DNA of 64,000 nucleotides from Wenzhouxiangella sp. AB-CW3 (GTDB lineage: Bacteria > Pseudomonadota > Gammaproteobacteria > Xanthomonadales > Wenzhouxiangellaceae), in NCBI RefSeq assembly GCF_014725735.1, contig NZ_CP061368.1, positions 2,681,225 through 2,745,224 of the forward strand, in the 5' to 3' direction. Both the position numbers and the translations under genes were made by a program. The notes below the pieces were generated by a model that had not been told where the DNA came from, ran no database searches, and saw only the letters and a program-made list of their open reading frames with translations. Below, piece by piece: positions 1 through 64,000 of the stretch (its first letter is position 1; each line of letters opens with the position of its first letter).

Positions 1-263
1 GGTCGAGACCAGCGTCGCAAGCGCTTGCGTGCATGCCGGGCCTCACTCAACACCAGCGAGAGCTCGCCCATGTAGACCTCCTGCTCGGGCTTGCCCAGGT
101 CGGCAGCCAGGGCTGCGGCAATGCGCGGTTCGTTTTCGGTCAACAAACTTTCGATCGCCGAGAGCTGCTGCCTGCGCCAGGCCAGCGGTCGAGTCAGACC
201 ACGCTGAAAGCCGTGGCGCAGGTCAGCCAGCATGGCCGGGTAGTCAGCTTGTTCAATCGGCAT
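1..263 (-). CDS. Aldehyde dehydrogenase, class 3 (ALDH3)-like, N-terminal fragment cut by the window edge
   Basis: Reading the minus strand from an ATG at 261-263 gives 87 codons that stay open to the edge. The protein starts MPIEQADYPAMLADL and continues with RGLTRPLAWRRQQL, then ALAADLGKPEQEVYMGEL. This matches the N-terminal helices of ALDH3-type NAD(P)-dependent aldehyde dehydrogenases, including the R-P-L-x-x-R and A-L-x-x-D-L-x-K segments. The start is well supported by AAGGAG five bases upstream. The catalytic Cys and Glu lie outside the window, so activity cannot be checked. It follows sufS on the same strand, but after a 199-bp gap, so it is probably a separate unit. Family is fairly sure; substrate unknown. 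Confidence 0.8.
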   Translation of the reverse strand, partial: MPIEQADYPAMLADLRHGFQRGLTRPLAWRRQQLSAIESLLTENEPRIAAALAADLGKPEQEVYMGELSLVLSEARHARKRLRRWSR

Positions 264-462
264 GTTCGCTCCTTGATGGCATTGAAGCTTGCGACGGTTC
301 GGTCAACCCCATGCCCCTTACAATGAGGCGACCAGAGCCCGCGCGCCGCCCTCCACTACGACCACACCGACAACCAGATTGTCGACCGGCCAGTCTCGCA
401 GACCGAGGAACGACCGAACCAACTCGAGCAGGCACCCGCCGGGTCAGTAATGACAGAAGCCA

Positions 463-1710
463 TCAGGCCAGCATGGCCTGGGCTTGTTCCAGGCCTTCGA
501 GAAACACATCGATTTCCGAATGCAGATTGTAAACGGCGAATGACAGCCGGGCCGTGGCCGGCACATCGAAGAATTCCATGACCGGCATGGCACAGTGATG
601 GCCCGTGCGGATGGCCACGCCATGATGGTCGATGATGGTTCCGATGTCGTTGGGATGCGCCCCGTCGACGGTGAATGCCACTACCGGCCCCTTGTACTCG
701 GCCTGACCAATGATGGTCAGACCCTCGATCTTCGACATTTCCTGCGTGGCATGGTCGAGCAGCCGCATTTCATGATCAGCAATGCGCTCGATGCCGATTT
801 CCTCGATGAACTCTACGGCTGCACCGAAACCGATGGCGCCGGAAATATTGGGGGTGCCGGCTTCGAACTTGTGCGGGATATCGTTGTAGGTCGTGCCATT
901 GAAACTGACCCGTTGAATCATCTCGCCGCCACCCTGCCAGGGCGGCATGGCTTCGAGCAGATCCTCGCGCGCCCACAGCGCACCGATACCGGTCGGCCCA
1001 TACATCTTGTGCGCAGACACGCAGTAGAAATCACAGCCCAGCGTCTGCACGTCCACCTTTTCATGTGGCGTGGCCTGGGCGCCATCGACCAGCACAGGGA
1101 CCCCATGCTTCTTTGCCATCGCGCAGATCTCGGCAACGGGGTTGACCGTACCCAGTGCGTTGGAGACATGCACCACACCGATGATGCAGGTGCGTTCACT
1201 GATCAGACTCTCGAATTCATCGATTAGCAGTTCGCCACGCTCATTGATGGGCGCCACCTTGAGCACCGCCCCGGTCTGCTCGCACAGCATCTGCCAGGGC
1301 ACGATATTGGAGTGGTGCTCCATGTGCGTGATCAGGATTTCGTCGCCGGGCTTGAGCCGAGGCCGCACATAGCTGTTGGCCACCAGGTTGACGGCTTCGG
1401 TCGTGCCGCGCGTGAACACGATCTCGCGATCGCTGCCAGCGTTGAGTAAGCGGGCAACAGCCGCGCGTGACTGCTCGAACTGTTCCGATGCTTCGACCGA
1501 AAGCTGATGCACGCCGCGATGCACATTGGCGTTGTAGCGACGGTAGAAGCCATCCATCGCCTCGATCACTTTCAACGGTCGTTGCGCGGTGGCCGCATTG
1601 TCCAGGTAGACCAGCGGCTTGCCATGCACTTCACGTGCGAGCACTGGAAACTGCTCGCGCAGCGCATGCACATCGAGTTGGTCTCTGACTTTCGATTCAA
1701 CGATATCCAT
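463..1710 (-). CDS. sufS: Cysteine desulfurase SufS
   Basis: PLP-dependent enzyme that removes sulfur from L-cysteine and hands it to the SufBCD scaffold; cytosolic. About 415 residues, the usual SufS length. Visible landmarks are VDGAQ with the PLP-contacting Asp near 209, SAHK with the PLP lysine near K235, and RTGHHCAMP carrying the persulfide Cys near C373. These mark group II (SufS/CsdA) desulfurases rather than IscS. An upstream GTG at 1719 is possible, but the ATG at 1710 has GAG at better spacing. It is the last gene of the Rrf2-sufB-C-D-S operon, 31 bp after sufD. No SufE or SufU partner is visible next to it. Confidence 0.96.
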   Translation of the reverse strand: MDIVESKVRDQLDVHALREQFPVLAREVHGKPLVYLDNAATAQRPLKVIEAMDGFYRRYNANVHRGVHQLSVEASEQFEQSRAAVARLLNAGSDREIVFTRGTTEAVNLVANSYVRPRLKPGDEILITHMEHHSNIVPWQMLCEQTGAVLKVAPINERGELLIDEFESLISERTCIIGVVHVSNALGTVNPVAEICAMAKKHGVPVLVDGAQATPHEKVDVQTLGCDFYCVSAHKMYGPTGIGALWAREDLLEAMPPWQGGGEMIQRVSFNGTTYNDIPHKFEAGTPNISGAIGFGAAVEFIEEIGIERIADHEMRLLDHATQEMSKIEGLTIIGQAEYKGPVVAFTVDGAHPNDIGTIIDHHGVAIRTGHHCAMPVMEFFDVPATARLSFAVYNLHSEIDVFLEGLEQAQAMLA

Positions 1711-1741
1711 CGGTATCACTCGCGAATACAGGGTTCAGCAT

Positions 1742-2944
1742 TCAAAGTACCTCGCGCAACTGACCCAGCAGCCATTCGCGCACCGGCTCAGTGGCCTGAC
1801 CTTCCAAGGGGGCAGCGGCAAAGCCGTACTTGAGCAGCGCACCGGCCTCATCGGCCGGGATACCACGCGAGCGCAGGTAAAACATGGCATCGTCATCAAG
1901 CTGGCCGATGGTCGCACCATGGCTGGCAGTGACCTCTTCGGCATAGATTTCCAGTTCGGGCTTGGTGTTGATGCGTGCATGCTCGCTCAGCAGCAGGTTC
2001 GCGGTTTCCAGGTCGGAATGACTGTCGTCTGCGTCCTTGTGAATATGGATGCGACCGTTGAACACACCCACTCCGCTGCCGTCTCCCAGAAGCCGGAATG
2101 ATTCGCGGCTACTGGTATGCCCCACCGTGTGATCGATGGCGGTGTGGTAATCGATATGCTGACGGGTATTGACCAGTCCGATGCCGTCGATCTCGCCATT
2201 GGCGCCCTCGGCCATCAACTGTACGCTCAGATCCTGTCGGGTCAGTCGGCCACCGCAATCAAGCACGTGAACCCGGTAGTCAGCATCATCGCTGACATTG
2301 ACAACGCTGCGCTCGATCCAGGCACTGTCACCGCCGCCACGGCGGATGACATGGTTGAGTTTCGCGCCTTTAGCCAATTCGACATCAACCACGCGATTGA
2401 TCAAGCCGGCGCCGGCATCTTGCTGATAATCAATCAGCGTGGCCGATGCGCCTTCGGCCACTTCAATTTCCAGCCGGGGATGAACAGCGGCGGCAAAGCC
2501 TTCGTTCGTGGTCGTAGCCAGCACCACAGGACGATCCTGGTCGGATTCGATCACCAGCCGCAGTCCCTGCTGAAAACGGGCCAGATTGAGCCAGGCGAAG
2601 GCATCGGCGCGATCACCGTATTCCACCTGCTCCAATGAATCAGCACCGATCGGCTCGATGCGCAACCCTTCTGGAAGTTTCAGCCCCTCCAGATCCAGGC
2701 ATCCATTGTCAAAGTGCAACACGGTCGCCTCGAAAGGCAACCCGGGCAATGCCGCCCCACCCGTGGTATCGGCATTGAATTCACGCTTCTCCAGCAGTTT
2801 CAGCGGCGTGTACTTCCAGTCCTCGGTCTTGAGGTCGGGAAAACCATGCTGCATCAGCGCCTGTTGCGCGCGACGGCGGATAGCGCCGAAATCATCGCCA
2901 GGGAGGTGCTGATCGCCGGCCAGTCGGTCAAGCAGTGCACTCAT
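1742..2944 (-). CDS. sufD: Fe-S cluster assembly scaffold protein SufD
   Basis: Structural partner of SufB in the SufBC2D scaffold, which assembles and transfers iron-sulfur clusters. The 400-residue protein has the family's N-terminal segment (FPDLKTEDWKYTPL) and the beta-helix core. The C-terminal domain contains HASIN-like ARINTKPELEIYAEEVTASHG, followed by MFYLRSRGIPADEA, the part that binds SufC and carries the conserved His. It begins 3 bp after the sufC stop codon, so it is very likely translationally coupled. The paralogous relation to SufB (product of 3887-5332) shows in the shared C-terminal FYLRSRG/FYCRSRG motif. Confidence 0.95.
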   Translation of the reverse strand: MSALLDRLAGDQHLPGDDFGAIRRRAQQALMQHGFPDLKTEDWKYTPLKLLEKREFNADTTGGAALPGLPFEATVLHFDNGCLDLEGLKLPEGLRIEPIGADSLEQVEYGDRADAFAWLNLARFQQGLRLVIESDQDRPVVLATTTNEGFAAAVHPRLEIEVAEGASATLIDYQQDAGAGLINRVVDVELAKGAKLNHVIRRGGGDSAWIERSVVNVSDDADYRVHVLDCGGRLTRQDLSVQLMAEGANGEIDGIGLVNTRQHIDYHTAIDHTVGHTSSRESFRLLGDGSGVGVFNGRIHIHKDADDSHSDLETANLLLSEHARINTKPELEIYAEEVTASHGATIGQLDDDAMFYLRSRGIPADEAGALLKYGFAAAPLEGQATEPVREWLLGQLREVL

Positions 2945-2947
2945 CGC

Positions 2948-3697
2948 TCAAGCCTCGGCCGCTTCCAGAAAACCGTAACCTTCGCGCTCAAGCCGCTCGG
3001 CCAGCTCCTTGCCGCCGGACTCGACGATACGGCCATCGGAGAGTACATGAACGTGGTCCGGTTCGAGATACTCGAGCAAACGCTGGTAATGGGTGATGAC
3101 CAGGAACGAGCGCTTGTCGTCACGCTGGCGATTGATGCCCTCGGCAACCAGCTTGAGCGCATCGATATCCAGCCCCGAATCGGTCTCGTCCAGCACAGCC
3201 AGTATCGGATTCAGCACGGCCATCTGCACGATCTCGTTGCGCTTCTTTTCACCACCGGAGAAGCCCTCGTTGACAGCGCGCTTGAGCAGCGACTCATCCA
3301 TCTTCAGGCTGCGCAGCGACTCGCGCACCTCCTTGAGAAAACTCATCGAGTCGACCTCCTCCTCACCGCGGGCCTTGCGCTGGGCATTGAGCGCGGCGCG
3401 CAGGAAATAAGCGTTGTTCACGCCGGGAATCTCGACCGGATACTGGAAGGCCAGGAACAAGCCGGCCGCGGCCCGCTCTTCGGGCTCCATCTCGGCGATG
3501 TCCTGCCCCTCGAACTCCACCGAACCCTCGGCGATTTGGTAGCCCTCGCGACCGGCCAGGGCATAACCCAGCGTGGACTTGCCCGAACCATTCGGGCCCA
3601 TGATGGCGTGCAGCTCACCGGGGCCGATCTGGAGATTCAGGCCCTTGAGGATGGGTTTATTGTCGATAGTGACGTGGAGATTGGTGATCTTGAGCAT
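2948..3697 (-). CDS. sufC: Fe-S cluster assembly ATPase SufC
   Basis: ABC-type ATPase that drives conformational change in the SufBCD complex. All nucleotide-binding motifs are intact: Walker A GPNGSGKS at about 34-41, ABC signature FSGGE at 146-150, and Walker B with LAVLDETDSGLD at about 167-178. The length of 249 residues is typical. It is soluble, with no membrane domain gene alongside, as expected for SufC. The 189-bp gap to sufB is unusual for this operon and is filled by a perfect 32-bp inverted repeat at 3759-3870. The sufD start follows within 3 bp. Confidence 0.97.
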   Translation of the reverse strand: MLKITNLHVTIDNKPILKGLNLQIGPGELHAIMGPNGSGKSTLGYALAGREGYQIAEGSVEFEGQDIAEMEPEERAAAGLFLAFQYPVEIPGVNNAYFLRAALNAQRKARGEEEVDSMSFLKEVRESLRSLKMDESLLKRAVNEGFSGGEKKRNEIVQMAVLNPILAVLDETDSGLDIDALKLVAEGINRQRDDKRSFLVITHYQRLLEYLEPDHVHVLSDGRIVESGGKELAERLEREGYGFLEAAEA

Positions 3698-3758
3698 TGC
3701 GTTCTATATCCGTCTTGATGGTTGGCCCACCGTGGGGCACTTTCTCGTTCCAACTCTG

Positions 3759-3870
3759 GCGTAGGTCGGGGTTGCATCCCCGACGGACGACGTCGTGATC
3801 CTGTATGCGCATAGCTAGGCGTGTCGAAACCGGAAATCTCGTCCGTCGGGGATGCAACCCCGACCTACGC
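3759..3870. repeat. Perfect 32-bp inverted repeat (REP/BIME-like) between sufB and sufC
   Basis: Arms at 3759-3790 and 3839-3870 are exact reverse complements, with a 48-bp spacer. Each arm is itself a small palindrome, GTCGGGG-TTGCAT-CCCCGAC, so each can fold alone or with the other. The arrangement resembles paired REP elements (BIME). In the sufB-to-sufC transcript it would form a very stable hairpin that could protect the upstream sufB message or reduce sufCDS read-through. That role is inference. Confidence 0.85.
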
Positions 3871-3886
3871 GGGTTTCGTTCACGGC

Positions 3887-5328
<1,442 letters not shown>

Positions 5329-5332
<4 letters not shown>

Positions 5333-5790
5333 GAGATTTTCCGCGTTGTTTCAACGGTGGATTCGGCGCGAATGGCGATCCGGGGTGGCTGCGGCCGAGC
5401 CAAGTCGGCCAGGCTCAGGGCACTCAGTGCACCTTCCACGGCTTGACCGATGCGCTGCCAGTTGCCGCGCAGGCTGCAATCGGATTCATGCGAGCACAGC
5501 CCCGGCTCCAGCCCGCACTCTGTCAGGGCGATGGGCCCTTCCATGGCCGAGACAATCTCGGCCACGGAGATATCTTCGGCCGAATGGGCCAACTGATATC
5601 CGCCATTGACGCCACGTACTGAATTGACCAGCCCGGCCCGGGCCAGTGTCTTGAGCACCTTGGCCACCGTGGGAGTTTCCAGTCGAACCTGATCGGCCAA
5701 CTGACTGGCCGAGATCCGCTGCTCGGGATCCCGGGCCAGTGCCGCCAGCACCACGGTGGCGTAATCAGTCAACTTGCTGATGCGCAGCAT
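5329..5790 (-). CDS. Rrf2-family SUF operon regulator (IscR-like, Fe-S sensing)
   Basis: Winged-helix DNA-binding protein of 153 residues, starting [19 protein letters not shown] as in the gammaproteobacterial SUF-regulator subfamily. The wing has [11 protein letters not shown]. Three cysteines at 92, 99 and 105 have nearly the spacing of the IscR cluster ligands, so it probably senses Fe-S status with a bound cluster. The gene is first in the suf operon and overlaps sufB by 4 bp, which implies autoregulation. Candidate operator repeats sit in its promoter (5795-5816). There is no clear ribosome-binding site before the ATG, but the start matches the family. Confidence 0.93.
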
Positions 5791-5794
5791 CTTG

Positions 5795-5849
5795 TCAATA
5801 CCGGATCAATACGGTCCCATATTATGATGCCAAAGCGTCGGTAAAACAA
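5795..5849 (-). promoter_or_regulatory. Predicted suf operon promoter with 11-bp direct repeats at the transcription start
   Basis: On the minus strand a -35 TTGTTT (5844-5849) is 17 bp from a -10 CATAAT (5821-5826). Just downstream, covering the expected start, are two 11-bp direct repeats. On the plus strand they read TCAATACCGGA (5795-5805) and TCAATACGGTC (5806-5816). They end 4 bp before the regulator's start codon. A repressor bound there would block initiation, so this is a good candidate operator for the adjacent Rrf2 protein. Binding itself is inference. Confidence 0.6.
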
Positions 5850-5953
5850 GACCGGAACGGTACCTTTTCCTGACCTACCGCATTGTCGAACGCTTTTCGC
5901 TACCTGCCCCTGATACACTTTCCCACTTCGGTTTTTCAGTGCCCGGGGCAAGC

Positions 5954-7792
5954 ATGGCGCAAGATCCCTACAGTTTCGATATCAGCCCGAACCCGGCCGA
6001 TGGGGACACGCCGGTCGATCGTGCGCGCTACATGGCGCCTCCTTTCGATGCCCGCCTGATATCGGATTCCAGGGCCCGCCTCCTGGTCAGCCGCCAGGCC
6101 CAGCCGGTGGACCTGTCGGTCGTGGATGCGCGGCTGCTGAGTGCCTGCGATCGATTTCGCAGCCTCGACGAACAGGCCAGCCAGGCCGTGGCCCAGCTCA
6201 AGGCGCCACCGCCCCAAGCCAGCCATTTTGCCAGGCGCCTCGATCAGCTTGCCGAACAGGGGCTTTTGCTCAGCGAGGACGATCTGCTCCAACACCTGAA
6301 GTCCATCAACCAGCCGGACGACAATCCGGCACGAATCAGCAGCCTTTTCATCCGCACCTGCAACCGGCCCGGCACCCTGGAGCGTCTGCTCGACAGCCTG
6401 GTCGCACTCGCTGATGCCGGCGGACTCGACCGCTGCATCGTCCTCGATGACAGCGATGACGAACAGGGCATCAGCGCCGCGGCAGCCCTGGTCGAGCGCT
6501 ATCGCTCCCGACTGGGTATCGATCTGCACCACATCGACCGGCATGAACGCGCAAGGCTGTTGAAAAAACTGGCCCGAGACAGCGAAGTCGAGTTCGAGTA
6601 CCTCTACTGGTTTATCGAGGGCAGCCCCGATGACCAGCAACCGCGCTACGGAGCCAGCCTCAACCTGGCCCTGTTGCTCGGCGCCGGCGAGGCCATCGCC
6701 CTGATGGACGATGATGCCAGTCTGTCGGCATTCCGGCTCGGGCAAGACTGCAACCAGCATCGATTTTCACCCTCCGCCACCGTCGCCCTGGAGTTTCCAC
6801 AACCCGATCAGCCGCTGGGAACCGGATTCGAAGCATTCACCGGCAACCCCTTCGCCGAGCATGCCCGCTACCTGGGCCGCAGCGCGGCAGGATTCGCCCG
6901 CCTCGATGCCGGGCAGTCGCCGGATCTGTTCGAACGTCTCGACCCGCAGTGCCTGCACGAGCTGAACACCCCTACCCGGATTCGCATCAGCACCAACGGC
7001 ACCCTGGGCGACCCGGGCACCTCCGGCCTGCAGTGGCTGTTCGTCGAGCCGGTCGAGCACCTGAAAGCCCTGAGCCAAAACGAGCAGGACTATCGCCGAC
7101 TGGTCGACCAGCGGCGGGTGGCTCGCGCGCCCGACGCCATCCAGGCATCAACAGACTTCAGCCTGATGACCACAACCCTGACCGGTATCGACAATCGTGA
7201 GCTGCTGTTGCCCACCCAGGCACGAGGAGGCAACGAGGACCTGTTATTCGGTGCCCTGACACGCTGGCTTCACCCGGGCAGCCTGCACGCTGCCCTTCCC
7301 TTCATGTTGCTGCACGAACGGCCGGAGCCTCGCAGGTGGACACCGGAAGCCATTGACCGTCCACGCTCGATCAACCGGGGGCGCTTCCTGGCCGATCAGA
7401 TCGAAACACTGGCCGATCAGTTGCCCAACGGCGACACCGACAGCCGCATCGAGATGCTGGCCGGCTGGATGCGACATCTGGCGGCGATCGGCAGCAACGA
7501 CCTGCGCTGGCAACTGCAGCGCGACCTGCTCGGTGTGCGCGCCGACAGCATTGACCGAATTCGGGCCCGCCTGGCGGAGTGGTCCCCACCCCCCTGGCTG
7601 GCCACCGACTATCAGCGCGCCCTCAAAGCCCATGCCGCCGACCACCCCGCAGACCGCGACCGTATCGATCAGCTCTGCGCCAGCATCCCCGGCTTTGCCA
7701 GGCGCTATGCCGACGGCCTGGAAAGCTGGTGTCAGGCATGGCGCTGGACCGCCGGCCAATCATGGGCGGCACGCATGGGCCTGGGAAATTAA
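5954..7792 (+). CDS. GT-A/family-2 glycosyltransferase-like protein of unknown substrate
   Basis: A 612-residue cytosolic protein. The middle resembles a nucleotide-diphospho-sugar transferase: SLFIRTCNRPGTLERLLDSL near 131 (the start of a GT-A fold), CIVLDDSDD near 164, then ALMDDDASLSAF near 249 with a DDD that fits the metal-binding DxD. A GGNEDLLFGAL segment near 425 resembles the acceptor-side ED motif. The first 130 and last 150 residues match nothing I recognise. There is no signal peptide or TM segment. A GTG at 5939 could extend it by five residues. It ends 3 bp before amgK, so it is cotranscribed with the AmgK-MurU sugar-recycling pair and may act on MurNAc/GlcNAc-linked sugars; this is inference. 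Confidence 0.6.
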   Translation: MAQDPYSFDISPNPADGDTPVDRARYMAPPFDARLISDSRARLLVSRQAQPVDLSVVDARLLSACDRFRSLDEQASQAVAQLKAPPPQASHFARRLDQLAEQGLLLSEDDLLQHLKSINQPDDNPARISSLFIRTCNRPGTLERLLDSLVALADAGGLDRCIVLDDSDDEQGISAAAALVERYRSRLGIDLHHIDRHERARLLKKLARDSEVEFEYLYWFIEGSPDDQQPRYGASLNLALLLGAGEAIALMDDDASLSAFRLGQDCNQHRFSPSATVALEFPQPDQPLGTGFEAFTGNPFAEHARYLGRSAAGFARLDAGQSPDLFERLDPQCLHELNTPTRIRISTNGTLGDPGTSGLQWLFVEPVEHLKALSQNEQDYRRLVDQRRVARAPDAIQASTDFSLMTTTLTGIDNRELLLPTQARGGNEDLLFGALTRWLHPGSLHAALPFMLLHERPEPRRWTPEAIDRPRSINRGRFLADQIETLADQLPNGDTDSRIEMLAGWMRHLAAIGSNDLRWQLQRDLLGVRADSIDRIRARLAEWSPPPWLATDYQRALKAHAADHPADRDRIDQLCASIPGFARRYADGLESWCQAWRWTAGQSWAARMGLGN

Positions 7793-7795
7793 GGA

Positions 7796-8785
7796 ATGGA
7801 AGACGTACGACGCCAGCAGGCCGAATCATGGGGCGCGGATCAGTTGGGCTGGCCCGAAGATTTCGTCAGCGATGCGATCGGGTCTGACGCCAGTTTCCGC
7901 CGCTATTTTCGTCTCTCGCACGAAGGGCGCACGGTGGTGGTCATGGATGCCCCTCCCGAGATCGAGAAGCTCGATGCCTTCATCGACATCGGCCAGCGTC
8001 TGGAACGGGCGGGCCTGCACGTTCCCGACCAACTGCACGTGAACCACGAGCAGGGGTTTCTGTTGCTAGAAGACCTGGGCCAACGGCCCTACCACCTTGT
8101 GCTGAATGCCGACACCGCCGCCACACTGTTCGACGACGCCCTCGGTGCACTGATCACCATGCAGACCTACGCCGACCCACGTGGGCTGCCGGAATACGAT
8201 CCCGCCATGCTGTTGCGCGAAGTATCGCTGTTCCCCGACTGGTTTTTGAACCGTCACTGGCAGGTCGAGCCCACCGATGAAGAGCTCGACGCCTGGGACA
8301 GCATCTGCGCAACGCTGGTGCGGTGGGCACTGGACCAGCCACGGGTTTTCTGTCATCGAGACTACATGCCCAGAAATCTGATGCTGGCAGACCCGAACCC
8401 GGGCATCATCGACTTTCAGGGCGCCGTACTCGGCCCCATCAGTTACGACCCCGTCTGCCTGTTTCGCGATGCCTTTCTGAGCTGGCCCCAAGAACAGGTG
8501 GATACCTGGCTGGAGAACTATCGGCAGCGTGCCCGGGCAGCCGGCCTGCCGGTCCCCGAATCAGCCGGGTTGTGGCGACGAACCTGCGATTTCATGGCTG
8601 TTCAACGCCACCTGAAAGTCATTGGCATCTTCGCCCGCATCCACTATCGCGACGGTAAATCCGGGTACCTGGAGGACACACCCCGCTTCTTTGCCTACCT
8701 GGAGCAGGCCATCGAGCGCAATCCCGAACTCCTGGAACTGGGACGGCTGATTGCCGCCTGGCAGCACCGGCGTCAGCTTGATTGA
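7796..8785 (+). CDS. amgK: N-acetylmuramate/N-acetylglucosamine anomeric kinase AmgK
   Basis: Aminoglycoside-phosphotransferase-fold kinase that phosphorylates the anomeric carbon of MurNAc (and GlcNAc) to the 1-phosphate in the MurU shortcut of peptidoglycan recycling. The 329-residue sequence has the catalytic loop CHRDYMPRNLML near 186-197 and metal-binding IIDFQGA near 203-209. A phosphate-loop-like SDASFRRYFRL lies near residue 29. The pairing with a murU-type nucleotidyltransferase only 19 bp downstream makes the assignment strong; the kinase family alone would be ambiguous. It starts 3 bp after the glycosyltransferase-like gene. Confidence 0.87.
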   Translation: MEDVRRQQAESWGADQLGWPEDFVSDAIGSDASFRRYFRLSHEGRTVVVMDAPPEIEKLDAFIDIGQRLERAGLHVPDQLHVNHEQGFLLLEDLGQRPYHLVLNADTAATLFDDALGALITMQTYADPRGLPEYDPAMLLREVSLFPDWFLNRHWQVEPTDEELDAWDSICATLVRWALDQPRVFCHRDYMPRNLMLADPNPGIIDFQGAVLGPISYDPVCLFRDAFLSWPQEQVDTWLENYRQRARAAGLPVPESAGLWRRTCDFMAVQRHLKVIGIFARIHYRDGKSGYLEDTPRFFAYLEQAIERNPELLELGRLIAAWQHRRQLD

Positions 8786-8804
8786 ACCAATGCCACGACC
8801 AACC

Positions 8805-9467
8805 ATGAAAGCCATGATTCTTGCCGCCGGGCGCGGCGAACGCTTGCGCCCGCTAACCGACAGCGTGCCCAAGCCGTTGCTCGAGGTGGGCGGCAAACCG
8901 CTGATCGTGCATCATCTCGACCGGCTTGCCGCCGCCGGATTCCAGGATGTGGTCATCAATCTGGGCTGGCTGGGCGAACAAATCGCCGCCAAACTGGGCG
9001 ACGGTGGCAACTTCGGGCTGCGTATCCGCTATTCACCCGAACCGCCCGGCGCCCTGGAAACGGCCGGCGGCATCGTACATGCTCTGGAACTGCTTGGCGA
9101 TGCGCCATTTCTGGCTATCAGCGCCGATGTGCTGTGCGATTACCCACTCAAACGTATGCGCCAACTGGAATCAGAAGCCCTGGCCCACCTCGTCATGGTC
9201 GACAACCCGCCGCACCATCCACATGGCGACTTTGGCATCGAGAGTGGGCGCATGGTCCTTGACTCGGACATCAAACTGACTTTCAGCGGTATTGCCTGGT
9301 TCAGGCCCGGGCTGTTCGCCGACCTCGAACCCGGCGTGCGCCCGTTACGGCCCGTGCTGGAACAGGCCATTGCCGCCGGCCTGGTCGAGGGCGAACGATT
9401 TCAGGGGCAATGGTTCGACACTGGAACCGCCGGGCGGCTGGAAGCAGCCAGAAACAGCCTCGCATAA
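8805..9467 (+). CDS. murU: N-acetylmuramate alpha-1-phosphate uridylyltransferase MurU
   Basis: Makes UDP-MurNAc from MurNAc-1-P and UTP, bypassing de novo synthesis (and so MurA/fosfomycin) in many Gram-negatives. The protein starts MKAMILAAGRGERLRPLTD, the nucleotidyltransferase signature G-x-G-x-R. KPLLEVGGKPLI follows, and GDFGIE, LTFSGIAWFRP and WFDTGTAGRLE near the C-terminus match MurU. About 220 residues, the normal size. I chose the ATG at 8805 because the family begins MKAMILAAG; an ATG at 8790 would add five residues. It is the last gene of the three-gene operon and converges on telA with a 36-bp gap. Confidence 0.9.
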   Translation: MKAMILAAGRGERLRPLTDSVPKPLLEVGGKPLIVHHLDRLAAAGFQDVVINLGWLGEQIAAKLGDGGNFGLRIRYSPEPPGALETAGGIVHALELLGDAPFLAISADVLCDYPLKRMRQLESEALAHLVMVDNPPHHPHGDFGIESGRMVLDSDIKLTFSGIAWFRPGLFADLEPGVRPLRPVLEQAIAAGLVEGERFQGQWFDTGTAGRLEAARNSLA

Positions 9468-9503
9468 TTCACCGGCCCCGGACACCGGCCCGGCCACTGC
9501 CCG

Positions 9504-10607
9504 TCAGGACAGCCGATCCCGGAGATCTGAAACCGCCTGCTGCAGTTGATCGCGGGCTGCGGCACGGTCGCGCTGGGCCTCGGCCTGACGCTGATCGATC
9601 TCCTCAATGGTATCGCCAATCCGGTGAAGAAACTCCACCACCTTGTCGGCCGAGGCGATGCCTTCGCGCACCTGCTTGTCGACCATATCCTGGTTGGTCT
9701 CGAGCCGATCGGCAATCTCTTCCATCATCTCTTCGGTGGCATTGCGCGTCGCCGCCAGTGATTCCAGCCGCTCCTGCTGGCGCACCTGCTCGACCACCAC
9801 GGCCAGTTGCTGCTTCATCAGCGGGATGGCCTGGCTGAGTGCCATGTCGAGTTCCTCGCTGACGATGATCTCGCTGTGCAGGGTCTGCTGGATGGTGGGA
9901 ATCATGCCGGCGGCAATGGCCCGGCTTTTTTCGAGATTGGTCAGACGGCGGTCGAACACGTCGGCTCGCTGCTCGAGTTGACGCAGCTCGGCGGCCTGAA
10001 CAGGGTCGTCGGCCGCATCAACCTCCTTCTTGAGCCCAGCCAGCCGTTCCCGCTCCTCTGCCAGGATCTCCTGCCCGGCCACGATGGCGGCGGCCATGTG
10101 TCGGAAATTGTCGATGGCTTCCTGGCCGATCTCGCGCAGATTCTCGATGGTGATCAGACTGCCGCGCTTGTCACGCTCCAGCGTGGCAATGACCTGGTTG
10201 ATCTGCCCGTCAACAGTGCTCCAGTCGGCGGCGAAACGCTCCAGCGCCTTGCGAGCGTTGAAAAAGAAACGCGACAGGAAACCGGAAGGCTCCAGTTGTC
10301 CGCTGAGCCGTTTGCTGACCATGCGCAGTTCGGTCAGGTGGTCGTGCACGCTGCCCAGGTTGGCCGAACGCACTCCCTCGACGATGGTATCGGCAAACTG
10401 TGAAACCCCGGTGGCCTGGTCAGCGGCGAACTGCTCGGGCTGCTCCCAGGAAAAATCTCCCTTGATCTGCTCGATCAGCGCCTGCTTCTCGGCACGCGCG
10501 GCCTCAAGATCAAAAGCGCGGGAAGCATCGCCCAGAAAGACCTCCACCTCCCGGCGTACGGCTTCATCCTGTCGCGGCTCGGTCTCAATCGTGGTGGTCA
10601 TTTCCAT
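9504..10607 (-). CDS. TelA/toxic anion resistance family protein
   Basis: A 367-residue, mostly helical soluble protein of the TelA family, named for tellurite resistance and often found in general membrane/envelope stress loci. Typical features are FFFNARKALERF, LERDKRGSLITIENLREIGQ and the C-terminal helix with ATRNATEEMMEEIADRLETN. The start is decided by AAGGAGG five bases before the ATG at 10607; a TTG further out (10622) is less likely. It overlaps the preceding two-TM gene by 23 bp, and the pairing mirrors the Bacillus xpaC-yaaN (telA) arrangement. Biochemical role is not established. Confidence 0.85.
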   Translation of the reverse strand: MEMTTTIETEPRQDEAVRREVEVFLGDASRAFDLEAARAEKQALIEQIKGDFSWEQPEQFAADQATGVSQFADTIVEGVRSANLGSVHDHLTELRMVSKRLSGQLEPSGFLSRFFFNARKALERFAADWSTVDGQINQVIATLERDKRGSLITIENLREIGQEAIDNFRHMAAAIVAGQEILAEERERLAGLKKEVDAADDPVQAAELRQLEQRADVFDRRLTNLEKSRAIAAGMIPTIQQTLHSEIIVSEELDMALSQAIPLMKQQLAVVVEQVRQQERLESLAATRNATEEMMEEIADRLETNQDMVDKQVREGIASADKVVEFLHRIGDTIEEIDQRQAEAQRDRAAARDQLQQAVSDLRDRLS

Positions 10608-11187
10608 CGCTGCCTCCTTCAATTGGCATGTTCTTCAGTTCCTGTTCGAGCACCCGCAGGCGCACGCACAGCGCCTGGTCTTCGGCATCCAACCCGGCGT
10701 CCCGGGCCAGGGTCTCAGCCGCTTCGTCGAGGACCTCGCGCATGCGCTGCAAACGCCTTTGCCTCCGGCCGGGCTCGCTGTCGTCAAATGCAGCCAGGGT
10801 TTCGGCAGCCAGGCACAGCACATGACGGGTGCGCGCCGCAGCCGGGTCGGCCGGGCTGCGCCGGCCGCGTTCCACCGCCCGACGCGCCAGGCGGGCCAGT
10901 CGGATGACCGGCTCGGCCAGCTCACCCTCGTCGGGATACCGGTCGAGTATCCGCAACGCCCGCTCGGCATCGGCCCAAAGCACATCGGCTACACCGGCGT
11001 TCGCGGTGGATCGCCCGTTGTCGGCATCATGCCCGGGGGCGGGACGAAAGCGCATGCCGTAGAGCGTCGCGCCGCCGGCTGCCAGGGCCAGCCCGCCCCA
11101 GGCAAAGACACCGCCCAGCGAAAAACCGGCCACTGACACCACCACCGCGCCGGCGGCCACCTGCATGTCAAGCAGACTACGTCGCAT
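10585..11187 (-). CDS. Two-TM helical protein in the XpaC position next to TelA
   Basis: A 200-residue protein. Two adjacent hydrophobic segments (about 8-25 and 28-45) form an N-terminal hairpin, followed by a charged helical cytoplasmic domain from about 70 to 190. The layout, and the position directly before a telA homologue, match XpaC/5-bromo-4-chloroindolyl-phosphate-hydrolysis family proteins, which travel with TelA. I see no catalytic motif, and sequence identity to XpaC is inferred rather than read. It follows yqiK by 21 bp and overlaps telA, so all four genes at 9504-13638 look like one operon. Confidence 0.55.
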   Translation of the reverse strand: MRRSLLDMQVAAGAVVVSVAGFSLGGVFAWGGLALAAGGATLYGMRFRPAPGHDADNGRSTANAGVADVLWADAERALRILDRYPDEGELAEPVIRLARLARRAVERGRRSPADPAAARTRHVLCLAAETLAAFDDSEPGRRQRRLQRMREVLDEAAETLARDAGLDAEDQALCVRLRVLEQELKNMPIEGGSDGNDHHD

Positions 11188-11208
11188 GCTGCCCGGACAG
11201 AATTGCGA

Positions 11209-12957
11209 TCAGTCCCTGTCCGATTGTGCTTGAGACTGGCTGCCGCTGCCACTACCACCGGCGTCGGCCGGAGCTTCCCCGGCGTCTGCGCTGCGATCAC
11301 TCGCGGCCGCCTCTGCACCGCCATCAACCCGCTTGAGCGAGCCATTCTTGAGTGTTTCGGCCAGGTCGATGCCCAGTTGCCCGCCGATCTCCTTGAGCGC
11401 CGGACCGACAGTCGAATAGTTCATGATCTGACCGAACAGGTCCTCCATGACCGAGCGTGGCTGGCCGCCCTGGCCGGAACCGCCCTCGGCACCGTTGCCA
11501 TTGGCATTCGCATTGCCCAGGCCATGGATGAACACCGAGCGCATGTTTTCTCCCACCCCGTCGAAGGGAGCGACCAGTTCGCGCAGCACCTCGGGTGCCA
11601 CTTCCAGTTCGCGCAAGCGCTCGGCGTGCGCGATAAGTTGCGACGACAGGGTGTTCTTGGCCTCGTTGACGGCCTGAATCCCCTCGGCTTCGGCCTCCTT
11701 CTCGGCACGCAAGGCCTGGGCGCGGAATTCCGCGGCTTCCTTGTCCTGCTCGGCGGCCTGGCGACGACCCCGCGCTTCCAGTTCCACCGCCTCGCTGCGA
11801 CCGCGCGCTTCCAGTTCCACGGCCTCGCGGCTGGCACCGGCCGAAACCCGCACCCGCGTGGCATCGACTTCCGCCTCCTCCTGGGCGCGGATCACGCTGA
11901 CCTGCTTCTGACGTTCGGCGGCAGCCTGCTCCTGGGCGGTTCGCACCGCTTCCTCGGCCACCACGCGTTCCTGCCGGGCCTGCTCGGCACGGGCCTGGGC
12001 CTGCGATTCGCTTTCCGACTTCTCGGCCACGGCAATACGCTGCTCCTGCTCGGAAATCTTGAGCTTGCGGTCACGCTCGATGGCCCGCGCACGCAGCGCT
12101 TCATCCTTCTCCAGCTCGGCGTTTTCGGCGGCCTGGTTGGAGGCAATCTCGGCCTTTCTCGACTCGGCCTGGCTTTCGGAACGGTAGATCGCCACCCCCC
12201 GTTCCTTCTCGATTTCCGAACGCTCCACTGTCTCGCGCGCACGGATCGTTTCTTCCTCGGCACGAGCTGCTTCGCGCGCATCGGCAATCCTGGCATTTGC
12301 CTCGGCTTCCGCCCGTGCCTGGGTTTCTCGGGCCACGCGCTCGGCGGTCAGCTTCAACGCCGTGGCGTTGAACATGTTGTTCGGATTGAGATTGTCGGTG
12401 GATGTCTGATCGAGCCCGGTCAGGGAGACCGATTCGAGCTGCAGACCGTTCTTCGACAGGTCGGTGGCGACGATCTCCTGGACGCGCTGGACAAAGTCCT
12501 GCCGGTTCTCGTGCAGGTTCATCATGTCCTGCTCGGCGGCAACGGCACGCAACGCGTCGACCAGCTTGCCCTCGATGAGCTCGCGCAACTTGTCGGGGTC
12601 AAAGGTCCTGTCACCCAGGGTGCGCGCGGCCTGAGCCACGCCATCGTCGCTCTCCTCGACCGAGACGTAGAAGTCCACGGTGGCATCCACGCGCAGGCTG
12701 TCGCGCGTAATCAGCGCATCTTCGCCATTGCGGCGCACGGTCAACTGCACGGTGGACAGGTTGACCTCCCGGACTTCGTGGAACACCGGCAGGCGCAGGC
12801 AGCCCCCATCGATGATGACTTTTCTGCCGCCCATGCCAGTGCGCACCAGGGCGATCCCGCGCGGCACCTTCTTGTAAAGGGCGGCATAGATCAGGCCGAT
12901 GGCCACCAGGGCGGAAACAATGATGCCGGGTATGGTCATCAAAACGGATGTATTCAT
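11209..12957 (-). CDS. yqiK: Flotillin-like SPFH protein YqiK
   Basis: Inner-membrane flotillin homologue of 582 residues. One TM segment lies at about 6-27, followed by an SPFH/band-7 domain at about 30-190 (PRGIALVRTGMGGRKVI, then LSTVQLTVRRNGEDALITRD). A long Ala/Glu/Arg coiled coil follows at roughly 190-460. The C-terminal tail is low-complexity, Gly/Asn then Ser/Gln/Asp. Flotillins oligomerise and organise membrane microdomains. The yqiJ-type gene immediately upstream is the same pair as E. coli yqiJK. The near-repeats EAVELEARGRSEAVELEARGR in the coiled coil indicate a local duplication. Confidence 0.9.
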   Translation of the reverse strand: MNTSVLMTIPGIIVSALVAIGLIYAALYKKVPRGIALVRTGMGGRKVIIDGGCLRLPVFHEVREVNLSTVQLTVRRNGEDALITRDSLRVDATVDFYVSVEESDDGVAQAARTLGDRTFDPDKLRELIEGKLVDALRAVAAEQDMMNLHENRQDFVQRVQEIVATDLSKNGLQLESVSLTGLDQTSTDNLNPNNMFNATALKLTAERVARETQARAEAEANARIADAREAARAEEETIRARETVERSEIEKERGVAIYRSESQAESRKAEIASNQAAENAELEKDEALRARAIERDRKLKISEQEQRIAVAEKSESESQAQARAEQARQERVVAEEAVRTAQEQAAAERQKQVSVIRAQEEAEVDATRVRVSAGASREAVELEARGRSEAVELEARGRRQAAEQDKEAAEFRAQALRAEKEAEAEGIQAVNEAKNTLSSQLIAHAERLRELEVAPEVLRELVAPFDGVGENMRSVFIHGLGNANANGNGAEGGSGQGGQPRSVMEDLFGQIMNYSTVGPALKEIGGQLGIDLAETLKNGSLKRVDGGAEAAASDRSADAGEAPADAGGSGSGSQSQAQSDRD

Positions 12958-13005
12958 TCTCCCTCCAGTTGTTCAGCGAATGTGGTCAGCTAATGATCAA
13001 AGATT

Positions 13006-13635
13006 TCAACCTTGCCGCCGGGCAACAAACAGCGAACGGCTCTCCCTTTCAATGATGCGCACTTCCGCGCCCGGCTCGATCGTCTCGCCGCGCTCGGCAC
13101 GCACCCGAATCCAGTGACGCAATCCATTGGGATCAACCACTTCGGCTTCCGCGGTACGCTCGCCGGTTGCCGTGCCCAGAGTGATTCGTCCACTGCGGCC
13201 GACCAGCTCGTCACGATGAATGCCCGAGCTTTCGACACTGGGAATCAACCAGGCCAGCCGTCGTGACAGCCAGCCGGCCAGTGGCAGGCTGATGCCCAGC
13301 GCGATGACAACGGCCAGTGCCGGCCAGAGCGCCCAGCCCAGCCAGCCCAGGGCAAGCGCCTGGATCAGAATGCCGGCAACAGAGAACACCGACAGGATGA
13401 CGATCAACACCACCAGAAACGGGGCGTGACCAAATCCCAGCCACGACAGCATGCCGGCATCCGCATCGCCATCGATGTCCAGCCCGGGCAGAAAATCATC
13501 CAGCACACTGGAAATCGCCAGCCCGAAGACGGCGGACACAATTTCAAGCAACGCAATCAGCGCAACGATGATCGCCGCGATGACAAATGGTTGAAATGCA
13601 GGCTCAAACAGCTCCCCGAAAGCGATTTCCGGCAC
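13006..13635 (-). CDS. yqiJ: YqiJ-like membrane protein with C-terminal NfeD/OB-type domain
   Basis: About 209 residues. There is one hydrophobic segment at roughly 16-45 and a second hydrophobic block at about 70-125 that fits two or three TM helices. A C-terminal beta-rich OB-like domain follows (LVGRSGRITLGTATGERTAEAEVVD, then GAEVRIIERES). This is the layout of E. coli YqiJ, the partner of flotillin YqiK. No ATG is available; the frame opens at a TTG (13638) followed directly by a GTG (13635), which I prefer because GGGGA lies upstream at workable distance. It is first in the minus-strand operon leading to yqiK, the XpaC-like gene and telA. Confidence 0.85.
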   Translation of the reverse strand: MPEIAFGELFEPAFQPFVIAAIIVALIALLEIVSAVFGLAISSVLDDFLPGLDIDGDADAGMLSWLGFGHAPFLVVLIVILSVFSVAGILIQALALGWLGWALWPALAVVIALGISLPLAGWLSRRLAWLIPSVESSGIHRDELVGRSGRITLGTATGERTAEAEVVDPNGLRHWIRVRAERGETIEPGAEVRIIERESRSLFVARRQG

Positions 13636-13866
13636 CAAACGCAGTCCCCGTCAGTTGCTATGGTTCTAATTCCCGATACAGATCATAATACCTTTCGCAC
13701 CGGCTTTGCCATCTTTGGTGCACCCTCATGCTCCCGTCGCGATAATGGAACCAAGATCGAACACTTCGCGGGATACCCACATAACCGGCTCGTATTTAAC
13801 GCACCGTGTCGCTGCGACGTACTATGTAATATGCTGATCGGCCCTCACGGGACTCACAGTCGGTGA

Positions 13867-13896
13867 TTGAACCTGCCGGTGGCCTGCGGATACACT
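13867..13896 (+). promoter_or_regulatory. Predicted sigma-70 promoter for the pnt operon
   Basis: TTGAAC at 13867-13872 and TACACT at 13891-13896 are separated by 18 bp. The expected start would lie about 20 bp before the pntAA ATG at 13922, which has GAGGG six bases upstream. This is the best promoter-like pair in the 286-bp divergent region between yqiJ and pntAA. Confidence 0.5.
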
Positions 13897-13921
13897 CTAG
13901 TTCCATGGAAGAGGGAATAAC

Positions 13922-15034
13922 ATGACGCTCAAGATCGGAATCGTTAAGGAAACAGCCAGCGGTGAACGACGTGTCGCGCTGGATCCTCCCACCGCCGCCA
14001 AGCTGACTCAGGCCGGGCACCAGGTCCTCGTCGAATCCGGTGCCGGCAGCGAGTCAGGTCATCCCGACGAGTCGTGGGGAGATTGCGAGATCGTGGCTGG
14101 CGCGACCGATGTGGCTTCCCGTGCCGATGTCCTGTTGAGCGTACGCCGCCCGGAGCCGGAAATACTCAAGGCGGCCGGCTCGGGCACGGTTGTTATCGGA
14201 CAACTCGTGCCCTACCAGGATTTCGATCCGCTCAGGCAGGCTGCCGATGACGGCCTGTCGTTGATCGCCATGGAGCTGGTGCCGCGCATTACCCGGGCCC
14301 AGGCCATGGATGTGCTCTCGTCGCAGGCGACCATTGCCGGATACAAGGCGGTGATCATCGCCGCCGACATAGCACCCAGGCTATTTCCCATGCTGACCAC
14401 GGCCGCCGGCACCCTGCGGCCGGCCAAGGCAGTGGTGATCGGCGCCGGGGTCGCCGGCCTGCAGGCCATCGCCACGGCACGCCGGCTTGGTGCCCAGGTC
14501 GAGGCTTACGACATTCGAGCCGCGGCCCGCGAGCAGGTAGAGTCGCTGGGCGCAAAGATGATCGATACCGGGGTGGATGCCGAAACCGAGGGCGGCTACG
14601 CCCGTGAGCTGACCGACGAGGAACGGGAACAGCAGGCCGAAGCACTTGCACGCCACCTGGCGAAGGCCGACGTGGTGGTCTCCACCGCGGCCATCCCCGG
14701 CCGGTCGGCGCCGAAGATCATCACCTCGGCCATGGTCGACGACATGGCTCCGGGAAGCGTGATCGTGGATCTGGCCGCCGAGACCGGCGGCAACTGTGAA
14801 CTGACCCGCCCCGGCGAAACGGTCAACCACAAGGGCGTTCTGATCAACGGGCCGACCAATCTGCCTTCGCGTGCACCGCTGCACGCTTCGGAAATGTATG
14901 CCAAGAACATCCACAACCTGCTCGCCCTGCTCATCGACGAGGAAGGCGAGTTGAAGGTCGACACCGAAGACGAAGTCATCGCCGGCTGTCTGCTCGCCCA
15001 CGACGGCCAGGTCGTCCACGAGAAATTCAAGTAA
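13922..15034 (+). CDS. pntAA: NAD(P) transhydrogenase subunit alpha, part 1 (NAD-binding domain I)
   Basis: Peripheral domain I of the proton-translocating transhydrogenase, which uses the proton gradient to move hydride between NADH and NADP+. 370 residues, starting MTLKIGIVKETASGERRVAL as in alanine dehydrogenase/PntA. The Rossmann motif VIGAGVAGLQAIATARRLGA lies near 172, with the acidic VEAYD after it. RAPLHASEMYAKNIHNLLALL closes the domain. The alpha subunit is split into two genes here, as in Rhodospirillum, rather than fused as in E. coli. A 109-bp gap containing an inverted repeat separates it from pntAB. Confidence 0.95.
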   Translation: MTLKIGIVKETASGERRVALDPPTAAKLTQAGHQVLVESGAGSESGHPDESWGDCEIVAGATDVASRADVLLSVRRPEPEILKAAGSGTVVIGQLVPYQDFDPLRQAADDGLSLIAMELVPRITRAQAMDVLSSQATIAGYKAVIIAADIAPRLFPMLTTAAGTLRPAKAVVIGAGVAGLQAIATARRLGAQVEAYDIRAAAREQVESLGAKMIDTGVDAETEGGYARELTDEEREQQAEALARHLAKADVVVSTAAIPGRSAPKIITSAMVDDMAPGSVIVDLAAETGGNCELTRPGETVNHKGVLINGPTNLPSRAPLHASEMYAKNIHNLLALLIDEEGELKVDTEDEVIAGCLLAHDGQVVHEKFK

Positions 15035-15037
15035 GCC

Positions 15038-15119
15038 CACCTCAGAGACACAGAGGACACAGAGGACTCAAGAATCACGCTCTTTGACTTTTCCCTGTGA
15101 ACTCAGTGCCTCCCTGGTG
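15038..15119. repeat. Imperfect inverted repeat between pntAA and pntAB
   Basis: Arms at 15038-15064 and 15093-15119 pair at 19 of 27 positions. The left arm contains CAGAGACACAGAGGACACAG, a tandem of ACACAGAGG-type units. It begins 4 bp after the pntAA stop and fills almost the whole gap. I know similar CACAGAGG-type inverted repeats as scattered intergenic elements in many proteobacterial genomes. In the transcript it would form a hairpin between two genes whose products are needed in equal amounts. Confidence 0.7.
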
Positions 15120-15143
15120 AGCACAAACATTCAGGAGTAAGCC

Positions 15144-15437
15144 ATGGAAGGCTGGATTGCGCTTTACATCTTCATGCTGGCGGCATTTGCCGGAATCGAG
15201 GTCATCCGCCGGGTACCGGCCATTCTGCACACGCCGCTAATGTCCGGATCGAACTTCATCCACGGCATCGTGGTGGTCGGCGGCATGGTCGTGCTGGGCA
15301 TGGCCGACACCACCGCCGAGATCATCGTTGGCTTCATCGCCGTGTTTCTTGGCGCCGGCAATGCAGTCGGGGGCTACGTGGTCACCGAGCGCATGCTCGA
15401 GATGTTCAAGTCTTCCGACAAGAACAAGAAGGAATAA
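15144..15437 (+). CDS. pntAB: NAD(P) transhydrogenase subunit alpha, part 2 (membrane part)
   Basis: Small integral-membrane subunit of 97 residues with three hydrophobic helices: about 4-22, 36-55 and 58-80. The conserved motif SGSNFIHGIVVVGGMV lies in the middle. It supplies the first membrane helices of domain II, which forms the proton channel with PntB. AGGAG lies seven bases before the ATG. The stop is 3 bp before the pntB start. The assignment rests on size, helices and position between pntAA and pntB, all of which agree. Confidence 0.94.
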   Translation: MEGWIALYIFMLAAFAGIEVIRRVPAILHTPLMSGSNFIHGIVVVGGMVVLGMADTTAEIIVGFIAVFLGAGNAVGGYVVTERMLEMFKSSDKNKKE

Positions 15438-15440
15438 ATC

Positions 15441-16838
15441 ATGATGCCAGGACTGGACTTCATCGTACCTGCCGCTTATTTCACTGCCGCGGTCCTGTTC
15501 ATTTACGGCCTCAAGGCCATGAGCTCTCCGGTCACCGCCCGGGCCGGCATGATCTGGGCCGGCGTGGCCATGGCCCTGGCCGTACTGGTGACATTCGTCC
15601 ACCCCAAGGTCGAAGGCAACTACGGCCTGATGATTGTCGCACTGGTTTCGGCCTCGGCGCTGGCCTGGTGGTGGGCGCGGATCGTCGCCATGACCGACAT
15701 GCCGCAGATGATCGCGCTTTACAACGGCATGGGCGGTGGCTCGGCAGCCGCAATCGCCGCAGTCGAGTTGCTCAAGCTCCACTCCGGGCAGGTCAGTATG
15801 GTGCCGACCACCCTACTGGTCGCCGCGTTTGGTGCCATTATCGGCTCGATTGCGTTTTCCGGCTCACTGGTGGCTTTTGCCAAGCTGCAGGGTTGGATGC
15901 GCAAGACCTGGCGCTTTCCGGGCCAGCAACTGCTCAACCTGGCCGTGTTCACCGCCACCCTGGTAGTTGGTGCCTGGATTTTCATTGACGGGCCAACACC
16001 TGCCCTGTTGCTTGCCTTCTTCCTGCTCGCCCTGATCGCCGGCATCCTCATCACCGTACCCATTGGCGGTGCCGACATGCCGGTAGTGATTTCCCTTTAC
16101 AACGCCCTGACCGGCATTGCCGTCGGCTTCAAGGGCTATGTGCTGGAAATTCCGGCACTGATGATCGCCGGCATCGTGGTCGGTGCGGCCGGCACACTGC
16201 TGACCCAGCTTATGGCCAAGGCCATGAACCGACCGCTGTCCAACGTGCTGTTCTCCGGCTTCGGCAAAGCCGATGAAGACGGTGCCGGCGTGGCCGCGTC
16301 CGGTGAAATGAAGTCCATCGATGGCACCGACGCCGCCATTCAGATGGCCTACGCGGACAAGGTCATCATCGTGCCCGGCTATGGCATGGCCGTCGCCCAG
16401 GCCCAACACAAGATCTGGGAGCTGACCGAGCTGCTGACCTCTCGTGGCGTGAAAGTCAGTTTTGCCATCCACCCGGTTGCCGGGCGCATGCCCGGACACA
16501 TGAACGTGCTGCTGGCCGAGGCCGGCGTACCCTATGACATGATCTTCGACCTCGAAGACATCAATGCCCAGTTCCCGACCACCGACGTGGCGCTGGTCAT
16601 TGGCGCCAATGACGTGGTCAACCCGGCAGCTCGCAAGGACACCTCCAGCCCGATCTACGGCATGCCCATTCTCGATGTCGATCGAGCCAAGAACTGCATC
16701 GTCATCAAGCGTGGCCAGGGCACCGGGTTTTCCGGCATCGAGAACCTGCTGTTTTTCGAGGACAATACGCGTATGCTCTACGGCGACGCGCAAAAGGTCG
16801 CGCAGGCGCTGATTTCGGGGGTCAAGGCGCTGGGCTAG
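15441..16838 (+). CDS. pntB: NAD(P) transhydrogenase subunit beta
   Basis: 465 residues. The N-terminal half carries about eight or nine TM helices (proton channel, domain II). A linker follows, then the NADP(H)-binding domain III from about 290. Visible domain III motifs are VIIVPGYGMAVAQAQH (the G-x-G-x-x-A/V NADP fingerprint), HPVAGRMPGHMNVLLAEAGVPYD and VALVIGANDVVNPAA. All are canonical for PntB. It completes a functional transhydrogenase with the two preceding genes and is a likely NADPH source for biosynthesis. The operon appears to end here; the next gene has its own promoter-like sequence. Confidence 0.97.
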   Translation: MMPGLDFIVPAAYFTAAVLFIYGLKAMSSPVTARAGMIWAGVAMALAVLVTFVHPKVEGNYGLMIVALVSASALAWWWARIVAMTDMPQMIALYNGMGGGSAAAIAAVELLKLHSGQVSMVPTTLLVAAFGAIIGSIAFSGSLVAFAKLQGWMRKTWRFPGQQLLNLAVFTATLVVGAWIFIDGPTPALLLAFFLLALIAGILITVPIGGADMPVVISLYNALTGIAVGFKGYVLEIPALMIAGIVVGAAGTLLTQLMAKAMNRPLSNVLFSGFGKADEDGAGVAASGEMKSIDGTDAAIQMAYADKVIIVPGYGMAVAQAQHKIWELTELLTSRGVKVSFAIHPVAGRMPGHMNVLLAEAGVPYDMIFDLEDINAQFPTTDVALVIGANDVVNPAARKDTSSPIYGMPILDVDRAKNCIVIKRGQGTGFSGIENLLFFEDNTRMLYGDAQKVAQALISGVKALG

Positions 16839-16922
16839 ACCGCGCAAGGGAACAGCCAGAACGACTGCAGTCAGGGCGACCTTCAGGCAGGAGGGACGCC
16901 CTGCCCTGCACTTTGGAAATAC

Positions 16923-16951
16923 TTGACAAGTGTGTTGGTGTTGTATAACAC
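16923..16951 (+). promoter_or_regulatory. Promoter-like sequence overlapped by a small palindrome, upstream of the lipoprotein gene
   Basis: A perfect -35 TTGACA (16923-16928) is followed after 15 bp by TATAAC (16944-16949). The -10 lies inside the inverted repeat GTGTT-GTAT-AACAC (16938-16951), a plausible operator for a dimeric regulator. Spacer length is a little short for sigma-70. It lies 35-63 bp before the ATG at 16986. Confidence 0.5.
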
Positions 16952-16985
16952 TAGCACCACGAGCGAACCAAACGGAGACAGCCCT

Positions 16986-18680
16986 ATGAAACCGACTACC
17001 CTGGCAATCCTGCTCGCCGCCCTGATCATGGTGGGCTGCAGCCGTGATGACGACCGACCCGAACCCGCCGCACCCGAGGTGAATGCCGGCCTGAAGGCCG
17101 AGCTTTTCGAACGCATCGACGCCGACGCCGCCTACCTCATGGCCAACCTCGAGCCGCTGCCTGAGGACATCAGCGAACGTATTTGGGACATGTTCGGGCC
17201 AATGGCGGAAGGCAATCGCGAAGCCTATGAGGCCATGCCTGAAGCCTACGATCATCCCCTGCTGGCAGCGCTGGTCGAGGAGCTTGTGAACTTTGACAGC
17301 CGCGAAGCCTTCGAGGCGCGTGGCCTGCACGGCAACGGCCTCTGGGCCGTACACAGCCTTTCTCTGTTTCCGGTGCTGCACTGGCAATTGACCGACGCCG
17401 CGGCCTTTTCGGCCATGCTGGAACGCATTGGCGAGAACGCGGGCGTTGCATTGCCTTGGCGTGAGATCGATGATGCGGAAGTGCTCTGGATCGAAATGGG
17501 CGACTTTGGCCTGGCGCTGCGTCACGACGAGTACTTTGTGACCGCCGCGCTGATACCCGACGACTCCCGTCTGCTGCGTCGCGTGGCCGACCTGGAACGC
17601 CCAACCACCGCCTACACCCCGTCGGACCTGTCCCGGTTCAACGAAGAACGCGGGTTCTTGCCGCAGACCAGCGGATTTCTCGAATTCGGTCGACTGTTCG
17701 AGCGCCTGCTGGACGACGATGATGAACTCGCCGGTCCCGTGCATCTGGCCGCCGGCGTACAGGGCCTGCTCGCCGATCCCGCCTGCGATGCCGAACTGCG
17801 CACCCTGGTCAGCCAGATGCCGCGTATTTCAACCGGTTACTACAGTTTTGAGGATGGCGAGCTCTATTCCGGCACGAAGTTCGAGACCGACCCCGCGCTG
17901 GGAGAACGTCTGGCGAAAATCGCCGATGCCCCGGTCAGCCTGGAAGGGGATGCCGAGGCCATGTTCAGTTTCGGCCTGGCCTTCAATCTCGTTGCGGCCC
18001 GGGATTTTGTCCGCGACATGATCACCGGCTGGGTCGACAATCCGCCACAATGCGAGCTGTTTGCAGGTATTCGAGACAACGCGTCTGAATGGCAACTGGC
18101 CGTCAATCGCCCCATCCCGCCCATGGTCACCAACCTGCAGGGAGTGCGTGCGCGCCTGGATCGGGCCGTCATCGGCCAAGACATGAAGAGCGTGGAGGAC
18201 GCCTCGGGTTCACTGGCCGTGTTCATGCGCAACCCGCAGATGATCGTCGGCATGGCGCAGATGTTTTCCCCCGAACTGGCGGCCGTTTCCCTGGAGCCGG
18301 GTGGTGAACCCCAGCGGCTTCCCGAGGGTATCGTGCCGGACACCCAGGGTGTCAGTGCATGGATCGCCATGGGCGACAACGCTCTGGGTGTGGCCCTGGG
18401 TGAAGAACAGAAGGATCAGCTCATGCACCTGCTTGAGCCCGGCGAGGCGGGTAGCGCCATTGCCCATGTCGGCATCGACTTCGCCGCCTACGGCCGCCTG
18501 ATGGAGGACATGATGTCCGAGATCCAGACCCAGCTTGAGGATGCCGACACCGAACTCGAGCTAGGCGATGATGAAGAAATGTTCAGATTGCTGGCCGAAA
18601 TCTACGGTTATTCCGATTTTTCGCTGCACCTGACAACCGCGGGCGTGGAAATCAAGAGCCGGGTTCAACTGCGAGACTGA
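16986..18680 (+). CDS. Uncharacterised lipoprotein (564 residues)
   Basis: The N-terminus MKPTTLAILLAALIMVGCSRDDD is a clear type II signal peptide with lipobox and Cys at 18. Asp at the following positions may favour retention in the inner membrane by the Lol +2 rule; here +2 is Ser, so outer-membrane sorting is possible. The rest is acidic and periplasmic. It is built of alternating helical stretches and phrases such as GLWAVHSLSLFPVLHWQL and ISTGYYSFEDGELYSGTKFE, reminiscent of DUF3352-type proteins, but I cannot name a family with confidence. GGAG precedes the ATG at good distance. asnB begins 6 bp downstream, so the two are probably cotranscribed although no functional link is obvious. 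Confidence 0.75.
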   Translation: MKPTTLAILLAALIMVGCSRDDDRPEPAAPEVNAGLKAELFERIDADAAYLMANLEPLPEDISERIWDMFGPMAEGNREAYEAMPEAYDHPLLAALVEELVNFDSREAFEARGLHGNGLWAVHSLSLFPVLHWQLTDAAAFSAMLERIGENAGVALPWREIDDAEVLWIEMGDFGLALRHDEYFVTAALIPDDSRLLRRVADLERPTTAYTPSDLSRFNEERGFLPQTSGFLEFGRLFERLLDDDDELAGPVHLAAGVQGLLADPACDAELRTLVSQMPRISTGYYSFEDGELYSGTKFETDPALGERLAKIADAPVSLEGDAEAMFSFGLAFNLVAARDFVRDMITGWVDNPPQCELFAGIRDNASEWQLAVNRPIPPMVTNLQGVRARLDRAVIGQDMKSVEDASGSLAVFMRNPQMIVGMAQMFSPELAAVSLEPGGEPQRLPEGIVPDTQGVSAWIAMGDNALGVALGEEQKDQLMHLLEPGEAGSAIAHVGIDFAAYGRLMEDMMSEIQTQLEDADTELELGDDEEMFRLLAEIYGYSDFSLHLTTAGVEIKSRVQLRD

Positions 18681-18686
18681 ACAGAG

Positions 18687-20345
18687 ATGTGCTCCATACT
18701 TGGAATCTTCGACATCCCCGCAGGCCAGCGTGGCCTGCGGGGTATTGCACTGGAGGCATCACGCCGCCAGCGTCATCGTGGCCCCGACTGGAGCGGCATT
18801 TATGTCAATGACCGCGCCATCCTTGTTCACGAGCGCCTGGCCATCGTCGACATCGACTCCGGTGCCCAGCCCCTGTTCAGCCCCGACCGCAACCGGGTGC
18901 TCGGCGTCAACGGCGAGATCTACAATCACCGCGAACTGCGTGCCGAATGCCCGGACTACGACTTCCAGACCGGCTCGGATTGCGAGGTCATTCTTGCCCT
19001 GTACGATCGTCACGGCAGTGACTTTCTGAACCGGCTCAACGGCATCTATGCATTCGTGCTGTTTGACGAAAGCAGCGGTCGCTACCTGGTCGCCCGCGAT
19101 CCCATCGGAGTCATGCCGCTGTATTACGGACGTGACGATCAAGGCATGCTCTGGGTGGCCTCCGAAATGAAAGCCATTGAACCGCGTTGTGCGCAGGTTC
19201 GCACCTTTCCTCCGGGTCATGTGCTCGACTCGGCCGAAGGGCAGATCCGCCGCTGGTACGAACCGGCCTGGCAGGATTTCGAGCAGGCACAGGAACCGGC
19301 CGACTCGAGCCAGCTTCGCCTGGCGCTGGAGGCCGCCGTCCATCGTCAGATGATGTGCGATGTTCCGTATGGCGTCCTGCTCTCCGGCGGCCTGGACTCC
19401 TCCCTGATTGCCGCCATGGCCCAGCGATTTGCCGACCGACGCGTTGAAAGCGACGACACCGAAGCGGCATGGTGGCCCCGTCTTCACTCCTTCGCCATCG
19501 GCCTGGAAGGCTCACCCGACTTGGCCGCTGCCCGAGTCGCCGCCGAGGCCATTGGCACCCAGCACCACGAATTTCATTACAGTATCCAGGAAGGCCTGGA
19601 TGCGCTTGATGATGTCATCGCCCACATCGAGACCTTTGATGTCACCACGGTGCGGGCCTCGACCCCGATGTTTCTGCTGGCCCGCCGCATCAAGGCCATG
19701 GGCATCAAAATGGTGCTCTCGGGCGAAGGCGCCGACGAGATCTTCGGCGGCTATTTGTATTTTCACAAAGCCCCCGACGCGCGCGCGTTCCATGAGGAAA
19801 CAGTGCGCAAGCTCGACAAGCTCCACCTGTATGACTGCCTGCGCGCAAACAAATCCATGGCGGCCTGGGGTGTCGAGGCGCGTGTTCCGTTTCTCGACCT
19901 GGAGTTCCTCGACACGGCGATGAGCTTTGACCCCAAGGCCAAGATGGCCGGCGAGCACCGTCCCGAGAAAGCCATTCTGCGCGAGGCCGGCACCGGCTTG
20001 CTGCCCGACGAGATCCTGTGGCGCCAGAAGGAACAGTTTTCCGACGGTGTCGGCTATGGATGGATCGACGCACTCAAGGACCATGCCGACCAGGAGGTCA
20101 GCGATCGGGAATTGCTTGAGGCCGAACAGCGCTTCCCATTCAACCCGCCGACCACAAAGGAACAGTACCTCTACCGCCGCATCTTTGAGCGGCACTTTCC
20201 ATCACCGGCGGCAGCGGCCACAGTCCCGTCCGGTCCCTCGGTGGCCTGCTCCACACCCGAAGCCCTGGCCTGGGATGAAGGCTTCAGCCAGATGGCCGAC
20301 CCTTCAGGGCGGGCTGTTCGCGGAGTTCATGCCGACAGTTACTGA
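18687..20345 (+). CDS. asnB: Asparagine synthetase B (glutamine-hydrolysing)
   Basis: Converts aspartate, glutamine and ATP to asparagine. 552 residues, almost identical in length to E. coli AsnB. It starts MCSILGIFDI, so the N-terminal nucleophile Cys2 is exposed after Met removal. The glutaminase domain has RHRGPDWSG and VNGEIYNHRELR. The synthetase domain has the PP-loop LLSGGLDSSL near 230-239 and LSGEGADEIFGGYLYFHKAP, then GVEARVPFLD. All are consistent with an active enzyme. Its last 7 bp overlap the 3' end of hda on the other strand. The C-terminal 40 residues are more divergent than the core. Confidence 0.96.
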   Translation: MCSILGIFDIPAGQRGLRGIALEASRRQRHRGPDWSGIYVNDRAILVHERLAIVDIDSGAQPLFSPDRNRVLGVNGEIYNHRELRAECPDYDFQTGSDCEVILALYDRHGSDFLNRLNGIYAFVLFDESSGRYLVARDPIGVMPLYYGRDDQGMLWVASEMKAIEPRCAQVRTFPPGHVLDSAEGQIRRWYEPAWQDFEQAQEPADSSQLRLALEAAVHRQMMCDVPYGVLLSGGLDSSLIAAMAQRFADRRVESDDTEAAWWPRLHSFAIGLEGSPDLAAARVAAEAIGTQHHEFHYSIQEGLDALDDVIAHIETFDVTTVRASTPMFLLARRIKAMGIKMVLSGEGADEIFGGYLYFHKAPDARAFHEETVRKLDKLHLYDCLRANKSMAAWGVEARVPFLDLEFLDTAMSFDPKAKMAGEHRPEKAILREAGTGLLPDEILWRQKEQFSDGVGYGWIDALKDHADQEVSDRELLEAEQRFPFNPPTTKEQYLYRRIFERHFPSPAAAATVPSGPSVACSTPEALAWDEGFSQMADPSGRAVRGVHADSY

Positions 20346-21028
20346 TAAGGACTCCGGCCTGCGGCAAGCCGTTCACGCACCATGGGAATGGAGAGTGTTC
20401 GTCGCTCTGAAAGGGCTCGGGCAGCCAGCGCCTCAACCAGGCAGACCAGATGACCGGCATTTCGCGGCGCCCGGCTGAGCAGGTAATCAGTCACGCCCCG
20501 ACCCAATGGCACCTCGTGCTCGCGGGCCAGCCGTGTGACCAACTCGGCCAGATCACGCTCCTCCAGCGGTGAAATCGTCAGGCGAGTGGCCTGACCAAGC
20601 CGTGACTTGAGATCCGGGAGCACCACCGCGTCCCGTCCACGACCGCTGAGCATTACGCCGGCACGCTCCTGCCGCCAGCGATTGAGGGCGTTGAACAGGG
20701 CCCTTTCACCGTCCTCGCTGCCGGCTACGGAGTCGGCATCGTCGACCAGCACCCAGTCGGCACTGGTCTGCTCCAGCAAGGCCAACTGCCCCGGCTGACT
20801 CAAGCCGATGTACTGAGCCTGCCGACCTTGCCGCAGACACTGGTCCAGTACAGCCCAAAGCAAATGACTGCGACCGCTGCCCGACGGTCCCGCCAGAAAA
20901 TACCACTGACCCGGCTCGAGACCGCTTTTCAGCGTGCCAATGAGCGCACCGTTATCGCCGGTAACGAAGTTGTCAAAACTCGGACGTCGTGGCGGCTTGA
21001 GCGAAAGCGACAGCTGGGCATGCGTCAT
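20339..21028 (-). CDS. hda: DnaA regulatory inactivator Hda
   Basis: DnaA-related AAA+ protein that, with the sliding clamp, stimulates DnaA-ATP hydrolysis and so limits re-initiation. 229 residues. The N-terminus MTHAQLSLSL carries the clamp-binding QLxLxL motif at 5-10. The P-loop-like AGPSGSGRSH (46-55) has Arg in place of Lys as in E. coli Hda. WVLVDDADSV is the Walker B region and APRNAGHLVCLVEALAARAL the sensor 2/lid region. The ATG at 21028 is chosen over an upstream TTG because it puts the clamp motif at the expected place. It follows the phosphatidyltransferase gene by 14 bp. Confidence 0.94.
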   Translation of the reverse strand: MTHAQLSLSLKPPRRPSFDNFVTGDNGALIGTLKSGLEPGQWYFLAGPSGSGRSHLLWAVLDQCLRQGRQAQYIGLSQPGQLALLEQTSADWVLVDDADSVAGSEDGERALFNALNRWRQERAGVMLSGRGRDAVVLPDLKSRLGQATRLTISPLEERDLAELVTRLAREHEVPLGRGVTDYLLSRAPRNAGHLVCLVEALAARALSERRTLSIPMVRERLAAGRSPYQ

Positions 21029-21042
21029 GAGCAAGACAACCG

Positions 21043-21615
21043 TCAGGAGGAATCATCGCCAGCCCGCTGTCGGCTGATCTCGACAGCGCGCCGGGTCCAG
21101 ATCCAGACATACTGAACCAGCGTCACCAGCGTCATGAAACCGACCAGCCACACCAGCCCGATCTGCGCCTCAGGCGGAAACGGCACGCCGGCCAGCCGCA
21201 CCAGCACGAACCACATCAAAAACACTTGGCAGAAGGTATTGAATCGCGACAGCTGGGTGGGTTCGGCCACCACGCGCTCGAACCTCAGGTGATAGATCAT
21301 GCCGCCGCCGACAATCACCAGGTCCCGGAAGATGACCATCCCGATCAGCCACCAGGGCAGCTCGCCCAGCCAGCCCAGCGTCAGGTAACCAGCCACCATC
21401 AGGAACTTGTCGGCCAGCGGATCGGCCAGGCTTCCGAAGCGACTTTGCCAACTGAATCGCCGTGCCAGCCAGCCATCGAGCAGGTCGGACAGACCGGCAA
21501 AGATGGCCAGGGCCAGTGCCCACTGGTAGTGCCCGATCAGCAGCAACCACACGATCGGTGGCACCACGATCATGCGGCCAATGGTCAGCAGATTGGGTAA
21601 CCAGCTCAGATTCAA
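21043..21615 (-). CDS. CDP-alcohol phosphatidyltransferase family membrane protein (PgsA-like)
   Basis: A 190-residue integral membrane enzyme with about five or six helices. The complete CDP-alcohol phosphotransferase signature is present: D44, D47, G48, A51, R52, G61, D65 and D69 in SDLLDGWLARRF...GSLADPLADK. Activity on CDP-diacylglycerol is therefore likely; whether it makes phosphatidylglycerol phosphate, cardiolipin or another lipid cannot be told. The start is a TTG (21613-21615) inside a TTGA overlap with the DUF2066 gene's TGA, giving the family-typical beginning NLSWLPNLLTIGR. Genes of this type commonly sit between a DUF2066 gene and hda in gammaproteobacteria. Confidence 0.88.
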   Translation of the reverse strand: MNLSWLPNLLTIGRMIVVPPIVWLLLIGHYQWALALAIFAGLSDLLDGWLARRFSWQSRFGSLADPLADKFLMVAGYLTLGWLGELPWWLIGMVIFRDLVIVGGGMIYHLRFERVVAEPTQLSRFNTFCQVFLMWFVLVRLAGVPFPPEAQIGLVWLVGFMTLVTLVQYVWIWTRRAVEISRQRAGDDSS

Positions 21616-22667
21616 CGGCGCAACCGATACAACAAAACATCCCCGTCTGGCGGACCGGCGCGATCCACCAGACCTCCCATCTCCAGAAACTGCTCCAGAC
21701 CCTCGCCCCCGAGTTCGAGCTCGAACTCTAGACTGCGCCCACCGGCACGGACCACGCGCAGATCTTCCACAACGCTCAGATCGGCCAGGTAGGACTGGAC
21801 TTCGGCGAAATGCACATCGTCGACGATTCCCTCGACACGAATCCGTCGCACACCGCTATCGCCCTCCGATTCCCGAACTGCATAGCGGCTCGCCATGGCC
21901 GATGCCAGGCGCTCCATGCCACGCTGGATCAGCATGTCGCGGTACAGACCGGTATGCTGCAAGCCGGCATCGGCTCCGCCCACTCGCCAGTACCAACGTG
22001 CCGACCAGATTGGGCTATCGAGAGCCGGCTCCTTGCGCAGATCCAGCATCGCGACCACCTGGCTGCCGTACCGCCGGGCCGCCGGCATGGCGGAATCCAG
22101 AAACCCGCCGCGAATATCGGCCAGCGCCACTTCCGCCATGTCCAGCGCATCGCCCAGCGGCCAGACAATATCCAGCCCAAGACGTCGGGCCTGCTCGGCC
22201 ACCACCGCCTCGAGCCAGGGATCTTCGGCAAATGTCGCGCCCTCTTCATCCTCAACAGCCATCCACAGAAGAATGGCCGGCCGCTCCCGGCCCCAGCGCG
22301 GCATGCCATGTTCCCGAAGCAGCCGATCGACAGCTCGCTGATCGAACTCGACCCGTGCCCGCAGCTCGGTCACCGTTTCACCGGACTCTTGCAGTCGATC
22401 CCGACGCACGGTGTGCCGTGCCTGGACCAGGTTGTTGATCTCGGCCGACCCCAGCGCCAGTGATTCGACTGGCGAATGCTCGACCTGTCCAGTCAAACGC
22501 AGCAACACCTCGTCCAGGGCCCGCCGAACGGCCCGATCATCCATGCCGCCATCATCAGGCAAAACCGCCTCGCCGGTATATAGATCACTAGCCAGCACCA
22601 CCGGAGCCAGAAGCACCAGCGCAAGCAAAAACGACACCACGGGCAGATGTGTGAAAATGCGGGTCAT
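21612..22667 (-). CDS. DUF2066 domain-containing exported protein
   Basis: 351 residues with a Sec signal peptide (MTRIFTHLPVVSFLLALVLL, predicted cleavage after VLAS). The DUF2066 domain begins with DLYTGEAVLPDDGGMDDRAV. It continues with RALDEVLLRLTG, VQARHTVRRDR, VEFDQRAVDRLLREHGMPRWGRERPAILLWMAVED and LGLDIVWPLGDALDMAEV, which are characteristic of the family. The function is unknown; probably periplasmic. The frame is open far upstream into a tandem repeat, but the ATG at 22667 with the signal peptide is the credible start. It ends in a 4-bp overlap with the phosphatidyltransferase gene. Confidence 0.85.
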   Translation of the reverse strand: MTRIFTHLPVVSFLLALVLLAPVVLASDLYTGEAVLPDDGGMDDRAVRRALDEVLLRLTGQVEHSPVESLALGSAEINNLVQARHTVRRDRLQESGETVTELRARVEFDQRAVDRLLREHGMPRWGRERPAILLWMAVEDEEGATFAEDPWLEAVVAEQARRLGLDIVWPLGDALDMAEVALADIRGGFLDSAMPAARRYGSQVVAMLDLRKEPALDSPIWSARWYWRVGGADAGLQHTGLYRDMLIQRGMERLASAMASRYAVRESEGDSGVRRIRVEGIVDDVHFAEVQSYLADLSVVEDLRVVRAGGRSLEFELELGGEGLEQFLEMGGLVDRAGPPDGDVLLYRLRR

Positions 22668-22694
22668 AAGTCGGGGAAAGATACCATATGGGGA

Positions 22695-22918
22695 GTTGGT
22701 TGGTCGCTTCTTGCCGCCCAAAGGGCGGCAAACCGCAACCAACCAACCCGTCAAGCAATTGTCTACTCGCCTGCGGCTCGCAGACCGTTGGTTGGTCGCT
22801 TCTTGCCGCCCAAAGGGCGGCAAACCGCAACCAACCAACCCGTCAAGCAATTGTCTACTCGCCTGCGGCTCGCAGACCGTTGGTTGGTCGCTTCTTGCCG
22901 CCCAAAGGGCGGCAAACC
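22695..22918. repeat. 92-bp tandem repeat, two full copies and a 40-bp partial copy
   Basis: Units start at 22695, 22787 and 22879, exactly 92 bp apart, and look identical base for base over the shared length. Each unit begins with a hairpin, TTGCCGCCC-AAA-GGGCGGCAA, flanked by GGTTGGT and ACCAACC that extend the stem. The rest contains CGCCTGCGGCTCGCAG. It occupies the start of the 396-bp gap between the DUF2066 gene and purM. It gives rise to spurious open frames on both strands. Confidence 0.95.
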
Positions 22919-22940
22919 CCGCAGCCCTGCCTCCCACCCC

Positions 22941-22988
22941 ACTTAACACTTAACACTTAACACTTAACACTTAACACTTAACACTTAC
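22941..22988. repeat. Heptanucleotide tandem array (ACTTAAC)n before purM
   Basis: Six perfect copies of the 7-bp unit ACTTAAC (22941-22982) plus ACTTAC. The array is about 75 bp upstream of the purM start. The same unit family, seen as TTAACAC or its complement GTGTTAA, recurs near 37734, 39606 and 57550. The remaining 75 bp to purM is C-rich (CACCGCCCCACCCCC) with no obvious sigma-70 promoter. Confidence 0.9.
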
Positions 22989-23063
22989 CCCACCGCCCCA
23001 CCCCCAAGCACCACCTCCCCCAATCCCGTAAAATCCTCCTCAAACCACCCAACACCCCCAACC

Positions 23064-24095
23064 ATGTCCGAAAACAAGTCCCCCGGCCTCAGTTATCGCG
23101 ATGCCGGTGTCGATATCGATGCCGGCAATGCACTGGTCGACCGCATCAAGCCGCTGGTGGCCCGTGCTTCCCGTCCCGAGGTGCTTGGTGGACTGGGAGG
23201 ATTCGGTGGCCTCTTCCACCTCGGCGAACGCTTCAACGATCCCGTGCTGGTTTCCGGCACCGACGGGGTCGGCACCAAGCTGCTGCTGGCACGGCAGATG
23301 GACAGGCACGACACCATCGGCATCGACCTGGTGGCCATGTGTGTCAACGATATCCTGGTCTGTGGTGCCGAGCCGCTGTTCTTTCTCGACTATTTCGCCT
23401 GCGGCAAGCTGGAAGTGGATGCGGCCGCCGATGTGGTAGCCGGCATTGCCGAGGGCTGCCGCCAGGCTCACTGCGCCCTGATTGGTGGCGAGACCGCCGA
23501 AATGCCTGGCATGTACGGTCCGGGAGAATACGACCTGGCCGGGTTCACCGTCGGTGCCGTCGAGCGTTCCGCGCTGATCGACGGCATGGGCATCGACGAG
23601 GACTGCGTGGTGCTCGGTCTGTCCTCGTCGGGCCCGCACAGCAACGGTTATTCCCTTATTCGCAAGGTCATTGAAGTCAGCGGAGCGAATCTGAGTCAGG
23701 ATCTCGATGGTCAGCCGCTGGGCGAGGCATTGCTGGCCCCGACCCGGATTTACGTCCCCGCAATACTTGACCTGATCGGGGGTTTCGACATTCGCGGCAT
23801 GGCGCATATTACCGGTGGCGGACTGACCGAGAACATCGTGCGTGTGATCCCCGAGCACCTGGGGCTGGAGATCGACAGCCGGACCTGGACGCCACCGGCC
23901 GTGTTCCATTGGCTGTCCGAAGTCGGCAAGATCGACTCGGCTGAGATGCGACGCACATTCAACATGGGCATCGGTTTTGTCTTGATCGTGCCCGAATCGA
24001 TGACAGCACCAATTGCCGCTCGCCTCGACGAACCGGCGCCGGTGATCGGGCGCATCGTCCGGCACGAAAGCGGGGAGCGCGTGCGCTTTGTCTGA
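23064..24095 (+). CDS. purM: Phosphoribosylformylglycinamidine cyclo-ligase (AIR synthetase)
   Basis: Fifth step of de novo purine synthesis: ATP-dependent ring closure of FGAM to AIR. 343 residues, standard length. Signature segments include [73 protein letters not shown], and the C-terminal [14 protein letters not shown] and [11 protein letters not shown]. All are canonical. It overlaps purN by 8 bp, giving the conserved purMN operon. The upstream gap carries the tandem repeats described at 22695 and 22941. Confidence 0.98.
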
Positions 24096-24777
24096 GCAAC
24101 CGCGCCTGGTCGTGCTCGCCTCGGGTCGCGGCAGCAACTTCCAGGCCATTCTCAACGCCATCAAGCAGCAACGACTGGCAGCGACCCTCGGTGCCATGAT
24201 CAGCGACCGCGCCGGCGCCGGTGCGCTGGAACTGGCTGCCAATCAGGACGTCGACACGGTCTGCATTGAACCGCGCCACTTTTCCGGGCGCGACGACTAC
24301 GAAAAGGCGCTGATGACCGCCATCGACGGCTTTGCCCCCCACTGGGTGGTGCTGGCCGGATTCATGCGGGTACTGGGGGCCAATCTCGTGCATCACTACC
24401 TGGGACGGATGATCAATATCCATCCATCCCTGCTGCCGCGCCACCGCGGCCTCAACACCCACCGCCGGGTGCTTGAGGCCGGCGAGAGCGATCATGGCGC
24501 AAGCGTGCACTTCGTTACTCCCGCACTCGACTCCGGACCCGTCATCGCCCAGGTGCGGATGCGGGTTGCAGAAGACGACACAGCCGATACACTGGCGGAT
24601 CGACTGCTGCCGCTCGAGCACCGCCTATATCCGGCGACACTGGCACTTTTGCTCGATCACCGTGTCGAATTGCGCGATGAGGATATTTGCATTGATGATC
24701 AAACGATTGCTGCTCCCCTTCGGCTTGGCCGCGATCTGGACGATGACGGTCGCCTGGTCCGGCCCGGTGAACGCTGA
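24088..24777 (+). CDS. purN: Phosphoribosylglycinamide formyltransferase (GART)
   Basis: Transfers formyl from 10-formyl-tetrahydrofolate to GAR in purine synthesis. 229 residues. The catalytic Asn-His-Asp set is visible in [20 protein letters not shown] (N and H) and [11 protein letters not shown] (D). [15 protein letters not shown] is the N-terminal loop. The only sensible start is a TTG at 24088, with GGGGAG ten bases upstream, inside the end of purM. The C-terminal 40 residues after the core domain run longer than usual and overlap the start of the DUF3108 gene in another frame. Confidence 0.95.
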
Positions 24778-25474
24778 AGCCGGCTCTAACAGCGACGCGC
24801 CACTGCCGCCGCATACCGCGACCTACGAGGTGCTCAGGCGGGGGACCAAGATTGGCGAGATCCATGTCTCGCTTAGCCAGCGTGACGACGGCATCTGGTA
24901 CTACAACACCGAGACCGAAGCCACCCACCGCCTGGCGCGCCTGCTGCGACTGTCCGGCGAGGAATCGGCCCATTTCGTGTGGCGCGACAACCGCATCCTG
25001 ATGCTGACCTACCACCAGGTACTGCGCACCCCGCGCGGAACGGAGTACTGGCAGCACCGCCTCGACTGGGACGAAAAGATCGTCCACACGAAAAGCTCGG
25101 AGGGCGAGTTCACCCACGAAATCGAGCCGGAGATGGTCGACCCCCTGAGCCTCAGGCTGCAGCTGGCTGTGGACCTGAACGACCCGGAGCGCCGCAGCGC
25201 CGATCACCAGTTTCGCCTGATCGACGAGGACGAACTCGACGACGAGGGCTTCACCTACGGCGGCGAGGATCGCCTGGAAGTCCCGGCCGGCTGCTTCGAT
25301 GCCATTTTCCTTGAACGGGTCCAGCGCCCCGATTCGGTGCGCACCAACACGTCCTGGCATTCCGAGAACTTCCACTGGATGCCACTGCGCATCCTGCAGA
25401 CCCGAAAGGACCGCGACGAACTGGACGTACGCCTGCTCGAAACCTCGATCGAGCTGGGCGACACCAGTTGCTGA
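24695..25474 (+). CDS. DUF3108 domain-containing exported protein
   Basis: 259 residues with a Sec signal peptide ([20 protein letters not shown], predicted cleavage near VNA-EA). The mature part has the DUF3108 pattern: HTATYEVLRRGTKIGEIHVSL, then RLLRLSGEESAHFVWRDN, then DPLSLRLQLAVDL, and a C-terminal lipocalin-like beta half ending VRLLETSIELGD. Proteins of this family are thought periplasmic or outer-membrane associated; function unknown. The start lies inside the 3' end of purN (83-bp overlap), so it is coupled to purMN. An ATG at 24677 would add six residues. Confidence 0.85.
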   Translation: MIKRLLLPFGLAAIWTMTVAWSGPVNAEAGSNSDAPLPPHTATYEVLRRGTKIGEIHVSLSQRDDGIWYYNTETEATHRLARLLRLSGEESAHFVWRDNRILMLTYHQVLRTPRGTEYWQHRLDWDEKIVHTKSSEGEFTHEIEPEMVDPLSLRLQLAVDLNDPERRSADHQFRLIDEDELDDEGFTYGGEDRLEVPAGCFDAIFLERVQRPDSVRTNTSWHSENFHWMPLRILQTRKDRDELDVRLLETSIELGDTSC

Positions 25475-25503
25475 CGGTGGAGCGCGTGGCTCACCCGTCA
25501 CGA

Positions 25504-25531
25504 TTCACGGATCACAATTCAGGCCTATAAT
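25504..25531 (+). promoter_or_regulatory. Predicted sigma-70 promoter for the M48 metalloprotease gene
   Basis: A perfect -10 TATAAT (25526-25531) is preceded after 16 bp by TTCACG (25504-25509). The start would fall about 20 bp before the ATG at 25560, suggesting the metalloprotease gene has its own promoter in addition to read-through from purMN. Confidence 0.5.
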
Positions 25532-25559
25532 CATCGCAGACAAACACCGAGTCGAGACC

Positions 25560-26831
25560 ATGAGACTTCCCGCTGTTTTTGTCGCCCTGCTCTTCCTGGT
25601 CGGCTGCGCGGTCAATCCGGTGACCGGGGAACGTGAACTCAGCCTGGTCGATGAGCGCTGGGAGCTGCAGACCGGTGAACAGTACTACGCCCCCCTGCGC
25701 CAGTCCCAGGGCGGCGACTTCGTGCTCAAGACCGAACTGGTGGCCTACGTGAAGGAAGTCGGCCAGCGCGTGGCCGCCGAGTCCGATCGTGACCTCCCCT
25801 ACGAGTTCGAGATCATCAACAGTTCGGTGCCCAATGCCTGGGCGCTGCCCGGCGGCAAGATCTCGATCAATCGGGGCCTTCTCACCGAGATGGGCTCGGA
25901 AGCCGAACTGGCCGCCGTACTCGGCCACGAAGTCGTCCACGCCGCCGCCCGTCACAGCGCACGCGCCCAGTCCCGAGCAGTCCTGACCCAGAGCGCGGTC
26001 GTTCTGGGTGGCATTGCAGTGGGAGTGGCCACCGAACGCGAGGACTACGCCTCGGTCGCCATGCTGGGCGGCATGCTCGGTGCCCAACTCATCACTCAGC
26101 GCTATTCGCGCGACGCCGAGCGTGAAGCGGACTATTACGGCATGATCTACATGCACCGGGCCGGCTACGACCCGCAGGGCGCAGTCGATCTCATGGAATC
26201 GTTCCTGCGTCTTTCCGAAGGCCGCGACCCCGGCTTCATGGCCGGCCTGTTCGCTTCCCATCCGCCCTCACGCGAGCGCGTCGAGAACAACCGCCGAACC
26301 CTGGCCGATCTCGGTGCCGGCGGCGAGGTTGGTCGTGATCGGTACCAGCAGGCCATCGCCGGCATCAAGGCCCTGGAGCCGGCCTATGAAGCCCACGACA
26401 AGGGCCGGTTGGCGCTGCAGCAGGGAGATCACGAGAAGGCACTTGCAAGGGCCGAAGAAGCACTGGCCCTGGAAGACGGCGAACCCACCTTCCATGCACT
26501 GCGCGGCGATGCCCTGGCATCGCTGGGTCGCTATGCCGACGCCGAGTCCGCCTACAGTTCGGCCCTGGCGCGCGATGAAAGCTGGTTCTATCAACACCTG
26601 AGACGCGGCATGGTACGTGAACGCCTGGGTGAGCTGTCGGGCGCGCGCAGTGACCTGCGCGCCAGCATTGATCGGCTGGAAACGGCCGAAGGTCATTACC
26701 ATCTGGGCAATGTCGAGCGTGCCAGCGGCAACCGGCAGCAAGCCGTGAAACACTATCGCACCGCGGCTCAGTCCGACGGCGATGCCGGACGCCGGGCCCG
26801 TCAGGCCCTGGCCGACATGGGCGTGGAATAG
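25560..26831 (+). CDS. M48-family metalloprotease lipoprotein with C-terminal TPR repeats (BepA/LoiP-like)
   Basis: 423 residues. Lipobox FLVGC with Cys at 16 anchors it to a periplasmic membrane face. The protease domain has the zinc motif HEVVH at about 123-127 and the third ligand in YSRDAEREADYYG near 182-194. NAWALPGGKISINRGLL precedes it, as in M48 peptidases. From about 275 on there are TPR-like repeats (LALQQGDHEKALARAEEAL, FHALRGDALASLGRYADAESAY). This architecture is that of BepA/YfgC, which degrades or assembles outer-membrane proteins such as LptD. BepA itself is not a lipoprotein, so equivalence is tentative. Confidence 0.9.
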   Translation: MRLPAVFVALLFLVGCAVNPVTGERELSLVDERWELQTGEQYYAPLRQSQGGDFVLKTELVAYVKEVGQRVAAESDRDLPYEFEIINSSVPNAWALPGGKISINRGLLTEMGSEAELAAVLGHEVVHAAARHSARAQSRAVLTQSAVVLGGIAVGVATEREDYASVAMLGGMLGAQLITQRYSRDAEREADYYGMIYMHRAGYDPQGAVDLMESFLRLSEGRDPGFMAGLFASHPPSRERVENNRRTLADLGAGGEVGRDRYQQAIAGIKALEPAYEAHDKGRLALQQGDHEKALARAEEALALEDGEPTFHALRGDALASLGRYADAESAYSSALARDESWFYQHLRRGMVRERLGELSGARSDLRASIDRLETAEGHYHLGNVERASGNRQQAVKHYRTAAQSDGDAGRRARQALADMGVE

Positions 26832-26843
26832 ACCGTCTCGGGC

Positions 26844-27785
26844 ATGACACTGGCCCTGTTCGCGGCACTGCTTGCCGCACTGACTGTCGCCGCGGCCTGG
26901 TGGCTGCTGCCCATACCGGTCGCGCGAACCCTGCTGGCGCTGGAGCGCTGGCACTGCGGCATGAAAAGCCGCTGGCTCACGCTCGGACCCATCCGCTGGC
27001 ATTACCTGGAAGCCGGTCGTGGCCAGACGCTAGTAATGATTCACGGCTTCAACGCCGATGCCCATCACTTCACCCGACTGACCCGCAGAGTACGGCAAAG
27101 CTGCCGGGTTCTGGCCCCCGACCTGCCCGGTTTCGGTCTGACGGAGACCGTGACCCCCCTGGAATATGACGTTGAATCCCAGGCCCGTCGCCTGCTGGAA
27201 TGGCTGGACGCGATGGGTGTCGACCGATGCCAGCTCGGGGGCAGCTCCATGGGCGGATACGTGGCCGTCGCCCTGGCCCGCATGGCTCCCGAACGAATCG
27301 AATCCCTGTTCCTGCTGGCACCGGGCGGGCTGCAGGAGCCACCCTTCGCAGAAGTGTTCGAGGCCGTCGCTGCCGGGCTGCACAACCCGCTGGTGGTGCG
27401 CAATCGTAGCGATTTCGAGCGTCTTATCGATCTATGTTTCGTCAGACGGCCATGGATGCCTCGCCCGGTCAGGCATTACCTGGCCGAGCGCGCGGCAGCC
27501 GGCCAGGATCGTGCCGAAGCCATTTTTCACCAATTGCGTTTCGACTCGCCTCCACTGGAAGAGCTGGCCCGGGATCTGCCCACTCCGGCCCTGATCCTGT
27601 GGGGGGCTCTGGACAGGGTGCTGCACCCCTCGGGCCTGGAACGCCTGGCAGCCCTTCTGCCAGAAAGCGAAAGCCGGCTGCTGGAGAACTGCGGCCACCT
27701 GCCCATGCTGGAACATCCGGGACCCTGTAGCGAGGCCTGGCGCAACTTCAGGCCTCATCGGCAAGCAAGTCGGCACAGTCTGTAG
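26844..27785 (+). CDS. Alpha/beta-fold hydrolase with N-terminal membrane anchor
   Basis: 313 residues. A hydrophobic helix at about 2-24 acts as an anchor or signal-anchor. The hydrolase core has the oxyanion segment MIHGFNADAHHF, the nucleophile elbow GGSSMGGY (Ser near 134), the acid in LILWGALDRVLHP and the His in ENCGHLPMLEHP. The catalytic triad therefore looks complete. Similar membrane-anchored lipase/esterases are common in gammaproteobacteria; the substrate is unknown. It starts 12 bp after the metalloprotease gene, so they are likely one transcript. Confidence 0.82.
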   Translation: MTLALFAALLAALTVAAAWWLLPIPVARTLLALERWHCGMKSRWLTLGPIRWHYLEAGRGQTLVMIHGFNADAHHFTRLTRRVRQSCRVLAPDLPGFGLTETVTPLEYDVESQARRLLEWLDAMGVDRCQLGGSSMGGYVAVALARMAPERIESLFLLAPGGLQEPPFAEVFEAVAAGLHNPLVVRNRSDFERLIDLCFVRRPWMPRPVRHYLAERAAAGQDRAEAIFHQLRFDSPPLEELARDLPTPALILWGALDRVLHPSGLERLAALLPESESRLLENCGHLPMLEHPGPCSEAWRNFRPHRQASRHSL

Positions 27786-27839
27786 TAAATTTGACGCATT
27801 ACGGGGTAATTCCTGCACAGCTCAGGGAAGGGAGGCACA

Positions 27840-30197
27840 TTGTCCAGGTTCTTGATTCCGCCGGAACAGCTGAAGCAACGCGCCATCAGCCACCGGATCG
27901 ACTTCGATTCCACCCGTGACCTGACACCGCTGTCAGGGGCAATCGGTCAGGATGCGGCACGGCGCGCCTTGCGCTTTGGTCTGCTGTTTCCGGGGAACGG
28001 ACAACACGTCTACGTGTGTGGCCGCCCCGGAAGCCGTCGCCGGCAGATGATCGACAGCGTCGTGCGTGAACTGAAGCCGGAGCCGCGACAATCGCGCGAC
28101 TTCTGCTATGTCCACAATTTCTCCAACCCCGACCGGCCCAGGCTCATCCGGCTCAAGAGCGGCCAGGGAAGAGCCTTTCAGCAACAGATGATGCGCATTG
28201 GCCTGTTCGTGCGCGAACGTCTGCCCGAGATTCTGGGCAATGACCCGATCCGCAGCCGCTGCGAGTCGCGCCTGTCGGCCGCCGAGCGCGATGTGCGTGA
28301 GCTGCTGCGCCCCGTCGAAAAACAGCTGAAGGCCGACGGACTGGGGCTCCTGCGCTCACAATCCGGCGCCAACGCGAGAATCGAGATTGGCGTGCGCATG
28401 CTGGGCAAGCCGGTCAGCTTCGAGGAATTCCGCGACCTGGTGGCCCGCAAACAGGTCACGGAGGAAGAGCGGCGCGACATCCAGGAAAAGATCGAGCACC
28501 ACCAACCCGAGATGCACCGGATCGCCCGCCAGATCCGCGAAATCTGGCACGACGCGCAACGCCAGATCGACCAGATCAAGACCTCGGAAACCGCGCGTCT
28601 TTTGGGGGAAATGACCGCGGAGATCGCACGGCAATTTCGAGCCGATGGCGTCGACCTGTTTCTACGCGACGTCATCGACGACATTCTGGAAAAACGTGTC
28701 GGTCACGACACGGGCCACCTGGCCGATCCGACCGTTCTTTACGGCGTCAAGATCCTCAAGACCGATTCAGGGGAAAAAACCGCTCCGTTCATTGCACCCG
28801 AACTGATCTCGCCCGGCAGTCTGTTTGGTGGCGTCAATCCTGTCTGGCGCAGCGGCGAGCGGGCGGTTGCCTCGTTCCATGGCATCCACGCCGGCGCGCT
28901 GATCGAAGCCGATGGCGGATTTGTCGTCCTGGATGCCGAAGACCTCATCGATCAGCCCGTTCTGCTGCGCCGGCTGGTGCGCTCACTGCGTTCGGAGGCG
29001 ACCGAGATTCTGGCTCCCGTCCCCGAACAGTCCCAGTCGGCACAGTCACTCAAACCCGATCCGATTCCCATTGATTGCGGCGTGATTCTTTACGGCGACG
29101 CGGATGCCTATGGCAAGCTGGCCTCGCTCGACCGGGAGTTTGCCCAGCAGTTTCGGGTCATGGCGCGACTGCGCGAGTCGATTCCCAACGACGAGGAGGG
29201 CATCGAACAGGTTGCCGCGCTGCTCGCGACCATCATCAAGGAGCAGTCGCTGCTCCCGCTCGATCGCTCGGCGATCAACGCCGTGATCGATCACGTGCTT
29301 CGCCGCAGTGGCCGCGCTGACCGCCTGGTGCCCGATGAAAGCGATCTGGCCTTTCTCCTTCGAGAAGCCACTTTCCTTGCCGGCGAGGCTGGTCGCGACC
29401 AGGTCGGCCACACTGACATCGAACAGGCCCTGGAGGCACGGCGCGAACGGGCATCTGTTGCCTGGTTCGAAGCGCTCGAACTGCTGTCATCCGGCACCCG
29501 CGCCCTGGAAACACGCGGCCGCAGAGTCGGACAGATCAACATCACCACCACCCTGGCCACGCTGGACCAGCGCTTTGCCCTCCCGGTGCGCATCGATATC
29601 GCCATTGGAAGCGTCAGTGCCAGTCCGCAGGCCCACTGGACCGGAGTCGACCAGAACGGAGACCCGTTCAGCCGACCAGTGCCGGCCCTGGCCGAAACGA
29701 TTGCCGGATTTCTGCACCTTGACGGCAACGCGCCGGAGGTTCGCCTTTCCCAGTCCGGAGGACCACCACCAGGCTCCGATGACATCGAGGCTGCAATGGC
29801 ACCCCTGGCCTGCGCGCTGCTGGCAACCCTGGCCGGGGTACCGGTGCGACAGGAGCTGCTGATCAGCGCGGCCGTCGACCTCCGCGGTCAGCTCACTCCC
29901 GTTCGACGCATCACCGAACGCGTCGAGGCTTTTTACCAGGCCTGCCTGGCCGACAGCCTCAGCGGCAAGCAGGGAGTGGCCCTGGCCCGGCGCAACGTTG
30001 ACCGCCTGGCTCCGGACCAGGAGATCATCAAGGCCTGCACCAGCAACACCTTCCGTCTCTACGGACTGGATACCCTGACCCAGGCGCTGGAGCTCTTGAC
30101 CGGCCAGCATCCCGGCACCTGGCAGGATGGCCAGTTCACGGAAGACAGCTTGCTGGCACGGGCGCGCGCCCAAGCCATGCAGTCCAGTCAAAGCTGA
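27840..30197 (+). CDS. Lon-related AAA/S16 protein with degenerate protease dyad
   Basis: 785 residues in the layout of the AAA_32-type Lon-like family. There is a divided AAA domain (HVYVCGRPGSRRRQM near 57-71 in the P-loop place, GGFVVLDAEDL in the Walker B place near 360), a helical insert at about 110-270, and a C-terminal S16-like domain from about 560. In the S16 part, the motif normally written GDSAS is absent: the stretch reads QSGGPPPGSDDIEAAMAPLA near 637-656. The position of the catalytic Lys (EKIEGF in relatives) is Arg in TERVEAF near 692-698. It is therefore probably not a protease. Start is TTG with GGGAGG four bases upstream. Confidence 0.8.
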   Translation: MSRFLIPPEQLKQRAISHRIDFDSTRDLTPLSGAIGQDAARRALRFGLLFPGNGQHVYVCGRPGSRRRQMIDSVVRELKPEPRQSRDFCYVHNFSNPDRPRLIRLKSGQGRAFQQQMMRIGLFVRERLPEILGNDPIRSRCESRLSAAERDVRELLRPVEKQLKADGLGLLRSQSGANARIEIGVRMLGKPVSFEEFRDLVARKQVTEEERRDIQEKIEHHQPEMHRIARQIREIWHDAQRQIDQIKTSETARLLGEMTAEIARQFRADGVDLFLRDVIDDILEKRVGHDTGHLADPTVLYGVKILKTDSGEKTAPFIAPELISPGSLFGGVNPVWRSGERAVASFHGIHAGALIEADGGFVVLDAEDLIDQPVLLRRLVRSLRSEATEILAPVPEQSQSAQSLKPDPIPIDCGVILYGDADAYGKLASLDREFAQQFRVMARLRESIPNDEEGIEQVAALLATIIKEQSLLPLDRSAINAVIDHVLRRSGRADRLVPDESDLAFLLREATFLAGEAGRDQVGHTDIEQALEARRERASVAWFEALELLSSGTRALETRGRRVGQINITTTLATLDQRFALPVRIDIAIGSVSASPQAHWTGVDQNGDPFSRPVPALAETIAGFLHLDGNAPEVRLSQSGGPPPGSDDIEAAMAPLACALLATLAGVPVRQELLISAAVDLRGQLTPVRRITERVEAFYQACLADSLSGKQGVALARRNVDRLAPDQEIIKACTSNTFRLYGLDTLTQALELLTGQHPGTWQDGQFTEDSLLARARAQAMQSSQS

Positions 30198-30853
30198 CCG
30201 GAAAGGTGTTCGTCCAGCCCCAGCTTGACCAGTGAGCGATGCAAGCGGGCCAGCATTCGATCGCCGCGTACGGGGCGATCGTGCAGGCGGGCCCGATCGA
30301 AATCGATCAGGTACCATCGTCCGGCGGCATCGATCAGAATATTTCGGGCATTGAGGTCGGCATGGACCAGCCCGGCATCGAAAAACTCCCGCAGGACCCG
30401 GCTCAATCGCTGCCAGTCATCGCTGGCCAGTTGGCCAGCCACATCAGCCAGACAGACAGTCTCGGGCAATAGCTCGGTCAGCAGGCCGGCACGATAGGTC
30501 GGGCCGGACCGTTCGCAACTGGCCATCAGGGGAGCGGGAACCGGCAACCCTCTTGCCCTGAGAAGGGCCAGCACCCGCCACTCCCGCAGGGCGCGGCTCC
30601 GCTCGTAACCAGAAAACAGGAAACGGTCACGACTCAGCCGTGCTGCCTGCCCTCCGCGCAGATATCGTCTGAGCACGGCCGCACCGGCTGGCGTGGCCAG
30701 ATGCAGTGCCTGTCCGCGTCCGCCCAGTTCGTCGACCACGTCGCGACGCAAGCGCCAGAATGACGGGTCGAGCCATTCCGGTGCAATCGCAGTGACCCGT
30801 TCGGGGTCGTATAGAATGCGCAGTGACGGTGCGCTGAACAACGCTTCAGACAT
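30188..30853 (-). CDS. kdkA: 3-deoxy-D-manno-octulosonic acid kinase (KdkA)
   Basis: Phosphorylates the Kdo residue of the lipopolysaccharide inner core, as in Haemophilus. 221 residues with a small kinase fold: HADLNARNIL at 164-173 (catalytic loop) and YLIDFDRA at 181-188 (metal site). The N-terminal half shows the KdkA pattern LRRYLRGGQAARLSRDRFLFSGYERSRALREWRVLALLRARGLPVPAPL (quoted here as RRYLRGG, FLFSGYERSRA and REWRVL). It is divergent from a heptosyltransferase gene, which supports an LPS-core role, and its 3' end overlaps the Lon-like gene by 10 bp. Confidence 0.92.
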   Translation of the reverse strand: MSEALFSAPSLRILYDPERVTAIAPEWLDPSFWRLRRDVVDELGGRGQALHLATPAGAAVLRRYLRGGQAARLSRDRFLFSGYERSRALREWRVLALLRARGLPVPAPLMASCERSGPTYRAGLLTELLPETVCLADVAGQLASDDWQRLSRVLREFFDAGLVHADLNARNILIDAAGRWYLIDFDRARLHDRPVRGDRMLARLHRSLVKLGLDEHLSGQL

Positions 30854-30899
30854 GGCAGAACGCAGTTCCGGACATGAACATGGACTCCCGATTTTTTAG

Positions 30900-31940
30900 A
30901 TGAGCATAATTCCACCATCGCCCAGATCGATATGCCTGCTCAGACTTTCGGCCCTGGGCGACGTTTGCAATACGGTTCCATTGCTGCGCGTCTTGCAGAA
31001 CGCCTGGCCCGACACCGCTGTGACATGGATCGTGGGACAGACCGAGCATCGACTGGTCGCCAATCTGCCCGCGGTCGAGTTCATTGTATTCGACAAGCGC
31101 CGGGGTCGGGCCGCAATCCGGGACCTGCGCCGCCGTCTTGGCAAGCGCCAGTTCGATATCCTCCTGCATGCCCAGGTTTCCATGCGCTCCAATCTGCTGG
31201 CCGCGCGCGTCAAGGCTCGTCGTCGCATCGGTTTTGATCGATTCCGCTCTCGCGAAGGCCATGGCCTGGTGATCAACGAACGCATACCGGCGCGGCCCTT
31301 TCAGCATCAGGCCCAGGCCTTTCTGGAATTTGCGCGCCACCTCGGACTACCCACCCATGGCGTCGAACGGCGACTGCCACTAACCGACCAAGCGCGGGCA
31401 TTTGCACAGCGACACCAGCCCAGGGTCGGACATGCCGTGCTGATCAGCCCGGCTTCCAGCCACCCGCAAAGAAACTGGACAACGTCGGGTTATGCCGAAA
31501 TTGCAGACTGGGTGATCGAACAGACCGACAGACCGGTCATCCTGGTCGGAGGACCGGGGAAGTCGGAAATTTCACTTGGCCTGGCCATTGAGCAGGCCAT
31601 GCGCAACCGCCCGCTCAACCTGATTGGGAAAGACACCCTGGAACAGGCCGTGGCCATGTACGACCGGGCCGCCTGCCTGGTCACCCCGGACTCCGGCCCC
31701 GCCCACCTGGCCGCGGCCATGGGCACTCCGGTTGTCGGGCTGTATGCTGCAACCTGGTCGCGTCGCTCCGGCCCCTGGGGAAGCCTTGAACACTGCGTTG
31801 ATCGCTTCCCGGAGGCAACCCGTCACTTCCTGGACAAGCCCCCCGAGAAAGTGCGCTGGGGCTACCGCCTGGAACGGCCCGGCGTGATGGAGCTCATCAC
31901 GCCGGGGGATGTCATCGAGAAACTGAGAGAACTACTCTAG
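30900..31940 (+). CDS. Glycosyltransferase family 9 protein (lipopolysaccharide heptosyltransferase)
   Basis: GT-B fold enzyme of 346 residues that adds heptose from ADP-heptose to the LPS inner core. It starts with CLLRLSALGDVCNTVPLLRVL, the GT9 hallmark. The second half has LISPASSHPQRNW and the donor-binding CLVTPDSGPAHLAAAMGTPVVGLY near 259-282. Whether it is heptosyltransferase I or II cannot be settled, though a role next to KdkA points to the inner core. It diverges from kdkA across 46 bp and converges on the OmpA-like gene with a single base between stop codons. Confidence 0.9.
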   Translation: MSIIPPSPRSICLLRLSALGDVCNTVPLLRVLQNAWPDTAVTWIVGQTEHRLVANLPAVEFIVFDKRRGRAAIRDLRRRLGKRQFDILLHAQVSMRSNLLAARVKARRRIGFDRFRSREGHGLVINERIPARPFQHQAQAFLEFARHLGLPTHGVERRLPLTDQARAFAQRHQPRVGHAVLISPASSHPQRNWTTSGYAEIADWVIEQTDRPVILVGGPGKSEISLGLAIEQAMRNRPLNLIGKDTLEQAVAMYDRAACLVTPDSGPAHLAAAMGTPVVGLYAATWSRRSGPWGSLEHCVDRFPEATRHFLDKPPEKVRWGYRLERPGVMELITPGDVIEKLRELL

Positions 31941-31941
31941 G

Positions 31942-34275
31942 TTACTCCTCGACCTGACATGGGTCATAGCCTTCTGTCCCACTGTCATCACGCTCGACTC
32001 TAACTGTAGCCGTCGAAGTCGCACCGAATGGGTCAGATATCGTGTAACGGAAGAAATTGGTGCCATGACACGTATCGCTGATGGTGAAGGTAATTGTGTT
32101 GTCTTCATTGATCACCGCTTCAGCTGGCGCCAGCGAAATCTGCTGTACCGAGATCACTTCCAGCGGATCACCATCTGGATCAAAATCATTGGCCAACACA
32201 TCAACAGTCACCGGCACCCCTGCAGGCGCTGAGGCGACGTCTGGCCGAGCAACCGGCGCCTGATTGGCAAATGCCACATCGACGAACACGGTGGCACTGG
32301 CCTCCTGGCCGCGTTCGTCGACAACGGTATAGGTAAAGCTGTCTTCACCGTAAAACAGCTGATCGGGCTGATAGCGCAACTGGTTGCCGACCTGGGTCAC
32401 GCTGCCGTCAGACGGCTGACTGAAAGAAGCGATCTCCAGGCTGCCGCCGTCGGGCAGGGACGCTGCGGCCAGCACATCCACGTCCACGGGGCGGGTGCGC
32501 TCGGTCGAAACTTCGATGTCGTCGGCAACCGGCGGCTCACCCGGCGCCTCGACCATGACGGTCACGCTGGCCGTTGCCTGACCGCCGAAGCCATCGTCGA
32601 TGGTGTAGCTGAACGTGTCGGTCCCGACAAACCCGCTATTGGGCGTATACAGGATGACATCGCTGCCAATCTCCGCCTGGCCATTCGAGGGCTGGGTGAC
32701 CTCGATGATGCTGAGCGGATCCCCATCGGGATCACTGTCATTGGCCAGCACGTCAAGCGCATTGTCGGTCGAATCCTTCTCGACCGAGAACTGATTGTCG
32801 TTGGCCACCGGCGGCTGATTGTCGAATACCACATCACCCTCGGTGATGCTGGTCGTGCTTTCCTGGTAGCGGTAGAAATCGACGATACGCTTGTGGCGAA
32901 CAGGATTGCGGAGCGCACGGCGAATCCACGGCGCCTCGACCGGCACTTCAACCCGCTCGATCTCGGTCACCGGCTCGTCCGGCCCAACCTGAATGCGCTC
33001 GGTGCGCGACTCTTCGGTCACGAAGCTGATCTCCACGCGCCGGTTGCGGCTGCGGTTCTCTTCGGAGTCATTCGGGTAGCGCGGCTCATGCAGGCCACGG
33101 CCCTCCCAGTCCACTTCGTCGGTTTCGATGCCGCGCGTGGCCAGGTATTCGACCACCGACTGTGCACGTCGCTCGCTCAACCCCTGGTTGTACTCTTCGG
33201 GCCCGATATCACAGGTATGACCCACCACCTGGATGGTGCTGACCAGGCCGCCTTCGCGGATGGCCTCCACCAGCTCATTGAGGGTTTCCCGGGCACCTGG
33301 CCTGAGTTCGGCACTATCGAAATCGAACGTGGCCTCGTCGCTCAAGGTCACCTCGGTGGCAACCACCTGCTCCTCGTAGCGGGGCTCGGGTTCACGCGTG
33401 ACTTCCACATCACGATACTGGCGGGCGGGGCGATGCGAGTGACCGCCGAAACTGTAGCTGTAGACCAGGCTGCCACGCAGATCGTTGCGGTCATCGACAA
33501 AATCACCGCTTTTGCTGTAGTAGCTCGTCCGCAGCGAAAGGCTGTGCGGGCTGTTGGCGAAATGCTTGTCCAGCGACAGCGAACCGGTCAGCTGCGAAGA
33601 GCCGAAATCACCGCTCTCGTAATCCAGGCCACCGCGCAGGCGCACCAGCTGCTCATCAAAATAGCGCCCGGCTCTCAGGCCAACGCCCCAGTCATAGGGA
33701 GCTTCGAAGAAGTCGGTGATCGTCTCGATGGTATCAACACGGGTAAAGCCGCGACCATCAATGGTGCCGGTCTGCAGCCGCTCGTCGAAATCGATGACCC
33801 GATTGACCAGACGCTCGTCGGTCAGCGAAGTCATGCCGTAGCCGGCGAAGAACCAGTCGCGGTACTCGTACCCGGCACCGAAGGTGAGCTTGCGGTCGTC
33901 GTACTGGTTCTGATCAGCCGCCAGAAACAGCTTGGCCACCCGGCCATCGGTATAGACCGGGCCATCCGGGCCTTCCTCGGCCGTGGTGTTGAACAGCCAG
34001 TGGTAGTTGACCTTCAGGCCACCGGCGCCCTCGCGACCCAGCCAGCCCTCGCCGATCCAGGCGCTGCGGTCGGTTTCGGACAGCGATGCCTGAAACTCGC
34101 CGATAAAGTCAAACTCGGAATCCACACCGACGCCGACTCGGTATCGATCGCCAATGAACTGAAACGTTGGAGACTGCTGCACGGAGACCGGCTCGTCGTT
34201 GTCATCGACTTGTGCCTGGGCGGCCACAACGGCAGCGAGTGCCAGCGAAACTGCCAGAGAGGTTTTGCGAATCAT
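31942..34275 (-). CDS. OmpA-family outer-membrane protein with C-terminal Ig/cadherin-like repeats
   Basis: 777 residues with a signal peptide (MIRKTSLAVSLALAAVVAAQA). Residues about 30-285 are rich in alternating aromatic beta-strands ending FGGH, a plausible beta-barrel. An OmpA C-terminal peptidoglycan-binding domain spans about 315-425 (FDFDSAELRPGA, VVGHTCDIG, NQGLSERRAQSVVEYL, ENRSRNRRVEI; the Asp and Arg ligands are present). Then come three about 90-residue repeats starting near 484, 580 and 672, each with PPVAxx(N/D), DVLANDSDPDGDPL or a variant, and SFTYTVVD-like ends, typical of Big_9/cadherin-like calcium-binding folds. Having such repeats after the OmpA domain is unusual. A TATAAT at 34313-34318 could be its -10. 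Confidence 0.88.
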   Translation of the reverse strand: MIRKTSLAVSLALAAVVAAQAQVDDNDEPVSVQQSPTFQFIGDRYRVGVGVDSEFDFIGEFQASLSETDRSAWIGEGWLGREGAGGLKVNYHWLFNTTAEEGPDGPVYTDGRVAKLFLAADQNQYDDRKLTFGAGYEYRDWFFAGYGMTSLTDERLVNRVIDFDERLQTGTIDGRGFTRVDTIETITDFFEAPYDWGVGLRAGRYFDEQLVRLRGGLDYESGDFGSSQLTGSLSLDKHFANSPHSLSLRTSYYSKSGDFVDDRNDLRGSLVYSYSFGGHSHRPARQYRDVEVTREPEPRYEEQVVATEVTLSDEATFDFDSAELRPGARETLNELVEAIREGGLVSTIQVVGHTCDIGPEEYNQGLSERRAQSVVEYLATRGIETDEVDWEGRGLHEPRYPNDSEENRSRNRRVEISFVTEESRTERIQVGPDEPVTEIERVEVPVEAPWIRRALRNPVRHKRIVDFYRYQESTTSITEGDVVFDNQPPVANDNQFSVEKDSTDNALDVLANDSDPDGDPLSIIEVTQPSNGQAEIGSDVILYTPNSGFVGTDTFSYTIDDGFGGQATASVTVMVEAPGEPPVADDIEVSTERTRPVDVDVLAAASLPDGGSLEIASFSQPSDGSVTQVGNQLRYQPDQLFYGEDSFTYTVVDERGQEASATVFVDVAFANQAPVARPDVASAPAGVPVTVDVLANDFDPDGDPLEVISVQQISLAPAEAVINEDNTITFTISDTCHGTNFFRYTISDPFGATSTATVRVERDDSGTEGYDPCQVEE

Positions 34276-34404
34276 GCCTTGATGCCCCGGATTATTGTCA
34301 GGTTAATTGAGGATTATAGTAGCAAAAACGAGATTTACATCCCATGACTGACATGATAATCGGGACAGCGACCGGGAACCCCTCCCCCGCCCGGGCCGGG
34401 AAAT

Positions 34405-34797
34405 TCAGCCGCGGTATCGGGCGTAGGACTTCTCTTCCACGATTTTCGAGCCCAGCAGCCGATTGATCTCCCGCTTCAGCGCCGCGCGGCGATCGTTTTC
34501 GATGTAGACCGACCGGGCCAGGGAGATGAACGCTTCGTCGAACCGGCCTTCACGTTCACAGTCGCGAATATCGTCCTCGATCTGCCACAGCCGCTGATTG
34601 ACGTTCAGCAATTCCGCTCTCAGCGAACCCAGCCGTGGCGCCTCCAGCCCCGCTTCCTGCCAGACGCGACCGAGCAATTCGTGCTCCCGCCGCACGTTGG
34701 CCAGCTTTTCGGCATCGTCGATGTGCCTGAGCTTGATATCGAGAATGGTGAGTTTATCAAGCAGTTCGCCGGGCGAAACCGGCACCAGCAGCTCCAT
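34405..34797 (-). CDS. DUF6165 family protein
   Basis: Soluble helical protein of 130 residues starting MELLVPVSPGELLDKLTILDIK. It continues with LRAELLNVNQRLWQIEDDIR and SLARSVYIENDRRAALKREIN. This is the DUF6165 pattern; the function is unknown. The members I know of often occur near glycan or LPS genes. The start is chosen at the ATG with GGAGGG seven bases upstream; a TTG at 34821 would add eight unlikely residues. It is followed by 129 bp without a gene and preceded by pnp on the same strand, 147 bp away. Confidence 0.8.
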   Translation of the reverse strand: MELLVPVSPGELLDKLTILDIKLRHIDDAEKLANVRREHELLGRVWQEAGLEAPRLGSLRAELLNVNQRLWQIEDDIRDCEREGRFDEAFISLARSVYIENDRRAALKREINRLLGSKIVEEKSYARYRG

Positions 34798-34944
34798 GGA
34801 ACAGCCCTCCGAGTACCCCAAAAGCCATGATCATGTCGTTGAAACGATAAATATCTGCCGGGCCCGGGTGTCGCCACCAGGCGAACCGGGCCGACAGAGA
34901 CCGGCCGGGCGTCCCGGACCGGTCTACAGGCAGAACGGACCGGC

Positions 34945-37038
34945 CTATTCGCCTTCCTTGAGCGCCTTCATGCTCAGGCGAATCCGGCCCTGCTTGTCCA
35001 CTTCGAGAACCTTGACCTTGACCTTGTCCCCCTCGGCCAACTCGTCGGTCACGTTCTCGACTCGCTCGTTGGAGATCTGCGAGATATGCACCAGGCCGTC
35101 CTTGCCGGGCAGGATGGTCACGAAAGCACCAAAGTTCATGATCTTGGTGACCGTGCCCTCGTAGACCGCACCCACTTCGACGTCGGCAGTAATCTGCTCA
35201 ATGCGCTTGCGGGCATCGTCGGCCGCGGCCTGGTTGACCGAGGCGATGGTCACGGTGCCGTCATCCTGGATATCGATGGTGGTCCCGGTCTCCTCGGTGA
35301 TCTGGCGGATGGTGGCGCCACCCTTGCCGATCACGTCACGGATCTTGTCCGGGTGCACCTTCATGGTGAACAGACGCGGTGCGTACTGGCTCATCTCGTC
35401 GCGCGGCGTGGAGATCACCTCGTTCATCTGGCCGAGGATGTGCTTGCGAGCATCGCTGGCCTGGCTGAGCGCCACCTTCATGATCTCCTCGGTGATGCCG
35501 GTGATCTTGATGTCCATCTGCAAGGCGGTGACGCCGTCTTCGGAACCGGCCACCTTGAAGTCCATGTCGCCGAGGTGATCCTCGTCACCGAGGATATCGG
35601 TCAGCACGGCGAAACGATCGCCATCCTTGATCAGACCCATGGCTATACCGGCCACCGGCGCACGCACGGGCACACCGGCATCCATCAGCGCCAGCGAACT
35701 GCCGCAGACGGTGGCCATGGAGCTGGAACCATTGGACTCGGTGATCTCCGAGACGATGCGCAGCACGTAGGGGAACTCCTCGCCCTTCGGAATGACCGCG
35801 TTGAGCGCGCGCTTGGCCAGCTTGCCGTGGCCGATTTCGCGACGCTTGGGACCGAGCATGAAACTGGTCTCGCCAACACAGAACGGCGGGAAGTTGTAGT
35901 GGAGCATGAACTGCTCCTTGTACTCGCCCTCGATGGCGTCGATGATCTGCGCGTCGCGGCCGGTACCCAGCGTGACTACGCACATGGCCTGGGTCTCGCC
36001 GCGGGTGAAGATGGCCGAACCGTGGGTGCGCGGGAAAGCACTGGTGTGCATGTCCAGCGGGCGCACGGTCGTCAGGTCACGACCGTCGATACGCGGCTTG
36101 CCGTCGAGAATCTGATCGCGCACATGCTTCTTCTCGAGCGCGGCGAATTCTTCAGACACTTCCTCGGCACTCGGAGCGTTCTCGTCGTCTTCCGGGCAAA
36201 GCTGCTCGACGACCTTGCTGCGCAACTCGGAAATGGCCTCGCGACGCGTGGTCTTGTCGGTGTGCTGGTAGGCGGCGGCCAGACCCTCGGCGGCCAGCTC
36301 GGCCACTTTCTGGTCCAGGCCGGCCGGTTTCTCCGGTGCCTGCCAGTCCCACTTCGGCTTGCCGGCCTCGGCGGCCAGTTCCTCGATGGCCTTGATCGCT
36401 ACCTGCATCTGTTCGTGACCGTAGGACACGGCACCCAGCATCTGCTCTTCGGTCAGCAGGTCAGCTTCGGATTCAACCATCAGCACGGCATCGGACGTAC
36501 CGGCGACCACCAGGTCGAGCTTCGATTCCTCGAGTCGGGTCTGGCTGGGGTTGAGCACGTAATCGCCGTCGATGAAGCCGACGCGGGCAGCGCCAATCGG
36601 GCCCTGGAACGGCACACCGGCCAGCATCAGGGCGGCGGAGGCGCCAATCAGCGCCGGAATGTCACCGTCCACATCCGGGTTTGACGACATCACGGTCGCG
36701 ATCACCTGGGTCTCGTTCATGAAACCCTTGGGGAACAGCGGACGGATGGGCCGGTCAATCAGACGCGATGTCAGGGTTTCCTTCTCGGTCGGACGCCCTT
36801 CGCGCTTGAAGAAACCACCGGGGATCTTGCCGGCGGAATAGAACTTTTCCTGGTAGTTGACCGTCAGCGGGAAAAACGCCTGTCCCGGCTTGACTTCCTT
36901 GCGGGCAACGGCAGTGACCAGCACGACCGTATCGTTCATGGTCACCAGAACGGCGCCATCGGCCTGACGGGCCACGTGCCCGGTTTCGAGCGTGACGTCC
37001 TGCTCGCCGAACTTGAATGTCTTCGTAAACTTCTTCAC
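34945..37038 (-). CDS. pnp: Polyribonucleotide nucleotidyltransferase (PNPase)
   Basis: Phosphorolytic 3'-5' exoribonuclease of the RNA degradosome. About 697 residues. There are two RNase PH domains, with [18 protein letters not shown] in the first and [17 protein letters not shown], then [22 protein letters not shown] in the second. A KH domain ([18 protein letters not shown]) and a C-terminal S1 domain ([18 protein letters not shown]) follow. The start is most likely the GTG at 37036-37038, seven bases after GGAG, giving [20 protein letters not shown]. The rpsO-pnp order and a strong intercistronic hairpin at 37072-37108 match other gammaproteobacteria, where RNase III processing and autoregulation act there. 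Confidence 0.97.
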
Positions 37039-37071
37039 TTCTTCACTCCAATTTGCACTTTCGCAATACAA

Positions 37072-37108
37072 AACACCCCGGCGCAGTGCAGACTGCCGCC
37101 GGGGTGTT
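37072..37108 (-). terminator. Strong rpsO-pnp intercistronic hairpin
   Basis: AACACCCCGGCG (37072-37083) pairs perfectly with 37097-37108, and four further inner pairs form after a one-base bulge. On the minus strand the stem is followed by TTTTGTATT, so it can act as a partial terminator after rpsO. Its place in the pnp leader is also where E. coli carries the RNase III site for pnp autoregulation. Both readings are possible and not exclusive. Confidence 0.75.
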
Positions 37109-37136
37109 CATTTCAAATCGCCGTCAAAACTCGCAA

Positions 37137-37406
37137 TCAGCGACGCAGGCCAAGCCGCTCGATCAACTCACGGTAGCGCTTGACGTCTTTCTTCTTCACG
37201 TAATCGAGCAGCGAGCGACGCTGGTTGACCAGCTTCAGCAGGCCTCTGCGGGAGTGATGGTCCTTCTTGTGCTTGTCGAAGTGCCCGGTCAGTTCCTGGA
37301 TGCGCGCGGTCAGCAGCGCCACCTGGACTTCCGGAGAACCCGTATCACCCTCAGAGAGCTGGTATTCCTTGACCACTTCGCTCTTCTGTTCTGCAGTCAG
37401 AGTCAT
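37137..37406 (-). CDS. rpsO: 30S ribosomal protein S15
   Basis: 89 residues, exactly the usual size. [36 protein letters not shown] is followed by [31 protein letters not shown] (shown here only by its landmarks [24 protein letters not shown] and [12 protein letters not shown]-like). It binds the central domain of 16S rRNA. The start at 37406 has GGAG ten bases upstream. No truB or rbfA lies upstream, where 469 bp contain only a hairpin and repeats, so rpsO appears to start its own transcript here. Confidence 0.98.
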
Positions 37407-37464
37407 GTTGCAAATACTCCAAAAAATCAAATGTCGGGGCGACCGGGCTTTTCCAGAAAACCCA

Positions 37465-37481
37465 CTGGCGGAACCCGCCAG
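37465..37481 (-). promoter_or_regulatory. Hairpin in the rpsO upstream region
   Basis: CTGGCGG and CCGCCAG form a perfect 7-bp stem with a three-base loop. On the minus strand it is followed by TGGGTTTTC, resembling a weak terminator or attenuator about 60 bp before the rpsO start. It could belong to the rpsO leader, where S15 autoregulates in several bacteria, but nothing here proves that. Confidence 0.4.
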
Positions 37482-37597
37482 GCCGGGCTTTGTGCAAAAG
37501 CCCCGATCGCCGGTTTTTCATCAAGCCCGCAATTGTAAACGGTTTGCACTGCCAGTGGCAATATCGGGATGGGACGAAAATGGCCCTTGGGCGGGGG

Positions 37598-37768
37598 AAG
37601 TGTGAAGGGGCGGGCTTGCGGTTGGTTTGGTCGGGGCGGCGGTTCCGGGGCTTCGGAGGGGGAAGGTGGTGTTAGGTGCTAGGTGCTAGGTGCTAGGTGT
37701 TAGGCGCCAAAGTCGACCCCAACCCCCTGTTTCTTAACACATAACACTTAACACATAACACCCAACAC
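37598..37768. repeat. Composite intergenic repeat element, copy 1, ending in inverted heptad arrays
   Basis: The element begins with GAAGTGTGAAG, then GGGCGGGCTTGCGGTTG, and ends in five 7-bp units GTG(T/C)TAG (37669-37703). After a 30-bp loop come five units of the complementary form (T/A)TAACAC (37734-37768). The two arrays can pair along about 35 bp. The same leading sequence and arrays recur at 39492-39634, beyond liuB. It fills most of the 469-bp gene-free stretch between rpsO and liuB; the remaining part near 37487-37597 shows nothing I can name. Confidence 0.85.
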
Positions 37769-37875
37769 TCCGCCACACCAAAAGCTCCCACCTCCAAATC
37801 ACCCCACCTCCAACCACCGTGCCCCCTTGCGCGCGGTCGGATACAATGTCCGCGTTCTCACCACAGGGAGTTTTC

Positions 37876-39483
37876 ATGCCGCGGCTGGATACGCAGATCA
37901 ACCGCAAGGATCCGGATTTCGTTGCTCGCGACAAGCATCATCGCGGCCTCGCCGAGCAGTTGCGCGAGAAGCTTGAGCAGACTGCGCTGGGCGGGCCTGA
38001 GCGCTCGCGTCAGAAGCATCTGGACCGCGGCAAGCTGCTGCCCAGGGAGCGTGTGCGCACGCTGCTTGATCCCGGCAGTCCCTTTCTGGAGGTCGCACCG
38101 CTGGCGGCCGACGGCATGTATGACGATGCCGCGCCGGGGGCCGGAGTTATCGCCGGCATCGGCCGCGTGGCCGGTGTCGAGTGCATGGTGGTGGCCAATG
38201 ACGCCACCGTGAAAGGCGGCACCTACTATCCGATCACGGTCAAGAAGCACCTGCGCGCCCAGGAGATTGCACTGGAAAACAATCTGCCGTGCATCTACCT
38301 GGTCGACTCCGGCGGCGCCTTCCTGCCGTTGCAGGACGAGGTGTTTCCCGATCGCGACCACTTCGGGCGCATTTTCTACAACCAGGCCAGATTGTCGGCA
38401 AAGAACATCCCGCAGATCGCCGTGGTGATGGGCTCGTGTACAGCCGGCGGCGCCTATGTGCCGGCCATGTGCGACGAAGCCGTCATCGTCAGGGAACAGG
38501 GCACGATTTTTCTCGGTGGCCCGCCGCTGGTGAAAGCCGCCACCGGCGAGGAAGTCGATGCCGAAACACTGGGCGGTGCGGACGTACATACCCGGCTGTC
38601 GGGCGTGGCTGATCACTTTGCCGAAAACGATACCCACGCCCTGGCCATCGCGCGCGACCTGGTGGCCGATCTCAATCGATCTGAGCCGGCGGTTCAGCCG
38701 GAAGCAGAGACCGTGGAGCCGGCACACCCGATCGACGATCTTTACGGCATTCTGCCCGACGACACCCGCTACCCGTTTGAAGTGCGCGAGATCATCGCCC
38801 GCATCGTCGACGGCAGCGAATTTTCGGAGTTCAAGGCGCGCTATGGCACGACGCTGGTATGCGGCTTTGCCCGCATCCATGGCTACAAGGTCGGCATTGT
38901 GGCCAACAACGGCATCCTCTTTTCCGAATCGGCCCTGAAAGGCGCGCATTTCATTCAGCTTTGCAACCAGCGCAATATCCCGCTGGTATTCCTGCAGAAC
39001 ATCACCGGCTTCATGGTCGGCAAGAAATACGAACAATCGGGCATTGCCCGTGACGGCGCCAAGATGGTCACGGCCGTGGCCTGCTCGCACGTTCCGAAGT
39101 TCACCGTTGTCATTGGTGGCTCGTTCGGTGCCGGCAATTACGCCATGTGCGGTCGCGCCTACCAGCCTCGCTTCCTGTGGATGTGGCCCAATGCCAGGAT
39201 CTCGGTGATGGGCGGCGAACAGGCTGCCAGTGTGCTCTCCACCGTGCGACGCGACGCTCTGGAGTCGCGCGGAGAAGAGTGGCCGGCCGAGGACGAAGAG
39301 CAGTTCAAAGCACCCATTCGCGACCAGTACGAACACCAGGGCCACCCCTACTACGCCAGCGCACGCCTGTGGGATGACGGCATCATCGACCCGGTCGATA
39401 CCCGCCGCGCCCTCGGCCTGGCCCTGGCTGCTGCGGCCAATGCACCGATCGAACGCGAGCGGTTTGGTGTGTTTCGGATGTAG
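37876..39483 (+). CDS. liuB: Methylcrotonyl-CoA carboxylase carboxyltransferase (beta) subunit
   Basis: Carboxyltransferase half of the biotin enzyme that carboxylates 3-methylcrotonyl-CoA in leucine breakdown. 535 residues. Acyl-CoA carboxylase landmarks are [41 protein letters not shown] (as two adjacent pieces), [40 protein letters not shown] and [18 protein letters not shown]. These favour the methylcrotonyl/geranyl-CoA group over propionyl. The ATG at 37876 has GGGAG six bases upstream. liuC and liuD downstream confirm the pathway. Confidence 0.94.
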
Positions 39484-39491
39484 GGAAGAAA

Positions 39492-39634
39492 GAAGTGTGA
39501 AGTGTGAAGTGGGCGGGCTTGCGGTTGAGCTGGTCGAAGCTGCGGGGCCGAGGCTTCAGGGAAGGGAGGTGTTAGGTGTTAGGTGTGGAGCCAACTCATC
39601 GGTTCTTAACACTTAACACTTCCCACTTAAACAC
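39492..39634. repeat. Composite intergenic repeat element, copy 2, between liuB and liuC
   Basis: It begins 9 bp after the liuB stop with a GAAGTGT heptad array. From 39499 the first 29 bases match the copy at 37598 with one inserted T. Further matches are GGTCG, GCGG and GGCTTC before the heptads GTGTTAG-GTGTTAG-GTGTGGA (39569-39589) and the opposing TTAACAC-TTAACAC-TTCCCAC (39606-39626). Both copies are in the same orientation and flank liuB. The arms could fold into a hairpin in the liu transcript. Confidence 0.8.
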
Positions 39635-39682
39635 CCCCACTTTCCACGTCCGCTCCGATCTGGAAGGCAAAGAGAATGAACC

Positions 39683-40468
39683 ATGACTGAACTACTGACA
39701 CTGACAACCAACGACCGTGGCGTGGCGACGCTGACGCTCAACCGACCCGAAGTGCACAACGCTTTCAACGCCGAGTTGATCGTGCAGTTGAGTGACACGT
39801 TCGATCAGGTGGCCGAGCAGGCGCGTGTTCTTGTTCTGACGGGCAAGGGGCATTCGTTTTCTGCCGGGGCAGACCTCAACTGGATGCGGGCCATGGCCGA
39901 AGCCACGGAGGACGAGAACCGCAGGGATGCCGAGAACCTCGCTGCCATGCTGCGCAAGCTCGATCAATTGCCCTGCCCGACCATTGCCCGGGTCAATGGT
40001 CATGCCTTTGGCGGGGGTGTTGGGCTGATTGCCTGCTGCGACATGGCCGTGGCCATAGAGACCGCCCGGTTTGGGCTGACCGAGGTTCGGCTGGGGCTGG
40101 CGCCGGCTACCATCGCGCCCTTCGTGGTGCCGAAGATCGGCGTCAAGCATGCACGACGTTTCATGCTTACCGGTGAACGCATGGACGTCGACACCGCCAT
40201 TCGCATCGGCCTGGTGACCGCCGCGGTGCCCGCGGCCCATCTCGATGGGCATGTCCACGACCTGATCGACCTCCTGCTGGCCGGCGGACCAAAAGCCCAG
40301 GGCCGCGTCAAGGAACTGATTCGCACCATTGCGACTCATGCCAGCGACCCAGCCGAGCTGGACCGCCAGACCTCGCAGATGATCGCCTCACTGCGGGTTT
40401 CCAGCGAAGGCCAGGAAGGCCTGAATGCCTTCCTCGAGAAGCGAAAGCCGTCATGGACTGAAGGATAG
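39683..40468 (+). CDS. liuC: Enoyl-CoA hydratase/isomerase family protein, probable methylglutaconyl-CoA hydratase
   Basis: 261-residue crotonase-fold enzyme. It has VLTGKGHSFSAGADLNWMRAMA (quoted in part: HSFSAGADL is the oxyanion-hole segment) and ARVNGHAFGGGVGLIACCDMAVA. TARFGLTEVRLGLAPATIAPFV then carries a Glu at the catalytic place. In the liu operon the enzyme hydrates 3-methylglutaconyl-CoA, the product of LiuBD, to HMG-CoA. The gene lies between liuB and liuD as in Pseudomonas. It follows liuB by 199 bp filled with a repeat. Confidence 0.9.
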   Translation: MTELLTLTTNDRGVATLTLNRPEVHNAFNAELIVQLSDTFDQVAEQARVLVLTGKGHSFSAGADLNWMRAMAEATEDENRRDAENLAAMLRKLDQLPCPTIARVNGHAFGGGVGLIACCDMAVAIETARFGLTEVRLGLAPATIAPFVVPKIGVKHARRFMLTGERMDVDTAIRIGLVTAAVPAAHLDGHVHDLIDLLLAGGPKAQGRVKELIRTIATHASDPAELDRQTSQMIASLRVSSEGQEGLNAFLEKRKPSWTEG

Positions 40469-40549
40469 AGGGAAGAGGGCTGATGCCTTCCCAGTCAATA
40501 TCGAAGCCGCTGTCCCCAGCGGGCAAAACAGACACGAACGAGATCACCC

Positions 40550-42520
40550 ATGTTCCGTAGCATTCTTATAGCCAACCGCGGCGAGATCGCTTGCCGCATC
40601 ATCGCCACCTGCCGCCGTCTGGGCGTGGAAACCGTGGCCGTGTATTCCGATGCCGATGCCCGTGCCCGCCACGTGCGTCTGGCCGATCGGGCCGTTCATA
40701 TCGGCCCGGCACCGGCGCGCGACTCCTATCTTTCCATCGACAGAATCATACAGGCGGCAAATGATACCGGCGCAGAGGCTATCCATCCCGGATACGGCTT
40801 TCTGGCCGAGAATGCCGACTTTGCCCGCGCCGTGCGCGAAGCCGGCATCACACTGATCGGCCCGTCACCCGAGACCATGGACCTGATGGGTTCCAAGGCC
40901 GCCGCCAAGGCAAAAATGGAAACCGCCGATGTGCCGCTGATTCCCGGCTACCACGGCGATAACCAATCCGACGACAAGTTGATGGCCGAGGCCGAACGGG
41001 TCGGCTTTCCGCTGATGCTCAAGGCGGCCGCCGGCGGTGGCGGCAAGGGCATGCGCGTGGTCAAATCCAGAAACGACTTTGCGGAGGCCCTCCAGGCCGC
41101 TCGTCGCGAAGCCTCCGGCGCCTTCGGCGACGAGCGCATGATTCTCGAACGCTACCTGGAGCGTCCGCGCCATATCGAAGCACAGGTTTTTGCCGATACC
41201 CACGGCCATACCGTGCACCTGTTCGAACGCGACTGCTCCAGCCAGCGCCGGCATCAGAAGATCATCGAGGAAGCCCCGGCAGCCAACCTGGACGACTCCA
41301 TCCGTCAGAACCTGCTTGCCGCCGCTGTCCGTGCGGCCGAAGCGGTGGACTATGTCGGTGCCGGCACCGTGGAGTTCATGGTCGACGGTGGCGAATTCTT
41401 CTTTCTTGAGATGAATACCCGTCTGCAGGTCGAACACCCGGTCACCGAATGCATCACCGGCCTGGACCTGGTCGAGTGGCAGCTGCGCGTGGCCGCCGGA
41501 GAAAAGCTGCCGCTGGCCCAAAACGACATCCGGGTCAACGGTCATGCCATGGAGGCGCGTATCTACGCCGAGGATGCCGAACAGGGATTTGTGCCCTCCA
41601 CCGGCACCATCGGTCAACTCAATCTGCCGACCGGCGACCATGTTCGCGTCGACTCCGGCGTGGAGGCCGGCGACGAAGTCAGCATGCATTATGACCCGAT
41701 GATCGCCAAGCTCATCGTTCACGACCATTCGCGCGCTGCCTGCCTGGCCCGTCTCAACCAGGCACTGGCCGCAAGCTTCGTGTCCGGCCCGACCACCAAC
41801 CTGGGCTTTCTGCAGGCGCTGGCCGGATCGGATGTGTTTGCCGAAGCCAGGCTGGATACCGGGCTGCTCGACCGCGATCTCGCAGCCGTTTTCGAGAAGC
41901 GCGAACCACCGGCCGAAGTCATTGCGGCTGCCGCCGGCCGCTGGCTGCTTGAGCAGGAAAGCGCCTCGTCCGGCCGTACCCCCTGGGACCACTGCGACAG
42001 CTGGCGTCTGGGCTCTCCGGCCACCCGATCTCTGGACCTGGAGTATGGCAATGGCCGCCACCTGATCGAGGCCAGGGGCGAGAGCGGCCGCTACGAGTTG
42101 CAGCTCGACGGCGACAACCTGACCGTGGATCTCGCTGAAGTCGACACGGACACCTTTCGACTGACCGCCAACGGTCAGTCCCGTCGTCTGCAGATCCATT
42201 CGGCCGACGAGCATGCGCTGGAAATCTGCCTGGACAACCATCGCTGGCGCCTGACTCGCCATGCCCGCTTCGAAGCCATCACCGATGCCGGCGGCGGCGA
42301 CGGCCGACTGGTCGCCCCCATGCCCGGCAAGGTGCTCGAGATCCGTACCGAAGCCGGCGCAGAGGTCAGCGAAGGCGACACCCTGTTGATCATGGAAGCC
42401 ATGAAAATGGAGCTGGCCATCAAGGCGCCCATCGACGGACAGGTGGACCAGCTCGCGGTGGCAGCCGGCGACCTGGTGGAGGCCGACGCGGTGCTGCTGG
42501 AGATTACTTCGGGCGAATAA
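40550..42520 (+). CDS. liuD: Methylcrotonyl-CoA carboxylase biotin-carboxylase/BCCP (alpha) subunit
   Basis: 656 residues. The biotin carboxylase domain spans about 1-445 (MFRSILIANRGEIACRIIAT, AAGGGGKGMRVV ATP-grasp loop, EMNTRLQVEHPVTE, MEARIYAEDAEQGFVPS). A BT-type linker follows. The C-terminal biotinyl domain holds EAMKMEL with the biotin Lys at 619. It supplies carboxybiotin to LiuB. No liuA (isovaleryl-CoA dehydrogenase) or liuE (HMG-CoA lyase) is visible in this window, so the rest of the pathway must lie elsewhere. Confidence 0.95.
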   Translation: MFRSILIANRGEIACRIIATCRRLGVETVAVYSDADARARHVRLADRAVHIGPAPARDSYLSIDRIIQAANDTGAEAIHPGYGFLAENADFARAVREAGITLIGPSPETMDLMGSKAAAKAKMETADVPLIPGYHGDNQSDDKLMAEAERVGFPLMLKAAAGGGGKGMRVVKSRNDFAEALQAARREASGAFGDERMILERYLERPRHIEAQVFADTHGHTVHLFERDCSSQRRHQKIIEEAPAANLDDSIRQNLLAAAVRAAEAVDYVGAGTVEFMVDGGEFFFLEMNTRLQVEHPVTECITGLDLVEWQLRVAAGEKLPLAQNDIRVNGHAMEARIYAEDAEQGFVPSTGTIGQLNLPTGDHVRVDSGVEAGDEVSMHYDPMIAKLIVHDHSRAACLARLNQALAASFVSGPTTNLGFLQALAGSDVFAEARLDTGLLDRDLAAVFEKREPPAEVIAAAAGRWLLEQESASSGRTPWDHCDSWRLGSPATRSLDLEYGNGRHLIEARGESGRYELQLDGDNLTVDLAEVDTDTFRLTANGQSRRLQIHSADEHALEICLDNHRWRLTRHARFEAITDAGGGDGRLVAPMPGKVLEIRTEAGAEVSEGDTLLIMEAMKMELAIKAPIDGQVDQLAVAAGDLVEADAVLLEITSGE

Positions 42521-42610
42521 GCGAAGAAGCCGGCTTGGAGCGGCCGGCCGCGCGTCCCGGTCTACGCCTCGATGGCAGGCCTGTTCCCGCCTGGCCCTGT
42601 GGATCAAGTG

Positions 42611-43873
42611 TTACTCCACCGATATTGTCTTGCGGGCGATTACACTGCCATCGCCAAGATGAGCGACGAGCCGGTAGCTGTGCCCGGCCGGAAGATAAAG
42701 CGAAAGTAACTCACCGGGATAGACCAGTACCTGATCATCCGGCACCGCGTCGGAAGCGCGATCTTCCCGCAGCGCCCGAACCAGAACCGGGTTTTCCTCA
42801 TCCAGCAATTCGGCCGGAATGGCCGTGGCCACGCCCAGCGCCTGTCGATGGAATCCGGGCATAACCTCGCCTCCGGCTGGCGCAGGCAGATGCACCTGAG
42901 CGTCCACCGCACCCCGGTACTGCCCAACCACGATCGGTGCGCCGTCGGCGTCCAGGGGTATTCGTCCGGTCTCGGGTGGACGTTCCGTCTCTACCGGCAA
43001 CATGCAGGTGGTCAGATCCACACTGAGCGGATCGATACCCGTCTGCTCCCGGAAGCGCGCTGCCATCCAGCGCTGGCCACCGCGAAGCGGCTCCTTGGCG
43101 ATATGCGACCATCCGGCAAAGATGGCGACTCGCGCATCCTCTCCCGCCGCATCAATCTGCGATGCCAGGTTGTCGGCCTGACCCTGCTCCCGAAACGCAA
43201 TCGATTCGGCCATATCCGCATCGTCGGGAGGCGACTCACTGATTTCGTAGCCGAAAATCTCCAGTCCCGTTGCATCGGACTGTCGGACGAGCGCCGCGAA
43301 CAGCGGCTCGTGCGTGTAGCCACCATCGGAAGGAGAGTAACGCCACGGGTCCAGACCGGCCTGTTCTGCATGTTCAGCCATCACATCCGGCATCTGAAAT
43401 GCCTCGAACCCTATGTGGGTGAACCCGGCGTCCTTCAGTCGAGGCAACAAGCCCAGCACAAACGCCCTGGCCTCAACCCGGAAGTGATTCTCGTTGAACA
43501 TCACGACGCGATGGTCCGATAGCCGCCGCGAAATCCACTGATCAGCGTCCACCCACTGCTCGGCCTCCTCGTCACGCTCCCCCAGGCACTCCCGGTCCGG
43601 GCCGGGCAGCGACTTTTCCATCCGGTCCAGACGGTCCTGTCGGCCCACGTAGGTCAGCCAGGTCGCCTTGACCTGGGCGCTCAGCTCAGGAGGATCAAGC
43701 TTCTCGATCGAATCCAGCGTGATCTGAAAAGCACCTTCCTTCCAGAGCGGCTGCATGTTCTGGGAAACGGCTGGCCCAGCGGCCAAAAGAAAGACCAATG
43801 CCATGGCAGGTGGCAGACGGACTGGAACCCCGCCGAAGCGGCGGGCAGGGAATAAAAAGGTTCGGCAGAACAC
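42611..43873 (-). CDS. Exported protein of unknown function, possible EreA/ChaN-like fold
   Basis: About 420 residues with a signal peptide-like N-terminus (RRFGGVPVRLPPAMALVFLL, cleavage near AVS-Q). The middle contains RVVMFNENHFRVEARAFVLG, THIGFEAFQMPD, EIFGYEIS and RVAIFAGWSHI. The pattern of an early E-N-H, a mid E-A and a late G-x-x-H resembles erythromycin-esterase/ChaN/TraB-type proteins, but only weakly. The C-terminal 60 residues look beta-rich (LVYPGELLSLYLPAGHSYRLVAHL in part). The start is uncertain: a GTG at 43873 has GGAG seven bases upstream, while an ATG at 43909 lacks one. It converges on liuD. Confidence 0.6.
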   Translation of the reverse strand: MFCRTFLFPARRFGGVPVRLPPAMALVFLLAAGPAVSQNMQPLWKEGAFQITLDSIEKLDPPELSAQVKATWLTYVGRQDRLDRMEKSLPGPDRECLGERDEEAEQWVDADQWISRRLSDHRVVMFNENHFRVEARAFVLGLLPRLKDAGFTHIGFEAFQMPDVMAEHAEQAGLDPWRYSPSDGGYTHEPLFAALVRQSDATGLEIFGYEISESPPDDADMAESIAFREQGQADNLASQIDAAGEDARVAIFAGWSHIAKEPLRGGQRWMAARFREQTGIDPLSVDLTTCMLPVETERPPETGRIPLDADGAPIVVGQYRGAVDAQVHLPAPAGGEVMPGFHRQALGVATAIPAELLDEENPVLVRALREDRASDAVPDDQVLVYPGELLSLYLPAGHSYRLVAHLGDGSVIARKTISVE

Positions 43874-43999
43874 CTGGACTCTCCGATCAGAAAAGTGCAG
43901 AGGGTACATCAGGCCAGCTTGCGATGCGCCAGCAGTACGCAACAGCCGCCATGAACTTCCATGGCAGGTGTCACTCCACTCCGCGCCGCGAATGATGAC

Positions 44000-44611
44000 T
44001 CAAGGTGCTTTGGACAGGCACCATCGAACCAGGAAGTGCCCTGGCAGGAAGATCAGCAAGGGATAGGCAATCACGAGCAAGGCGACCCAAAGTGGATCTG
44101 GCATCCAGACCTGCTCCGTGCCGAAGAACTCATGGACCCAGTTGACGTTGCGCCACGGTTCGGTCCATAGCCAGCCACCGATGACGCCAGCCGCCCCGAT
44201 AACGCATTGCAGCCAAACACCGCGCCCATCGTAACCGCGCCGCCAGACCAGCCACAGCAGGAACGGCGGCAGAAAGACGTGATAAAGCGATACGGCTCTG
44301 GCAATCAGGGGCAGCTCATCGGAATACATGTAGGCGGTAAAGCCGGTCAGACTGTGCCCGCCCAAGATCAGCGCCACGACAAGATCCAGCGTCCAGACCA
44401 GGCCCACCAGGCAGACCAGTCCGGCCTGGCTGGACAGCAGTAGCCGGTTGCCACGCCAGATCGCATACAGAATGATGAACTGTGCCAGGTTGCACAGCCA
44501 GAAAAAGTTCTGTGGCCCGTGATGGGTCATCACCACCGCGACCCAGAAGACCATCCAGGCACTGAAGACCAGCCGCGCAGTTAAGGGAATATTGCGTGGA
44601 GATGCGCTCAT
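44000..44611 (-). CDS. Multi-pass membrane protein of unknown function
   Basis: About 203 residues with roughly six hydrophobic helices. Notable phrases are THHGPQNFFWLCNLAQFI near the first loop, LLLSSQAGLVCLVGLVWTLDL, LTGFTAYMYSDELP and YHVFLPPFLLWLVWRRGYDGRG. The pattern of His, Trp and Asp in loops resembles YwaF/TMEM164-like membrane proteins, but I cannot assign a function. An alternative GTG at 44620 adds three residues; neither start has a clear ribosome-binding site. It is separated by 126 bp from the exported-protein gene upstream of it and diverges from the diguanylate cyclase gene. Confidence 0.65.
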   Translation of the reverse strand: MSASPRNIPLTARLVFSAWMVFWVAVVMTHHGPQNFFWLCNLAQFIILYAIWRGNRLLLSSQAGLVCLVGLVWTLDLVVALILGGHSLTGFTAYMYSDELPLIARAVSLYHVFLPPFLLWLVWRRGYDGRGVWLQCVIGAAGVIGGWLWTEPWRNVNWVHEFFGTEQVWMPDPLWVALLVIAYPLLIFLPGHFLVRWCLSKAP

Positions 44612-44757
44612 CAGCGCCACATGATACTGATCGGCCGCGATTTCTGCGACCTAGCCTGGGCCAACCCGGCAGTCACGGGGTCCACCGCGCTGGCAGATTG
44701 CGGTGATTCAGGCTAAGGTTGTCCCCGTTCGTGCCGAGGGTTAATGAAAGGGAAGCC

Positions 44758-46410
44758 GTGCGCAGCGTCTCGATTGCCTGTATCGCCTTGTGGATACTGT
44801 CTGCGGGCAGCCTGTTTGCTGCCGAGCCGGGCATCGAGATCGATTTTCTCGACGACAAGACCGATCCCGGCGAGATCCTCCCGCAAGACGGCCACTGGGA
44901 AGCGGCCGAGCCACCGGGCGCGCTGTCGAACCGACACCGATGGTGGCGACTGCGGGTCGACCTGCCCGACACCGGCGAGCCTCATGTCCTGGTTCTGCGC
45001 GAGGCTTTCGATGGCCAGCTGACGATTTTCCTGCCGCCTGAGTATCAGCCCCAGATCCTGGGGGGATTCAGAACGGAGCCGCCCCTGATCGGCTCCCTGC
45101 ACCGCATGACCCTGGCCCTGCCGGAGCAGGCTGCGGAGCAGCCGGTGTTCGTGCGTGTCGACTCGGCGCGGAATCAGCCCATCGGAGTCGATATCCAGCC
45201 GCGCGCCAGCTGGCGCCAGGACGATATGACGCGCGTTCGCTATACCTCGGCAATTGCCGCCGGCTCGCTGGCCCTGGCACTTGCATGCGCCTTGTTTGCA
45301 TGGGCCCTGCGCCGCCGGGCATTCCTGCTCATGGCCGTGTGGGTACTGTCCGGGGCCTTTTATTTCCAGGTCATGTCCGGAGAGGTGACTGGCTGGTGGC
45401 CCTGGGCGACCTCGGGCCAGGACCTGATGCGCCTTAACAGCGTGATCATGAACATCGGCATCGTCGCCGGTTACATGGCGATGTACCGCTTTCTCGAGAT
45501 CCGACGGCATTTCCGGATCCTCAATCATGTTTTCCGCCTCCTGCTACTGCTGGCCGGGTTTGCCGTGCTCATCAACATCGTTGCCGGCGGCTCCTGGCTG
45601 GCCTCACAGGTCATCAATATCGTGTTGCTCCTGCTGGCCGGCACAACACTGACAGCCGCTCTCTTTCTGACCATGCGGCCGGGCAGCCAGGCCTGGTTCT
45701 TTCTTGTCGGATGGGGCGCACCAACGGCCGCAGGCATGGCGCGAGCCTGGTATTTCATGACCATACAGGGGACCCCCGTATGGCTGGAGTACCTGCACCC
45801 CATCGCTCATCTCAGTGGCGCGATGGTCTTGCTGCTTGCCACGGCTCGCGCGACCCGCTATGCCGAAAGAGAGATGCGGGATGCCCAGTCGCGCGCGCGA
45901 ACCGACCCGCTGACCGGACTTCCCAACCGTGCTGCCCTGGACTCCACGCTGAAGGCCCTGGTAAGAAGCACCGAGCATATTGGTCGGCCATTGAGCCTGC
46001 TGTTCCTGGACATTGATCATTTCAAGCCCATCAACGACCGACACGGTCATGCCATGGGCGATGCCTGCCTGAAGCACCTGGCCCGCATACTGCTCAGACA
46101 TGTGCGCATGAACGATCTGGTCGCACGATACGGCGGCGAAGAATTTGTACTGGTGCTGGAGGCCGACCGCGACACCGCTAGCCGAATCGCCGAGGAATTG
46201 CGACAAGCCGTGGCCGGGGAGGGCGAGGTCGTCGATGGCACCGCGATCGGAATGACAGTTTCCATTGGCGTTGCCGAGCATCGGCCAGGCGAGTCGGTGG
46301 AAAAACTGATGGCACGTGCCGACAAGGCACTGTACCGGGCCAAGCGCGGAGGTCGCAACAGGGTTGTGATCGCCGATCAACCCCGACTGACAAGAGGAGC
46401 ATTGCCATGA
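44758..46410 (+). CDS. Membrane diguanylate cyclase with periplasmic DISM-like sensor domain and GGDEF output
   Basis: About 550 residues. The signal peptide VRSVSIACIALWILSAGSLF leads into a periplasmic beta-rich domain (about 25-160, with WWRLRVDLPDTGEPHVLVL, typical of 7TMR-DISM sensors). Seven TM helices follow at about 170-370, then a short coil and a GGDEF domain. The active site is GGEEF (459-463), and an intact product-inhibition site RMND lies at 450-453, exactly five residues before it. It therefore should make cyclic di-GMP and be feedback-controlled. The start GTG at 44758 has AAGGGA five bases upstream. It overlaps the next gene by 4 bp. Confidence 0.9.
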   Translation: MRSVSIACIALWILSAGSLFAAEPGIEIDFLDDKTDPGEILPQDGHWEAAEPPGALSNRHRWWRLRVDLPDTGEPHVLVLREAFDGQLTIFLPPEYQPQILGGFRTEPPLIGSLHRMTLALPEQAAEQPVFVRVDSARNQPIGVDIQPRASWRQDDMTRVRYTSAIAAGSLALALACALFAWALRRRAFLLMAVWVLSGAFYFQVMSGEVTGWWPWATSGQDLMRLNSVIMNIGIVAGYMAMYRFLEIRRHFRILNHVFRLLLLLAGFAVLINIVAGGSWLASQVINIVLLLLAGTTLTAALFLTMRPGSQAWFFLVGWGAPTAAGMARAWYFMTIQGTPVWLEYLHPIAHLSGAMVLLLATARATRYAEREMRDAQSRARTDPLTGLPNRAALDSTLKALVRSTEHIGRPLSLLFLDIDHFKPINDRHGHAMGDACLKHLARILLRHVRMNDLVARYGGEEFVLVLEADRDTASRIAEELRQAVAGEGEVVDGTAIGMTVSIGVAEHRPGESVEKLMARADKALYRAKRGGRNRVVIADQPRLTRGALP

Positions 46411-47222
46411 CCCCCTACTTTCCGGCCGAAGGGCTGAAAGCCGGAGACGTCCTGCTGATGAAAGGCATTGGCCAGGTTTCGGATCTCATCGCCTGGTTCG
46501 GTGATTCGATCTACAGCCACGCCGCCATCATGTGTTCATCAACACATTTTGTCGAAGCTGCCAACCCGACCTCGCGCGAGGTTGCACTGGCCGACCGCCT
46601 GCAACAGACCGAGTACTACGATTTCATCGACGCCTGGCGCCCCACGAATAGCCAGGGGCTGGCGTTGAATAACGCACAGCGCCAGGCTTTGGCCGACAGC
46701 GTCATGCAACAGCTGGACGTACCCTACCCCTTGAACGATCTGCTGCAACTGGCTGTGTTCGCGGTCTTGAGAAACAAGATTCCGATGGATGACAAGCTGC
46801 GCTGGCTGCTGCATGAACTGATCAATCTTCTACTGAAATTCGACCCCGGACACATGGTCTGCAGCGAGCTGGTCTACTACGCCATGCAGCAGGCGAAACT
46901 ACCGCCCACCATACTCGTGGCGGCCGAGCTGGACCAGCCCTTTCCCGACATCGATGTGACCAAACTGATCGAGGAGTGGCTGCAGGATCGTCACAGCAAT
47001 GCAGATTCCGTCAGTCTGGCCGCACCGCCGGCGCAGCCCTCGATCTCATCCAGCGTACTGGACCAGCACTACCAGACGTTTCGAAAGCAACGCATGACAT
47101 CAACGCCGGGATTCAACCCGTATCCAATCTCCGACCCCAACCCTGCCAATGTCATGCCGGTGGATATCGAAACCAGTCCGCAACTGCGGTGTCTTGGCCG
47201 GCTTGCGCTGGGTCGGTCATGA
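46407..47222 (+). CDS. Permuted papain-like amidase/peptidase (YiiX/YebB-type NlpC-P60 relative)
   Basis: 271 residues, no signal peptide. LKAGDVLLMKGIGQVSDLIAWFG opens the fold. IYSHAAIM provides the catalytic His near 38. HMVCSELVYYAMQQAKL provides the catalytic Cys near 152. This permuted order, His before Cys, is that of the YiiX/LRAT-like group, which often acts on lipids or peptidoglycan peptides. The C-terminal 80 residues are Ser/Pro-rich and of unknown role. Its ATG overlaps the TGA of the diguanylate cyclase gene (ATGA), so the two proteins are made together. Confidence 0.72.
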   Translation: MTPYFPAEGLKAGDVLLMKGIGQVSDLIAWFGDSIYSHAAIMCSSTHFVEAANPTSREVALADRLQQTEYYDFIDAWRPTNSQGLALNNAQRQALADSVMQQLDVPYPLNDLLQLAVFAVLRNKIPMDDKLRWLLHELINLLLKFDPGHMVCSELVYYAMQQAKLPPTILVAAELDQPFPDIDVTKLIEEWLQDRHSNADSVSLAAPPAQPSISSSVLDQHYQTFRKQRMTSTPGFNPYPISDPNPANVMPVDIETSPQLRCLGRLALGRS

Positions 47223-47331
47223 CAAGTGTTATTCCATTTGATTCTGACTAACCCATTAGTAGAAAAGGGTATTACTGCTGGACCGCAAGACTGAGTAGAC
47301 TCCCTCGACTTTGAATCGAGGGTTTGCTCCG

Positions 47332-47985
47332 ATGCAGTGGTTTTTGACCTCCGGCGGCATTCGCAGTTGCCGTGTCTTGCTGATGCTGATCAGTCTGCTC
47401 CTGTCGATACACTCTCTGGCAAGTCAGACCGGCGAGGACTCCTATTCCCTGGAAACGACAACTCCGGACAATGGATCTGGAGGCATCTATCTGGAACTGA
47501 CCAGCCGTGACAATCACATTGCAATTGGCTCATTCGATATCTATCTCGAAGCCAGCGCCGGTACCGTACTGCCTGTACACGTCTACACCCGTTCCGGAAG
47601 TTACCAGGGTCATGAGCTGAATGCCGACTCCTGGGAGCTGCTGGGCATCATGGATACTGAAGTGGCCAGCGATCACACCCCGGTGACGGTTTCGCTGCCC
47701 GAACCGGTGCGAATGCCCCCGCGTGACACCAGGGCCTTTCATCTGCTGGCAGTTTCAGCCTCCATACAGGAAGGCATCCGATACACCGGCACCGTCTTCG
47801 AGCATCCGACAACCCAGTACGAGAACGCCCACCTCCAACTCTTTAGCGAACTGGGCACCATTGCGACCCAACCATTTCAAGACCGGCTTTTCAGCCCCCG
47901 CACCTTCTCCGGTGCAGTTCACTACCGCGTCCTGCCCCACACGATTTTCAGAAGTCGTTTCGAGGACGAGGAGAACAGCCATTGA
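47332..47985 (+). CDS. Secreted protein of unknown function with beta-sandwich-like body
   Basis: 217 residues. The N-terminus MQWFLTSGGIRSCRVLLMLI plus SLLLSIHSLASQ is a signal peptide. The mature part, GIYLELTSRDNHIAIGSFDIYLEA then VLPVHVYTRSGSYQG, ENAHLQLFSELG and FSGAVHYRV, reads as a lectin-like beta-sandwich. It ends IFRSRFEDEENSH; I recall similar short terminal F-x-x-x-F-E endings on secreted proteins of related genera but cannot confirm this. The ATG at 47332 has GAGGG nine bases upstream. It stands alone between the amidase gene and the DUF1538 operon. Confidence 0.55.
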   Translation: MQWFLTSGGIRSCRVLLMLISLLLSIHSLASQTGEDSYSLETTTPDNGSGGIYLELTSRDNHIAIGSFDIYLEASAGTVLPVHVYTRSGSYQGHELNADSWELLGIMDTEVASDHTPVTVSLPEPVRMPPRDTRAFHLLAVSASIQEGIRYTGTVFEHPTTQYENAHLQLFSELGTIATQPFQDRLFSPRTFSGAVHYRVLPHTIFRSRFEDEENSH

Positions 47986-48127
47986 CCCGGCAGGTATTTG
48001 GGCTACGTTCAGCCGCCGTGCGGGTCACCTGCGAGCACGTCGACTGAATCTCTGACAGCATCCTGCAGATGGCATCCTTTCTGTCGGGTTAGACTCAGGG
48101 GACCAGACGGCCGCTGAGTTTTCTCCA

Positions 48128-48883
48128 TTGAGCCTGCTTCACAGTCTATTCAGGCAAATGCTCTCTTCGATGCGCGACCTCGCACCGGTCGTGATCGTCT
48201 TCAGCCTTTTCCAGTTGCTGGTCATTCGCCAGCCCTTGCCGCCACATATCGGCGTGGCCGAGTTGATCATTGGCCTCATCAGCGTCCTGGTCGGCCTGAC
48301 CCTGTTCGTCAAGGGACTTGAGGTCGGGCTGTTTCCGGTTGGCGAGAACCTGGCCCATGCCTTTGCCCGCAAGGCCTCGGTGTTCTGGCTGATCCTGTTT
48401 GCTTTCTTCCTGGGATTCGGAACAACCATTGCCGAACCGGCGCTGACCGCCGTGGCGGCCAAAGCGGGGGTGGTCATGTCCGATGCGGCGTTAATTGCCG
48501 GCCATGACGAAGCGCAGCGGCAGTTTGCCATCACCCTGCGCATCGTTGTCGCACTGTCGGTGGGCAGCGCCGTAGTCCTGGGCGTGTTGCGTATCCTCAA
48601 GGACTGGACGCTACACTACCTGATCATTGCCGGTTACGCGCTGGTGCTGGTGCTGACCGCCTTCGCGCCTGAAGAGATCGTCGGCATTGCCTACGATTCC
48701 GGCGGAGTCACGACCTCTACCATCACCGTGCCGCTGGTCGCCGCTCTCGGCGTGGGTCTGGCCACGGCCATCAGGGGACGCAACCCCATGCTCGACGGCT
48801 TCGGCCTGATCGCGTTTGCCTCGGTCATGCCGATCATCTTCGTGCTTTTGTTTGGACTGATCGGTTTCGGGGGTGGCGCATGA
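48128..48883 (+). CDS. DUF1538 membrane protein, subunit A
   Basis: 251 residues with about seven TM helices. Two conserved loops stand out: [19 protein letters not shown] near 97-115 and [22 protein letters not shown] near 180-201. These DUF1538 hallmarks look like re-entrant, ion- or substrate-binding loops. The next gene's product has both loops as well, so the two genes encode homologous halves that are fused in some bacteria. The frame begins at TTG (48128); an ATG at 48158 is an alternative. It overlaps the next gene by 4 bp. Transport is inferred; no substrate is known to me. Confidence 0.85.
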
Positions 48884-49701
48884 ACGAGGCCCTGACCATC
48901 CTGCGCACCACGCTGTTCGACCTGATGCCGATCCTGGCGGTGATCTTCGGCTTCCAGTACCTGGTCATACGCAAGCCGGCTCCCCATTTAAGGCGTGTAC
49001 TGCTTGGCCTTTTCCTGGTGTTCCTGGGCCTGGCGCTGTTCCTGTTCGGCCTGGAAACCGCCCTGTTCCCGCTGGGCGCCGTCATGGCCGAACAACTCAC
49101 CAGCCCCGAGTTTTTGCCCACGCTGGCCGAAGGAATGGAGCGTCACTGGACTCACTATTACTGGGTCTACCTGTTCGCCTTCGCGATTGGTGCCAGCACC
49201 ACCATTGCCGAGCCAGCCCTGATTGCCGTGTCGCTCAAGGCCGGCAAGGTCTCCGGCGGCACCATCGACCCGTTCGTGCTGCGCATTGCGGTCGCTATCG
49301 GCATGGCCTTCGGTATCACTCTGGGCAGCTGGCGCATCATTACCGGAACGCCACTGCATTACATGGTCATGGGCGCCTACGCGCTGGTCATCATCCAGAC
49401 CCTGCGTTCACCAAAATTCATCATCCCGCTGGCCTTCGATTCTGGCGGGGTCACCACCTCGACCATCACCGTGCCGATCATTGCCGCACTGGGTTTGAGC
49501 CTGGCCAGCGCCATACCTGGCCGCAGCCCGATACTGGATGGCTTCGGCATGATTGCCCTGGCCTGCCTGTTCCCGATCATCACGGTGATGGCCTATGCCC
49601 AGATCGCCGAATGGCGTCAGCGCCGAATCAGGGCAAGACAGGAATCGCCGCCGGCACGAACCGGCCACAACCAAGGAGATACGCCATGGGACTCAAACTG
49701 A
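48880..49701 (+). CDS. DUF1538 membrane protein, subunit B
   Basis: 273 residues with about seven TM helices. It repeats the hallmarks of subunit [21 protein letters not shown] near 106-125, [20 protein letters not shown] near 185-204, and [20 protein letters not shown] near the end. A basic tail ([11 protein letters not shown]) faces the cytoplasm by the positive-inside rule. Its ATG overlaps the subunit A stop (ATGA). The last 16 bp overlap the P-II gene, so all three are one translationally linked operon, which suggests the P-II protein gates or senses this membrane complex. Confidence 0.87.
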
Positions 49702-50024
49702 TCGTTGCTTTCGTGGAGCCGGATCGAACCGAGGAGCTGTTGGCCGAAGCGCGCAAGGTCGGCGCCGGCGGTGCGACTGTCATGAGCCATGCCCGAGGCG
49801 AGGGCAGGAACACGGTCAAGGGAGTCTTCGGCCTGGAAATCGCGGCCCAGCGCGATGTGCTCTTGATGCTGGTGGACCAATCCCGTGCCGAACGGGTGCT
49901 CAGGCGATTGGCCGAGGTCGGAGAGTTCGACGACCGTCCGGGCACCGGCATCGCCCTCAAGCTCGATGTTGAAGACGCGCTGGGCGTTCGCGATCAGATG
50001 GCCGATGTGCTCAAGCGCACCTGA
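49686..50024 (+). CDS. P-II family regulatory protein in the DUF1538 operon
   Basis: 112 residues, the standard P-II size and ferredoxin-like pattern: [29 protein letters not shown], then ATVMSHARGEGRN, then the C-terminal ALKLDVEDALGV (quoted in short pieces). The T-loop region, VKGVFGLEIAAQRD, lacks the uridylylated Tyr51 of GlnB/GlnK. The basic ligand-binding motif and the Q-loop are also altered, so it is not a classical nitrogen sensor. AAGGAG seven bases before the ATG marks strong translation. Its place after two DUF1538 subunits suggests it controls them, as GlnK controls AmtB; this is inference. Confidence 0.82.
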   Translation: MGLKLIVAFVEPDRTEELLAEARKVGAGGATVMSHARGEGRNTVKGVFGLEIAAQRDVLLMLVDQSRAERVLRRLAEVGEFDDRPGTGIALKLDVEDALGVRDQMADVLKRT

Positions 50025-50049
50025 TTGCATATCCTGGCTTGTTTTTCGA

Positions 50050-50209
50050 AACCGCAGATGAACGCGGATAAACGCAGATTCACGGGCATACAGGGGCAAT
50101 TCGTGGGGGCATGAGATCCCGGGTAAAACAAGAATCATTGCCCCCATTGCCCATTCTTGATCCATCTGTAAGATCTACAATCTGCGTTAATCCGCGTTCA
50201 TCTGCGGTT
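50050..50209. repeat. 30-bp inverted repeat between the two P-II genes
   Basis: The arms at 50050-50079 and 50180-50209 match at 29 of 30 positions, separated by 100 bp. The arm reads AACCGCAGATGAACGCGGAT and onwards, a type of intergenic repeat I know from many genomes. The spacer also has partly complementary segments, GGGGCAAT near 50095 and TTGCCCCCATTGCCC near 50139, so the whole 160 bp could fold as one long hairpin. It lies between convergent genes, so it may serve as a two-way terminator. Confidence 0.9.
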
Positions 50210-50319
50210 CCAAAGAATCCGCCTGGAAGAGGGCTGAATCATATGAGCAATCAGGTAAACGTACGGATGAGCCGCCGCCTGGTTCGGGTTCGCGATGACC
50301 AGTTGTCGTCACCGGCCTA

Positions 50320-50658
50320 TCAGCCCTGCTCCTGCAGCGCCTTGATGTGATCGCCCAGACCGGTCGCGCGACTGACATCGAGTTCCAACGCCACCCCGGT
50401 GTGCTTGCTCTCGTCGAGCTCGCCGGCCTCGGTGATTGCATCCATCACCGCGGCGGATCGACTGGCTTCGACCAAATACAGCAGGATATTGCGCGCCCCG
50501 AGGTACTCGAGGCCGAAGAAGGTCAGGTGTCGGTGCAGCCCCTGGCCACGGGCCTGGGGAATGATCGTGGCACCGGATGCCCCCGCTGCACGAGCTGCTT
50601 CCATGACGGCCTCGACCTTCTGGTCATCGATCATGGCCATAATCAGTTTGAAGTTCAT
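50320..50658 (-). CDS. Second P-II family protein, opposite the DUF1538 operon
   Basis: 112 residues, the same length as the P-II protein from 49686-50024. It starts MNFKLIMAMIDDQKVEAVMEAARAAGA and includes GASGATIIPQARGQGLHRH, FFGLEYLGARNILLYLVEAS and HTGVALELDVSRATGL (pieces). The two share the pattern K-L-I, A-R-G-x-G, F-G-L-E, G-x-A-L-x-L-D-V, so they are paralogues. T-loop residues differ (HLTFFGLEYLGARN), and there is again no Tyr51. The ATG at 50658 is preferred over upstream in-frame options because it matches the fold. The convergent placement hints at separate control of two partners of one membrane system. Confidence 0.78.
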   Translation of the reverse strand: MNFKLIMAMIDDQKVEAVMEAARAAGASGATIIPQARGQGLHRHLTFFGLEYLGARNILLYLVEASRSAAVMDAITEAGELDESKHTGVALELDVSRATGLGDHIKALQEQG

Positions 50659-50704
50659 GTTCAGATCCCGTCCGGCACTTGCATGGTCAGCTAATATTAA
50701 ACCG

Positions 50705-50732
50705 GCAACGAAATACCTACGGTATTCGTTGC
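50705..50732 (-). promoter_or_regulatory. Imperfect palindrome upstream of the second P-II gene
   Basis: GCAACG-AA-ATACC and GGTAT-TC-GTTGC form a nearly perfect stem around TAC, with one bulged base. It sits 47-74 bp before the P-II start codon, next to an AT-rich TAATATTA that could be a -10. It may be an operator or the base of a leader hairpin. Confidence 0.4.
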
Positions 50733-50944
50733 GCGGCATTTGCGGCACATGTCCGAAAATGCCTTCGCTTCGCGGCCCCGGCCGTTCCAGCCGGGTTAAT
50801 AGTATTGATACAGTAGCAACCGGTGCTCAAGATCATACCCCATCACCGCCTGCCGCTGCCTGACAGCCTGGACCTTGCGCCCATGCCGCGTGACTTGAAG
50901 GCTCGCTGGCCATTGCGCAGGCCCAAAACAGAGGAAGCCCACGG

Positions 50945-51919
50945 ATGCGCCAGGTCACTCTACGTTGCGAGAACTGGAATCTCCATTCTCCATTCATCAT
51001 TACCGGCCATGTCTTCACCGTAGCCGAGATCCTGTATGTGGAGATCGCCGATGACAGGCATGTGGGCCGGGGAGAGGCCAGCGGCGTCTATTACCTGGGC
51101 GAGACCGCCCAGAGCATGCTCGAGCAGGCCGAAAGCGTTCGCTCGGCCCTGGAGGGCGGTGCCGGACGGGAAGTGCTGCTGTCGCTTCTGCCGGCGGGCG
51201 GGGCGCGCAATGCGATCGACTGCGCCCTGTGGGATCTGGAGGCTCGCCGTAGCGGCCAGCGCGTGTGGGAACTGGCTGGGATCAGCCCTCGCGCTATCAC
51301 CACATTCCAGACCGTCAGTCTGGACTCGCCTGACCGCATGGCCGCCGCGGCCAGCCGAATTGCCGGAGAGAAGATCAAGGTCAAACTCGACGGCGATCAG
51401 GCACTGGAGCGAATTGCCGCGGTACGCCGTGCCCGTCAGCAGGCCGAGATCATCGTCGACGCGAACCAGGGCTGGACCTTTGAACAACTGCAGACACTGG
51501 CACCGGCATTTCGTGATCTGAGGATCGCCATGATCGAGCAGCCACTGCCCCGCGGCGACGATGAAGTGCTGGAGGACTATATGCCGCCATTGCCCTTGTG
51601 CGCCGATGAGTCCTGCCTGGATCGCTCAGAGTTCGAGGTAGCTGCCAGCCGATACCAGATGATCAACATCAAGCTCGACAAGACGGGCGGGCTGACGGAG
51701 GCCCTGGCGCTGGCCCGACTGGCCAGGGATCACGGCCTGGAACTGATGGTCGGCAACATGGTGGGAACCTCCCTGGCCATGGCGCCGGGCTATGTCGTTG
51801 CCCAGCTGTGCCGATACGCCGATCTGGACGGCCCCCTGTTGCTGGAAAGCGACCGCGAATGTGCCATGTCGTTCGAGAAGGGCCGTGTTTCACCCCCGCA
51901 AAAAGCGCTTTGGGGCTGA
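50945..51919 (+). CDS. dgcA: Enolase-superfamily racemase/epimerase, N-acetyl-D-glutamate racemase DgcA
   Basis: 324 residues of the muconate-lactonizing/Ala-Glu-epimerase branch. Catalytic features are KVKLDGD (K-x-K base), VDANQGW and EQPL with ADES (metal-binding D-E-D), and the second lysine in NIKLDKTGG. The DUF1611 neighbour, 12 bp downstream, makes the DgcN-DgcA pair known to convert D-glutamate through N-acetyl-D-glutamate to N-acetyl-L-glutamate. On its own the gene would be called an L-Ala-D/L-Glu epimerase, the older annotation for the same group. Start ATG at 50945 is five bases after a GGA. Confidence 0.85.
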   Translation: MRQVTLRCENWNLHSPFIITGHVFTVAEILYVEIADDRHVGRGEASGVYYLGETAQSMLEQAESVRSALEGGAGREVLLSLLPAGGARNAIDCALWDLEARRSGQRVWELAGISPRAITTFQTVSLDSPDRMAAAASRIAGEKIKVKLDGDQALERIAAVRRARQQAEIIVDANQGWTFEQLQTLAPAFRDLRIAMIEQPLPRGDDEVLEDYMPPLPLCADESCLDRSEFEVAASRYQMINIKLDKTGGLTEALALARLARDHGLELMVGNMVGTSLAMAPGYVVAQLCRYADLDGPLLLESDRECAMSFEKGRVSPPQKALWG

Positions 51920-51931
51920 TATGCTGTTCTG

Positions 51932-52966
51932 ATGTCCGAGACGACCCGAATCCGACTCAATGCGCCCTACCTGTTGCTGATCGGCACCGAATCCCGACCC
52001 ACTTTTGCCAAGACCGCCATGGGCCTGGTGCAGTGGTGCCCGGACAAGGTGATCGGACAGCTGCGCTTCGAAGGCTGCGAGCTGGATCTGGGTGTGCCCG
52101 ACGTGAGTGTGACCGAAGCGGCCCGGTCCGACTGCGGCAGTCTGGTCGTGGGGGTTGCACCCGTAGGCGGCAAGGTGCCGGACTCGTGGTGGAGCGTGAT
52201 GGAACAGGCCGCTCGCGCCGGCATCGATGTTGTCAGCGGCCTGCATCTGCGCCTGGACGATCATCCAGGTCTGGTCGCCGCCGCCAAGGCCGGCAACGCC
52301 CGTCTGATCGACGTTCGTATACCACCCGCCGATCTCCCCGTAGGCAGCGGCAAGCCGCGCTCGGGTCGACGCATACTAACCGTCGGCGCCGATTGCGCCA
52401 TCGGCAAGAAGTACACGGCCCTGGCGCTCCACCGCGCGCTCGCCCGGGCCGGGGCTGATGCCACCTACCGGGCAACCGGGCAGACCGGCATCATGATTGC
52501 CGGCGAAGGCATCCCCATCGACTCCGTGGTTGCGGATTTCATCTCCGGTGCCGCCGAGGTGCTGTCGCCGGACAATCAACCCGATCACTTCGACATCATC
52601 GAGGGCCAGGGCTCGATTTTTCATCCCGGCTACTCCGGCGTGGCCCTGGGCCTGCTCCATGGTTCGCAGCCCGACGGCTTTGTCGTCTGCCACGATCCCC
52701 TGCGTGAAAGCGTCTCCGGCTGGCCGCATTTCGGCCTGCCGTCGCTCGAGGAGGTGATGGACGCTCATGTGCGCATGGGGCAACGCACCAACGCCCGCAT
52801 CCGGTGTGTCGGCATCTCGGTCAACACTTCCAGCCTGTCGACCGAAGATCGGGCCACCTGCCTGAAGCAGCTTGCACGGCAAACCGGCCTGCCCTGCGTC
52901 GATCCGCTGATCGACGGATGCGATGCCATCGCCCGCCACCTGCTGGACGAATTGACCGGACGATAA
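51932..52966 (+). CDS. dgcN: DUF1611 family D-glutamate N-acetyltransferase DgcN
   Basis: 344 residues with an N-terminal Rossmann-like part and a C-terminal P-loop domain, ILTVGADCAIGKKYTALAL near 148-166 (a GxxxxGKK-type nucleotide or CoA loop). RATGQTGIMIAGEGIPIDSVVADF, DHFDIIEGQGSIFHPGYSGV and VVCHDPLR are typical of DUF1611 proteins. In the DgcN-DgcA pathway it acetylates D-glutamate for use as carbon and nitrogen source, so the pair may recycle D-glutamate from peptidoglycan. It sits immediately after dgcA on the same strand. Confidence 0.85.
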   Translation: MSETTRIRLNAPYLLLIGTESRPTFAKTAMGLVQWCPDKVIGQLRFEGCELDLGVPDVSVTEAARSDCGSLVVGVAPVGGKVPDSWWSVMEQAARAGIDVVSGLHLRLDDHPGLVAAAKAGNARLIDVRIPPADLPVGSGKPRSGRRILTVGADCAIGKKYTALALHRALARAGADATYRATGQTGIMIAGEGIPIDSVVADFISGAAEVLSPDNQPDHFDIIEGQGSIFHPGYSGVALGLLHGSQPDGFVVCHDPLRESVSGWPHFGLPSLEEVMDAHVRMGQRTNARIRCVGISVNTSSLSTEDRATCLKQLARQTGLPCVDPLIDGCDAIARHLLDELTGR

Positions 52967-53043
52967 CCGAAATCATCCTAACTCCAGGAAAGGGTCCAGC
53001 ACTCCGCCACCGGTACATCTGGCAAGTGGGGCCGTCTTGAAAC

Positions 53044-53071
53044 GGTCCCGGTCAGCGATGCCGCCGGGACC
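53044..53071. terminator. Stem-loop between convergent dgcN and clpB
   Basis: GGTCCCGG (53044-53051) pairs exactly with CCGGGACC (53064-53071) across a 12-base loop. It lies in the 129-bp gap between the two stop codons. There is no T-run on either side, so termination by this hairpin alone is uncertain. Confidence 0.45.
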
Positions 53072-53095
53072 CGCGGTTCAACCAGCCAATCTGCC

Positions 53096-55681
53096 TTACT
53101 CGCCTGCTTCACGCGTGAAGACCAGCTCCCCTTCACTGGCCTCCACTGCGATGGTATCGCCCGGCCCGAAGGCTCCGGACAGGATCTGCTGTGCAAGGGC
53201 GTTTTCGAGCTTCTGCTGAATGGCCCGTTTCAGCGGCCTGGCGCCGTAGACCGGATCGAAGCCGACATTACCGAGCAGGTCCAGCGCCTGTTCGGAGATC
53301 TCCAGTGCCATCTCGCGGTCGGCCAGTCGTTGCCTCAGCCCCTCGATCTGAATCGATGCAATGGCGCGGATCTGATTGCGGTCGAGCGGATGGAAGACCA
53401 CGATCTCGTCGACCCGGTTGATGAACTCGGGGCGGAAGTGAGTGGCCACGACCTCCATCACGGCATCCTTCATGGTGTCGTAGCCCTGCCCGGCCAGTTC
53501 CTGGATGCGATCGGATCCGAGGTTGGAGGTCATGACGATGACGGTATTGCGGAAGTCCACGGTGCGGCCATGACCATCGGTCAGCCGGCCATCATCGAGC
53601 ACCTGCAGCAGGATATTGAACACTTCCGGGTGGGCCTTTTCGACCTCGTCGAGTAAAATCACCGAGTAAGGCCGGCGGCGCACCGTCTCGGTGAGATAAC
53701 CGCCTTCCTCGTAACCGACATAACCCGGCGGCGCACCGATCAGGCGGGCCACGGCGTGCTTTTCCATGAATTCCGACATGTCGATGCGCACCATGGCCTC
53801 TTCGGTATCGAACAGGAAGCTGGCCAGCGACTTGCACAGTTCGGTCTTGCCCACGCCGGTGGGGCCGAGGAACAGAAACGAACCATTGGGTCGATTGGGA
53901 TCGGCCAGGCCTGCACGTGAACGGCGGATGGCATCGGCCACGGCCTTGACCGCCTCGTCCTGGCCGATCACCCGCTCGTGCAGCGCCTCTTCCATCTTGA
54001 TCAGCTTTTCGCGCTCGCTTTCGAGCATCTTAGACACGGGAATACCGGTCCAGCGGCTGACCACCTCGGCGATCTCCTCCTCGGTGACCTTGTTTCTCAG
54101 CAACTGGAAGTGGTCGGTGGTGTCGCTGGACTCGGCCTGCTCAAGCTGGCGCTCCAGCTCCGGGATGCGGCCGTGCTGCAGCTCGGCCATGCGCGAAAGG
54201 TCCTGGGCCCGACGGGCATTGTCGAGTTCGGCCCGGGCGCGCTCCAGCTCCTCCTTGATGTGGGTGGCATCCTGAACCGAGGCCTTCTCGGTCTTCCAGA
54301 TCTCGTCCAGGTCGGCAAACTCGCGCTCGAGCTCGCTGATTTCCTCCTCCAGATCGGCCAGGCGCTTCTTCGAGGCCTCGTCGGTTTCCTTCTTGAGTGC
54401 TTCACGCTGGATCTTGAGCTGGATGAGCCGACGCTCCAGCCGGTCCATGGCCTCGGGCTTGGAGTCGATTTCCATGCGGATGCGGCTGGCCGCCTCGTCC
54501 ATCAGGTCGATGGCCTTGTCTGGCAACTTGCGATCGGTGATGTAGCGATGCGACAGTGTGGCCGAGGCGACCAGTGCCGGGTCGGTGATATCGACACCGT
54601 GATGCACCTCGTAGCGTTCCTGGAGTCCTCGCAGAATGGCGATGGTGTCCTCGACGGTGGGTTCTTCGACCAGCACCTTCTGAAAACGCCGCTCCAGTGC
54701 GGCATCCTTTTCGATGTTTTCTCGATACTCGTTCAGCGTAGTCGCGCCCACGCAATGCAGCTCGCCGCGCGCCAGTGCGGGCTTGAGCATATTGCCCGCA
54801 TCCATGGCACCCTCGGCCTTGCCGGCACCGACCATGGTGTGGATTTCGTCGATGAACAGGATGATCTGGCCTTCCTGCTTCTTGAGATCGTTGAGCACGG
54901 CTTTCAGACGTTCCTCGAACTCGCCGCGGTACTTGGCCCCGGCAATCAGCGCGCCCATGTCCAGCGACAACACGCGCTTGCTCTTCAGGCCTTCGGGCAC
55001 CTCGCCGTTGACAATGCGCTGGGCCAGACCCTCGACAATGGCGGTCTTGCCCACACCAGGCTCGCCAATCAGCACCGGGTTGTTCTTGGTCCGGCGCTGC
55101 AGCACCTGCACGGTGCGGCGGATTTCCTCGTCACGACCAACAACCGGATCCAGGCGCGACTGCTCGGCCTTTTCGGTCAGGTCGATGGTGTACTTCTTCA
55201 GCGCCTCGCGCTGATCCTCGGCATTGGGATCATCCACCGCCTCGCCCCCGCGCACCGACTCGATGGACTCTTCAACGCCCTGCCTGGTTACCCCGGCCTG
55301 GTGCAGCAACTCACTCAAGCCCGTGCGCGCCTCCAGCGCGGCCAGCACGAACAGCTCGGAAGCGATGTAGGCGTCGCCACGCTTCTGCGCGATCTTGTCG
55401 GTCACGTTGAGCACACGACCAAGATCATTGGACAGATTGATCTGCCCGGCCTGGCCGCTGACCTTCGGCAGCCCGTCGAGCTTCTCGCCCAGCGCCGAGC
55501 GCAGGGTGTTGACCTGGGCGCCGGCACGTGCCAGCAGGCCACGAATGCCCCCGCCCTCCTGGTCGAGCAGCGCCACCATCACGTGCTCGGGTTCAAGCAT
55601 GGCGTGATCCATGCCCACGGCCAGACTCTGCGCCTCGGCCAGCGCCTGCTGAAAACGTGCCGTCAATTTGTCCATACGCAT
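53096..55681 (-). CDS. clpB: ATP-dependent disaggregase ClpB
   Basis: Hexameric AAA+ chaperone that rescues aggregated proteins with DnaK. 861 residues, normal. The N-domain ([21 protein letters not shown]) is followed by AAA-1 with [18 protein letters not shown], the long coiled-coil M-domain at about 400-525 ([17 protein letters not shown] onward), and AAA-2 with [15 protein letters not shown]. Arginine-finger and pore loops ([10 protein letters not shown]) are present. AGGGGAG lies ten bases before the ATG. A sigma-32 type promoter at 55722-55750 fits heat-shock control. No short N-truncated start stands out, though an internal Met may allow ClpB-short. Confidence 0.98.
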
Positions 55682-55711
55682 AACGGGTTGACTCCCCTGC
55701 TGATGTTCGAG

Positions 55712-55720
55712 TTATCCACA
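55712..55720. promoter_or_regulatory. Perfect consensus DnaA box in the clpB upstream region
   Basis: TTATCCACA exactly matches the high-affinity DnaA 9-mer. It begins two bases downstream of the predicted sigma-32 -10 of clpB, at the expected transcription start. A single 9-mer in GC-rich DNA could be chance, but the position is suggestive. Confidence 0.45.
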
Positions 55721-55721
55721 G

Positions 55722-55750
55722 GGGTGGGGGCGCGGGGCGGGGGCTTCAAG
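55722..55750 (-). promoter_or_regulatory. Predicted sigma-32 (RpoH) heat-shock promoter of clpB
   Basis: On the minus strand CTTGAAG (55744-55750) is followed after exactly 14 bp by CCCCACCC (55722-55729). The RpoH consensus is CTTGAAA, 13-15 bp, CCCCATnT, so the match is close in both boxes and spacing. It lies 41 bp before the clpB ATG. Confidence 0.75.
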
Positions 55751-55781
55751 GCAACGGGTAACGGTTTCCGGAAAAGGTTTC

Positions 55782-55992
55782 AGCGTTCAGGGTTCAGGTT
55801 TCAGGAAAAATGCCAGATCTTGTCGTCCCGGCCGTAGAGCCGGGATCTCGCACGCACGGCATCTGCACCCCCATACGGCTTTGTTCCACGCAGTGCCAAT
55901 TCACCCGTGCGAGGCCCCGGATCAGGTCCGGGGCGACAACGACTGGCAGTTCCGGAAACCGGAACCCGTCTTTTCCCTGAACCCTGAACGCT
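55782..55992. repeat. Nested inverted repeat between clpB and the aldehyde dehydrogenase gene
   Basis: The outer arms (55782-55798 and 55976-55992) are a perfect 17-bp match containing GTTCAGG heptads. Inside, TTGTCGTCCCGG pairs with CCGGGGCGACAA (11 of 12), and GAGCCGGGATCTCGCACG pairs closely with CGTGCGAGGCCCCGGATC. The arms nest, so most of the 211 bp can form one long cruciform or transcript hairpin. It fills the 309-bp gene-free stretch 55682-55990 apart from the clpB promoter, and its right arm touches the dehydrogenase stop codon. Confidence 0.85.
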
Positions 55993-57421
55993 AAATTCCA
56001 ACATCCTTCACCGCCAGCATCCGGATCTCCGTCATATCCTCGATCGCAAACCGTATCCCTTCACGGCCCAGGCCGGAGTCCTTGACCCCGCCGTAGGGCA
56101 TGTGGTCGACACGGAAGGCGGGGATGTCGTTGATGATCACGCCACCGACATCCAGCCGGTTCCAGGCCCTGTGAATCTTGCCGATATCGCGCAGGAACAG
56201 GCCGGCCTGCAGGCCGTAGCGCGAGGCATTGATGACATCGAGTGCGGCCTCGAAGTCGCTGAACGGTTCAAGCACCAGGACCGGGCCGAAGACTTCTTCA
56301 TCGTAGACCCGGCAGTCATGGTCGACGCCTTCGAGCACGGCCGGGGTGACGACCGGACCGTCGCGTTCACCGCCGACCAGGCAGCGTGCGCCCTGCTCGA
56401 CCGCCTCGCCTATCCATTCGACCACGCGCCGGGCATCGTCTTCAGTGATCAGCGGCCCGACGAAAGTTTCGGGGTCGCGCGGATCCCCCTTCTTCAGCGC
56501 TCCGACTTTCTCGACCAGCCGGTCCTTGAGCTGGTCATAGATGGCCTCGTGCACCTGCACTCGCTGCACGGAAATGCAGCTCTGGCCAGATTGATAAAAG
56601 GCACCGAACACCAGCCGGTCGACGGCGTCGTCAATGTCGGCATCGGCATCGACCAGGCAGGCGGCATTGCCGCCCAGCTCCATGACCACCGGCTTCTTGC
56701 CGGCCCTCTCCTTGAGCATCCAGCCGACCTTGTCCGAGCCGGTAAAACTCAACAGTTTCAGGCGATCGTCATCAGTAAAGCGGGCAGCCTCGTCGCGGTC
56801 GACAGGCAGAATGGAGAAGGCCCCTTCCGGCAGGTCGCACTCGGCAAGGATTTCGCCAATCAGCAGCGCGCCGACCGGCGTTTTCTCGGCAGGTTTCAGA
56901 ATGAACGGACAACCGGCAGCAATAGCTGGCGCAATCTTGTGGGCCGCCAGGTTGTAGGGAAAATTGAACGGGGTGATGAACGACACCGGGCCGACCGGCA
57001 CGCGCTTCCACAGGCCCCAGAAGGCCTCGGCGCGCTCGGCGATATCCATCGGCATCACTTCGCCACCAATGCGGGTCGCTTCCTCCGCAGCGATCTCGAA
57101 GGTCTCGATCAGCCGGCCGACCTCGCCCTTGGCGTCGCGAATGACCTTTCCGCCCTCGACAATCAACACCTCGACCAGTTCATCCTGGCGCTCGCGAAAT
57201 CGCCGGACACAGTGCCTGAGCACGTCCCGCCGTCGATACGAGGGCAGCTCGGCCATGCCATCACGCGCCTCGACCGCTGCAGTAATGGCGTGGTCGACTT
57301 CCGCATCACCGGCCTGAGCCACCCGGTAGGCCACCTCGCCCGTGTGCTTATCGAGCACCTCCAGATCCTCGTTGGCCTGCACGGCGCGGTTGGCCAGATA
57401 GTAGGGGAAGGACTTTGCCAT
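55991..57421 (-). CDS. NAD(P)-dependent aldehyde dehydrogenase
   Basis: 476 residues, cytosolic. It has FITPFNFPYNLAAHKIAPAI (cofactor site with Asn), LKPAEKTPVGA, LSFTGSDKVGW and the catalytic Glu in VMELGGNAACL. The nucleophile Cys is in YQSGQSCISVQRV, and EEVFGPVLVLEPF closes the active site. The sequence style resembles the lactaldehyde/NADP-glyceraldehyde-phosphate dehydrogenase branch rather than betaine aldehyde dehydrogenase. The true start is the ATG at 57421; a longer frame upstream runs through heptad repeats and is not real. No pathway partner is adjacent. Confidence 0.9.
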   Translation of the reverse strand: MAKSFPYYLANRAVQANEDLEVLDKHTGEVAYRVAQAGDAEVDHAITAAVEARDGMAELPSYRRRDVLRHCVRRFRERQDELVEVLIVEGGKVIRDAKGEVGRLIETFEIAAEEATRIGGEVMPMDIAERAEAFWGLWKRVPVGPVSFITPFNFPYNLAAHKIAPAIAAGCPFILKPAEKTPVGALLIGEILAECDLPEGAFSILPVDRDEAARFTDDDRLKLLSFTGSDKVGWMLKERAGKKPVVMELGGNAACLVDADADIDDAVDRLVFGAFYQSGQSCISVQRVQVHEAIYDQLKDRLVEKVGALKKGDPRDPETFVGPLITEDDARRVVEWIGEAVEQGARCLVGGERDGPVVTPAVLEGVDHDCRVYDEEVFGPVLVLEPFSDFEAALDVINASRYGLQAGLFLRDIGKIHRAWNRLDVGGVIINDIPAFRVDHMPYGGVKDSGLGREGIRFAIEDMTEIRMLAVKDVGI

Positions 57422-57464
57422 TACGACCGATCCATTGCAGAGCAACTGCCTGAGGGCGAACTTT

Positions 57465-57584
57465 GAGTGTAAGGTTTGGAGTGTGAAGTGTGAAGTGTGA
57501 AGTAAGGCAGACCCGAGATATTCGGTATACATCCAACAACGTCACACTTTACACTTAACACCTAACACCTCACATTTAACACTC
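57465..57584. repeat. Inverted heptad arrays (6 + 6 units) between divergent genes
   Basis: The left array, 57465-57506, is six 7-mers: GAGTGTA, AGGTTTG, GAGTGTG, AAGTGTG, AAGTGTG, AAGTAAG. The right array, 57543-57584, is CACACTT, TACACTT, AACACCT, AACACCT, CACATTT, AACACTC. Reversed and complemented, the right array lines up unit by unit with the left one, with 4 to 6 of 7 bases matching in each. The 36-bp loop has its own small palindrome, CCGA-GATAT-TCGG. It fills most of the 175-bp gap between the aldehyde dehydrogenase and corrinoid adenosyltransferase genes, which diverge. Confidence 0.85.
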
Positions 57585-57596
57585 AAGATCCGACCC

Positions 57597-58148
57597 ATGG
57601 GCCACCGACTCTCAAAAATCTACACCCGCACCGGCGATGACGGCACCACGGGGCTGGGCGATGGCAGCCGTACGCAGAAAGACAGCCTGCGCGTCGAGAC
57701 TTTCGGGACGATTGACGAGCTCAACAGTGCCATCGGCATGCTGATTGCTCATATCGACCACCAGGAGATGGCCAGCATGCTGCTCGATGTACAGCATGAC
57801 CTGTTCGATCTCGGTGGCGAACTCTGCATCCCCGGTTCCGAAATCATTGCCGACCGTCACACCAGCCGGCTCGAGAACGAGTTGGACAACCTCAACGACG
57901 ACCTGCCGGCACTCAAGGACTTCATCCTGCCCGGCGGCAGCAAGAGTGCGGCCCAGGCGCATCTGGCCCGCACCATCTGTCGACGTGCGGAACGTCGTCT
58001 GATTTCTTTGGCCCGCCAGGAGCCGGTCAACGAGCCGGCCATTCGATATCTCAACCGTCTGTCCGACCTGTTGTTCGTTGTTGCCCGTGTTCTGGCGCGC
58101 GCCGACGGCGCCGGCGAAGTGCTGTGGGACCACGAGCGCGACCGATGA
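57597..58148 (+). CDS. Cob(I)yrinic acid a,c-diamide adenosyltransferase, PduO type
   Basis: Attaches the 5'-deoxyadenosyl group to cob(I)alamin to make coenzyme B12. 183 residues, all-helical fold. KIYTRTGDDGTTGLGDGSR is the ATP-binding N-terminal motif, GTIDELNSAIG follows, and ICRRAERRLISL with YLNRLSDLLFVVAR is the C-terminal signature. It overlaps the downstream histone-deacetylase-like gene by 4 bp (ATGA). No cobalamin riboswitch is recognisable upstream; the leader is the heptad repeat. Confidence 0.94.
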   Translation: MGHRLSKIYTRTGDDGTTGLGDGSRTQKDSLRVETFGTIDELNSAIGMLIAHIDHQEMASMLLDVQHDLFDLGGELCIPGSEIIADRHTSRLENELDNLNDDLPALKDFILPGGSKSAAQAHLARTICRRAERRLISLARQEPVNEPAIRYLNRLSDLLFVVARVLARADGAGEVLWDHERDR

Positions 58149-59059
58149 GCCTGCTGGTCCTGACTCACGCCGACTGTCGTCGTCACACCCCACCCGAGGG
58201 TCATCCGGAGCGCCCGGAACGACTTGATGCGGCCCTGAGGGGCATTGATGAGATCAAGTCCCATCGGCAAAGGCCTGCCGAACCCGCTCAACACAGCCAA
58301 CTGCTGCTGGCCCACGGGCCGAACTACCTGAACTCGCTCGAGAACCTCGCCGCAGCGGGCAACCGGGTCTCACTGGACAGCGACACCCATCTCGGTCCGG
58401 GAAGTCTCAGGGCAGCCAGTCTGGCGGCCGGCGCGGCCTGCCAAGGCGTAGACGAAGTCATGCGCGATGCAGGCCAGAGTGCATTTGCCATTGTGCGGCC
58501 ACCGGGCCATCACGCCGAATCGGCACGCGCCATGGGCTTCTGTTTTTATAACAGTATCGCCATCGCCGCCCTGCACGCGGTCGAGACTCATGGCCTTGAT
58601 CGTGTTGCAGTGTGCGATTTCGATGTTCACCACGGCAACGGGACCGAGGCCATTCTGGCCGGCAACAGCAAGACCCTGTTCCTGTCCAGTCACCAGTCAC
58701 CGCTGTACCCCGGAACCGGACAACCCGATGCACCGCATGCCGATAACGTCCGCAACCATACCCTCCCGACCGGCTCCGGCAGCAACGAGTTCCGCGAACT
58801 CTGGCTTGAGCACCTGCTGCCGGAACTGGAGCAATACCGCCCGCAACTGATTCTGGTTTCAGCCGGCTTCGATGCCCACTGGCGCGATCCGCTGGCCCAG
58901 CTCGAACTCAAGGATGAGGACTACTACTGGATTGGCGACCAACTCAAGGCGCTGGCCCGGAAGTCCGCCAACGGCCGCCTGGTCGCCTCGCTGGAAGGCG
59001 GTTACGACCTGAAAGGACTTAAAGAAAGTGTGCTGGCGTTTGGGGAGGGGATTGAGTGA
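58145..59059 (+). CDS. Histone deacetylase family (acetoin-utilisation/amidohydrolase-like) protein
   Basis: 304 residues of the zinc-dependent deacetylase fold. Motifs include GHPERPERLDA, RPPGHHAESARAMGFCFYN (His-His pair), VCDFDVHHGNGTEA (zinc Asp and His) and the second zinc Asp in SAGFDAHWRDPLA. LEGGYDLKGL has the Tyr. The catalytic set is complete. Bacterial relatives deacetylate polyamines or other small amides; the substrate here is unknown. The start at 58145 overlaps the adenosyltransferase stop, a pairing that is common in this group. Confidence 0.9.
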   Translation: MSLLVLTHADCRRHTPPEGHPERPERLDAALRGIDEIKSHRQRPAEPAQHSQLLLAHGPNYLNSLENLAAAGNRVSLDSDTHLGPGSLRAASLAAGAACQGVDEVMRDAGQSAFAIVRPPGHHAESARAMGFCFYNSIAIAALHAVETHGLDRVAVCDFDVHHGNGTEAILAGNSKTLFLSSHQSPLYPGTGQPDAPHADNVRNHTLPTGSGSNEFRELWLEHLLPELEQYRPQLILVSAGFDAHWRDPLAQLELKDEDYYWIGDQLKALARKSANGRLVASLEGGYDLKGLKESVLAFGEGIE

Positions 59060-59072
59060 CGAAAAATGGATG

Positions 59073-59100
59073 GACGGGAGACGGGAGACGGGAGACGGAA
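59073..59100. repeat. Heptad array (GACGGGA)n after the deacetylase-like gene
   Basis: Three copies of GACGGGA and one GACGGAA in a row. A single complementary unit, TCTCCCG, lies at 59192-59198. The array starts 13 bp after the stop codon at 59059. It is another 7-bp-period repeat, with a different unit from those at 22941 and 57465. The rest of the gap to the stress-protein gene (to 59203) is C/T-rich with no other feature. Confidence 0.85.
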
Positions 59101-59203
59101 GGCCAACCCCCTCTTCTTCTCTCCCTCTCCCCACCTGCCGAAGGCAGGCCCATCTGAAGCGCACTGAGAGGCACGACTATTAACCCCGCAGTCTCCCGAT
59201 GAA

Positions 59204-59635
59204 TTACATCACATCTCCGCGCAGCACGAACACCGAACATTTGGCCTTGCTGGCCAGTTCACCGGAGTGAGACGGAATCAAGTGCAGCTTGTCCGCCACA
59301 CCCGGAACATGTGATGCAGTCACGATAAGGTCGGCACCGATGTCATCGGCGGCCTCCAGCAGTTTCTTTTCCAGCTCCACCGTTACGTCAGTACTGTCCT
59401 TGGTCAGCGACGCGGTCGGCACACCGTGCTTTTCACCCTGTTCCTCGGCAAACTTCGCAAGGTTTCGCGCGTGCTCCTCAGGTGTCTTGGCTGCCCGATT
59501 GGGAACACGACCGGCAACGGTCACGAAATGCAAGGTTGCATGCCATTTTTTTGCCAGGGTTGCAGCAATCTCAAGGGACCGTTCCAGCTTGTCGACATGC
59601 TGCAGGTCGACAGGAACCATGATTTTCTCAAACAT
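59204..59635 (-). CDS. Universal stress protein (UspA family)
   Basis: About 143 residues with the Usp alpha/beta fold: MFEKIMVPVDLQHVDKLERSL at the start, LIVTASHVPGVADKLHL and the C-terminal SHSGELASKAKCSVFVLRG. The classical ATP loop G-2x-G-9x-G-(S/T) is degenerate: the segment reads SHVPGVADKLHLIPSHSGEL, so ATP binding is doubtful. The second ATG (59635) is chosen because GAGGA lies seven bases upstream. It follows the BCCT transporter gene by about 100 bp on the same strand, similar to TeaD next to the ectoine transporter TeaABC. Confidence 0.85.
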   Translation of the reverse strand: MFEKIMVPVDLQHVDKLERSLEIAATLAKKWHATLHFVTVAGRVPNRAAKTPEEHARNLAKFAEEQGEKHGVPTASLTKDSTDVTVELEKKLLEAADDIGADLIVTASHVPGVADKLHLIPSHSGELASKAKCSVFVLRGDVM

Positions 59636-59697
59636 CGTCATTTCCTCACCGAGTGGGTTGAGTGGATGGAGTTTTCACACCCGTTAGTTCATATGCC

Positions 59698-59729
59698 CCA
59701 GGCAGGCACGTCAGAACGTACCTGCCTGG
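59698..59729 (-). terminator. Strong hairpin after the BCCT transporter gene
   Basis: CCAGGCAGGCACGT (59698-59711) pairs with 59716-59729 at 13 of 14 positions around a 4-base loop. It begins 11 bp after the transporter stop and lies before the stress-protein gene. No T-run follows, so it may stabilise the upstream message rather than end it. Confidence 0.65.
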
Positions 59730-59739
59730 AGCGAACAGG

Positions 59740-61377
59740 CTAGTCGTGTGCTGATGAACCAGCCGCCTGACTCGAACCGTACTTCAGCAAGTACAGCTCG
59801 TGGCGCAGGCCTATGGCCAGGCTGACACACATGACCAGCAGCACGACGACAAATGGCAGCCCCGTACTGACGGAGCCGGCCTGCAGGGCGCTCAGTGCGG
59901 CATCTCCGCCGACGGCCAGCAGGACACCGGCGATCAGCCCTTCGATGACGACCCAGAACACACGCTGGCCGGTCGGCGCATCGGTCTTTCCGCCGGCGGT
60001 GATGGAATCAAGTACCAGGGAGCCCGAGTCCGACGAGGTAATGAAGAACACCAGCACCAGGCAGATGGCCAGGAACGAAGTGATTGCCGTAAATGGCAGA
60101 TTCTCCAGCATCTGGAACAGTGCCAGCGAGGAGTCTGTAATGCCATCGGAGGCCAGAGCGCCGACATCCTGAACCACCTGATTGATGCCATTGCCACCAA
60201 ATGCACTCATCCAGAAAACGGTGACGACCGTCGGCACGATCAGTACCGCAGTCATGAACTCTCGAACCGTTCGCCCGCGTGAAACGCGAGCGATAAACAT
60301 GCCCACAAACGGCGACCACGAAATCCACCAGGCCCAGAAGAAAATGGTCCAGCCATGGTAGAAGGTGTCGTCCTCACGTCCCACGGGGTTGCTCAGAGGC
60401 AGGAGATACTGGAAGTAACCGGCCACCGTGGTTCCGGTGTTCTGGACGAAGGCAATCAAACCGCCTGCCACCATGACAAAACCCAGCAGGGCAATGGCAG
60501 CGATCATGTTGATGTTACTAAGTATCCGTACACCGCCATGGATGCCGCGCAGCACCGAAATCAGTGCAATGGCAGTCACGCCCACAATAATGGCAATCTG
60601 CGTGGTCAGACCGCCATCGATACCAAACAGGAAGCTCATGCCGCCGGCAGCCTGTTGGGCGCCCAGCCCGAGAGATGTCGCCAGGCCGAATAGTGTTGCC
60701 AGCACGGCGAGCGTATCGATGACATGCCCGATGGGCCCCCAGCATCGATCGCCGATCAAGGGGTAGAAGGTGGAGCGGATGGTCAACGGCAGGCCCTTGT
60801 TGTAGGCAAAGAAGGCCAGTGACAAAGCCACCACGCCATAAATCGCCCAGGGATGCAGACCCCAGTGGTACATGGTCGCACCCAATGAGGCGGTGGCATC
60901 TCCGCCATCCACGTTCAGCGGGGTACCGAACCATTCAGTGAAGTATCCCACCGGCTCGGCCACCGCCCAGAACATCAACCCGATGCCCATACCTGCGGCA
61001 AACAGCATGGCAAACCAGGACGGCAGAGAAAAATCGGGCGTGGCCTCTGTGCCACCGATCTTGATCTTGCCGACTGGCAGAACAATCAGTGCCAGGCAGA
61101 ACAATACAAAGATATTTCCGGCCGACAGGAACAGCCAGTCGAAAGTCTCTCCGACCCAGACACGGGTGCTTTCCAGCACTGAGTTGGCCTGGTCAGGGAA
61201 AACCAGCGAAAGTATGACAAAGACAAGAATCAGCGCCGCGCTAACCGGGAACACGGGAGCATGTAAATCCAGCCCCATGGTCTGGATATTGTCCTGCCCG
61301 ATTTCATAGTCGGTATCGTATAAGTCCTCGATCTCTTCTACGAGTTTCTGTTCTTCATTCTGGTTCGATTCTGACAT
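59740..61377 (-). CDS. BCCT family transporter (betaine/carnitine/choline type)
   Basis: Secondary transporter of quaternary-ammonium osmolytes, 545 residues with twelve predicted TM helices. Family landmarks are GMGIGLMFWAVAEPVGYF in TM3-4 (glycine stretch), HPWAIYGVVALSLAFFAYNKGLP and the betaine-box FFWAWWISWSPFVGMFIARVSRGR. The acidic N-terminal tail of about 40 residues may face the cytoplasm. The C-terminus is short, with little of the basic osmosensing extension of BetP. GAGGAGA lies before the ATG. The gene follows a porin gene and precedes a stress-protein gene, a layout fitting osmotic adaptation. Confidence 0.93.
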   Translation of the reverse strand: MSESNQNEEQKLVEEIEDLYDTDYEIGQDNIQTMGLDLHAPVFPVSAALILVFVILSLVFPDQANSVLESTRVWVGETFDWLFLSAGNIFVLFCLALIVLPVGKIKIGGTEATPDFSLPSWFAMLFAAGMGIGLMFWAVAEPVGYFTEWFGTPLNVDGGDATASLGATMYHWGLHPWAIYGVVALSLAFFAYNKGLPLTIRSTFYPLIGDRCWGPIGHVIDTLAVLATLFGLATSLGLGAQQAAGGMSFLFGIDGGLTTQIAIIVGVTAIALISVLRGIHGGVRILSNINMIAAIALLGFVMVAGGLIAFVQNTGTTVAGYFQYLLPLSNPVGREDDTFYHGWTIFFWAWWISWSPFVGMFIARVSRGRTVREFMTAVLIVPTVVTVFWMSAFGGNGINQVVQDVGALASDGITDSSLALFQMLENLPFTAITSFLAICLVLVFFITSSDSGSLVLDSITAGGKTDAPTGQRVFWVVIEGLIAGVLLAVGGDAALSALQAGSVSTGLPFVVVLLVMCVSLAIGLRHELYLLKYGSSQAAGSSAHD

Positions 61378-61409
61378 GGTCGATTCTCCTCATTGACTGC
61401 AGCTTAAAC

Positions 61410-61457
61410 GCTCGATCAAAAGCCGGTTATTGTTGTTATTCCGGCTTTCGATCGAGC
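61410..61457 (-). terminator. Strong hairpin between the porin and BCCT genes
   Basis: GCTCGATCAAAAGCCGG (61410-61426) pairs with 61441-61457 at 16 of 17 positions around a 14-base AT-rich loop. It starts 20 bp after the porin stop codon. It could end most porin transcripts and let a minority read into the transporter gene, a common way to make porin in excess. Confidence 0.7.
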
Positions 61458-61476
61458 TTGCTGAGCACATTGGCAA

Positions 61477-62778
61477 TTAGAAGTAGTAGCCAATATTGAT
61501 ATTGAAGCGGGAATCCCAGCGCCCGGCCGTGGTCGCATCCAGGCCGATGCCATCGCCTCCGGCAAACCACATGTTGCGGCCGGTAATCCAGTCGAAATAG
61601 GCAAACACACCACCAGCGGCAACAGAGCAACCAGTGACGCTCTGCACCGAGTTGGAGCTGCTGTCCACGTCGGGGTCAACGTAAGTCCCTTCGTTATAGC
61701 AGTTGGCCCAGGTGATCGGACCCCAGTCCAGATCAAAGGAGCGAGAGATGCTGTAAGTGTAGGTATTGGCCTTGGCGGCAATCATGAACGGGAAGGCGAA
61801 CGCGCCTTTCTGCACGAAGTCGTCCGAGACGCCAGCCGGGTTCTCTGGATTGTACTCATAGCGCAGGGCCATCGCCCGCACGTTCCAGTCGCCGAAGTAA
61901 CCGTCGAAGTCGACACCAGCAGCCCAGCGATCACCGTTGCGCTCAGTGATGCGGTTGTACATCTGGCCGGCCTGCAGACTCAGGCCCAGGTTGACACTGT
62001 CGCCACCATCGAGTGCAAGATGACGCTCTGCACGGAAATTGAACTGGTTGGTTTCCGTATTGCCTTGATCGCCGCCAGTGACCAGATCAAAGGAGTATCT
62101 ATCGGCACGGGCATCGTTGGCATACTCCGGATTCTTGTAGAAGCCGTAGTACAGGGTCCAGTCATCACTCGGCGTGTGAACGAACTTGATGCCGGTGTCG
62201 TAATCGTCCTCGTAGCCCAGGTAATAGTTACCGGTAAACCAGAAACTATGGCTCATGTACGGCTGAATCCCGAATGGGACGCGGTTGATCCCCAGTTGCA
62301 TCTGCAACTCATCGGAGAAGTCATAGCCGACCCAGGCATGGTGAATGGCCTGAAAGTCATTGTAGCGACGCCATTCGGCATCAAGAATCACGTTACCGAC
62401 CGAACCACTGAAATTGACTCGGAACAGTTCCAGTTCGAAATCGCTATAGCGATCCTTGAGCTGGTCGTTGTAGTCCTGCCACCAGACATTCAGTCGAACG
62501 GCGCCACCGACGTCGATGCCATCGGGATCCTCCTCTTCGACCACGGACTCTTCAACCTGCACGATACGCGTCTCGATCTCCTCGCGCTCTTCGCGTTCGC
62601 GATCGCGTTCGTCACGCAGCTCACCGAGTTGCTGTTGCATTTCCAGCAACTGCTGTTGCATGGCTTCGATCTGCCGCTTGAGAATCTCGGCCTCGTCTTC
62701 GCCTTCCGATGCAGATGAAATGGTTGCGGCACCAACCAGAACGGCGGCGACCAGGGCTGTGGATAGCTGGCGTTTCAT
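61477..62778 (-). CDS. DcaP-like trimeric outer-membrane porin
   Basis: 433 residues. The signal peptide is MKRQLSTALVAAVLVGAATI (cleavage near SSA-S). An N-terminal periplasmic coiled coil, EILKRQIEAMQQQLLEMQQQ and continuing to about 75, is followed by a beta-barrel with alternating aromatic strands (AVRLNVWWQDYND, DAEWRRYNDFQAIHHAWVGYDF). It ends in GYYF, a C-terminal Phe for BAM recognition. This matches DcaP-type porins of gammaproteobacteria. The ATG at 62778 has AGGGGAG eight bases upstream. It may import osmolytes or dicarboxylates for the adjacent transporter; substrate inferred from context only. Confidence 0.85.
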   Translation of the reverse strand: MKRQLSTALVAAVLVGAATISSASEGEDEAEILKRQIEAMQQQLLEMQQQLGELRDERDREREEREEIETRIVQVEESVVEEEDPDGIDVGGAVRLNVWWQDYNDQLKDRYSDFELELFRVNFSGSVGNVILDAEWRRYNDFQAIHHAWVGYDFSDELQMQLGINRVPFGIQPYMSHSFWFTGNYYLGYEDDYDTGIKFVHTPSDDWTLYYGFYKNPEYANDARADRYSFDLVTGGDQGNTETNQFNFRAERHLALDGGDSVNLGLSLQAGQMYNRITERNGDRWAAGVDFDGYFGDWNVRAMALRYEYNPENPAGVSDDFVQKGAFAFPFMIAAKANTYTYSISRSFDLDWGPITWANCYNEGTYVDPDVDSSSNSVQSVTGCSVAAGGVFAYFDWITGRNMWFAGGDGIGLDATTAGRWDSRFNINIGYYF

Positions 62779-62981
62779 GCGTAGTACTCCCCTGTTGCGC
62801 AGTGAATAATCATCCGCGACCAGATCGGCACACCGCTCGGCAGGCTCCCTCTTCCAGCGTGAGCGCCCAGCCAGAGCATGCTGGGGACGGACAGACCGCC
62901 CCTCGGCAAGTTCGACATTCCGTACCGACCCTGCCACGGAATCAGCTTCCAATTAACAGCACGGTAACAGATCGGCAACGA

Positions 62982-63527
62982 TCATGGCAATGGCGACGGT
63001 GTAGTCGCCCGGCACTGTTGGACTGTGCGCATGTGATGTCGGCGACGCGCCAGGTCTGAATCGGCCACTGCTGGCTGTGCCTCGACCATGTCGATATAGG
63101 CTTGAGGCAAAGAATGATAGCGCGCACCTGCTGCAACCAATGCGCAATACCAATCATACGGATGCATGATTTGCGTTGTCCAATGTGAAGGCGTCAAATA
63201 CGCCAACGCCGGAACCCACTGCTTGCCAATACAGACATCGAACCGGAACGTTTCATAGCCTCCGCCGCAGCCCTCGAACTGATCAAGAACGGGTAGCTGG
63301 TATTCATGCACCCGGTATGCAGCAGCCCAGGCACAATGGTCGCTGCCGGGCATCGGCCTGAGATTGGCCTTCGCCGACCCATCAGCGCCGCGCTTGTCAA
63401 AACACAGTCGCCATCCGGGCAGCCCCACGACTCCGGCCAGTTCGATATCGCCGATACGTTCGCGCAGGCGGTGCGGATGCAGATTGGATCCGTAGGCCAG
63501 GTAGATCAGGGGCGATGCATCCGGCAT
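62982..63527 (-). CDS. Gamma-glutamylcyclotransferase family protein
   Basis: 181 residues with the small cyclotransferase fold. YLAYGSNLHPHRL near 9-21 is the substrate-binding YGSN motif. The catalytic Glu is the E in DQFEGCGGGYE, near residue 84. AYRVHEYQLPVLD matches GGCT proteins. It probably releases 5-oxoproline from gamma-glutamyl compounds. The ATG overlaps the TAA of the upstream dGTPase-like gene by one base (TAATG), so the two are translationally coupled. The last 30 residues are Arg/His-rich and divergent. Confidence 0.86.
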   Translation of the reverse strand: MPDASPLIYLAYGSNLHPHRLRERIGDIELAGVVGLPGWRLCFDKRGADGSAKANLRPMPGSDHCAWAAAYRVHEYQLPVLDQFEGCGGGYETFRFDVCIGKQWVPALAYLTPSHWTTQIMHPYDWYCALVAAGARYHSLPQAYIDMVEAQPAVADSDLARRRHHMRTVQQCRATTPSPLP

Positions 63528-64000
63528 TACACCAGACCGCGGGGTCGAAACAATGCGTCATGCAGGTTCAGGGCATAGCGATCGGTCATGCCGCTGACAT
63601 AGTCGAGAACCTGTGTCAGCGCATCGGCCTCGTCGATGCGATAGGAATCGGGGATCTGGTCAGGATGTTTGAGCAGGTGATCGACGAGCTGACGGATCAC
63701 GCCCCTGGCACGTGCTGCCTGGGCCTCGGCTTCAGGTCGCTGATAGACAGTTTCAAACATGAATTCACGGAAGTGACGCATGGCCAGCAGAACTTCGGAT
63801 GACATCGTGACCTTGCCGCGGCTGACCGACTCGTCGATCACAGCCTCGATCATGACGTTGATCCAGCTGCGACCATTGAGCGCACCGAGTACCTTGACGA
63901 CGTCACCGGGCACATCGCGCGGCGCAATCACACCGGCCCGTATCGCATCCTGGAGATCGTGATTGAGATAGGCGATGCGATCGGCAAACCGGCAAACCCA
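63527..64000 (-). CDS. Deoxyguanosinetriphosphate triphosphohydrolase-like HD protein, C-terminal part, cut by the window edge
   Basis: The minus-strand frame is open from the edge to the TAA at 63527. It reads FADRIAYLNHDLQDAIRAGV and then IAPRDVPGDVVKVLG, followed by ALTQVLDYVSGMTDRYALNL near the end. The D-R-I-A-Y-x-x-H-D segment is the conserved helix of dGTPase-family HD enzymes just after the metal site, and YVSGMTDRYA is a C-terminal hallmark. These enzymes cut dNTPs to nucleosides and triphosphate. The catalytic HD residues lie beyond the window. Confidence 0.88.
   Translation of the reverse strand, partial: WVCRFADRIAYLNHDLQDAIRAGVIAPRDVPGDVVKVLGALNGRSWINVMIEAVIDESVSRGKVTMSSEVLLAMRHFREFMFETVYQRPEAEAQAARARGVIRQLVDHLLKHPDQIPDSYRIDEADALTQVLDYVSGMTDRYALNLHDALFRPRGLV

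What the first reader, a model, noticed from the sequence alone, without database searches (positions are those of the whole stretch)
48128..50658. DUF1538 two-subunit membrane system paired with two divergent P-II paralogues
Seen: two homologous membrane proteins each carrying TTIAEPAL and [13 protein letters not shown] loops, a 112-residue P-II protein overlapping the second subunit, and a second 112-residue P-II paralogue on the opposite strand across a 30-bp inverted repeat. Known: P-II proteins block or open partners such as AmtB through their T-loop. Inference: this is a P-II-gated transporter or channel for an unknown ion or metabolite, with two sensors that may bind different ligands or form mixed trimers. 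Neither P-II has Tyr51, so control is likely by ligand alone.
Basis: partly seen in the sequence, partly recalled or inferred. Interest (0 to 1): 0.72.

Follow-up and report, generated by a model that had tools for sequence, protein, structure and literature searches.

The report
P-II partners of a sodium/proton antiporter
A salt-pumping protein pair of a known kind is almost always encoded next to its own small P-II sensor protein, here with a second sensor close by, suggesting that bacteria use this sensor family to switch sodium and potassium pumps and not only nitrogen uptake.

Summary
The two DUF1538 proteins resemble UmpA and UmpB, the Na+(Li+,K+)/H+ antiporter of Halomonas zhaodongensis, so the substrate class is not unknown. 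A divergent P-II gene overlaps umpB. The link is near-obligate: 80 of 80 DUF1538-positive genomes searched carry this P-II family, 76 within 1.5 kb on the same strand; 0 of 39 DUF1538-lacking genomes do (14 show only weak, GlnB-level matches). A CBS-pair gene follows in 69 of 80 named loci; the window lacks it. The inverted repeat is a dispersed genomic element. The second P-II (PII2) belongs to its own well-supported clade. PII2-type genes pair with UmpAB in Natronospirillum and adjoin a Kef/CPA2 antiporter, sequence-unrelated, in 9 of 10 genomes of another family. Elsewhere DUF1538 neighbours are double (Clostridia) or apparently triple P-II chains. Both window P-IIs lack Tyr51 and several canonical ligand residues. 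Loop charges suggest that UmpA and UmpB lie in opposite orientations. Best reading: an antiporter modulated by dedicated P-II sensors. A homologous UmpAB works without P-II (literature); binding, ligand and direction of control are inferred. A P-II subgroup beside metal/proton antiporters (PII-NG) is known; I found no paper joining P-II with DUF1538 or UmpAB.

The parts
48128..48883 (+). UmpA-like DUF1538 membrane subunit (251 aa, TTG start)
   Evidence: ORF; Pfam DUF1538 E 2.5e-65; NCBIfam UmpA 393 bits, cut-off 490
48880..49701 (+). UmpB-like DUF1538 membrane subunit (273 aa); its start overlaps the umpA stop (ATGA)
   Evidence: ORF; Pfam DUF1538 E 3.4e-63; NCBIfam UmpB 441 bits, cut-off 500; AlphaFold2 mean pLDDT 91.7
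49686..50024 (+). PII1: P-II-family protein (112 aa), 16-base overlap with umpB; main UmpAB-associated P-II group
   Evidence: ORF (inner frame of 48873-50024); Pfam P-II 35.1 bits, cut-off 25; trees; model mean pLDDT 81.9, residues 40-45 under 50
50320..50658 (-). PII2: second P-II-family protein (112 aa), convergent to PII1; separate clade shared with Marinospirillum, Natronospirillum and a Kef-linked P-II
   Evidence: ORF (inner ATG); Pfam P-II 34.7 bits, cut-off 25; clade SH-aLRT support 100 in two trees
50050..50079 (+). Left arm of a dispersed inverted repeat, lying where the CBS gene is in most relatives; considered and judged not part of the system
   Evidence: 40 genomic copies at up to 3 mismatches, control 0; 62-nt arms 77% complementary, 72 nt apart
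50180..50209 (-). Right arm of the same dispersed inverted repeat; not part of the system

Best explanation
UmpA and UmpB form an antiparallel heterodimeric Na+(Li+,K+)/H+ antiporter. PII1, encoded by an overlapping gene, binds its cytoplasmic face and modulates it, most likely as an inhibitor that lets go when a bound ligand (probably an adenine nucleotide) changes. PII2 is a second sensor with a differently built ligand pocket; it acts on the same antiporter, on the genome's second (fused) DUF1538 protein, or on both. The P-II family concerned serves alkali-cation/proton antiport and not nitrogen. Shown: gene order, co-occurrence, sequence features; and, in the literature, transport by the H. 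zhaodongensis homologue without its P-II. Inferred: binding, ligand, inhibition, topology, and PII2's partner in this genome.
For: Co-occurrence: 80 of 80 DUF1538-positive genomes searched have the P-II family, lowest best hit 49 bits; 0 of 39 DUF1538-lacking genomes, where 14 have matches of at most 25.8 bits and 6 of 6 such loci checked hold the GlnB/GlnK uridylylation motif. Adjacency within 1.5 kb: 76 of 80, all same strand; 75 of 80 named loci, 4 of the other 5 ending at a contig edge. Coupling: umpB-PII gap at most 50 bases in 63 of 74 pairs, overlapping in 26. A DUF1538-DUF1538-PII fusion (L052). Clostridia: fused DUF1538 overlapping a double P-II gene. The own genome repeats the design: fused DUF1538, P-II, CBS pair. 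PII2-type genes adjoin a CPA2 antiporter in 9 of 10 genomes. Mirror-image loop charges of UmpA and UmpB. [quoted passage not shown] coli KNabc in salt (PMC5484666 section 6) and the abstract reports antiport, so P-II is a modulator rather than a required subunit. A machine-learning paper lists DUF1538 in a table of pH-adaptation families (PMC13255231, passage).
Against: No binding, ligand or transport data exist here for any of these P-IIs. K90 and R101 of GlnB are replaced and the stretch around K58 is deleted in both, so nucleotide binding is uncertain, although PII1 keeps Arg at the R38 and R103 columns. Four of 80 genomes have the P-II only on another contig. Window UmpA and UmpB miss the NCBIfam equivalog cut-offs, so the exact substrate may differ. 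Some family P-IIs stand away from DUF1538, beside ETF-QO-like or SH3-domain genes. One relative (L060) lacks a P-II at this locus. Two UmpB loops, L3 and L6, do not fit the charge pattern. PII2-type genes in G942 and G772 have no Kef-like gene in the stretch fetched. The CBS gene is missing in the window.
Confidence: 0.7

Rival explanations
1. The P-II proteins activate, stabilise or help assemble UmpAB rather than inhibit it.
For: Near-obligate operon and translational coupling fit a stoichiometric partner as well as a regulator; a fused form exists (L052).
Against: UmpAB of H. zhaodongensis restores growth of E. coli in salt without its P-II (PMC5484666, section 6); the P-II-transporter pairs in the passages seen of the review PMC10710835 are inhibitory.
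Confidence: 0.2
2. In this branch UmpAB moves something other than Na+ (for example mainly K+ efflux), so the P-II senses another quantity such as potassium or energy state.
For: Window UmpA and UmpB score under the equivalog cut-offs (393 of 490 and 441 of 500 bits); PII2-type genes sit beside Kef-like CPA2 antiporters; an ion-channel gene with TrkA domains lies upstream of umpAB in L201.
Against: Window UmpB is 69-71% identical to two Halomonas-titled proteins (L064, L071), and one Halomonas UmpA also misses the cut-off (443.9 of 490), so the cut-offs are narrow. UmpAB is already reported to exchange K+ (PMC5484666 abstract).
Confidence: 0.25
3. PII2 has no part in UmpAB control here: it is a wandering or decaying paralogue, or works in trans on another antiporter.
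For: It stands alone on the opposite strand; one relative has a PII2 with a large internal deletion (L061) and another has no P-II at this locus (L060); PII2-type genes are linked to CPA2 antiporters in family f256; few genomes have one.
Against: A PII2-type gene is the only family P-II found in the Natronospirillum genome and is divergent to umpAB there; it lies beside umpAB in three Wenzhouxiangella loci (window, L059, L046); the own genome's only PF00999 match is far away.
Confidence: 0.35
4. The association reflects neighbourly inheritance, and the P-II regulates something unrelated, for example nitrogen enzymes.
For: Some family P-IIs occur without DUF1538 next to them.
Against: Co-occurrence and absence across families, a fusion, and recurrence with fused, split, long and clostridial DUF1538 forms. 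Two P-II signatures (patterns recalled) are absent in 83 of 83 main-group rows while the genome's own GlnB has both.
Confidence: 0.08

Closest known systems
UmpAB Na+(Li+,K+)/H+ antiporter of Halomonas zhaodongensis (DUF1538, PF07556; NCBIfam NF041627/NF041628)
   Same: Two homologous DUF1538 subunits (7 predicted TM each in the paper) encoded by overlapping genes; strong hits to both models.
   Different: The window scores under both equivalog cut-offs. The paper's main text has 0 hits for P-II, PII or nitrogen regulat; here a P-II overlaps umpB and a second P-II follows.
SbtA-SbtB (Na+-dependent bicarbonate transporter with PII-like inhibitor)
   Same: P-II-superfamily protein paired with a Na+-coupled secondary transporter; Foldseek lists SbtB, including the SbtA-SbtB complex 7egk, among PII1's matches.
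   Different: Different transporter; SbtA is a trimer (PMC10710835 passage), whereas UmpAB is reported as a heterodimer.
GlnK-AmtB
   Same: Conserved gene pair of a P-II and its transporter; T-loop control is the working model.
   Different: Here the T-loop is about 5 residues shorter, with no Tyr51, K90 or R101, and an FGL-type motif.
PII-NG (P-II subgroup clustered with CzcABC-type metal/proton antiporters)
   Same: A P-II subgroup encoded beside a cation/proton antiporter (PMC7726332 passage citing Sant'Anna 2009); the nearest precedent for the idea.
   Different: Its partner is an RND divalent-metal exporter; here the partner is DUF1538, or CPA2 for PII2-type genes. Sequence relation to PII-NG was not tested.
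Kef/CPA2 antiporters with TrkA_N domain
   Same: Cation/proton antiporter family; in family f256 one adjoins PII2-type genes.
   Different: Different Pfam family from DUF1538; in the window the neighbour is DUF1538 and not CPA2.

Membership tests
DUF1538 (PF07556) | Score over the curated Pfam gathering cut-off | tested here: met
   220.1 and 213.2 bits, cut-off 22.6
UmpA/UmpB equivalogs (NF041627, NF041628) | Score over the NCBIfam equivalog cut-offs (490, 500) | tested here: not met
   393.2 and 441.1 bits. A Halomonas-titled pair scored 443.9 (below) and 513.8 (above), and a Vibrio UmpA 385.6
UmpAB-type two-component antiporter | Na+(Li+,K+)/H+ antiport needing both subunits | not testable with these tools
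   Shown for the H. zhaodongensis homologue (PMC5484666, abstract and sections 5-6)
P-II superfamily (PF00543) | Score over the gathering cut-off and P-II fold | tested here: met
   35.1 and 34.7 bits, cut-off 25; PII1 model: the 50 matches listed have E 2.5e-6 to 3.5e-5 and are P-II or PII-like structures. PII2 was not modelled
Canonical GlnB/GlnK P-II | Uridylylation site Y-[KR]-G-[AS]-[AE]-Y with Tyr51 (pattern recalled) | tested here: not met
   0 of 83 main-group and 0 of 6 PII2 rows; own GlnB 1 of 1
Canonical GlnB/GlnK P-II | C-terminal signature with G-[DY]-G-[KR] (pattern recalled) | tested here: not met
   0 of 83 and 0 of 6; own GlnB 1 of 1
Canonical GlnB/GlnK P-II | Ligand residues R38, Q39, K58, G87, G89, K90, R101, R103 (roles recalled) | tested here: not met
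   PII1 keeps R38, G87, G89, R103; PII2 keeps only G89; K90 and R101 replaced and K58 column gapped in both
PII-NG | Clustering with CzcABC-type metal exporters | tested here: inconclusive
   No such general neighbour stood out in the clustering of 80 loci, but no RND model was run and no PII-NG sequence was compared
P-II superfamily | Homotrimer with ligands in the inter-subunit clefts | not testable with these tools
   Only single chains could be modelled
P-II-regulated transporter | Direct, ligand-dependent binding to the transporter | not testable with these tools
   Genomic association only

The most novel reading that the evidence does not exclude
There is a branch of the P-II superfamily devoted to alkali-cation/proton antiport. 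It controls at least two sequence-unrelated antiporter families (UmpAB/DUF1538 and Kef/CPA2) and has been built as single genes, gene pairs, double-domain and triple-domain chains. In the window one antiparallel UmpAB heterodimer is read by two P-II paralogues with different ligand pockets, which would break the idea that P-II proteins act only on transporters that work as trimers.
Probability: 0.45. Interest if true: 0.75.

Novelty: new variant of a known kind. Interest (0 to 1): 0.58.

Why it matters
P-II proteins are textbook nitrogen and carbon sensors. A dedicated P-II branch on sodium and potassium antiporters would extend them to pH, salt and ion homeostasis, give DUF1538 a regulator, and pose a direct question: how a normally trimeric sensor sits on a two-subunit, opposite-topology transporter. 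The genes are small and a growth and antiport assay in E. coli KNabc exists, so it can be tested soon.

Tried and rejected
Inverted repeat as regulator: rejected, since it is dispersed (40 copies at up to 3 mismatches; by eye 34 of them form 17 facing pairs). Solved relative of DUF1538: none by profile or Foldseek (UmpB best E 0.34). Conserved neighbours beyond umpA-umpB-PII-CBS: none general; the largest cluster occurs in 16 of 80 loci; one cluster of 6 loci is Kef-like by its one scanned member. Second P-II as a rule for ordinary UmpAB loci: rejected. In one search, 66 of 81 rows (window included) have one P-II plus CBS; L061's count of 3 is PII1 plus two fragments of one shortened PII2, and L063 and L068 include a neighbouring fused locus. 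A swap of CBS for PII2: not supported, since L046 and L061 have both (L061's PII2 being shortened) and L060, L071 and L129 lack CBS without having PII2. Common origin of the extra P-II domains in Clostridia, tandem and triple forms: branches too long and columns too few to place. Rows left out of the first tree: the L050 and L051 domains and the shortened L061 PII2; L042, L043 and L045 skipped as copies of L060, L061 and L062. In the second tree L052, own GlnB and the first Vescimonas domain were also left out, and of the long and triple forms only some members were put in. Literature: searches listed no paper that I could see joining P-II with DUF1538, UmpAB or Kef/CPA2; some lists were cut (30 of 37; 15 of 100), the library is open-licence only, and apart from the papers named in the report I saw only listings and abstract starts. 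PMC6131200 and PMC9745158 hold both kinds of words but only in unrelated places (passages).

Full report
OBSERVATION. The four genes are present at the stated coordinates. Pfam gives DUF1538 for both membrane proteins and P-II for both small proteins. NCBIfam names the membrane proteins as UmpA-like and UmpB-like, below the strict equivalog cut-offs. umpA and umpB overlap by ATGA, and umpB and PII1 by 16 bases. The genome is 3.84 Mb in one contig and the window is C1:2681225-2745224. The genus is most likely Wenzhouxiangella: contigs of three same-genus genomes match in length named Wenzhouxiangella MAG contigs (8614, 9975 and 4131 bases).

WHAT THE TRANSPORTER IS. UmpAB of Halomonas zhaodongensis is a DUF1538 pair. 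Co-expressed alone it restores growth of E. coli KNabc in salt (PMC5484666 section 6); the abstract reports Na+(Li+,K+)/H+ antiport and a heterodimer by co-immunoprecipitation; section 5 was also read. A term search of its main text found no P-II or nitrogen-regulator mention. Because UmpAB works without P-II, P-II is a modulator and not a required part (inference). DUF1538 stands in a table of pH-adaptation families in PMC13255231 (passage).

THE P-II LINK IS GENERAL. A scan of genome contigs kept the best 80 of 504 relatives (its pattern list had reached its limit). With a local profile, 75 of 80 loci have a P-II of this family beside the DUF1538 pair; in one of them, L070, it is divergent. 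Four of the other five end at a contig edge (L086, L104, L110, L124); L060 does not, and shows none. In an even draw of 397 genomes of the window's phylum, 88 have DUF1538, the own genome included. Of the other 87, 80 were searched with the P-II profile: 80 of 80 have it, lowest best hit 49 bits. In 76 of 80 it lies within 1.5 kb of a listed DUF1538 match, and every such match is on the same strand (the DUF1538 list was cut and I added for 15 of the 80). The exceptions are G123, G154 and G176 (one family) and G128, where the P-II is on another contig; in G176 the DUF1538 match is itself a fragment. Of the seven genomes left out, six show the P-II beside DUF1538 in their loci; G388 was not looked at. 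As a control, 39 genomes without a DUF1538 match were searched: 25 have no match, 14 have matches of at most 25.8 bits, and the 6 loci checked hold a GlnB/GlnK-type uridylylation motif, so 0 of 39 carry this family. Six of these 39 are under 90% complete. Of 74 named loci with a measured gap, umpB and P-II are at most 50 bases apart in 63 and overlap in 26.

THE MODULE HAS A FOURTH GENE. A gene matching a local CBS-pair profile follows in 69 of 80 loci; Pfam finds two CBS domains in both members scanned. The window and its nearest relative L059 lack it; in the window the place holds a dispersed inverted repeat, with 40 copies at up to 3 mismatches in the genome and 0 for the control pattern. 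One copy lies 24 bases from the match of the genome's canonical glnB, which I take as chance.

THE SECOND P-II. In a tree of 103 rows (own GlnB as outgroup), PII2 groups with five others at SH-aLRT 100: L059, L046, the extra P-II of two Marinospirillum, and the P-II of Natronospirillum operosum. With more rows the clade has nine entries, two being copies of one sequence, again at 100. Both are quick trees on 111 columns, with warnings about few columns and long branches. In Natronospirillum the PII2-type gene is the only family P-II found and lies divergent to umpAB. In 369 even Gammaproteobacteria, 106 have a match at E up to 1e-28 with a PII2 profile, but only the window, G664 and G772 stand above the rest (200.6, 171.0 and 149.1 bits, next 139.1). 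In 251 genomes of G664's order, 10 have a match at E up to 1e-42, all in family f256 and in four genera; of these only G664 is in the tree, the others being PII2-type by score. In 9 of the 10 the next gene is a Kef-like antiporter: PII2 first in four (all genus g434), antiporter first in four, convergent in one. The G664 one has Na_H_Exchanger and TrkA domains and resembles KefC and KefB, under their cut-offs; the other eight are 80-99.9% identical to it. G942 has none in the stretch fetched. In G664 the usual umpAB-P-II-CBS module is elsewhere (L260). In G772, PII2 lies near cydA and a histidine-kinase gene, with no Kef-like gene in 14 kb.

OTHER ARCHITECTURES. The own genome also has a fused DUF1538 protein (508 aa), a P-II and a CBS-pair gene. 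One relative has DUF1538-DUF1538-PII in a single 649-aa frame (L052, the same as L012); its P-II part scores 24.6 bits in Pfam, just under the cut-off of 25. Clostridia: in Vescimonas, Paraclostridium and Peptoclostridium a fused DUF1538 gene overlaps an annotated P-II gene of 222-224 aa. The local profile finds two P-II domains in all three, the first of Vescimonas being weak at 11.4 bits; Pfam counts two stretches in two of them and one in Vescimonas. Acetoanaerobium is unannotated and looks alike by eye. Methylocystis and Chelativorans have a single P-II. A distant long DUF1538 form is followed by two P-II genes in nine genomes (L206, L208, L211, L212; L170-L175, L177; two genomes occur in both lists), the second gene being weak (16-30 bits); Pfam confirms both in L212, the only pair scanned. 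In G028 and G039 one chain (open frames of 434 and 401 aa) next to a long DUF1538 holds three P-II-like stretches (64, 39 and 18 bits; 62, 37 and 16 bits); Pfam finds only the middle one, so the triple chain is likely but not certain. Three Wenzhouxiangella genomes show two tandem P-IIs (L039, L040, L041).

SEQUENCE LOGIC. Against the genome's own GlnB, the main group (83 rows) has a T-loop five residues shorter in the alignment, an FGL-type motif (81 of 83) and no Tyr in residues 37-57 (0 of 83; but 2 of 6 PII2 and 9 of 9 fused-type rows have one there). K90 is Ile, Met or Val and R101 is Gly in 83 of 83, and Gln104 is invariant. R38 is mostly Leu and R103 mostly Ala, yet the window's PII1 keeps Arg at both. 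PII2 rows have His104 (6 of 6) and a variable residue for G87; the fused-type rows have Arg, Thr or Ser at 104. This suggests different ligand pockets (inference; residue roles are recalled). The PII1 model is a P-II fold with a disordered T-loop, the listed matches including TTHA0516, GlnK and SbtB structures.

TOPOLOGY. Mean net loop charges over 81 UmpA and 78 UmpB sequences alternate in opposite phase (UmpA N +1.27, L1 -0.56, L2 +1.75, L3 -2.41, L4 +0.90, L5 -0.72, L6 +1.86, tail +0.02; UmpB N -1.24, L1 +3.60, L2 -2.38, L3 -0.53, L4 -0.32, L5 +1.15, L6 +0.60, tail +1.82). By the positive-inside rule the subunits are antiparallel, UmpB's basic tail is cytosolic, and the P-II fused to the second domain in L052 would lie in the cytosol. 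UmpB L3 and L6 do not fit. The UmpB model (pLDDT 91.7) has helix breaks within both conserved motifs and no significant match among solved structures.

COMPARISON. [quoted passage not shown] PII-NG proteins cluster with CzcABC proton/metal antiporters (PMC7726332, passage), so a P-II beside a cation/proton antiporter has a precedent, with another transporter family and other ions. Cable-bacteria papers mention UmpAB as a salt adaptation (PMC10030654, PMC12093952; passages).

VERDICT. UmpAB is known. Its near-obligate P-II and frequent CBS partners, the separate PII2 clade and the tie of PII2-type genes to CPA2 antiporters are not described in the papers that I could search. Control by P-II is strongly suggested by genomics and untested biochemically.

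Noticed in passing
window 50050-50209: Dispersed inverted-repeat element (30-bp core, 62-nt arms), 40 core copies in the genome at up to 3 mismatches, 34 of them by eye in 17 facing pairs; MITE- or REP-like.
   Followed up: partly
L050:5377-6678 and L051:8615-9817: One polypeptide with three P-II-like stretches beside a long fused DUF1538 gene: possibly a single-chain P-II pseudo-trimer; Pfam sees only the middle stretch.
   Followed up: partly
L223, L225, L226, L227: Clostridial P-II genes of 222-224 aa (a 227-aa frame in L225) overlapping a fused DUF1538 gene; two P-II domains by local profile in the three scanned.
   Followed up: partly
L061:7715-7888: PII2 copy with a large in-frame internal deletion in a Wenzhouxiangella MAG; decay or misassembly.
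   Followed up: no
L197-L202, L205: Family P-IIs not next to DUF1538; neighbours include SH3-domain proteins (L199, L201) and ETF-QO-like genes (L198, L205).
   Followed up: partly
L201:4270-5964 and L203:4701-5975: Channel-like genes beside DUF1538 loci (Ion_trans plus TrkA domains by Pfam in L201; L203 by eye only).
   Followed up: no
L010:3333-8328: Second DUF1538 locus of the own genome: fused DUF1538, P-II and CBS pair, between an enolase-like and a solute-binding-protein-like gene (flanks by eye).
   Followed up: partly
window 50945-52966: Enolase-superfamily (dipeptide-epimerase-like) gene followed by a DUF1611-like gene (by eye and recall), next to PII2; not examined.
   Followed up: no
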